Shown here: piece by piece, positions 1-27,737 of the stretch
Layout of the letters: every line of letters begins with the position of its first letter
How positions within the stretch are numbered: the stretch's first letter is position 1
Virus record (IMG/VR): IMGVR_UViG_3300047370_000045
Coordinates: 1 to 27,737 of that record
DNA from: a virus
Direction: 5' to 3' (one strand)
DNA: 27,737 nt
Program-made: the position numbers and the translations under genes
The notes under the pieces: generated by a model
Told to the model about the DNA's origin: nothing
What the model saw: only the letters and a program-made list of their open reading frames with translations
The model's database searches: none

Positions 1-281
1 CTTCAGTATTGAGATCTGGTGATGTATCATTCATTGGTGATGGTTCGAATGTTAGTGTAGTTGTAGCTGATAAAAAGAATGCTACTTCTAACTCTTGGGA
101 TGCTACTTTGGGCACAACTGATAAAGTGTTTAAAGTAAATTTCAGGATTGATAATTTCAAAATGCTAGATGGGGATTATGTAGTTTCTATTTCTAAGAAA
201 AGAATCTCTAAGTTTGCTTCTAAGATGAATGACTTGACTTACTTCATCGCAGTTGAAGCTGACTCTACTTTTGACTTTTAA
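1..281 (+). CDS. 45: Sliding clamp gp45, C-terminal part (truncated by window edge)
   Basis: This is the C-terminal third of the DNA polymerase processivity clamp, a ring that encircles DNA and tethers the polymerase and, in T4, also late-transcription factors. The reading frame is open from the first complete codon at base 3 and runs to TAA at 279-281; the start lies outside the window, and the TTG at base 9 is an internal Leu codon. The end, with a KRISKF-type strand and the terminal segment YFIAVEADSTFDF, has the character of T4-like gp45. The clamp-loader genes follow directly, as in T4 and marine T4-like phages, which supports the call more than the short fragment alone. Confidence 0.87.
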   Translation, partial: SVLRSGDVSFIGDGSNVSVVVADKKNATSNSWDATLGTTDKVFKVNFRIDNFKMLDGDYVVSISKKRISKFASKMNDLTYFIAVEADSTFDF

Positions 282-302
282 TTTTACTGAGAGATTTATA
301 TT

Positions 303-1241
303 ATGGATGACCAATTTATTTGGGTCGAGAAATACAGACCTAAGACTATTGAGGAGTGTGTCCTTCCTGACAGTTTAAGGGATACATTCAAAGAGTTTGT
401 TGCTAGTGGGCAACTGCCGAACTTCCTGTTCTGTGGTACTGCTGGTGTCGGTAAAACTACTGTCGCCAAAGCACTATGCAACGAAGTCGGTGCTGAGTAT
501 CTGTTCATTAATGGTTCCGAAGAATCTGGCATTGATGTGATACGAACAAAAATCAAAAACTTTGCTTCGTCGGTTTCCCTGACTGACTCAAAGAAAATCG
601 TTATTCTTGATGAAGCTGATTATTTGAATCCGAACAGTACTCAGCCAGCACTGAGAGCATTTATCGAAGAGTTCTCTGGGAACTGCCGATTTATATTTAC
701 CTGTAATTTTAAGAATAGGATTATTGAGCCACTTCACTCTAGATGTGCTGTGGTTGAGTTTAGGACTGATGCTAAGGATAAACCAGCAGTTGCTACAGCT
801 TTCTATAAAAGAGTGGAGCATATTCTTAATACTGAGGGTGTGGACTTTGAGCAAAAAGCAGTTGTAGAAATTATACAAAAACATTATCCTGACTTCCGAA
901 GGGTGCTGAACGAACTTCAAAGATATTCAGTATCTGGTAAGATAGATAGTGGCATTATGATTAATGTCAGTGAAGAGTCCTGGAATAATCTCTTTACACT
1001 TCTAAAGGATAAGAACTTCAAAGAGGTTCGTAAATGGGTCACTAAAAATAGTGATATTGAAACAACCCAATTATTTTCTGATATATTTAATAATGCTAAT
1101 AACAAACTAGAATCTGCTTCAGTTCCACAAATGGTTCTGATTCTCGCAGATTATCAGTATAAAGCAGCATTTGTCGCTGACCATGAACTTAATAAAATGG
1201 CAGCACTTACAGAGATAATGGCTTCCTGTAAGTTTAAATAA
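303..1241 (+). CDS. 44: Clamp loader large subunit gp44 (AAA+ ATPase)
   Basis: ATPase subunit of the clamp loader, which with gp62 opens the gp45 ring and places it on primer-template junctions. The 312 residues are close to T4 gp44 (319). An N-terminal WVEKYRPKTIEE box is typical of clamp loaders. The P-loop GTAGVGKTT is at residues 45-53, Walker B LDEAD at 102-106 and the SRC arginine-finger motif at 146-148. The C-terminal part is the helical collar domain. The gene lies 21 bases after gp45 and its TAA overlaps the gp62 ATG (TAATG), so the two loader subunits should be translationally coupled. The ribosome site upstream of 303 is weak (gagaga). Confidence 0.96.
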   Translation: MDDQFIWVEKYRPKTIEECVLPDSLRDTFKEFVASGQLPNFLFCGTAGVGKTTVAKALCNEVGAEYLFINGSEESGIDVIRTKIKNFASSVSLTDSKKIVILDEADYLNPNSTQPALRAFIEEFSGNCRFIFTCNFKNRIIEPLHSRCAVVEFRTDAKDKPAVATAFYKRVEHILNTEGVDFEQKAVVEIIQKHYPDFRRVLNELQRYSVSGKIDSGIMINVSEESWNNLFTLLKDKNFKEVRKWVTKNSDIETTQLFSDIFNNANNKLESASVPQMVLILADYQYKAAFVADHELNKMAALTEIMASCKFK

Positions 1242-1624
1242 TGGCAAACCCTTTCCTTTATATTAACAACATAACTAACGACAAGAAGGATCTATTCCAG
1301 GATAATCCTCTTGCCGATAAGGATTATGTACCCTTTATTATTAATAGAGGTTTGAGTTATTTCCCTGACACAATAATGCAGTCCAACATGATGAACCAAT
1401 ATCATGATATCCCGAAGTCTTGGCAATACTATTTTTTACTAAATACTATTACAAAAGGCAAAAGGTTCTCGAAGTGGCATAAAAATGAGAAGCAAACCGA
1501 GTCTTTGAAACTGGTTATGGAATATTATGGATATTCTCCAGAAAAGGCTCGTCAGGTGATGGATATATTAACAACTGACCAGATGAGCATTATTGAACAA
1601 AAACTAAATAAAGGTGGTAAATAG
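1241..1624 (+). CDS. 62: Clamp loader small subunit gp62
   Basis: Small subunit of the clamp loader, assembling with gp44. It is identified by position (one-base overlap with gp44, followed by regA) and by family features: an N-terminal NPFLYINNI segment, the FIINRGLSYFPDTI motif around residues 30-45 and a C-terminal helical region rich in Lys and Glu. At 127 residues it is clearly shorter than T4 gp62 (187); I infer that the T4 C-terminal extension is missing, a trait I associate with marine T4-like phages. The stop TAG lies two bases before the first regA ATG, and the tail of this gene carries a purine-rich stretch (aaaggtgg) that can act as the regA ribosome site. Confidence 0.88.
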   Translation: MANPFLYINNITNDKKDLFQDNPLADKDYVPFIINRGLSYFPDTIMQSNMMNQYHDIPKSWQYYFLLNTITKGKRFSKWHKNEKQTESLKLVMEYYGYSPEKARQVMDILTTDQMSIIEQKLNKGGK

Positions 1625-1626
1625 AC

Positions 1627-2043
1627 ATGTCAGTTGAAATGATACATTACGATTGGACTGCGGAGAAGATGCTTGAAGTCACACTCCCAGAGCCAGATAA
1701 CTTTCTAAAAGTTAGAGAAACCCTAACTCGAATAGGAATATCTTCTCGCACAGAAAACAAACTATTTCAGTCTTGCCATATTTTACATAAACAAGGCAAG
1801 TATTTCATAGTACATTTTAAAGAACTTTTCGCATTAGATGGTAAAGAATCTAATATAGCTAATAACGATATTGAGCGAAGGAATACTATTGCTGTTCTGC
1901 TACAAGATTGGGAACTATTAAATATTGTAGATTCTAGTCAAGCTGAGCCAAAAGCATCCCTCTCTCAGATTAAGGTTTTATCCCATAAAGATAAATCTTC
2001 TTGGGAATTAGTACCTAAATATAATATTGGGAAAAAGAAATAA
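1627..2043 (+). CDS. regA: RegA translational repressor
   Basis: RNA-binding protein that shuts down translation of early phage mRNAs, including its own, by binding around initiator AUG codons. The block FLKVRETLTRIGI followed by QSCHILHKQGKY and VHFKELFALDGK is essentially the T4 RegA core. With the first ATG the protein has 138 residues against 122 in T4. The internal ATG at 1669 (MLEVTLPEPDNF) aligns with the T4 N-terminus and would give 124 residues, but its purine stretch (ggagaag) sits too close, while ATG 1627 has aaggtgg at a usable distance; I keep 1627 and mark the start as uncertain. The C-terminus is a short basic tail. Confidence 0.94.
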   Translation: MSVEMIHYDWTAEKMLEVTLPEPDNFLKVRETLTRIGISSRTENKLFQSCHILHKQGKYFIVHFKELFALDGKESNIANNDIERRNTIAVLLQDWELLNIVDSSQAEPKASLSQIKVLSHKDKSSWELVPKYNIGKKK

Positions 2044-2052
2044 GGAGAGTAA

Positions 2053-3306
2053 ATGGCTGACGCAAAGATTAGTGAACTTCCAGTATTAGCGACCCCAGAG
2101 TCCATTGATAAATTACTGATTGTTGACACTTCCGAATCTACTACAAAACATATTACATATGGAAATCTAGTATCTGCATTACAGGGTGCGAATGTGACAT
2201 TGGCATCACTAGGAGATGTAAATACTACTGGACTTTCTAATGGTCAGGTTTTAAAATACAACGCATCTGCTGGGGAATGGCAACCTGGATCCGATACAGC
2301 TGGTATCTTATATACAGATTTATCAGCCATCAATGCTTCAGCATCTGGTACTGGATCTTTGGCATTTAATAATGTCACAGGTGTATTTACTAATACTCCA
2401 CCTGACTTAACAGGATTTATTACAGCGTCTTCTACAGACACACTTACTAATAAGTCTGGAAATATTTCTATGTTCACTAATAATAGTGGATATATCACAG
2501 CATCTTCATCTGATACTCTTACTAATAAAGCTGGTAATGTTGATATGTTTACCAATAATGCTGGCTACCTAACTGGAACATCTACTGATACTTTAACAAA
2601 TAAAACTATTGATGCTGATGGTACTGGCAACTCTATTTCAAATATTGAAGATGCTAATATAAAAGCATCTGCTGCGATTGACGCAACTAAGATTGCTGAT
2701 GGAACTGTGACTAACACAGAGTTTCAACATATTAATAGTGTGACTGGAAATGTACAAACACAGATAAATGCGAAAGCAGATACTTCTTCGCTGGCAGCAT
2801 CGGCAACTACTGATACAACTAATGCTACTAATATAGCAAGTGGTACTTTAAACAAAGCTAGATTGCCTTCATCTATTGATGCAGATACTACTGGGAATGC
2901 TCTAACAGCAACCACTGCTACAACTGCTACTAACTCAACAAATTTACCATCTACAGCTTTAGGAGATAATCAGTCTTATGCTTTCCTATACTATTTCAAT
3001 GATTTAGCTGGTACAACTCCAGACTTTATTAATGTTGGAAATACTGTATCTGGTGACAAACTTTGGTATCATACTGGAACTATAAGCACAAGTGACTTGG
3101 GTCCAGGATATACAAGCAATTATTCGCCACCCAATACTGCTTCAGGTTTAAACCCTGGAGACGCAGGTGGTTTGAACAGCTGGGCACAAATAGATTCTAC
3201 AGGTAATAGCACTTGGAGAAATATGGGTCCACAGCAAGCAACATCGTACGATCCTGCAGGAGCTGACTGGTACAAAGTGCCAGCATTATTCGTGAGGGTC
3301 TCGTAA
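2053..3306 (+). CDS. Tail-fibre-like structural protein
   Basis: A 417-residue protein, very rich in Thr, Ser, Asn and Gly, with fibre features. The N-terminus (MADAKISELPVL, then D.LLIVDTSE) is a short module shared with the gene at 26346. Residues 50-80 contain TTGLSNGQVLKYNASAGEW, a common phage fibre motif. Two exact-length 25-residue repeats and a partial third follow (124-184, motif DTLTNK). Then come a fibre segment of the form INSVTGNVQTQINAKAD and a Trp-rich C-terminal part with WRNMGPQ and a final FVRVS, plausible as a receptor-binding or virion-attachment tip. A clear ribosome site (aaggagag) precedes ATG 2053. It sits between regA and hsp20, an odd place for a structural gene. Whether it is a long fibre, whisker or head fibre cannot be told. 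Confidence 0.75.
   Translation: MADAKISELPVLATPESIDKLLIVDTSESTTKHITYGNLVSALQGANVTLASLGDVNTTGLSNGQVLKYNASAGEWQPGSDTAGILYTDLSAINASASGTGSLAFNNVTGVFTNTPPDLTGFITASSTDTLTNKSGNISMFTNNSGYITASSSDTLTNKAGNVDMFTNNAGYLTGTSTDTLTNKTIDADGTGNSISNIEDANIKASAAIDATKIADGTVTNTEFQHINSVTGNVQTQINAKADTSSLAASATTDTTNATNIASGTLNKARLPSSIDADTTGNALTATTATTATNSTNLPSTALGDNQSYAFLYYFNDLAGTTPDFINVGNTVSGDKLWYHTGTISTSDLGPGYTSNYSPPNTASGLNPGDAGGLNSWAQIDSTGNSTWRNMGPQQATSYDPAGADWYKVPALFVRVS
2422..2604 (+). repeat. In-frame 75-base tandem repeat in fibre gene
   Basis: Units at 2422-2496 and 2497-2571, with a partial third at 2572-2604, encode 25-residue repeats starting TASSTDTLTNK, TASSSDTLTNK and TGTSTDTLTNK. The DNA copies have diverged at many third positions, so the repeat is maintained at protein level rather than being a fresh duplication. 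Confidence 0.85.
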
Positions 3307-3325
3307 AATAATTTATATAAAGGAC

Positions 3326-3357
3326 TTGAAATTTTTGTAATGATACCTATATATAAT
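3326..3357 (+). promoter_or_regulatory. Probable promoter for hsp20
   Basis: TTGAAA at 3326-3331 is followed by the AT run tatatataat; possible -10 hexamers are TATATA at 3348 or 3350 (16-18 base spacing) or TATAAT at 3352-3357 (20 bases, long). It lies in the 110-base gap between the fibre gene and hsp20, about 60 bases before the hsp20 ATG. It differs from the TAGAAT-type promoters elsewhere in the window. Confidence 0.5.
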
Positions 3358-3416
3358 GTAGAGAGAATGCCATAATGGGTTCTCGTAAATTAAACTCGCT
3401 TCATAAGGAGGAAAAT

Positions 3417-3842
3417 ATGACGCATTATAATCTATGGAGGGACAGCAGACTTGCTCCCTTTTCAATCGGCTTCGACAATTTATTCGATACATTCGATAGA
3501 GTCGGAGAAATCCACAAACAAGAAACTTATCCACCATACAATATCAAAAGACTCAGCGATGAGAAGTTTGCTATTGAAATGGCTGTGGCTGGGTTTTCTA
3601 AAAAAGATATTACAGTTGAACATCAGGAGAACACTTTGACTATTAAGTCGGTGCCTTCTGAAGAAACAACTGAAGAAGAATATGTACATAGAGGTATCTC
3701 TAAGAGAAACTTTGCTCGTACATTTACAGTTGCTGATGATGTTATAGTCAAAGGTGGCACTCTAAAAGATGGAATGCTTTCCGTCGAACTCGAAAGGATT
3801 ATTCCTGAAGAGAAGAAACTTAAAGTCATCGACATTAAGTAA
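3417..3842 (+). CDS. Hsp20 / small heat shock protein
   Basis: IbpA-like small heat shock protein, an ATP-independent holdase that binds unfolding proteins; T4-like marine phages commonly carry one. The 141 residues contain an alpha-crystallin domain from about residue 35 (YNIKRLSDEKFAIEMAVAGF, then KKDITVEHQENTLTIK) to the conserved end LKDGMLSVELER around 125, followed by a short C-terminal tail. I chose ATG 3417 because a perfect AAGGAGG (3405-3411) lies six bases upstream; an in-frame ATG at 3375 would add 14 residues but has no such site. Its own promoter upstream and a strong hairpin just after the stop suggest an independently controlled unit, plausible for a protein needed in quantity during assembly. 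Confidence 0.92.
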   Translation: MTHYNLWRDSRLAPFSIGFDNLFDTFDRVGEIHKQETYPPYNIKRLSDEKFAIEMAVAGFSKKDITVEHQENTLTIKSVPSEETTEEEYVHRGISKRNFARTFTVADDVIVKGGTLKDGMLSVELERIIPEEKKLKVIDIK

Positions 3843-3852
3843 TTAACCAAGA

Positions 3853-3874
3853 CTCCCCAGCCGATGCTGGGGAG
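3853..3874 (+). terminator. Strong hairpin after hsp20
   Basis: Perfect 9-base stem CTCCCCAGC / GCTGGGGAG around a CGAT loop, starting 11 bases after the hsp20 stop. It is followed by caccacttt rather than a clean T-run, so it may be an inefficient terminator or an mRNA 3'-end stabiliser for hsp20. Confidence 0.6.
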
Positions 3875-3899
3875 CACCACTTTAATATGGAGATATATT

Positions 3900-4214
3900 A
3901 TGAAAGATGAAAATATCAAATTGTTTATGATGAACTCAGGTGAGATTATCGTAGCAGAAATAGTCGACTTCGGTGTTGAGCAATATGAATGTAAAGTTCC
4001 AAGTATGCTAGTCACCGATAACCCTAATGACCAAGGAAAATCACAAGTAGGATTAGCACCTTATTGCCCATATGGCGATCCAGCTAATTCTATCATATTT
4101 TACAAAACAGCTATACAGTCTGTTGTAATTCCAACCCAACAATTAAAAGACGAATATAAGAGAATATGGGGAAGTCCTAGTATTATGACTCCCGAAAAAA
4201 AATTAATTGTATAA
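3900..4214 (+). CDS. Conserved small protein, possibly Sm/LSm-like
   Basis: A 104-residue protein next to the DNA polymerase gene; proteins of this look occur in other marine T4-like phages. The opening IKLFMMNSGEIIVAEIVDF, then YECKVPSML and later NSIIFYKTAIQSVVIP, gives a strand pattern like the small beta-barrel of Sm/Hfq-type RNA-binding proteins. This is pattern resemblance only. ATG 3900 is preferred (gagatatatt upstream); the in-frame ATG at 3864 lies inside the hsp20 terminator hairpin and is unlikely to be used. An RNA-binding role next to RegA and the polymerase would fit, but is not shown. Confidence 0.6.
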   Translation: MKDENIKLFMMNSGEIIVAEIVDFGVEQYECKVPSMLVTDNPNDQGKSQVGLAPYCPYGDPANSIIFYKTAIQSVVIPTQQLKDEYKRIWGSPSIMTPEKKLIV

Positions 4215-4215
4215 C

Positions 4216-4244
4216 TTTACTTTTAAACAAATCTAGAGTAGAGT
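4216..4244 (+). promoter_or_regulatory. Promoter of gene 43
   Basis: TTTACT at 4216-4221, 17 bases, TAGAGT at 4239-4244. Only seven bases separate the -10 from the gp43 ATG (4252), so the transcript should begin at or next to the start codon. No ribosome-binding sequence is present in between. One of five closely related sites in the window. Confidence 0.72.
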
Positions 4245-4251
4245 TGTATTA

Positions 4252-6735
4252 ATGAAGTTTTATACAAATGTTCATCCCCATGGTAATCAGCTTCTAGTCA
4301 GATATATTTCTGGCACGAAGCGAAAAGCCGAGAAGATACCTTTCAAACCCAGTGTATGGGTCACAAAAGGTAAAGGCGAAACACCATACAAAACTCTTAA
4401 AGGGCATCCTGCTTATAAAATCCAACAAGGATCTATAAAGGATGCTAAAGACTTTGTACACCGATACAATGATGTTATGGAAGTACATGGTCAAACTCAG
4501 TGGCATTACCAATATATGCATGATGAGTTTAAGGATGATATTGAATGGGATAAAGAACTTATTAAGATTTGGTCAATAGATATTGAGACTGAAACTGAAG
4601 AAGGATTCCCTAATATTGAACGAGCCAACGAGAAACTTCTACTAATTACTTTACAAGATAATCATTCAAAAGAGATTATTACTTTCGGCACTAAAGAATA
4701 TACAGGTGACGAAAAGCAACATAATAACTGGCGATATGTATATTGTCGTGATGAAAAGATTTTATTTCACAAGTTCCTAGATTACTGGATTGAAAATTAT
4801 CCTGATGTAATTACAGGTTGGAACTCTCAGTTTTTTGACCTCGCATATTTATGGCGAAGAATGTGTCATGTAATTGGCGAAGACCATGCTCGTAGATTGT
4901 CTCCTTGGAAAATTGTACATGAACGAGAGATATTCGTAAAAGGTAATAAAGAGTTCGCCATAGCAATCGCAGGTATTGCTCAACTTGATTATCTTGACCT
5001 CTATAAAAAATATACTTACACAGCACAAGAATCTTATCGTCTAGATAATATTGCCTTCGTTGAACTTGGTCAAAAGAAACTTGACCATAGTGAGTACGCA
5101 ACATTCTCAGAGTTCTATAGAAATGATTGGAATAAATTTGTTGATTATAATGTTATTGATACAGTATTAGTTGACAGGCTAGAAGATAAAATGAAGCTGA
5201 TTGAACTTCAGCTTACTATGGCATATAATGCTAAGATTAATTATGATGATGTATTTTCTCAGGTTCGTATGTGGGATATGATTGTTCACAATTATCTGAT
5301 GAAAGTAAATGTGGTAATACCACCGAAATCTAATGAAGATAAAAAGACTAAGTTTGAAGGAGCATTCGTAAAAGAGCCATTGATTGGTTTACATAAATGG
5401 GTTGCTTCATTTGACTTGAACTCGCTGTATCCCCATTTAATTATGCAATATAATATATCTCCCGAAACTCTACAACCTGAGTCTGTAGAAAAAGGAGTTG
5501 AGCATTATCTTAAAAACCCTGCCATAGATTCGGAGTTTGCTGTTGCTGCCAATGGCTCTCAATATAGAAAAGATTTCAGAGGTGTATTCCCTAGTATTAT
5601 GGAAGACTTCTATAATCAAAGGAAGATCGCTAAGAAAGAGATGCTTCAAGCACAGCAATTATATGAGGATGAGAAAGATACTCGTCAGCTAAAAGTTATA
5701 TCAAGTAAGAATAATTATCAGATGGGTTTGAAGATTGCTCTTAACTCAGCTTATGGTGCACTTGGTAATCAATACTTCAGATACTTTAATTTAAAAATGG
5801 CTGAAGCTATTACTACTTCTGGTCAATTATCTATTCGTTGGATACACGATAGAATGAATGAATATCTCAACAAGATAATCGGTACAGAAAACGAAGATTA
5901 TATTATCGCTGTTGATACAGATTCTATATATGTGACATTCGAAAAACTTGTAGATAAAGTTATGGGAGATAAACAATCTGACATAAATAAAACCATCAAG
6001 TTCCTAGACACTATATGTAATGATAAATTTATGCCATATATAAATGAACAATATTCTGAACTGGCTAATAGGCAAAATGCCTTTGCTAACAAGATGGTTA
6101 TGGAAAGAGAAGTTCTAGCTGATAAAGGTTTATGGACTGCGAAAAAAAGGTATGTTCTTTCAGTGTATAATTCTGAAGGTGTGTCCTATAAAAAACCTAA
6201 GATGAAAATTATGGGACTAGAGATGATTAAATCTTCTACTCCCTATGCTGTTCGTGAACTTCTAAAGGGTGTGATACCAGTTATCCTACATGGCGATAAT
6301 AATGAACTCTTCAAATATATTGAAGAGACTAGAAACTATTTCAACTCTTTACCTATTGAAGAGATTTCCTTCCCTAGATCTGTAAATGGTCTCAGCAACT
6401 ATAAAGATTCTATGAGCATATATAGGAAAGCAACTCCTATTCATGTCAGAGGTGCTTTACTTTATAATCATTATTTGAAAGAAAAGAACATAGACCTAAG
6501 ATACAATGATATTAAAGAGGGTGAGAAAATTAAATTCGTTTACTTGAAAAAACCTAATGTCATCAGGGAGAATGTTATATCCTTCCTAGATGTTGTTCCT
6601 AAAGAGTTCGGCATACATGATTATGCTGATTATGACTTGATGTTTGAAAAGGTATTCTTAGATCCAGTCGATATCATGATACAATCACTTGGATGGAAAG
6701 TAAAGCAAACAGCCAGTCTTGAGGATTTCTTTTAA
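4252..6735 (+). CDS. 43: DNA polymerase gp43 (family B, with 3'-5' exonuclease)
   Basis: Replicative polymerase of the phage. Of the 827 residues (T4: 898), the exonuclease domain comes first with DIE at 110-112 and the later YNVIDTVLVDRL motif. Polymerase motif A, DLNSLYPHLI, starts at D388; motif B, KIALNSAYG, spans about 494-502; motif C, VDTDS, has the metal-binding D555 and D557. All catalytic residues expected of family B enzymes are present, so it should be active in both synthesis and proofreading. The C-terminus ASLEDFF is the counterpart of the T4 gp43 tail that inserts into the gp45 clamp; the same tail recurs on two downstream modification enzymes. Transcription probably starts at the ATG itself (promoter 4216-4244). 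Confidence 0.98.
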   Translation: MKFYTNVHPHGNQLLVRYISGTKRKAEKIPFKPSVWVTKGKGETPYKTLKGHPAYKIQQGSIKDAKDFVHRYNDVMEVHGQTQWHYQYMHDEFKDDIEWDKELIKIWSIDIETETEEGFPNIERANEKLLLITLQDNHSKEIITFGTKEYTGDEKQHNNWRYVYCRDEKILFHKFLDYWIENYPDVITGWNSQFFDLAYLWRRMCHVIGEDHARRLSPWKIVHEREIFVKGNKEFAIAIAGIAQLDYLDLYKKYTYTAQESYRLDNIAFVELGQKKLDHSEYATFSEFYRNDWNKFVDYNVIDTVLVDRLEDKMKLIELQLTMAYNAKINYDDVFSQVRMWDMIVHNYLMKVNVVIPPKSNEDKKTKFEGAFVKEPLIGLHKWVASFDLNSLYPHLIMQYNISPETLQPESVEKGVEHYLKNPAIDSEFAVAANGSQYRKDFRGVFPSIMEDFYNQRKIAKKEMLQAQQLYEDEKDTRQLKVISSKNNYQMGLKIALNSAYGALGNQYFRYFNLKMAEAITTSGQLSIRWIHDRMNEYLNKIIGTENEDYIIAVDTDSIYVTFEKLVDKVMGDKQSDINKTIKFLDTICNDKFMPYINEQYSELANRQNAFANKMVMEREVLADKGLWTAKKRYVLSVYNSEGVSYKKPKMKIMGLEMIKSSTPYAVRELLKGVIPVILHGDNNELFKYIEETRNYFNSLPIEEISFPRSVNGLSNYKDSMSIYRKATPIHVRGALLYNHYLKEKNIDLRYNDIKEGEKIKFVYLKKPNVIRENVISFLDVVPKEFGIHDYADYDLMFEKVFLDPVDIMIQSLGWKVKQTASLEDFF

Positions 6736-6755
6736 ATTCAAAGACTTAGCAGAGG

Positions 6756-6784
6756 TTTACTTTTAAGTTTTTTAAGAGTAGAAT
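6756..6784 (+). promoter_or_regulatory. Promoter of the envelope/uvsX unit
   Basis: TTTACT at 6756-6761, 17 bases, TAGAAT at 6779-6784, immediately after gp43. The -10 overlaps the first possible ATG (6783) and ends seven bases before ATG 6792, again predicting a leaderless message. It probably drives the envelope proteins and uvsX. Confidence 0.75.
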
Positions 6785-6791
6785 GATGATA

Positions 6792-7091
6792 ATGAATAAA
6801 GTAATAGCTATATTGATGATGCTTGGAGTCACTATGTGTTCTCCTCCAGCCTATACTGCACCTTTGACTAAGGTTGTAGCATATGGTCCAAACTGTACTA
6901 CAGAGACGACTCAGGTTGTCCAAAATGGTATTATAGTTAAGGAGATAACTACTAGAACATGTAAGGAAGAAACTAAGCAGGGAAAACAAAAGTTTGACCC
7001 AGATGCTAACGCAACTGATGCCCTATTATATGAGGGTGCTCAGTTATTAATGTATTCTGTATTCGTGAAGCTAATTACGGAAATGAACTAG
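6792..7091 (+). CDS. Small exported protein with signal peptide
   Basis: A 99-residue protein beginning MNKVIAILMMLGVTMC: a basic residue, a hydrophobic core and a probable signal peptidase cut after AYTA, near residue 23. A weaker reading is a lipoprotein, with the Cys in VTMC as the lipid anchor. The mature part has two Cys (NCTTETT and RTCKEE) around a VVQNGIIVKEIT strand, which could form a disulfide in the periplasm, and a C-terminal hydrophobic helix (LLMYSVFVKLI). I chose ATG 6792 over 6783 because the -10 element overlaps 6783 and the signal peptide reads cleanly from 6792. It is followed by a tiny membrane protein and a lipoprotein, so the three form an envelope cassette. Function unknown. 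Confidence 0.68.
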   Translation: MNKVIAILMMLGVTMCSPPAYTAPLTKVVAYGPNCTTETTQVVQNGIIVKEITTRTCKEETKQGKQKFDPDANATDALLYEGAQLLMYSVFVKLITEMN

Positions 7092-7105
7092 GAGATAACT
7101 ATATT

Positions 7106-7225
7106 ATGAAATATATTATTGGAGTTGCTATCGGGATTGGGATTACTTACTTCTATCCTGAAATGGCAAATAACATAATTGAAATCGTGAAGGAGGTTTA
7201 TAATGTCATCATTTCAAAATTTTAA
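7106..7225 (+). CDS. 39-residue membrane peptide
   Basis: Short ORF that begins MKYIIGVAIGIGITYFYPEM: a single hydrophobic, glycine-rich membrane segment at residues 3-17 followed by a short amphipathic tail (NNIIEIVKEVYNVIISKF). The ribosome site GGAG (7091-7094) overlaps the stop of the preceding gene and lies at a good distance from ATG 7106. Its last 23 bases overlap the start of the lipoprotein gene in another frame, and the lipoprotein's ribosome site (aaggaggt) lies inside it, typical of coupled phage genes. Role unknown; position suggests it works with the exported protein and the lipoprotein in the inner membrane. Confidence 0.6.
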   Translation: MKYIIGVAIGIGITYFYPEMANNIIEIVKEVYNVIISKF

Positions 7226-7766
7226 AATCTTACTAATCTCAGGTATGCTGGTATTTTTGGCAGCATGTTCTACTACTAAGATTGCCACTGAAGCAAATCG
7301 TGATGGTGTTCTTAATAAAGTGCCGACTTGGTACTTAGACGCAGAAGTAGAAAAAGGATTAATTAGAAACAGGGATGCCGAAGAATTTATTTATGGTGTC
7401 GGCTCTTCAGTTTCTTACGATCTTCAGTTTGCTCTTGATAAAGCTACTACTATCGCAAAGTCGGATTTAGCTGACCAAGTGAATGGCAGGATTACTCAAA
7501 ATGAGAGTATATATAAAGAAGAAGGATCTGGTGAAGGTGAAGACTTAATGGTTGAAAGATCTACAAGTCAAACTAACAACATAATCACTCCTACTTCTCT
7601 TCCTGGATATGAAGAGTGGAACAAAGATGTATTCATTACAGCTGATGGGTTGTATCGAGTATATGTCGGATTGAAATGGTCTGAAACAAATAATAGGTTG
7701 GCACCTAACATTAAGATGCAAAAGTTAGAGCCAGTAGAATCTAAACCTATTGACGCATCTATTTAA
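7203..7766 (+). CDS. LPP20-like lipoprotein
   Basis: A 187-residue predicted lipoprotein. The N-terminus has a hydrophobic stretch ending in LAAC (Cys near residue 22), a good lipobox for lipidation and membrane anchoring. The mature part has the layout of LPP20-family lipoproteins: VPTWYLDAE, then FIYGVGSSVSYDLQFALDKA with many Ala residues, and a later strand LYRVYVGLKW. A strong ribosome site aaggaggt precedes ATG 7203. Phage-encoded lipoproteins often act at the host surface, for example in superinfection exclusion, but nothing in the sequence proves that. Unusual neighbour for polymerase and recombinase genes; grouped with two other envelope proteins. Confidence 0.72.
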   Translation: MSSFQNFKILLISGMLVFLAACSTTKIATEANRDGVLNKVPTWYLDAEVEKGLIRNRDAEEFIYGVGSSVSYDLQFALDKATTIAKSDLADQVNGRITQNESIYKEEGSGEGEDLMVERSTSQTNNIITPTSLPGYEEWNKDVFITADGLYRVYVGLKWSETNNRLAPNIKMQKLEPVESKPIDASI

Positions 7767-7783
7767 CTAAAGGAGAAAATTAT

Positions 7784-8827
7784 ATGGTTGGGTATTTAAA
7801 CGACCTTATAGATAATCTCGATAACGAGTACGCAGGACTTGCGGAAAATGCTCTAGACTCTGATGTCGGTTTTGTTGACACAGGGTCTTACGCATTTAAT
7901 GCTTTATTGAGTGGTTCTATTTATGGTGGACTTCCAGGAAACAAGGTGACTGCCCTTGCTGGTGAGAGTTCTACAGGTAAAACTTTTTTCGCTCTAGGAG
8001 TTGCTAAAAACTTCCTAGACATGGATAAAGAAGCAGGTGTTATATATTTTGAAACAGAGGGTGCACTTACTAAGCAAATCCTTGAAGATAGAGATATTGA
8101 CACAAACAGATTTGTTATTGTACCAGTGACAACTATTCAAGAGTTTCGTACTCAAGCTGTGCGTATTCTTGAAAATCATAAAACTGTACCTGAACAGGCA
8201 AGGAAACCTATCCTATTTTGTTTAGACTCTTTGGGTATGCTCTCTACAAATAAAGAAGTAGCAGATGTAGCAGAGGGTAAGGATACTCGTGATATGACGA
8301 GAGCACAATTAGTTAGAGGTGCTTTCAGAGTATTGAGTCTAAAACTCGCACAGCTTGATGTACCAATGATTGTGACCAATCATACTTTCGATGTTATAGG
8401 ATCTTATGTACCTATGAAAGACATGGGTGGTGGAGGTGGCTTAAAATATGCTGCATCTACAATCGTGTTCTTGGGTAAAAGTAAAGATCGTGATGGTACA
8501 GAAATCGTGGGCAATATTATTAAAGCAACTACTCAGAAGTCTAGATTTACTAAGGAGCAAATGAAAGTTGAATGTAAACTTAATTTTGAAACAGGTTTAT
8601 CTAGATATCATGGACTTACCGACCTTGCTGTTGAAGCAGGTATCTGGGAAAGTGCTGGTGGTCGTATTACTGTAGATGGTAAAAAAGTATTTGGTAAAGT
8701 TATTATGAAAGAGCCAGAAAAGTTTTTTACTGAAGAAGTATTAAAACAGATTGACGAACACTGTAAATCTAAATTTATGTATGGGACTGAAAGTGAGCAA
8801 GAAACCGAAGATAATACAGGGGAATAA
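7784..8827 (+). CDS. uvsX: UvsX RecA-like recombinase
   Basis: Strand-exchange recombinase for recombination-dependent replication and repair in T4-like phages. The 347 residues carry the P-loop GESSTGKT at 60-67, a YFETEG segment around 89-93 holding the likely catalytic Glu, Walker B LFCLDSLG at 144-151 and the conserved VTNHTFDVIGSY region, where T4 and RecA place DNA-binding loops; the Gly-rich MGGGGGLKYAAS segment matches the RecA L2 neighbourhood. The C-terminus is very acidic (ESEQETEDNTGE), as is usual for recombinases. A good ribosome site (aaaggag) lies before ATG 7784. The last 47 bases overlap the next gene. Confidence 0.96.
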   Translation: MVGYLNDLIDNLDNEYAGLAENALDSDVGFVDTGSYAFNALLSGSIYGGLPGNKVTALAGESSTGKTFFALGVAKNFLDMDKEAGVIYFETEGALTKQILEDRDIDTNRFVIVPVTTIQEFRTQAVRILENHKTVPEQARKPILFCLDSLGMLSTNKEVADVAEGKDTRDMTRAQLVRGAFRVLSLKLAQLDVPMIVTNHTFDVIGSYVPMKDMGGGGGLKYAASTIVFLGKSKDRDGTEIVGNIIKATTQKSRFTKEQMKVECKLNFETGLSRYHGLTDLAVEAGIWESAGGRITVDGKKVFGKVIMKEPEKFFTEEVLKQIDEHCKSKFMYGTESEQETEDNTGE

Positions 8828-9272
8828 TCCTAAAGAGTACCAACCAATCCACTCTGCTAATGATTATGTATCTGAAGAAGATTACTTAAAAGCAAAAGAG
8901 GAATGGGAAAAGGAAAACTATCATACTGACAAGTTGAGAGATACAGGTCAGCAACAACTTCCACATACAGTATTAGAAGAAACCAACGAACAAGGTTTCA
9001 TGAAACTTAAAGTCAATCAAGGCATCCTAGAAGATAAAATAGTTTCCTTTGGTAAAGTTTCTTTTCAACCCACTGAAGATGGTACTATTAAACTTGACTA
9101 TAATTATGAGATAGATGGTCCAGATAAATATAGACCAGTACCAAAGGTTGAAGTTGAGAAAATACTTGGCGACTTCCTAATGGCTATGATAAAAGAACAA
9201 ATGGCTGAAAAAGCAGTTCTTTTTAGAGGTGGCGAGGATGAAATGAAGGAAGCACTAGGAGAAGATGCCTAG
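8781..9272 (+). CDS. Conserved unknown overlapping uvsX
   Basis: A 163-residue protein from ATG 8781 (a TTG at 8751 is possible but less likely), overlapping the end of uvsX by 47 bases in another frame. It opens basic (GLKVSKKPK), then has a charged helix (YVSEEDYLKAKEEWEKE), a predicted beta-sheet middle (KIVSFGKVSFQPTEDG with IKLDYNYEID) and an acidic C-terminal helix. I do not recognise a family. The position between uvsX and gp41 is filled by small conserved proteins in other T4-like phages, so a role in recombination or replication is plausible. The stop is followed at once by the gp41 promoter. Confidence 0.7.
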   Translation: MGLKVSKKPKIIQGNNPKEYQPIHSANDYVSEEDYLKAKEEWEKENYHTDKLRDTGQQQLPHTVLEETNEQGFMKLKVNQGILEDKIVSFGKVSFQPTEDGTIKLDYNYEIDGPDKYRPVPKVEVEKILGDFLMAMIKEQMAEKAVLFRGGEDEMKEALGEDA

Positions 9273-9273
9273 T

Positions 9274-9302
9274 TTGACATTTAACTTTTTTACAGGTAGA
9301 AT
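9274..9302 (+). promoter_or_regulatory. Promoter of the gp41-modification operon
   Basis: Near-consensus TTGACA at 9274-9279, 17 bases, TAGAAT at 9297-9302. Six bases later comes the gp41 ATG (9309), with no ribosome site, so the mRNA should be leaderless. It is the only promoter seen before the six coupled genes running to 13665. Confidence 0.78.
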
Positions 9303-9308
9303 CTAACT

Positions 9309-10700
9309 ATGCGTATTGAAGACACTATATTAAATAATCTTATTCATAATGATGAGTACTGCCGAAAAGTAGTACCATTTATTAAAGCTGAATATTTCCA
9401 AGATAGAACTGAAAAGATAATATTTGAAGAGTTTGATAAACTGTTCTTACAGTACAACAACATTCCTAATCCTGATATGATTGCTTCTGAAGTTTTTGAA
9501 CGAAAAGATTTATTTGAAAACGAGCATGCTCTTATTCAGGAAAAAATACAGCAGATGTCTGAGCCAAAATCTATTAATGATAATTGGCTATATGATAAAA
9601 CTGAGGAATGGTGTAAAGAACGAGCAGTACATAATACTATTATGGACTCTATCAAAATTATCGATGGTCGTGATAAAGTACATACCAAAGATGCGATTCC
9701 TAAAATGATGCAGGATGCTTTGGGTGTTTGCTTTGATGACTCTGTCGGTCATGATTATCTTGAAGATGCTGATGATAGATTTCAATTTTATCATAAGATT
9801 GAAGAAAAAATTAAATTTGATATTGATTTATTGAATACTATTACTCGTGGTGGTTTGAGTAAAAAAACTCTTAACATCGCCATGGCTGGTACTGGTGTTG
9901 GTAAATCTTTGTTTATGTGTCATCATGCATCTAGTGTATTGAACGAGGGTATGAATGTTCTTTATGTCACTATGGAGATGGCTGAAGAAAAGATATCTGA
10001 AAGGATTGACGCAAACTTATTGAACTTGGGTATGGATGAAATTAAAGTTGTTGACCATGATATATTCAGTAAGAGAATTAATAAAGTAAAAGAAAACAGT
10101 AAAGGTAAACTGATTGTAAAAGAATATCCTACAGGTGCTGCTCATGCAGGTCACTTCAGAGCATTACTTGAAGAACTTAAAATGAAAAAAGGTTTCAAAG
10201 CAGATATTATATTTATCGATTATCTAAATATCTGTGCTTCGCAAAGACTAAGGATGGGTGCCAATGTAAATACTTATTCTTATATCAAATCTATTGCTGA
10301 AGAACTAAGAGGTCTGGCAGTTGAATATAACTGTCCTATCGTATCAGCTACTCAAACTACAAGAGGTGGATATAATAATACTGATGTTGGTCTTGAAGAT
10401 ACTTCGGAGTCTTTCGGTTTACCAGCTACTGCCGATCTAATGTTTGCGATTATTGCTAGTGAAGAACTGGATAATATGGGACAATGGATGATTAAACAAC
10501 TTAAAAACAGATATTCAGATCCTAACTATTATAAGAGATTTGTAGTTGGGGTTGATAAAAACAAGATGAGATTGTACAATGTTGAAGAATCTGCCCAAAG
10601 TAATATAATGGATAGTGGGCAGGAAGAAAAAGATATCGGAGCAGTATTTGATAAAACCGATGCAGGTGAACGATTAAGTATGGAAGGATTTAAGGTATGA
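9309..10700 (+). CDS. 41: Replicative DNA helicase gp41 (DnaB-like)
   Basis: Hexameric 5'-3' helicase that unwinds DNA ahead of the leading-strand polymerase and partners with the primase. The 463 residues match T4 gp41 (475). The N-terminal half is the helical domain; the RecA-like C-terminal domain has the P-loop GTGVGKS at 194-200, LYVTMEMAEEKISERIDANL (the DnaB H1a region) shortly after, Walker B IIFIDYLNIC, and SATQTTRGGY as the H3 region. No primase gp61 gene lies in the window. The gene ends GERLSMEGFKV, not a clamp-type tail. Its TGA overlaps the next ATG (ATGA), coupling helicase and dioxygenase synthesis. Confidence 0.96.
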   Translation: MRIEDTILNNLIHNDEYCRKVVPFIKAEYFQDRTEKIIFEEFDKLFLQYNNIPNPDMIASEVFERKDLFENEHALIQEKIQQMSEPKSINDNWLYDKTEEWCKERAVHNTIMDSIKIIDGRDKVHTKDAIPKMMQDALGVCFDDSVGHDYLEDADDRFQFYHKIEEKIKFDIDLLNTITRGGLSKKTLNIAMAGTGVGKSLFMCHHASSVLNEGMNVLYVTMEMAEEKISERIDANLLNLGMDEIKVVDHDIFSKRINKVKENSKGKLIVKEYPTGAAHAGHFRALLEELKMKKGFKADIIFIDYLNICASQRLRMGANVNTYSYIKSIAEELRGLAVEYNCPIVSATQTTRGGYNNTDVGLEDTSESFGLPATADLMFAIIASEELDNMGQWMIKQLKNRYSDPNYYKRFVVGVDKNKMRLYNVEESAQSNIMDSGQEEKDIGAVFDKTDAGERLSMEGFKV

Positions 10701-11998
10701 CAAAAACAATAACAGCACCTAAGAAATTTGACTGTGAAAATATATTGGGTAGATTTGGTGACGAAAGTCATTATGAGTTGTTAGTTGATTATGATTGTGA
10801 TTTTTATGCTCCTACACCTATGGGTGAGGAAAACTCTGAAGAAAATATTATATTCAAGTTTAGAAAGAACTTCTTTTCTCAAGAACAACAAGACGAAGCA
10901 TATAAAGGACTTCGTGAAGCAGCAGGTGCCACTGAAAATCGTGGACTCGCAGCAGGTATAGAAAAAACCAAATCGCTTGGCTCTAGAGATTGGGTCACTA
11001 ATTACCATGAAGAATTATTGGCATATTTTCAAAACCCATCTACAACACTAGATGGTTCTGACCCAGTAGAAAATATTAAAGCTAAGTGGAAAGGTAGAGA
11101 GAATATTGCTGATGACAGTAGAGGTAATGTATGGTTGGCTCTTAAAGTTGCTGAGGAAGCATTTGAGTTTGAAGCATGGGTTGAAGAGATAAGGTTATTA
11201 CCCAAAGATGAAATGGTAGCTGAAGCGAATAGAGTTAGAGATAAACTTACATCTACAACTTCTTATGCTAATCAGGTTTTCTCAGGTATCGCAGGTTATT
11301 TTGACAGATATCCTCGTATTCCTTTTGGTCGTCCTACAACTTACACTCGTGATAATTATGATAAGTTTGAGATGGCACTTCCTTTCTTACAACAACTTAG
11401 TAAAGGATTTGAAGATCTATTACCTGTCAGATATGGTAAGCAGAATGAAGCATGTGGTAAATTAGATTCTAAGTTTATTATTCCAGGAACTGTATTTACT
11501 ACTGCTACTGTAAACAAAACTTTTAGAACAGCTTACCATAGAGATGCTGGTGATTTGAATGAAGGTTTTTCTAATCTTACTGTTGTATCTAATAATGGTA
11601 AATACTCAGGTGGTCATTTAATACTTCCTGAATATAAGGTTGCTGTAAACATTCGTCCTGGAGATTTATTACTAATTAATAATCATGACGGAATACATGG
11701 TAATACACCTATGGTTATGGAATCTGATGATGCTGAAAGAATATCATTCGTGTGTTATTTTAGGGAAAAAATGTTAGAACTTGGATCTTGGGATTATGAA
11801 AGGGCAAGGGAAGATTATGTCACTGCTCGTAGAACTAATAAAGAACACCCTTTACAAAGAAAATTATGGAATGGTATCAGTCCTGGAATGTGGGATGAAA
11901 GTGAGTGGTACGATTTCTTAGAAAATAAATTAGGTATAGATGTATTGACTAAGTATCATCCCGACAGTCAGTCATCAAGTTTGGAGGAATTTTTCTAA
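10697..11998 (+). CDS. TET/JBP-like 2-oxoglutarate/Fe(II) dioxygenase
   Basis: Predicted DNA base hydroxylase. The catalytic double-stranded beta-helix is in the C-terminal half of the 433 residues: NKTFRTAYHRDAGD gives H281 and D283 as the first two iron ligands, YSGGHLILPEY and RPGDLLLINNHDGIHGN give the distal His (H334, less likely H330), and R348 in ERISFVCYF is a candidate for binding 2-oxoglutarate. This arrangement is characteristic of TET/JBP enzymes, which oxidise 5-methylcytosine or thymine in DNA. The N-terminal half is unassigned, with a charged insert at about 115-185. The last residues, SSSLEEFF, mirror the polymerase C-terminus. ATGA overlap with gp41, TAATG overlap with the glycosyltransferase. 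A different 2OG oxygenase substrate cannot be excluded. Confidence 0.85.
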   Translation: MTKTITAPKKFDCENILGRFGDESHYELLVDYDCDFYAPTPMGEENSEENIIFKFRKNFFSQEQQDEAYKGLREAAGATENRGLAAGIEKTKSLGSRDWVTNYHEELLAYFQNPSTTLDGSDPVENIKAKWKGRENIADDSRGNVWLALKVAEEAFEFEAWVEEIRLLPKDEMVAEANRVRDKLTSTTSYANQVFSGIAGYFDRYPRIPFGRPTTYTRDNYDKFEMALPFLQQLSKGFEDLLPVRYGKQNEACGKLDSKFIIPGTVFTTATVNKTFRTAYHRDAGDLNEGFSNLTVVSNNGKYSGGHLILPEYKVAVNIRPGDLLLINNHDGIHGNTPMVMESDDAERISFVCYFREKMLELGSWDYERAREDYVTARRTNKEHPLQRKLWNGISPGMWDESEWYDFLENKLGIDVLTKYHPDSQSSSLEEFF

Positions 11999-12822
11999 TG
12001 GACATTTTAAAAGATTATCAAATCTGTATCCCATCATATAAGCGACACGAAACTGTGATGAATAAAACCATCGAGGTATTAAAGTCATATAATATTGACC
12101 CAGCTAGGATTAAAGTATTCGTGAATGATGAGGAGCCAGGAGAGTATGACAATTATGTAGATACTTTATCTAAAACTGAATACACAAAAAATATTGAAGT
12201 CGTAAAAGGTGTACCAACTATTGGTAAGCAAAGAAACTTCATAGAGAAGTATTATCCTGAAGGAACTTATGTCATGTCTTTTGATGATGATATTGAAGAA
12301 GTACAAGTTAAGGATGGCGAGCAAAACTTACTGCGTGTTGAAGACTTTGAAAAAGAAGTTATACTTAGAGGTTTCCAAGCATGTGAAGATAACGATGCTA
12401 AGACTTTCGGTATATATGCAGCATCAAATGCGTACTTTATGAAGCATCGTACATATACGAAACTTTGTTATATTATCGCTAGTATGTATGGATTTATAGC
12501 TGACCACGATCCTGAATTAGATCGTCATACTAATCATGGTGAAGATTATGAGTATAGTATGCGTCAATATAGAAAACATGGTGTTGTCGTAAGACTTGAT
12601 GATATTACTGTAAAATCTAATTACTATAAAGAGGTTGGTGGCTTACAAACATTTAGAACTGCTGAAAATATTAAGTCAAGTATTGAGTGGATTGCTGAGA
12701 ACTTTGACGATTTATGTACGATGTATATTCGTAAGACTACTGGGCATGCTGAATTAAAATTGCGTGATACATCTGGTGGTAAATATGATAAAAATTTAAG
12801 CACATTAGAAGGTTTCTTTTGA
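11998..12822 (+). CDS. GT-A glycosyltransferase, TET-associated type
   Basis: Predicted glycosyltransferase of 274 residues. The N-terminal YQICIPSYKR strand and the metal-binding SFDDDIE (D96-D98) define a GT-A fold; THGEDYEYSMRQYRK near residues 180-195 is a likely acceptor or base region, as in GT-A enzymes with an ED motif. It overlaps the TET/JBP-like gene by one base, and such pairs are known as TET-associated glycosyltransferases in phages, so the likely acceptor is the hydroxymethylated base in phage DNA. The sugar donor is unknown. The C-terminus STLEGFF repeats the clamp-type tail of gp43 and the dioxygenase. An alternative is modification of a protein or surface glycan. Confidence 0.82.
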   Translation: MDILKDYQICIPSYKRHETVMNKTIEVLKSYNIDPARIKVFVNDEEPGEYDNYVDTLSKTEYTKNIEVVKGVPTIGKQRNFIEKYYPEGTYVMSFDDDIEEVQVKDGEQNLLRVEDFEKEVILRGFQACEDNDAKTFGIYAASNAYFMKHRTYTKLCYIIASMYGFIADHDPELDRHTNHGEDYEYSMRQYRKHGVVVRLDDITVKSNYYKEVGGLQTFRTAENIKSSIEWIAENFDDLCTMYIRKTTGHAELKLRDTSGGKYDKNLSTLEGFF

Positions 12823-12950
12823 ACGAATTAAAACCATTTATCTTAGGTATAGCAATAGCAATGTTATTTGTTGGTCTTATAATATGGATAAGTCCATATG
12901 GTGGTCAGCATGAGCCATTAGATATATTAATTAGAATCTATCAACAATGA
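12819..12950 (+). CDS. 43-residue membrane peptide with TTG start
   Basis: Small ORF starting with TTG at 12819, overlapping the glycosyltransferase stop (TTGA), and ending in TGA that overlaps the next ATG (ATGA at 12947). It reads NELKPF, then a hydrophobic segment FILGIAIAMLFVGLIIWI (one membrane helix, residues 7-24), then a polar tail with PYGGQHEP. The double overlap and clean membrane helix make this a real gene despite its size and rare start codon. It may anchor or assist the neighbouring cytidylyltransferase; function unknown. Confidence 0.62.
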   Translation: MNELKPFILGIAIAMLFVGLIIWISPYGGQHEPLDILIRIYQQ

Positions 12951-13366
12951 GAACTGGTATAACTGCTTCAACTTTCGACCTGCTTCATGCTGGTCATGTA
13001 CAAATGTTAAGGGATGCCAAATCTCAATGCGATTATTTAATAGCATGTTTACAGATAGATCCTAGTATAGATAGAAAAGATAAAAATGCTCCAATACAAA
13101 CTGTCGTTGAAAGATACACACAATTAAAAGCAGTAAAATATGTTGATGAGATTATACCATATTCAAGCGAAAAAGATTTAGAAGATATCTTAGAATTATA
13201 TGAGATTGATGTTAGAATACTAGGCGAGGAATATAGAGAAAAAGATTTTACTGGTAAGGATATATGTAAGAGAAGAGATATAGAATTATATTTTAATAAG
13301 AGGGAACATAGGTTTTCCTCCACAGATTTGAGAGAAAGGGTGAGTGAGCAATGGTCTGGAAAGTAG
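12947..13366 (+). CDS. Cytidylyltransferase-like nucleotidyltransferase (TagD-like)
   Basis: A 139-residue member of the HxGH nucleotidyltransferase superfamily, which transfers a nucleoside monophosphate to a small phosphorylated substrate. ITASTFDLLHAGHVQML carries H14 and H17 of the HxGH motif; VERYTQLKAVKYVDEII and ILGEEY follow; RFSSTDLRERV is the C-terminal ST-motif. Length and motifs fit glycerol-3-phosphate or related cytidylyltransferases, also common in marine T4-like phages. Substrate unknown. It is coupled to the membrane peptide before it and overlaps the cupin by 16 bases. In this operon it could make an activated donor for the glycosyltransferase, though an envelope or lipid role is equally possible. 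Confidence 0.85.
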   Translation: MRTGITASTFDLLHAGHVQMLRDAKSQCDYLIACLQIDPSIDRKDKNAPIQTVVERYTQLKAVKYVDEIIPYSSEKDLEDILELYEIDVRILGEEYREKDFTGKDICKRRDIELYFNKREHRFSSTDLRERVSEQWSGK

Positions 13367-13665
13367 CAAAGAAAGACGAAAGATATACTGTATTAGATTA
13401 TGAAGGATTGAATGTTCTCGTACCTTCTCTCACAATTTTACAACCTGGATGTGAAACTAATGGTCATGTACACAGTGACCCACAACAGGAAGAAGTTTAT
13501 GTATTTACAACTGGCACTGGACTCATGGAAGTTGAAGATGAAACGATCTCTGTAAAAGCTGGAGACATCATCCCAGTGCCAGCCAATAAATTTCATAAAG
13601 TCTATAATAATGATGTAGTGCCATTACACTTTGCTGCTGTATTCAATGGTGCTAGATATGAGTAA
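13351..13665 (+). CDS. Cupin-domain protein
   Basis: Single-domain cupin of 104 residues. The metal-binding set is visible: H39 and H41 in NGHVHSD, Glu 47/48 in QEEVYVF, and H82 in NKFHKVYN, with the second motif GDIIPVPANKFH. Small cupins of this type include sugar-phosphate isomerase-like and dioxygenase-like proteins, so the reaction is not assignable. It overlaps the cytidylyltransferase gene by 16 bases, and the two often accompany each other in marine T4-like phages, hinting at one pathway. It is the last gene of the gp41 operon before a 35-base gap with a late-type promoter motif. Confidence 0.83.
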   Translation: MVWKVAKKDERYTVLDYEGLNVLVPSLTILQPGCETNGHVHSDPQQEEVYVFTTGTGLMEVEDETISVKAGDIIPVPANKFHKVYNNDVVPLHFAAVFNGARYE

Positions 13666-13687
13666 ACCCAACCTTTTCCCAATATCA

Positions 13688-13694
13688 CTAAATA
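13688..13694 (+). promoter_or_regulatory. Possible late promoter (CTAAATA)
   Basis: CTAAATA, related to the T4 late -10 element TATAAATA and to the CTAAATA/ATAAATA variants I associate with marine T4-like phages, lies six bases before ATG 13701 in the only gap after the cupin. Short and AT-rich, so chance occurrence is possible. Confidence 0.4.
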
Positions 13695-13700
13695 GTTGAT

Positions 13701-14249
13701 ATGGCAAAGTGGTATAGAGATAAAGCAATAATCAATGTCAGAGGTGGAGATGCCGAGACTAGAAAACTTGTTCGCTCTATCGCCCACTGGGTTTCTCGAA
13801 AAACTATGGATGTTCGACTCCGAACATCTGTCACTGTAAATATCGTAATACAAAAAAACTTATATCTTAAGGAAAAAGTCCAAGGATTATCTTGGATTGA
13901 CGATGAAGCATATCGTCCTAAGAAATTTAAGATACAGGTTGAAAAGGAATCTAGACTAAGACCTTTGCTAGAAACTATTGCCCATGAAATGATACATGTT
14001 AAGCAATGGGCATCTGGTGAAATGTATGAATATTCTGATGGCTTTAGGACTCGTTATAGAAAGCAAGGGTTTAACACTAAAAAGTTAGATTATTGGGATG
14101 CTCCTTGGGAAGTAGAAGCACATGGTAAAGAGGTTGGTCTATTCGTAAGATGGGCAGAAGAAGAAGGATATAACAAACTTCCTTGGGCACAAATTGACTT
14201 CCTAAAACCTGAGTATGCCAAGAAAATTAAAAATCAAATAAAATCGTAA
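13701..14249 (+). CDS. SprT-like zinc metallopeptidase
   Basis: A 182-residue predicted zincin. The zinc-binding HEMIH motif is at 95-99 (TIAHEMIHVKQW), and a conserved downstream Glu in PWEVEAHGKEVG probably provides the third ligand. Similarity in layout is to SprT/Spartan-type peptidases, which in cells cleave proteins crosslinked to DNA. The N-terminus is basic. A phage use could be clearing DNA-bound protein or processing a host protein; neither is shown. The start is predicted to be at or next to the transcription start if the CTAAATA motif is used, and there is no ribosome site. Confidence 0.75.
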   Translation: MAKWYRDKAIINVRGGDAETRKLVRSIAHWVSRKTMDVRLRTSVTVNIVIQKNLYLKEKVQGLSWIDDEAYRPKKFKIQVEKESRLRPLLETIAHEMIHVKQWASGEMYEYSDGFRTRYRKQGFNTKKLDYWDAPWEVEAHGKEVGLFVRWAEEEGYNKLPWAQIDFLKPEYAKKIKNQIKS

Positions 14250-14256
14250 AAAGTCC

Positions 14257-14289
14257 TTTACTTTTGTTCAAATTTAAGTAGAATAAATA
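14257..14289 (+). promoter_or_regulatory. Composite promoter before gene 14295
   Basis: TTTACT at 14257-14262, 16 bases, TAGAAT at 14279-14284, overlapped by ATAAATA at 14283-14289, which resembles the T4 late element. Ten bases separate TAGAAT from ATG 14295. Early/middle and late control may be stacked here. Confidence 0.6.
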
Positions 14290-14294
14290 GTGTT

Positions 14295-15500
14295 ATGTCT
14301 AAATTTGAAAACGACCTAGATCTTGTAAAAGCCAAACAGAATGCAGTGAGAGCAAAAGCTACACTGGAAAAACGATTTGCTTCAGATCCTAAAATACAAC
14401 AAATACTTGATAAAATAACACCCAATAAACAAGTTATGTGTTATATCTTTTCTAAGAGTATAGCATTTCGTATGGGTCGTGGTAGTATAAAATCTATCGC
14501 AGGATTTCCTGCTGGACTTAAAAATAGTTTTACAGGTATTAATACTGCCAAATCAACTTTCATTCCTTTAAAGATACCAGCAGAAACTAAAAGCTATTCT
14601 AAATCAGATACTGTTTTATTACTTGCTTTACATTATTTAATTAATTTTTCTGATAGAGTAAAAAGCGAAACTGATAAAACCGAAGCAGTTGAAAGTGAGC
14701 AAGTTATGACAGTACAAGCTGACTTAAAAAAATTAATTAGAGAATATGGTATAGTGAGATTACAAGTAGGAAAAGAAACTTTTGATGTAGATAATTTTAA
14801 ACAAGTTCCTGGAAGACCGAAAGCAGATATGGTGTTCGAATATAAAGGCAGACCAAATATTTTTGTATCACATAAAAAAGGAACTAAACCTGCTGCCTTC
14901 CAACAGTATGGTGGTTTTGCTGTTGACCTCCAAGTGAAAGATTTACAATCAGCTAGAGCATATCCAGAAATAGAACAGTTTTTAAAAGATATAAACGAAA
15001 CTATGAAAGCTATGGGTGTGAAAAAAGATTCGGCTGGTCGTTATGATTTAAATGATTTACAAAGAGGAAGTAATATGGCTCGTCTTATTCATGATGAAGA
15101 TGTTGCTAATACTGTTAAGTTTGGTAAAGATTTTAAAACTAAAAAAATGGGTCTAGACAATTGTTCTATACTTATAGATGGTGACATCGTATTTAAACCA
15201 ATGACTGGAAATATATTTGAATTATGTGGAAGTTTTCATACAGATATAAATCCTGAATTACAAAAAAAGAAAAAAAGATTTATATCAGATAAAAATGATG
15301 TGTACTCTCCTGCTATGTTTATTTTAAAGTCAGAACAGCAAGGTCTAAATCAAGCAGGGTTGGCTAATGCTAGAGCAGTTATTTGGCCAAATAACCAGAT
15401 TATTCAAGGATATACAGCACAGTTTGAAAGGATGTTTAGAGGAGTAAAAACTAAGAACAGCAATACCATAGAAGGATTGAAGAAAGAATTTAAAAAATAG
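14295..15500 (+). CDS. Unknown protein, possible PD-(D/E)XK-like nuclease
   Basis: A 401-residue protein I do not recognise by name. The N-terminal third is helical and basic. Around residues 175-205 is a segment PGRPKADMVFEYKG, then IFVSHKKGTKPAAFQQYGGF: an acidic residue on a strand, then a strand ending in a basic HKK, which resembles the core of restriction-endonuclease-like folds with His in place of the usual Glu. A later block (SPAMFILKSEQQG, ARAVIWPNNQIIQGYTAQFERMF) is predicted to be mixed alpha/beta. It has its own promoter and sits apart from the replication operon. The nuclease reading is a guess from one motif. Confidence 0.6.
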   Translation: MSKFENDLDLVKAKQNAVRAKATLEKRFASDPKIQQILDKITPNKQVMCYIFSKSIAFRMGRGSIKSIAGFPAGLKNSFTGINTAKSTFIPLKIPAETKSYSKSDTVLLLALHYLINFSDRVKSETDKTEAVESEQVMTVQADLKKLIREYGIVRLQVGKETFDVDNFKQVPGRPKADMVFEYKGRPNIFVSHKKGTKPAAFQQYGGFAVDLQVKDLQSARAYPEIEQFLKDINETMKAMGVKKDSAGRYDLNDLQRGSNMARLIHDEDVANTVKFGKDFKTKKMGLDNCSILIDGDIVFKPMTGNIFELCGSFHTDINPELQKKKKRFISDKNDVYSPAMFILKSEQQGLNQAGLANARAVIWPNNQIIQGYTAQFERMFRGVKTKNSNTIEGLKKEFKK

Positions 15501-15544
15501 GTTATAAGTACCTGTTTTTATATAATAAAATAGTCTAAAAAAAA

Positions 15545-15563
15545 GACGATTCGGTCGACGATT
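15545..15563 (+). repeat. GACGATT direct repeat upstream of promoter
   Basis: GACGATT occurs at 15545-15551 and 15557-15563, twelve bases apart, just upstream of the -35 element at 15568, with a GTCGAC palindrome at 15554-15559. The placement suits an activator or repressor site. In the rest of the 127-base gap I see only AT-rich sequence and the promoter. Confidence 0.4.
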
Positions 15564-15567
15564 TTAC

Positions 15568-15596
15568 TTGACATTTGTCTAAAAATAGAGTAGAAT
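15568..15596 (+). promoter_or_regulatory. Promoter of the 15628-17781 unit
   Basis: TTGACA at 15568-15573, 17 bases, TAGAAT at 15591-15596. Here the -10 lies 31 bases before ATG 15628 and a ribosome site (aaaaagaggt) fits in the leader, in contrast to the leaderless sites elsewhere. Confidence 0.78.
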
Positions 15597-15627
15597 TACT
15601 GTATAAATTGATAAAAAAGAGGTAAAT

Positions 15628-16017
15628 ATGACTATGACAATTTTAAAAATGACTGAGGAAAAAGGTTCTTATCAAAGAACTGTACATTCTCTTGAGAACC
15701 AATTAGTTGGTGTTGATGAAATCAGAATCGCTGGTAGAGATTATACAAGGCAATCTGACTTTTTTGATAACCAGTGGTCGACTACTTCAAACTCTGTAGA
15801 GTTTGCTCTTAACTCGTCAGGGTTTCATATAGATGATATGAATATCGTTAGATGGAATTCTAATAACCAAGAGCCATTCGGTGATATGCTTCTTGACTTA
15901 CATGAAGCTGGTCATATTACTTTAGACCAAGTTGACAGAACTTGTATGTCTAAAGAAATTAAAACTGAACAGTTCTGGAAAGAACAGTTCGAAAATATTA
16001 ATATGGAGGATAAATAA
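15628..16017 (+). CDS. Unknown protein, first of a coupled four-gene set
   Basis: A 129-residue acidic protein that I cannot assign. It has a short N-terminal strand/helix region (MTILKMTEEKG), a segment VDEIRIAGRDYTRQSDFF and a C-terminal helix with many charged residues. An aaagaggt ribosome site precedes ATG 15628. Its TAA overlaps the next ATG (TAATG), and gggagga-type purines (atggaggat) inside its end serve the next gene. The set 15628-17781 is continuous and driven by the promoter at 15568. Confidence 0.65.
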   Translation: MTMTILKMTEEKGSYQRTVHSLENQLVGVDEIRIAGRDYTRQSDFFDNQWSTTSNSVEFALNSSGFHIDDMNIVRWNSNNQEPFGDMLLDLHEAGHITLDQVDRTCMSKEIKTEQFWKEQFENINMEDK

Positions 16018-16199
16018 TGTCACACTGGAGTACCGATGCAATTATCGATAAAATTAATGATGAGATCGATGGTATGTCTGCTCATGAGAAACACATATAC
16101 CTTTTCAAGAATAAGCTACAAACTGCTTATAGAGAAGATTGGAATGATGTGATTGCTCAGGACATGTTCGATAAAAAAATGGAAGAGAGTCCTTACTAA
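16017..16199 (+). CDS. Unknown 60-residue protein
   Basis: Small acidic helical protein (MSHWSTDAIIDKINDEIDGM, then AHEKHIYLFKNKLQTAYRED). It has no recognisable domain. A clear ribosome site (ggagg, 16006-16010) precedes ATG 16017, and one-base overlaps on both sides show it is translated as part of the coupled set. Confidence 0.65.
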   Translation: MSHWSTDAIIDKINDEIDGMSAHEKHIYLFKNKLQTAYREDWNDVIAQDMFDKKMEESPY

Positions 16200-16540
16200 T
16201 GGCACAAGTACACGAAATGTTATACATGAAAATGGATAATGGTGATTATATCTATGGTACTAATTTAGATATTGGTAAATACTCAGTAAAGTTTGACCCA
16301 CCACTTGAATGTAAATATGAGTTTGACCATGTACCACCTATGAAACTAGAAGGACAAGGTGGCTACTCGGAAGGATCTAAAGCATTCAAGTATGTTGGTA
16401 CTGACCACGATCCTATGACAGTTTCTCATCCACCTAGCCAAGAGATGATGAGAGTGACTGCTCGAGGTGATAAAGAATTCTATAAAACTAATGGCTGGGA
16501 TTATGAAACAGGGGAGTTAATATACAACGAAAAATGGTAA
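16199..16540 (+). CDS. Unknown 113-residue protein
   Basis: Protein with an N-terminal YMKMDNGDYIYGTNLDIGKY beta-type region, a GQGGYSEGSKAF loop and several His residues in the middle, ending in WDYETGELIYNEKW. I do not recognise it. One-base overlap with the previous gene; its end overlaps the next ATG by seven bases. Position in the coupled set before the ligase-like protein is the only functional clue. Confidence 0.62.
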   Translation: MAQVHEMLYMKMDNGDYIYGTNLDIGKYSVKFDPPLECKYEFDHVPPMKLEGQGGYSEGSKAFKYVGTDHDPMTVSHPPSQEMMRVTARGDKEFYKTNGWDYETGELIYNEKW

Positions 16541-17781
16541 AATCATTTAAGACATTAATTACTGAGCAAAAAAATGTTCATATGGAACATATTGAAGACA
16601 TCCTCTTTGACGAGGGTGTCGCTGGTGCTAGACGAGCAATTAATTTCATGCAAGGTATGCGTGATATGTTGGCTGGTAAATCATCAAACAAAGTAAATGC
16701 TACAGTAAAATGGGATGGTGCCCCAGCAATCTTTGCTGGTACAGATCCTAGAAATGGAAAAAAGTTTGTTGCTAAAAAAGGTATCTTCAATAAAGATCCT
16801 AAAGTTTATTATACACCTGCCGATGTTAAGAAAGATACATCTGGGGACTTACAAGCAAAGCTATTAATTTGCTTGAAATATTTACCCAAGATTCTACCAG
16901 ATCGTGGTATCTTTCAAGGAGACTTAATGTGGGCAGGTCGTAATGACTTAAAATTAAAAGATATAGATGGTCAGTCTATGGTGACTTTTCAACCTAATAC
17001 TATCGTCTATGCTGTTCCTGCTATATCAGGATTATCAAATGTTATTCGTCGTGCTCATATGGGTATCGTCTGGCATACTGAATATACTGGAAATACATTC
17101 GATACTCTTAGAGCATCGTTTGGTAAAAACATTGCTAAGAAAATGAAACAACCTGGAATACTAGGTGGCGATGTTTGGTTTGATGATGCTACTTATAAAG
17201 ATGTATCAGGTCAAGCATCTATGACTGCTAAAGAAACAGCTGAGTTTACTAAGCAACTATCTGCTATCGGTACTCAGTTTAGAAAAGTAAATGCTAATAT
17301 ATTGAACAGTATTAATGCTAATAAAGATTTGCTTATCAATATCAAGGCATTTAACAATACTAAGATAAAAGCAGGGAAAAGGATTACCAACCCAAGCCAG
17401 CATGTGACGCAAATGTTTCATTATATTGCTAACAAGTATAAGAAAGAAATAGATAGCAAGAAAACTGAAGCTGGTAAGAATACTTGGAAAGCTAAAAAGA
17501 ATGATGTACTGTCATTTTTTATAAATGACAAACAAAAAATCGTTGAGATATTTAAGCTGATGAATATGATGGTGGATGCAAAGCAAACACTAATCAATAA
17601 AATGAACCAAATTGGATCTATGAAAACTTTTGTAAGGACTCGCAATGGGTTTAAAGTGACAGGAGTTGAGGGTTATGTGGCTATTGACAAGATGTCAGGG
17701 AAAGCTGTAAAACTGGTAGATAGACTTGAGTTCTCTCGCCTGAATTTTTCTCCTGAAATATTGAAAGGTTGGAATAAATAA
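16534..17781 (+). CDS. Ligase-like nucleotidyltransferase with capsid-targeting-like N-terminus
   Basis: A 415-residue protein with motifs of the covalent nucleotidyltransferase (DNA/RNA ligase, capping enzyme) superfamily: VKWDGAPAIFAG gives motif I (K59 as the nucleotide-accepting Lys), KFVAKKGIF and GIFQGDLMW match middle motifs, EGYVAI at 379-384 is motif IV-like and VKLVDR near 392-397 is motif V-like. It could seal nucleic acid or adenylylate another target; the order of motifs is right but spacing is long (about 190 residues of helical insert between III and IV). Related phage proteins are annotated only as a domain of unknown function. The start MVKSFKTLITE resembles the T4 capsid-targeting sequence, so it may be packaged. 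Confidence 0.68.
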   Translation: MVKSFKTLITEQKNVHMEHIEDILFDEGVAGARRAINFMQGMRDMLAGKSSNKVNATVKWDGAPAIFAGTDPRNGKKFVAKKGIFNKDPKVYYTPADVKKDTSGDLQAKLLICLKYLPKILPDRGIFQGDLMWAGRNDLKLKDIDGQSMVTFQPNTIVYAVPAISGLSNVIRRAHMGIVWHTEYTGNTFDTLRASFGKNIAKKMKQPGILGGDVWFDDATYKDVSGQASMTAKETAEFTKQLSAIGTQFRKVNANILNSINANKDLLINIKAFNNTKIKAGKRITNPSQHVTQMFHYIANKYKKEIDSKKTEAGKNTWKAKKNDVLSFFINDKQKIVEIFKLMNMMVDAKQTLINKMNQIGSMKTFVRTRNGFKVTGVEGYVAIDKMSGKAVKLVDRLEFSRLNFSPEILKGWNK

Positions 17782-17799
17782 ATACCTAAATATAGGTAT
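17782..17799 (+). promoter_or_regulatory. Inverted repeat with late-promoter-like core
   Basis: ATACCTA (17782-17788) and TAGGTAT (17793-17799) form a 7-base inverted repeat around AATA, with CTAAATA at 17786-17792 inside it. It begins right after the preceding stop and 23 bases before the next ATG (17822). It may be a late promoter with a symmetrical operator-like core; weakly supported. Confidence 0.4.
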
Positions 17800-17821
17800 A
17801 TTTAATCGATGGGACAAATAA

Positions 17822-20800
17822 ATGAAAGACTTTAAAACACTTCTTAATGAAGTGCCTGCTAAAAAAATGGTCATAGGGTTTGGAAGATTTAATCCTCCAA
17901 CCACTGGTCACGAATTACTTATCAATAAGGTGACCCAGTATGCTCGTTCAAAAGGCAGTCCCTCCAAAATATATGTCACAGCTACTGAAGACAAAAAGAA
18001 AAACCCACTAAAACAAGAACGCAAAATTTATTACATGAAAAGGATGTTCGGTGTGAACGCTCCTTTCGTGCCAACGAAGTCGCCTAATCAAAGAACAATT
18101 ATAGAAGTAGCAAAGTATCTCAATACAAAAGAAAAGATTACTGAACTAACACTTATTGCTGGTAGTGATAGGATTGCTGAATACAAGAGATTACTCAACC
18201 AATATAATGGTAAAGATTACAACTTTGATAAGATAACTGTATTATCTTCTGGTCGTAGAGACCCTGACTCAGATATGGCTGAGGGAATGTCAGCTACTAA
18301 AATGAGAACTGCTGCCAGTTCTGGTAAATTTACTGACTTCAAACGAGGTATCCCTCGTAGAATGACTATGGCTGATAGTAAAAGATTATTTAACGAAGTA
18401 CGCAAAGGCATGGGTCTGCCACCAATTAGAGAAGAAGTAATTCTACCAACATCTCAACTAAGAGAAGATTATGTAGCGAAGAAGATATTTAATGTCGGAG
18501 CAGTAGTTGAAGACGCTGATGGTGTATATGAAGTTATGGATCGTGGGGCAAATTATATTAGTGTATCTGACGAAGATGGCAATGTATCCAAAAAATGGCT
18601 ACACGAAGTTCGTCAGATCGCCGAAACTAATACTGTAAATGACTATCATTATAATGATGAATTGGTATTTAAAGGGTTTACTACAGAACACTTCCATAAT
18701 TACTACGAAATAAAAGATAAGTTTCTAGATTTATTTGAAAGTGATAAAGATCCTGTTGCTGTGCTTACATGCTTAAAACTTGTCGACCAGTCATTAAAGA
18801 TATTAGAGGAAGCTAAGTCTAGAGGATACGCACTAATGGAAGAAGTTGGTGCTGATTCTATCATAAAAATGAAATTGTCAGACTCCCTAAATAATATAGG
18901 AGAGTTAGAAAGACATGACTACTTAGACCAAATAAATGCCGACTTGGCTGACTTACTCTCTAAGGAACCAAATATGAGAAAAGATTTAGAAGAACAAAAG
19001 AACTTAAAAATTGACCCACAGAATAAATTTAGATTTACTTCTGCTGATAGGATTAAGGTCGCTAGAATTATTGCTGGTTCAATGGGTGTTGATAACCCTG
19101 AGAAAATGTCAAACCCAACTCAACTTATAAACTTTGGTCTTAGAAAACTAAGAACAAAAAGAGTCACTCCTGAGTTTGCTGAAATCGTAAAGAAAATGCT
19201 ACAGACTGCTAAAACTGCAGGAATAGATTACGATCGTCAATATTTACCAGCTATTATGAGACAAGGGAAGTTCGCAGTAGAAAACAAATCATTTAAAGAT
19301 TTTATGAGCGAAGTATCTGGCTCAGGTGTAGATCCTATCGTATTACAACTTAGAAAAAATATTAATCTAAAAGGTAATTATACATTCGAATTTAATGATG
19401 GCTCAAAAGGTAAAATGTCTCCTGGAGCATCTGAAGGAATCTTAAACAAATACGATTCGCTAAGAAGACCTGCTCAAAAATTAAATGTGTCAAGAGGTAT
19501 GGGTAAATCCATGAAATCTCTAAAAGATACATTATCAAACTGGGATTCTGTTGCTAATAAAGAAGATCCTAAAGCTAAGAAGTCTGGTAGAGATGAACCA
19601 CTTCGTGGTGTAAAGAATCCTATGGATGAAGCTGACCAATATTATAAAGGTGTATCTTCTAAAGATAAAAAAGCAAGGAAGGCAGAGTTTGAAAAAGATT
19701 CTAAAAAAGATGATAGCGATCCTACCAAGTACGATCCTGCTGCTGGAGATCTAGATAAAAAAGGCGATTTTAAGAAAACAAAAAAATCTAAACATACACT
19801 TAAATACCATAAAAAGTATGGCGACCCAGAAGAACAAAACGAAGCATGGTTAAAAACTATTGAAGATTTAACAGCTTTCTGGGATGAAGATGTAAAAGCC
19901 ACAAAAGAAAGAATTAAAAAAGAAAAAGAAGCAGATAAAATGAAGCATGATAAAATGATGGATCGTGCTAGAACTCAAGATGCTCAGAAGAAAAACAGGG
20001 AAACAAAACCTGGAGTGAAGAAAGAAGAGTCTGAAGGCAAAGATGGTATCATGGGTGTAGGTAAAAATGTCACTCGTAAAGTTAGGCAAGGTCTAAGAGC
20101 AGAACTTATGATGCGTATGGCTATGACTAAAAAGAAAATGGCGAAAGCTGATAAAGGGTCAAAAGAGTTTGATGAACTTTATGCTGAATATAAAAAGTGT
20201 AAAGATAGAATGAAAAATCTTCCTGGAGTAGAGGGTGCTAATGAGCAGAAAATATGGGAAGTAAAACGACCAAGTGTAGATGAAGTAGATCCTTCTAGTA
20301 ATTTTAATATTGCTAAGTCTATTATGTCTTACCAAGATTACAAAAAGATGTTAAAACTAGCTGGTGGTATTGAAAAGAGAAAAGTAGATGGCACTATGGA
20401 AGTTGACAGTAAAGCTACTCGCGATGAAAAGATAATGAAACAAGTTATCGATGAAGATTGGTTAGAAGAAAACACAGCTGTAGCAAAGAAAGCTAAGAAG
20501 TCTGGTATTCCTAAAGGTATATTAATGCAGGTTTACAAAAGAGGAATGGCTGCATATGGTACAGGGCATCGTCCAGGAGCATCTCAACAACAATGGGCAC
20601 TCGCTCGTGTAAATAGTTTCATTGGTAAAGGTAAAGGAACTTGGGGCAAAGCTGATAAAGATCTTGCAGATAAAGCAAGGTCAGCAATGAGTGATGAAGT
20701 AGAGCCAAATAAGAAAAAGAAAAAAGGCGATGTTGAATTAAAAGAACAAAAAAAGAACTGTGGGTGTGGCAAAGACCCATGTGAAACTTATGGCGATATA

Positions 20801-21802
20801 CCAGAAGAAAAGGAAATGACTGATGCCCAAATGAAAAAACGAGAAGATATCGTTAAGGGCATGAAAGATAAAACTGCTGATTTTAAAAAGCGATATGGTA
20901 AAGATTATAAAGATGTAATGTATGCTACAGCTACTAAGATGGCTATGAAAGAAGAAGCTGATGGCGAACCGATGACTAAAATAGAAATCGATAAGCCAGT
21001 AGAAACTGAAGATAAACCAAAAGCTGATAAGATTAAAAAAAAATCAGGAACACCTAAGTCTGACGACCCATATGATTTAGAAGTATTTGTAGCTGACCCA
21101 AAAGCTGACGCAATGCTTGACGATCTTAACGATGATGAAATCGAAAATGTGGTCAATATGTTTGACCCTGAGCAAGATCCAATAAATGGTAAACTAGATA
21201 TCTTTGACTTATATGATGATGAAGAACTAGCATTAGAAGTTGAAGATGAAGAAGGCGAAGTCACTCAAGAAAACTTTGAATATCTTGAGGGTGATTTAGA
21301 ACAACAGCTGAACGAAGTACTAAGTAGAACTGAAAGAATTAAAAACCGAGTAAGAGTTAGAAGAACTAAGGCAAGGAGAGCAAGAAGTTTACGAATCGCT
21401 CTTAGACGACACTCTTCTACACAGGTTATAAATAGTAGAGCAAGAAGATTAGCAGTAAAATTACTGAAAAGAAGATTCTTTAAAAAGGCACCTAATCAAC
21501 TATCTGTAGGTGAAAGGGAAAGAGCCGAAGCAAGAATCGCTAAAATGCGTCATGTAGTAAAAAGGATTGCCCTAAAACTAGCACCTCGTGTTAGGCAGAT
21601 GGAAAAGAAAAGACTACATGGTAGAAAATCTGTAAAACCTGCTCAAAAATTTAAATCGGCACTGGCTGGTGGTAGAATTAGAACTGCCAAAAAACAAACA
21701 GGTCGTAAAACTGTAGGCAACTATGTTGGTCAAAGATCTAAAAGTAAAAAAGGTTATGGTGGGGCAACTGGTAAAGCATATGGTGGAGTTAGGAAAAAAT
21801 AA
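17822..21802 (+). CDS. Modular 1326-residue capsid-internal polyprotein candidate
   Basis: Large modular protein. Residues 1-10 (MKDFKTLLNE) resemble the T4 capsid-targeting sequence. Residues 16-200 are an HxGH-type nucleotidyltransferase (GFGRFNPPTTGHELL; MSATKMR near 156-162), like NMN/phosphopantetheine adenylyltransferases. The middle is Lys/Asp/Glu-rich, with short conserved blocks: a GIPKGILMQVYKRGMAAYGTGHRPGA block near 896-940, a FKKRYGKDYKDVMYATATKMA block near 1021-1041 and a CGCGKDPC knuckle near 980-987. From about 1166 the protein becomes extremely basic (SRTERIKNRVRVRRTKARRA onward), as expected of a DNA-packing peptide. LxE-type sites, mainly before Val, separate these parts (E10, E192, E262, E330, E341, E497, E1165). 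Likely cleaved by the prohead protease and packaged; role of the enzyme domain unknown. Confidence 0.72.
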   Translation: MKDFKTLLNEVPAKKMVIGFGRFNPPTTGHELLINKVTQYARSKGSPSKIYVTATEDKKKNPLKQERKIYYMKRMFGVNAPFVPTKSPNQRTIIEVAKYLNTKEKITELTLIAGSDRIAEYKRLLNQYNGKDYNFDKITVLSSGRRDPDSDMAEGMSATKMRTAASSGKFTDFKRGIPRRMTMADSKRLFNEVRKGMGLPPIREEVILPTSQLREDYVAKKIFNVGAVVEDADGVYEVMDRGANYISVSDEDGNVSKKWLHEVRQIAETNTVNDYHYNDELVFKGFTTEHFHNYYEIKDKFLDLFESDKDPVAVLTCLKLVDQSLKILEEAKSRGYALMEEVGADSIIKMKLSDSLNNIGELERHDYLDQINADLADLLSKEPNMRKDLEEQKNLKIDPQNKFRFTSADRIKVARIIAGSMGVDNPEKMSNPTQLINFGLRKLRTKRVTPEFAEIVKKMLQTAKTAGIDYDRQYLPAIMRQGKFAVENKSFKDFMSEVSGSGVDPIVLQLRKNINLKGNYTFEFNDGSKGKMSPGASEGILNKYDSLRRPAQKLNVSRGMGKSMKSLKDTLSNWDSVANKEDPKAKKSGRDEPLRGVKNPMDEADQYYKGVSSKDKKARKAEFEKDSKKDDSDPTKYDPAAGDLDKKGDFKKTKKSKHTLKYHKKYGDPEEQNEAWLKTIEDLTAFWDEDVKATKERIKKEKEADKMKHDKMMDRARTQDAQKKNRETKPGVKKEESEGKDGIMGVGKNVTRKVRQGLRAELMMRMAMTKKKMAKADKGSKEFDELYAEYKKCKDRMKNLPGVEGANEQKIWEVKRPSVDEVDPSSNFNIAKSIMSYQDYKKMLKLAGGIEKRKVDGTMEVDSKATRDEKIMKQVIDEDWLEENTAVAKKAKKSGIPKGILMQVYKRGMAAYGTGHRPGASQQQWALARVNSFIGKGKGTWGKADKDLADKARSAMSDEVEPNKKKKKGDVELKEQKKNCGCGKDPCETYGDIPEEKEMTDAQMKKREDIVKGMKDKTADFKKRYGKDYKDVMYATATKMAMKEEADGEPMTKIEIDKPVETEDKPKADKIKKKSGTPKSDDPYDLEVFVADPKADAMLDDLNDDEIENVVNMFDPEQDPINGKLDIFDLYDDEELALEVEDEEGEVTQENFEYLEGDLEQQLNEVLSRTERIKNRVRVRRTKARRARSLRIALRRHSSTQVINSRARRLAVKLLKRRFFKKAPNQLSVGERERAEARIAKMRHVVKRIALKLAPRVRQMEKKRLHGRKSVKPAQKFKSALAGGRIRTAKKQTGRKTVGNYVGQRSKSKKGYGGATGKAYGGVRKK

Positions 21803-22149
21803 TGAAAACTTTTAAGGAACATAGAGAAGATAACATAGACGCAGTATGCGAAGCTATGGAACTTCCTACATTAGAAGAAGCTAAGTATCAAGGCAAAACT
21901 GTCACACTTAACGATCCTATTCGTACTTCTGAAAATCCTAACAAAAAATTTAAGGTATATGTAAAAGGTCCAAAAGGTAATGTCGTTGTTGTACGATTCG
22001 GAGATCCGAACCTAAGTATTAAAAGGGACGATCCTAAAAGGAGAAAAAGTTTCAGAGCAAGACATGGGTGTGATAATCCAGGTCCAAAATGGAAAGCGAA
22101 ATATTGGTCATGCTATCAGTGGAGAGCAGGTGCCAAAGTAAATAGTTAA
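21802..22149 (+). CDS. Small conserved capsid-associated protein
   Basis: A 115-residue basic protein of a small family common in marine T4-like phages. The start MKTFKEHRED resembles a T4-type capsid-targeting sequence, and LPTLEE before AKYQG at residues 22-28 is a textbook LxE/A prohead protease site. The mature part (TVTLNDPIR, VKGPKGNVVVVRFGDP, RDDPKRRKSFRARHGCDNPG, YWSCYQW) is a compact, Arg-rich beta domain with two Cys that may bind nucleic acid. One-base overlap with the polyprotein, suggesting coordinated synthesis of packaged proteins. Confidence 0.72.
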   Translation: MKTFKEHREDNIDAVCEAMELPTLEEAKYQGKTVTLNDPIRTSENPNKKFKVYVKGPKGNVVVVRFGDPNLSIKRDDPKRRKSFRARHGCDNPGPKWKAKYWSCYQWRAGAKVNS

Positions 22150-22173
22150 TTACATTAACAAAGTGGAGATAAT

Positions 22174-23139
22174 ATGAGTAGTGAAAAGAATGGTCCAGTG
22201 GACATCCCAGAAACTGACGAACAATGGGATGAACTTATCAACGAAGCAGATGTAGAAGAACATCTGGCACAACAAAAACAACTAGAGGAAGAAATGAAAA
22301 GTGGGTTGACAAAACCTACAGAATCAAACCCTAGTGTAAATCCTTATAGTACAGATCCTAATGCACCTCTTCCTGAGGGTGTGCTTAAAAGAGTTATGGG
22401 TATGGCTATTCCTACTAGAGAAAAACAACTAGAGGATTATGAGAAATATAAGGAAGCAACTGCTAAAACAACTGACAAATCCAAAGTAGATTGGGCGATT
22501 GAACAGATTGGCGATAATAATTTAGAAGGTGCTCAAGAATGGCTAAAAGAAAATAAACAAGAGATTGATGAAAATAAAAGGTTGACAATTACCGAAGGAC
22601 AAGCTGTTCAAGTACACTATGTTAAATTCTTATCAGAAGAAGAGTTTGAGAAAAAAATTATTGAAGGTTTGGCTGAGATTAAACAGCTAGAAGTATCTGA
22701 GATTATGGAAGCTGGTGGTATGGATGCTCACCTCGTAAGGGATTTAGATATTGATTCGCTTGATGCTATCGAACTAATTATGGATGCTGAGGATATGCTT
22801 GGTGCCCAAATCGAAAATACTGAGATTATGTGGGTCAAAACCCTTAGAGATATCTTTGAAGTTATTAAGTATAAGATCGAAAATGATAATATGCCTTATC
22901 CTATACCTGAATTCGACGAAGAAGATATTATCTTTAGACCAACTACAGATACAGTAGATGGTAAAGAAGTACATTCAGGCAACTCTGCTTATAAACAATT
23001 CATGGCAGGGACTGATGAAAAGCATCGTATGGAAACTGATATAGACAAATATCTCGAAGAAGAAGAGGAAAGAGAGAAAAAATTGCGTGACCTTTTAGAC
23101 GATGATGACGATGATTTATCAGTTGGACACAACAAATAA
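22174..23139 (+). CDS. Acidic protein with acyl-carrier-protein domain
   Basis: A 321-residue very acidic protein. Residues about 155-235 read as an acyl carrier protein: LVRDLDIDSLDAIELIM places Ser195 in the DSL motif that receives the 4'-phosphopantetheine arm, followed by AEDMLGAQIE and the helix IMWVKTLRDIFEVI, as in bacterial ACP. The remainder is charged and likely unstructured: a helical Glu-rich N-terminal third, and a C-terminal tail with a DDDDDD run. A good ribosome site (ggag) precedes ATG 22174. ACP use in phage is unknown; it may lie in lipid or modified-sugar chemistry, or hijack a host phosphopantetheinyl transferase. The neighbours look virion-associated. Confidence 0.7.
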   Translation: MSSEKNGPVDIPETDEQWDELINEADVEEHLAQQKQLEEEMKSGLTKPTESNPSVNPYSTDPNAPLPEGVLKRVMGMAIPTREKQLEDYEKYKEATAKTTDKSKVDWAIEQIGDNNLEGAQEWLKENKQEIDENKRLTITEGQAVQVHYVKFLSEEEFEKKIIEGLAEIKQLEVSEIMEAGGMDAHLVRDLDIDSLDAIELIMDAEDMLGAQIENTEIMWVKTLRDIFEVIKYKIENDNMPYPIPEFDEEDIIFRPTTDTVDGKEVHSGNSAYKQFMAGTDEKHRMETDIDKYLEEEEEREKKLRDLLDDDDDDLSVGHNK

Positions 23140-23270
23140 TGGATTATCTTGCATTATATGAGTCCGAAAGGCAAAAAGTACTAGAACTTGAAGGTAAAAT
23201 TCGAGAACTAGAAAGTAAAATAGAACTAAATAATAGTAAATTCAACAATGAAGGAGAACGAAATGATTAA
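23139..23270 (+). CDS. 43-residue coiled-coil peptide
   Basis: Small ORF overlapping the previous stop (TAATG) and encoding MDYLALYESERQKVLELEGK followed by IRELESKIELNN: a clear heptad-repeat helix. No ribosome site of its own, so it should rely on coupling with the ACP gene. Its end overlaps the next gene by eight bases and contains that gene's ribosome site (aaggag). Function unknown. Confidence 0.52.
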   Translation: MDYLALYESERQKVLELEGKIRELESKIELNNSKFNNEGERND

Positions 23271-23505
23271 TGAAGATGAGAAAGTGGCTGTAGAGAATGA
23301 AACTCCAGAAGCTACTCAGGAAACTGAAGCACCTGTAGAAACTCCAGCAGAAGAGCCAAAAGCTGAAACTCCAGCTGAAGCACCTGCTGAAGAACCAAAA
23401 GCTGAGGAAACTCCTGCTGAAGAAAAACCAGCAGAGCAACCAAAAACTTATGGTGATAGACTACAAGCTGCAGCAGTGAGAGAGCTAGACAATTTAATTA
23501 AGTAA
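23263..23505 (+). CDS. Acidic Pro/Glu/Ala-repeat protein
   Basis: An 80-residue low-complexity acidic protein. Residues 15-65 are repeats of the type ETPAEEPKAE, likely extended and flexible, then a short helix YGDRLQAAAVRELDNLIK. ATG 23263 is chosen over 23248 because AAGGAG (23251-23256) sits seven bases upstream. It might be a linker, scaffold or anti-clustering factor in assembly; nothing confirms this. Confidence 0.62.
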   Translation: MINEDEKVAVENETPEATQETEAPVETPAEEPKAETPAEAPAEEPKAEETPAEEKPAEQPKTYGDRLQAAAVRELDNLIK

Positions 23506-23516
23506 AGGGTACTAAT

Positions 23517-25145
23517 ATGTCAGAAGTTTTAGGATATCAAGAGTTTATGGAAGCATTGGATTCAGTGAATTCAAAAGCTGTAAAGAAAAAATTTAAAGAT
23601 AGAAAAGACAAGGATATCGACAACGATGGCGATGTCGATGCTTCTGACAAATATCTTCACAAAAGACGCAAAGCTGTTTCTAAGGCTGTCAAAAACGAAG
23701 ACATGATGAAACCTATGACCTCTGCTGAAAGAGCAAAGGAAATGCAAAAGAAAGCTAACAAAGTGAAAAGGGATGCGGAAGCAAAACTTAAGAAAGCAAA
23801 AGGCATAACCATGGGAGAAAAACTTGACAATAAAGATAAGAAAGTTGTCAAAGATGTAGTAAAAGCATTAAAAGGTGCAACTAAAGCACATTCAGGTCAA
23901 GCTAAAGAATTAGAAAAAGCTATGAAAACTGAAGGTAAGTATGCAAAATATTCAGATTTACTTTTAAAGAAGCAACGCATGAGAAAAATGGGTCAAAACA
24001 CTATGGTGGTTGATAAAGAAATAGAAGCTGAAAAGAAAAAAATTCAAGCAGGTGGTATGAAAAAAGAATCGCTTGATGAAACAATCAGAAACTATGGTGA
24101 CTTGAGAAAAATGCTGGACCAAAAAGCTAGAATGAAAGCTATGGGACAGAATATTGATTCTATTAGTGACAAAATTAAAAAAGCCAGAATAGAATATGGC
24201 AAAATGCTCAACAAAGAATCACTTGATGAAGAAATGCCAGCAGCATTTAAAGCCATGCTTATCCAAAGAGATAAAATGAGAAAAGCAGGAAAGAATATTG
24301 ATGCCATTAGTGACAAAATTAAAAAAGCAAGGCATGAATATATGAGAATGGCTCCCAATGCATTCAAGAAAGAAGAAGCAATAGACGAGAAAGGTCCTGG
24401 TCTGTATCATAATATAAATATGAAAAGAAAACGAGGAGAAAAAATGCGTAAAAAAGGTGAGAAGGGTGCACCTACAGAAAAAGATTTCGCTAGTGCTGCA
24501 AAAACTGCTAACGAAGAAAGAGAAAACTGTCATTCAAAAGACCATGACTGTGCTACTGTCGTAGAACATATTGTATGGGGATTCGGAAAGCCAGTTTATG
24601 AAAGTCACGCAGTACCAACTGACGATGGCTATGTTTCTTGGTATGATGTAGAATTCGAACATGGTGTTGAAAAAGAAGTACCAACTGAGGATTTAAAAAT
24701 TTATACTACAGAAGACCATTCTAAGTATATGAAACCGAAATCTAAAAAATCAGTAAACGCACAAAAGAAAAAAGATAAAGACGAAATGATTGATGAAGGA
24801 GAATTCTCCGATGCAGAAATCGCTAAAGCTGTCGACATCGCTAAGAAGATGGCTGGACATAACTACACTGGTGCTACAAATGCAATTAATAAAATGAAAA
24901 AAGGATTAGCATCTAATGGAAAAGTTAAGTATGCTTTGAAAAAAGCAGCAGAAAGTTTTGAGACCTTTAATGGTCTAACTATATCAGAAGTTGAAGAGAT
25001 CGTTTCAGATCTTACCGACTCTGCCCATGACTACATTAAGTTGGTGGAAGATGGAGACTTAGAGTCCGTCAACGAGCCAAAAGTTGAGCCAGTCAAAGGG
25101 ATGCCCTTATCATATAAACAATTTCAATCTAAAATAGGAGACTAA
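23517..25145 (+). CDS. Modular Lys/Glu-rich protein with EF-hand-like loop and helical repeats
   Basis: A 542-residue protein of virion-core type. The N-terminus (YQEFMEALDSV at 8-17) resembles the T4 internal-protein leader. Residues 33-44 (DIDNDGDVDASD) are a calcium-binding EF-hand/dockerin-like loop with Asp at positions 1, 3, 5 and 12. Residues 141-291 hold three helical repeats ending in SLDE or AIDE (possible protease sites). Then comes a conserved phage domain, CATVVEHIVWGFGKPVYESH with VSWYDVEFEHGVEKEVP, followed by FSDAEIAKAVDIAKKMAGHN and GYNTGATNAINK-like helices. The C-terminus ends SYKQFQSKIGD. Structural or internal head protein is inferred. Confidence 0.68.
   Translation: MSEVLGYQEFMEALDSVNSKAVKKKFKDRKDKDIDNDGDVDASDKYLHKRRKAVSKAVKNEDMMKPMTSAERAKEMQKKANKVKRDAEAKLKKAKGITMGEKLDNKDKKVVKDVVKALKGATKAHSGQAKELEKAMKTEGKYAKYSDLLLKKQRMRKMGQNTMVVDKEIEAEKKKIQAGGMKKESLDETIRNYGDLRKMLDQKARMKAMGQNIDSISDKIKKARIEYGKMLNKESLDEEMPAAFKAMLIQRDKMRKAGKNIDAISDKIKKARHEYMRMAPNAFKKEEAIDEKGPGLYHNINMKRKRGEKMRKKGEKGAPTEKDFASAAKTANEERENCHSKDHDCATVVEHIVWGFGKPVYESHAVPTDDGYVSWYDVEFEHGVEKEVPTEDLKIYTTEDHSKYMKPKSKKSVNAQKKKDKDEMIDEGEFSDAEIAKAVDIAKKMAGHNYTGATNAINKMKKGLASNGKVKYALKKAAESFETFNGLTISEVEEIVSDLTDSAHDYIKLVEDGDLESVNEPKVEPVKGMPLSYKQFQSKIGD
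23937..24389 (+). repeat. Three helical repeats in the 23517 gene
   Basis: Protein repeats at residues 141-188, 189-238 and 239-291, each with a QRMRKMGQN or KARMKAMGQN or DKMRKAGKN element and a DKIKKAR helix. At the DNA level the second and third copies share almost the same bases at 24150-24187 and 24294-24331 (144 bases apart); the first copy is more diverged. Confidence 0.8.
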
Positions 25146-25146
25146 T

Positions 25147-26262
25147 ATGGCAATGTGGGGAGACTCTGATTCGCATGTGAATCGACCAAACTGGCTAGAA
25201 GTTGGGCAAATTAAAAAATTAAATGTGACTACTTTAGGAAGTGGATATGGTTCCGCTCCTTCAGTCGCAATTGCTGCCCCAGCATCTGGCACTCAAGCAA
25301 CTGGAACTGGAGTATTATCTGGTTCTACTCTTGCTTCAATTACAATTACAGATCCAGGAGACGGATATGTAGCAGGTGATGCTGCTGGTGTGACAATTGC
25401 TGCACCAACATCTAATACTGTTGCTACTTCTGCTGTCACTACTGCATCTGATACAATCACAACTGGAACGCATAACTTAAATACAGGTGATGCTGTTATA
25501 TATGCTAATGGTGGTGGTACTGATATCACTGGATTAACTGGTGGTACAACTTACTTCGTAATTAAAGTTGACGCAACTAATATTAAAGTTGCTACTAACA
25601 AAACTAATGCCGAAGCTGGAACTGCAATCGCAATTTCTGGTACAGGTAATAACGCACAAACTTTCGCTGGTGTACAAGCTGTCGCAAGTGTCGTAAAAGC
25701 AGGAAACAAATATGCTGCTGCGGACATTATGTTCGTTGATACTGACGAAGCACAACTTGCTCAAAACAAAGCAAGAGGTATTACTGGTGCTGGTTGGTGG
25801 ACAATTAAATCTGGCAAACAAGACTCAGATGGTAATACAAGATACCAAGCTGAATGTATAGTTGCTATGGCTCGTACTGCTGCTCAAGCAGGTGACGATG
25901 CTGCTGATGATGCTTCTGTATCTGATGCTGCTAACTCATTCGCTATAACAGTACAACCTGCTGCAATGACTACATCAAGTGGAAATGCAACAATTACTCT
26001 AACTACTGGATCAGTCGTAGGTACGATTGGTGCACTCAACTACAAATGGCAAAGACAAACTGCGTCAGGAACTCGTTGGGTTGACATCGCTGCTGGCACT
26101 GATGGTGGAATCTACGCAGACTTCGCTACTGCTACATTAGCAGTATCTGGTGTGACTGATACTACTCACAATGGTAAGAAGTACAGAGTAAAAGTGAACA
26201 GTGCTAATGGTGCACCAGAGCAAGTCTCTAATGGTGTAGCTACACTTACTTTCGGATCTTAA
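25147..26262 (+). CDS. Virion structural protein with Ig-like domain
   Basis: A 371-residue protein, low in Lys/Glu and rich in Ala, Thr and Gly. After the short start (MAMWGDSDSHVNRPNWLEVG) come two copies of a GSGYGSAPSVAIAAP / GDGYVAGDAAGVTIAAP beta motif, a type often seen in phage structural proteins, then a NTGDAVIYANGGG segment. The last ~100 residues, starting ITVQPAAMTTSSGN, form an Ig-like domain with YKWQRQTASGTRW and a final YRVKVNSANG, as on decoration and fibre proteins. The stop is followed by a terminator-like hairpin, which marks the end of a transcription unit. Decoration protein or head fibre is inferred; T4 Hoc is an analogue, not a demonstrated homologue. Confidence 0.72.
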   Translation: MAMWGDSDSHVNRPNWLEVGQIKKLNVTTLGSGYGSAPSVAIAAPASGTQATGTGVLSGSTLASITITDPGDGYVAGDAAGVTIAAPTSNTVATSAVTTASDTITTGTHNLNTGDAVIYANGGGTDITGLTGGTTYFVIKVDATNIKVATNKTNAEAGTAIAISGTGNNAQTFAGVQAVASVVKAGNKYAAADIMFVDTDEAQLAQNKARGITGAGWWTIKSGKQDSDGNTRYQAECIVAMARTAAQAGDDAADDASVSDAANSFAITVQPAAMTTSSGNATITLTTGSVVGTIGALNYKWQRQTASGTRWVDIAAGTDGGIYADFATATLAVSGVTDTTHNGKKYRVKVNSANGAPEQVSNGVATLTFGS

Positions 26263-26290
26263 TAACCGAATAACATAAACCTAGAACTGT

Positions 26291-26314
26291 GGGAGGGTTG
26301 TAAAAAACCCTCCC
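26291..26314 (+). terminator. Terminator hairpin after the Ig-like protein
   Basis: 9-base stem GGGAGGGTT / AACCCTCCC with a six-base loop (GTAAAA), followed by TATTCT. It is the strongest hairpin at this end of the window and separates the Ig-like gene from the fibre-like gene. Confidence 0.72.
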
Positions 26315-26345
26315 TATTCTGCAAATATAAAATAGGAGTAAAATT

Positions 26346-26942
26346 ATGGCAGACCAAAAAATTTCAGAACTAGTCGCAGCAACCTCTGCTGCAGGTGCCG
26401 ATCTCTTGAATATCGTTCAAGGTGGCTCTAATAAAAAACTAACAGTCGCAAATCTATTCGCAAACTTAGACACCCCAGTTATTATTAACGAATCTGGTGG
26501 TGACCAAGACACTCGTGTCGAAGGATTAAACGACAACAATCTATTATATGTAGATGCTTCAACTGACCGAGTTGGTGTAGGAGTAGCAACTCCAACACAG
26601 AAACTTGATGTAAATGGGGATGTAGCAATCAGTGGTGGTAGTTTATACCTATCGCAAACTGCTCAGTCTTCAACAGGAACATCTACTGCCGACTTAACTA
26701 AAGCTGTGACCGAACTTACTTTGTCATCTGGTTCAGATGCTGCGTCACTTGCTAATGGTACAGTTGGGCAAGTTAAAATTTTTGTAGTAGTTGGTGGTTC
26801 AGGATCTTGTGTCCTTACACCTACAACATTAAATGGTGGTACTACTATAACATTCAATGCAGTTGGTGACGCAGTCACTTTACTGTATGTTGCTACTGTA
26901 GGGTGGAGTGTTATTGGCTCTAACTCTGTAGTTGTAAACTAA
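26346..26942 (+). CDS. Fibre-like structural protein, paralogue module of 2053 gene
   Basis: A 198-residue protein. The N-terminus (MADQKISELVAATSAAGADL, then LNIVQGG and LTVANLF) matches the N-terminal module of the fibre-like gene at 2053. A fibre motif (RVGVGVATPTQKLDVNGDVAI) follows at about 76-97, and the rest (LTLSSGSDAASLANGTVGQV, GGTTITFNAVGDAVTLLYV) is Gly/Thr-rich beta sequence. A short virion protein, perhaps a collar or fibre attachment subunit. Ribosome site ataggag lies before ATG 26346. Confidence 0.68.
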   Translation: MADQKISELVAATSAAGADLLNIVQGGSNKKLTVANLFANLDTPVIINESGGDQDTRVEGLNDNNLLYVDASTDRVGVGVATPTQKLDVNGDVAISGGSLYLSQTAQSSTGTSTADLTKAVTELTLSSGSDAASLANGTVGQVKIFVVVGGSGSCVLTPTTLNGGTTITFNAVGDAVTLLYVATVGWSVIGSNSVVVN

Positions 26943-26965
26943 TATATTATTTTTAGGAGATAATT

Positions 26966-27178
26966 ATGGCAGATTATGATGTTAATGCGAAACTTGATGG
27001 ATACAGAGATTCTCTAAAGAAAAAAGAAGAGATCCTTATTCAACTTAATCAAGGTGTGGTTAATACTCAAGCTGAGATGAACATGTTGACTGGTGCGATT
27101 CAAGCATTAGAAGATATTGTAAAATTTCAAACTGAAGAACCAAAGAAGAGCAATGATAAAAAAACTGACAGAAAATAA
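26966..27178 (+). CDS. 70-residue coiled-coil protein
   Basis: Small helical protein with heptad features (LDGYRDSLKKKEEILIQLNQ, then EMNMLTGAIQALEDIVKF) and a basic tail. A ttaggag ribosome site precedes ATG 26966. Its end overlaps the next gene by 26 bases. Function unknown; possibly a chaperone or bundling subunit of the virion. Confidence 0.65.
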   Translation: MADYDVNAKLDGYRDSLKKKEEILIQLNQGVVNTQAEMNMLTGAIQALEDIVKFQTEEPKKSNDKKTDRK

Positions 27179-27530
27179 CTTTCTTCAGTTTGCTCTAAAT
27201 AATTACGATAACCCTTCTTGTGCGACACTTGAAGAGTTTGAAAATGATTTAAAGAAGTTTTTATATCTTAACAAATTATTTCAAAGATATAAAAAGAACA
27301 AAGATCTAAGAGAAAGATTAATTTTAAATCATATAATCGTAATTTATAATTTATGGGGAGAAGCTGCAACTGATATGCTATTCTTCAAAGTGGATGAAGA
27401 AAGCTGGAATGCACTTATTGTATTCCTAACATATCTAGGCAGACTTCCCGAATATATTCCAGGAACATCCACTCGTTCCACAAGTTTAAATCACGATGAA
27501 AGCATCGTAGATATACTAAGAGAGATATGA
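27153..27530 (+). CDS. Conserved marine-phage protein of unknown function
   Basis: A 125-residue protein; the central block FLYLNKLFQRYKKNKDLRER then LILNHIIVIYNLWGEAATDM and LFFKVDEESWNALIVFLTYL is a conserved helical core I recognise from other marine T4-like phages, where it lies among head-assembly genes. No enzymatic motif. It overlaps its neighbours on both sides (26 bases upstream, ATGA downstream), so it is translated from the same message. Confidence 0.72.
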   Translation: MIKKLTENNFLQFALNNYDNPSCATLEEFENDLKKFLYLNKLFQRYKKNKDLRERLILNHIIVIYNLWGEAATDMLFFKVDEESWNALIVFLTYLGRLPEYIPGTSTRSTSLNHDESIVDILREI

Positions 27531-27737
27531 GTAAAACAGTAGATAATATAATTGCTTATAGAATAATTTCTATGTTAGTAAAACCTTTTAAAGACACTGA
27601 TGCTTTTAAAGAAGGTATTATTGACGAGAGAGGTAAGATCCTTAAGAAAGCTAACAAGCTGACTACTACTAAGGAAAAGAACGCATATACCTTTTTACAT
27701 AGATTAATATTCAAACTAAAGCAGTTCGTAGAAAAAG
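27527..27737 (+). CDS. Conserved helical protein (truncated by window end)
   Basis: Begins MSKTVDNIIAYRIISMLVKP at ATG 27527, overlapping the preceding TGA (ATGA), and stays open to the window edge. Contains AFKEGIIDERGK and YTFLHRLIFKLKQF, a pattern shared with a small family next to the same neighbour in marine T4-like phages. At least 70 residues are visible; function not known. Confidence 0.68.
   Translation, partial: MSKTVDNIIAYRIISMLVKPFKDTDAFKEGIIDERGKILKKANKLTTTKEKNAYTFLHRLIFKLKQFVEK

Follow-up and report, generated by a model that had tools for sequence, protein, structure and literature searches.

The TET/JBP-family dioxygenase and the adjoining TET-associated glycosyltransferase (TAGT) of a phage were found to end in the same kind of short tail as the phage's own DNA polymerase, gp43. 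Both enzymes probably alter phage DNA. Their sharing of the tail with which the phage polymerase is known to grip the ring-shaped sliding clamp points to a modification of new DNA by enzymes that ride on the ring. We consider it likely (probability of roughly 0.78) that the tails bind the clamp in the manner of the gp43/gp55/gp33 motifs and that hydroxylation and glycosylation of new DNA are tethered to gp45. The DNA analyzed, referred to as the window, is the 27,737-nt viral record IMGVR_UViG_3300047370_000045 (Table 1); G001 is a 61.7-kb contig that derives from this phage or a nearly identical one and may be incomplete. All three open reading frames (ORFs) exist with the ends claimed in the initial annotation. 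In the mechanism proposed here, (i) a flexible linker would join each of the folded TET and TAGT domains to a tail of the pattern [ST]L[DE]x[FL]F, by which the enzyme docks on the gp45 ring encoded by the phage itself; (ii) the ring-held dioxygenase would hydroxylate the 5-methyl group of a base in freshly synthesized DNA, thymine being the most likely one; and (iii) the glycosyltransferase would cap the 5-hydroxymethyl base soon after. Other lineages would attach different DNA-acting enzymes to the same ring. We infer the binding of both enzymes to gp45 and its timing behind the fork, as well as the substrate base and the sugar. None of the literature matches listed, from a search mainly of open-access papers, described a TET pathway tethered to the clamp.

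Table 1. Features of the window and its replication and modification genes (window positions, except for the full gp45 gene, which is given for contig G001)
Feature	Position	Strand	Basis
gp43, family B DNA polymerase	4252..6735	+	PF00136 E=1.4e-29, PF03104 E=4.9e-21
gp43 C-terminal tail ASLEDFF	6712..6732	+	sequence; protein ends ...QTASLEDFF before stop
gp45 sliding clamp, C-terminal part	3..281	+	100% match to G001 copy
Full gp45 gene, contig G001	24348-25058	minus	match to T4 and RB69 gp45
TET/JBP-family 2OG-Fe(II) dioxygenase, N-terminal extension	10697..11998	+	PF12851 E=2e-20
Dioxygenase tail SSSLEEFF	11972..11995	+	sequence; protein ends ...QSSSLEEFF before stop
TAGT (TET-associated glycosyltransferase), GT-A-like fold	11998..12822	+	PF20691 E=9.9e-12
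TAGT tail STLEGFF	12799..12819	+	sequence; protein ends ...LSTLEGFF before stop
Alternative cassette: TAGT, cytidylyltransferase-like, cupin	12003..13686	+	DNA similarity break vs L113, L114
Cytidylyltransferase-like protein	12947..13366	+	PF01467 E=3.5e-15; phrog_7878 E=7.6e-37
Cupin	13351..13665	+	PF07883 Cupin_2 E=8.2e-11

The family and fold of both enzymes were examined by profile search and structure prediction, with alignments that took in 28 TETs and 19 TAGTs from the collected homologues. The dioxygenase scored 73.1 bits against PF12851 (cut-off 34.9), its residues H281, D283, H334, and R348 were invariant among the 28 aligned TET sequences, and the 26 best Foldseek matches to its model were chains of TET2, CcTet, NgTET1, and CMD1 (TM-scores of about 0.3 to 0.5). 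The HxD...H and R residues are presumably ligands. On the profile match and the predicted structure, the window dioxygenase has the TET fold and belongs to the Tet_JBP dioxygenases. The TAGT scored 45.6 bits against PF20691 (cut-off 27.5), D96-D98 were invariant among the 19 aligned TAGT sequences, and its model matched AvpGT, RmlT, and TarS at about 1e-7 in Foldseek; judged likewise, it has a predicted GT-A fold and belongs to the TAGT family. Toward the C-terminus, the block-mean pLDDT of the dioxygenase model dropped to 71 and then 57; the pLDDT of the TAGT model was below 50 at residues 271-274. The linker between fold and tail was variable in both proteins, as seen in their sequences and in the falling pLDDT at the ends, and both models showed a short helix at the extreme C-terminus.

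Scans of 18 phage records, whole or partial, were used to determine how often such tails arise. In six-frame ORFs of at least 200 codons, which gave 456,448 internal positions, the strict motif [ST]LE.FF was absent and the loose form L[DESGTNA].[FL]F occurred 79 times. In G001, a clamp-like end was detected on 3 of 93 ORFs of about 80 amino acids or more, namely gp43, TET, and TAGT only; these counts make chance a poor explanation. Among ORFs of at least 120 codons in the 18 records, 50 of 2592 had a tail-like end, with 41 of these on gp43 (11), TET (16), TAGT (11), Dam (1), and GNAT (2) proteins and nine on others. A chance origin was rejected on the internal-motif counts and both ORF scans. 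Recent DNA duplication was rejected as well, since the tail codons of the gp43, TET, and TAGT genes are unlike one another and the tail is thus no copied DNA end. Baseplate hub proteins (phrog_150) and one head-tail adaptor also carry tail-like ends, so the pattern alone is no proof; the helicase gp41 has its own recurrent aromatic C-terminus.

When the C-termini of homologues were aligned, as the initial annotation had proposed, the tail was found to be kept in 110 of 119 TET, 47 of 53 TAGT, and 46 of 46 gp43 distinct ends, and it was conserved in most sampled homologues at identities down to 43%. These counts cover the closest homologues, since relatives were ranked by likeness to the tailed window protein (scans A1 and A2 took the best 80 of 558 and the best 80 of 158 relatives). 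Identical last 60 residues were collapsed to one row, and open-ended ORFs and gp43 matches short of query residue 780 were left out. Entropy over the 105 TETs with a tail was 0.19 bits at the Leu and 0.39 and 0.32 bits at the aromatic pair, and positions -16 to -2 ranged from 2.2 to 3.6 bits. Among the tail-less TAGT homologues of 54-64% identity, L043 and L047 stop short of the tail and L016 has a different end; a T4 replication gene was looked for in these three and none was detected. The short end helix of both models and the tail-like ends of the baseplate hub proteins would fit a structural C-terminal helix or a degradation signal, with the likeness to gp43 arising by convergence on hydrophobic ends. 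We find this scarcely credible in view of the low model confidence at the ends, the variable linker, the unrelated folds, and the absence of the tail in TAGTs such as L043.

The tail was found to go together with T4 replication genes. Where such genes were detected in the locus, the tail was carried by 92 of 93 TETs vs 18 of 26 elsewhere (Fisher p=1.5e-5) and by 32 of 32 TAGTs vs 15 of 21 elsewhere (Fisher p=0.002), in both cases with rows that share ancestry and uncorrected for phylogeny. Tail-less ends came from loci without a detected T4 replication gene in 8 of 9 TETs and 6 of 6 TAGTs; such loci, many of them short contigs, also held 18 TET and 15 TAGT tailed ends. Some long contigs carrying TET-TAGT yielded neither PolB nor PolA. 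The terminases of tail-less contigs matched phrog_15, phrog_2, phrog_38, and phrog_5653 best, and that of the T4-like phage DLP_6 matched phrog_5989 best, followed by phrog_2 and phrog_38; the families of the tail-less contigs partly overlap these weaker DLP_6 matches, and the PHROG comparison is a weak control. The portal contrast was clear (phrog_21 in L229 vs phrog_213 in DLP_6). As the association was tested against T4 replication genes generally and not gp45 alone, and as gp41 has its own aromatic end, the partner of the tail might be another T4-type replisome protein, such as the clamp loader, the helicase, or the single-strand-binding protein. This is very improbable, however, because the tail matches that of gp43 itself, whose T4 and RB69 counterparts are known to bind gp45.

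Docking on gp45 is further consistent with the clamp that this phage encodes. The full-length gp45 of G001 matched T4 gp45 (1czd, E=2.3e-23) and RB69 gp45 (1b77/1b8h, E=4.6e-20) and is clearly a homologue of these clamps. T4 gp43 ends in KASLDFLFG and the T4 gp55 tail is SLDFLYE; in one review, the C-termini of T4 gp43, gp55, and gp33 are treated as interchangeable clamp-binding motifs (PMC2988020). The tails described here share with those of T4 gp43 and gp55 the extreme C-terminal position, the hydrophobic-acidic pattern, a variable linker as in gp55 (same review), and an encoded gp45, but differ in that they sit on base-modifying enzymes and have a presumptive binding. The window phage's own gp55 had no clear tail motif, and among gp55 homologues the strict form was found in 3 of 31 ends, with several others looser or more internal.

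The initial annotation had also drawn on the T4 alpha-glucosyltransferase. Its contact with gp45 was borne out, as PMC13216743 (citing Sommer 2004) has the enzyme pulling down gp45, but its sequence is without a comparable tail. It thus resembles the window TAGT as a DNA-glycosylating enzyme associated with gp45, an association that is putative here, and differs in that it is tail-less, is from a different family, and has as its substrate hmC that arises at the nucleotide level. The same text reports that the gp45 contact is not the main determinant of the alpha-glucosyltransferase share of glucosylation (PMC13216743). This minor role in the glucosylation balance, together with the use of T4 clamp motifs in transcription besides replication (PMC2988020), would suit tails that bind gp45 without coupling to the fork. 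In that case, gp45 left on DNA would simply concentrate TET and TAGT locally, whenever after loading, or a regulatory competition for clamps would set the tails against the polymerase and the late sigma. We regard such uncoupled binding as unlikely, since the tail recurs on DNA-modifying enzymes near replication genes, some of them mutually substituting, a recurrence most simply read as bringing enzymes to DNA.

Covariation of the tails was compared for pairs with a tail on both proteins. The aromatic pair agreed between TET and gp43 in 46 of 48 pairs (permutation p=0.04) and between the glycosyltransferase and gp43 in 9 of 10 (permutation p=0.10), both uncorrected for kinship and of weak power because the nearly invariant gp43 tail hardly varies. 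Of 30 further records searched, only 2 had gp43, and one of these two proteins was truncated ahead of its C-terminus; strong covariation with the gp43 tail could not be demonstrated. Between TET and TAGT, 40 of 46 pairs agreed, with a permutation mean of 29. Joint LF/LF pairs were located at three separate places in the TAGT tree, where label clustering fell short of significance (48 of 500 shuffles gave a value at least as low) and gains were indistinguishable from losses. In L226, an FL ending is common to gp43, TET, and TAGT; in Cr30, gp43 ends in ADLSSLFD and a TAGT-like protein in SDLSKLF.

The genes behind the TET were found to differ between sister phages. DNA similarity to L113 and L114 (82-86%) breaks at window position 12002, directly behind the TET stop, and returns at 13707 and 13687. 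In place of the window's TAGT cassette, which brings its own tail, the sister phages have an FkbM methyltransferase/ADDT/kinase cassette; their TET, upstream of the ADDT and P-loop kinase, is 84% identical to that of the window. The cytidylyltransferase-like protein is possibly a sugar-donor enzyme and the cupin possibly a sugar enzyme, the latter with a PF01050 (mannose-6-P isomerase) match only below that profile's cut-off. The C5-methyltransferase profile PF00145, which detected its positive control in Melnitz, had no match in two sets of records (0 of 30 and 0 of 12), which included many fragments, some records from the same phage, and some without the tail. The C5-methyltransferase that a viral 5mC-to-5hmC TET pathway has in its genome was not found in these records, many of which are partial, and a clamp-tailed C5-methyltransferase completing the pathway was rejected (0 of 42). 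The tailed 'DNA methyltransferase' of C48C1 was likewise rejected as a C5 enzyme, as it is a D12 adenine methylase. PF00303, the profile for the thymidylate synthase homologue of dUMP-hydroxymethylase type that marks thymidine hypermodification systems, was detected in 1 of 17 records (Cr30) and not in the possibly incomplete G001. Based on the 0 of 42 records for PF00145, the 1 of 17 for PF00303, and the ADDT and P-loop kinase of the sister cassette, the substrate base is probably thymine.

Viral TETs reportedly occur with a C5-methyltransferase and TAGT glycosyltransferases, in work attributed to Iyer 2013 and Burke 2021. The system described here shares the neighboring TET/JBP and TAGT, presumably acting in series, but differs in its clamp-like tails and in the C5-methyltransferase count of 0 of 42 records; Melnitz is a case with a C5-methyltransferase. 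It also resembles the thymidine hypermodification of phages M6, ViI, and phiW-14, which proceeds by way of a 5hmdU kinase and alkylamine transfer, in that ADDT and a P-loop kinase lie downstream of TET in the sister phages. In such hypermodification, phosphorylation follows the incorporation of 5hmdU into DNA (PMC6449724), whereas here the TET probably makes 5hmdU within DNA, several enzymes are tailed, and the window has a TAGT where the sister cassette has kinase and ADDT.

The tail on two unrelated, adjoining folds, the central observation of the initial annotation, is present and conserved and was found to recur on further folds, as similar tails are carried by other enzymes near TET or gp43. 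These include a Dam methylase (PF02086; STLDAFFG), the divergent TAGTs of DLP_6 and L162 (tail-like ends), the GT-B of L186 (STLDDLFG), and GNAT acetyltransferases of type 1 (15 of 15) and type 2 (5 of 13). ADDT (amino acid:DNA transferase) had the strict tail in 4 of 24 and 1 of 5 ends, and in the larger of these two sets the half motif GLExF was present in 16 of the 20 ends without the strict form. The divergent TET of the cultivated phage Melnitz, 25% identical over the matched part, ends in NLNDFL. Not every DNA-acting enzyme of T4-like phages is tailed, a proposal refuted by (i) the T6 TAGT, with no clear tail though T6 has gp45; (ii) the T4 alpha-glucosyltransferase, beta-glucosyltransferase, and Dam, without tails though T4 has gp45; and (iii) the tail-less Melnitz C5-methyltransferase and nearly all P-loop kinases (tail in just 1 of 22 ends), though a DNA-acting role is expected of both. 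The TETs of L040 and S-CBWM1 are also without the tail, and that of Cr30 is without the full one; the S-CBWM1 TAGT ends in ELEDLLP.

A wider and more tentative reading, to which we give slightly less than even odds, is a clamp toolbelt for T4-like DNA hypermodification, in which TET, GT-A, GT-B, GNAT, amino acid:DNA transferase, and Dam would carry the gp45-docking tail of gp43, and thymine in nascent DNA would be hydroxylated and then glycosylated or aminoacyl-decorated and acetylated on the clamp. In eukaryotes, DNMT1 is tethered to PCNA via a PIP box; both cases would place a DNA-modifying enzyme on a sliding clamp via a short motif, with unrelated clamp motifs, enzymes, and chemistry. If true, the toolbelt would give phages an equivalent of PCNA-tethered DNA modification, and it would amount to a base-J-like pathway coupled to replication, with decoration cassettes exchanged behind a fixed TET. 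Clamp tethering would also explain how polymer-level (post-replicative) modification keeps up with replication before host nucleases strike, a timing that T4 handles partly at the nucleotide level. Whether modification is coupled to replication could then be tested using purified gp45 and short peptides, and the gp43-type tail, found on probable DNA-modifying enzymes across T4-like water phages, may serve as a usable signature for unknown DNA-modifying enzymes in T4-like phages.

The window, a complete virus record of 27,737 bases, covers part of the genome of a T4-type phage, with genes in the order gp45 (C-terminal part), gp44, gp62, regA, Hsp20, gp43, uvsX and gp41, followed by a TET/JBP dioxygenase (TET) and a TET-associated glycosyltransferase (TAGT). 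The initial annotation had reported that both enzymes share the C-terminal tail of the DNA polymerase gp43, and all three tails were found letter for letter (ASLEDFF on gp43, SSSLEEFF on TET and STLEGFF on TAGT). A TET and glycosyltransferase identical to those of the window were also detected on longer contigs, the longest being G001 (61,677 bases), whose complete gp45 matched the sliding clamps of T4 (E = 2.3e-23) and RB69 (1b77, 1b8h; E = 4.6e-20). Among the 93 ORFs of about 80 amino acids or more on G001, a clamp-like end was present on gp43, TET and TAGT only; gp55 of this phage (G001 35632-36192, minus strand) ends SDALDDVNE, without a clear clamp motif. The gp41 helicase C-terminus (window 10671-10697; also contigs L113, L134, L154, L169 and L189) was often aromatic (e.g., MEGFKV or FDGFKF), which is perhaps another docking motif. 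Elsewhere in the window (22174-23139), a protein with an acyl-carrier-protein-like phosphopantetheine site is encoded (PF00550, E = 4e-5).

Coordinates of the modification genes, the variable cassette and baseplate hubs with tail-like ends
Feature	Record	Position
TET/JBP dioxygenase	window	10697-11998
TAGT, TET-associated glycosyltransferase	window	11998-12822
Sharp cassette difference vs L113, L114	window	12003-13686
phrog_150 baseplate hub, tail-like GLxxFF or GIDDFF end	L283	17088-17813
phrog_150 baseplate hub, tail-like GLxxFF or GIDDFF end	L268	7138-7866
phrog_150 baseplate hub, tail-like GLxxFF or GIDDFF end	L252	7963-8691
phrog_150 baseplate hub, tail-like GLxxFF or GIDDFF end	L084	15098-15802
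phrog_150 baseplate hub, tail-like GLxxFF or GIDDFF end	L095	13697-14395

Homologues, most of them 42-89% identical, were collected by single-protein and alignment scans of viral contigs, and distinct C-termini were compared among the closest relatives (best 80 of 558 and best 80 of 158). This comparison, suggested at the outset, bore out the shared tail, which was kept in 110 of 119 TET, 47 of 53 TAGT and 46 of 46 gp43 ends in the homologues sampled. In tail-bearing sequences the preceding linker varied in length and sequence, and the Leu and two aromatic positions were almost fixed; within the aligned sets, neither the putative catalytic residues of TET nor the glycosyltransferase Asp triplet varied. 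The structure model of TET (mean pLDDT 84.3) showed a TET fold and that of TAGT (mean pLDDT 88.6) a GT-A-like one; in both, confidence dropped across the final residues. When loci were classed by the detection of at least one of seven T4 replication genes, the tail was present on 92/93 TET and 32/32 TAGT ends with such a gene, compared with 18/26 and 15/21 ends without, many of these 18 and 15 being on short contigs that carry little weight either way.

The TAGT of contig L043, about 60% identical to that of the window, stops at LRLKDMR, ahead of the linker and tail; it adjoins TET, with a terminase close by, and a T4 replication gene was not found at this locus. The TAGT of L047 resembles it, and the ends of L016, L195, L228 and L229 differ from the tail. 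Their placement outside the T4-like phages is only partly clear: the portal family of L229 differs from that of the T4-like DLP_6, but the terminase families of the tail-less contigs overlap those of DLP_6. The tail was also absent from the TET of HTVC112P, P12024L and mycobacteriophage Rich, non-T4-like by the size and taxonomy of their records, and from the TAGT of Rich. Counter-examples were the T6 TAGT, which has no tail, the Cr30 TET (GATLF), L040, with a tailed TAGT and a tail-less TET, and, if it is akin to T4, S-CBWM1, with a tail-less TET and a TAGT ending ELEDLLP. In four TET-TAGT contigs of 96-136 kb (G011, G036, G037 and G043), neither a family B nor a family A DNA polymerase was found; G011 carries gp44, gp45, gp62 and regA.

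The motif [ST]LE.FF occurred at none of 456,448 internal positions scanned. Across 18 whole or partial phage records, the tail pattern ended 50 of 2592 ORFs of at least 120 codons, dominated by polymerase and modification enzymes (16 TET, 11 gp43, 11 TAGT, 2 GNAT, 1 Dam and 9 others). The others were 4 phrog_150 baseplate hubs, 1 head-tail adaptor, 1 P-loop kinase and 3 further proteins, so the pattern can also come from chance or another cause. The aromatic pair was the same in TET and TAGT of one phage in 40/46 cases (permutation mean 29; 0/2000 as high), by a statistic that ignores kinship; in the TAGT tree, joint LF/LF pairs fell in three separate places, and label clustering was not significant. 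Tails of gp43 agreed with those of TET in 46/48 cases (p = 0.04) and of the glycosyltransferase in 9/10 (p = 0.10), a test of low power. Contig L226 has FL ends on gp43, TET and TAGT alike, and Cr30 a fitting pair in gp43 (ADLSSLFD) and a TAGT-like protein (SDLSKLF; E = 8.5e-4, under the Pfam cut-off), while the tails of L010 and L190 do not fit the gp43 covariation.

The window and its sister phages L113 and L114 are 84-96% identical in gp43, uvsX, gp41 and TET (gp44 too, in the L113 comparison only); DNA similarity ends at window position 12002, 4 bases beyond the TET stop, and is back at 13707/13687 (L113/L114). At this site the window has a glycosyl module of the tailed TAGT, a cytidylyltransferase and a cupin, the latter two of which may make the sugar donor; L113 has an FkbM methyltransferase, an amino acid:DNA transferase (ADDT) and a P-loop kinase. 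Compared with contigs L009 and L010, by contrast, the window shows 84-86% identity in TAGT but only 43-49% in TET. The similarity break and differing cassettes thus show a single TET paired with alternative decoration modules, either of which may be the newcomer. Many TET loci without TAGT carry glutamine-amidotransferase-like and amidoligase-like genes together with GNAT acetyltransferases, ADDT (PF18724) and a P-loop kinase. The strict tail was found in GNAT type 1 (15/15; 76-100% identity to the query), GNAT type 2 (5/13), ADDT (4/24 and 1/5 in two sets, with the half motif GLExF ending 16 of the other 20 in the 24-member set), P-loop kinase (1/22) and gp55 (3/31), and in 0/37 glutamine amidotransferases, 0/16 amidoligases and 0/4 FkbM proteins. 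The tail is often on families expected to act on DNA and absent from small-molecule ones, the kinase being a clear exception. Related ends were seen on the DLP_6 TAGT (SDLSSFFN), a GT-B glycosyltransferase directly after TET in L186 (STLDDLFG) and a D12 adenine methylase adjoining gp43 in C48C1 (L049:3805-4689; clamp-like STLDAFFG). The cultivated phage Melnitz (L301:1415-6194) has gp43 (TTLEDFFG), a C5-methyltransferase without the tail and a shorter TET (NLNDFLGE; only 25% identical in the matched part) in a row. Just 5′ of TET in L036 (8341-8670), a small endonuclease VII/HNH-like protein ends SLEEFMV.

In a review of T4 late transcription (PMC2988020), the C-termini of T4 gp43, gp55 and gp33 are described as very alike hydrophobic/acidic gp45 ligands that are interchangeable in vitro, the linker that bears the gp55 motif as divergent and variable in length, and an RB69 gp45/gp43-peptide structure is presented. 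PMC13216743 reports that gp45 was pulled down by T4 alpha-GT and not by beta-GT, and that the alpha-GT/gp45 contact is not the main determinant of the alpha-glucosylation share. Of the T4 gp45 contacts named in the initial annotation (gp43, gp55, gp33 and alpha-GT), alpha-GT makes its contact without the tail, which the C-termini of T4 beta-GT and Dam also lack. Based on the gp43/gp55/gp33 motif and the alpha-GT literature, gp45 tethering is the most likely function of the tails (probability roughly 0.78). A clamp-tethered TET or TAGT was not described in the portions available of PMC13216743, PMC6449724 and PMC11404850, nor among the literature matches listed on the sliding clamp with TET, glycosyltransferase or hypermodification and on phage TET pathways; such a description may still exist in print.

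With regard to the modified base, a C5-methyltransferase was found in 0/30 and 0/12 records, many of them fragments, by the same search that was positive in Melnitz; a thymidylate-synthase-type enzyme was detected in 1/17 records and ThyX in 9/14. ADDT, by its Pfam name, is presumably linked to modified thymine. In phages M6, ViI and phiW-14, 5hmdU within DNA is reported to undergo a kinase step (PMC6449724). As a C5-methyltransferase was not found and the sister cassette holds ADDT and a kinase, thymine would be the somewhat likelier target. The most likely use of gp45 tethering would be fast post-replicative modification, in which the polymerase and modifiers may occupy one gp45 trimer at once.
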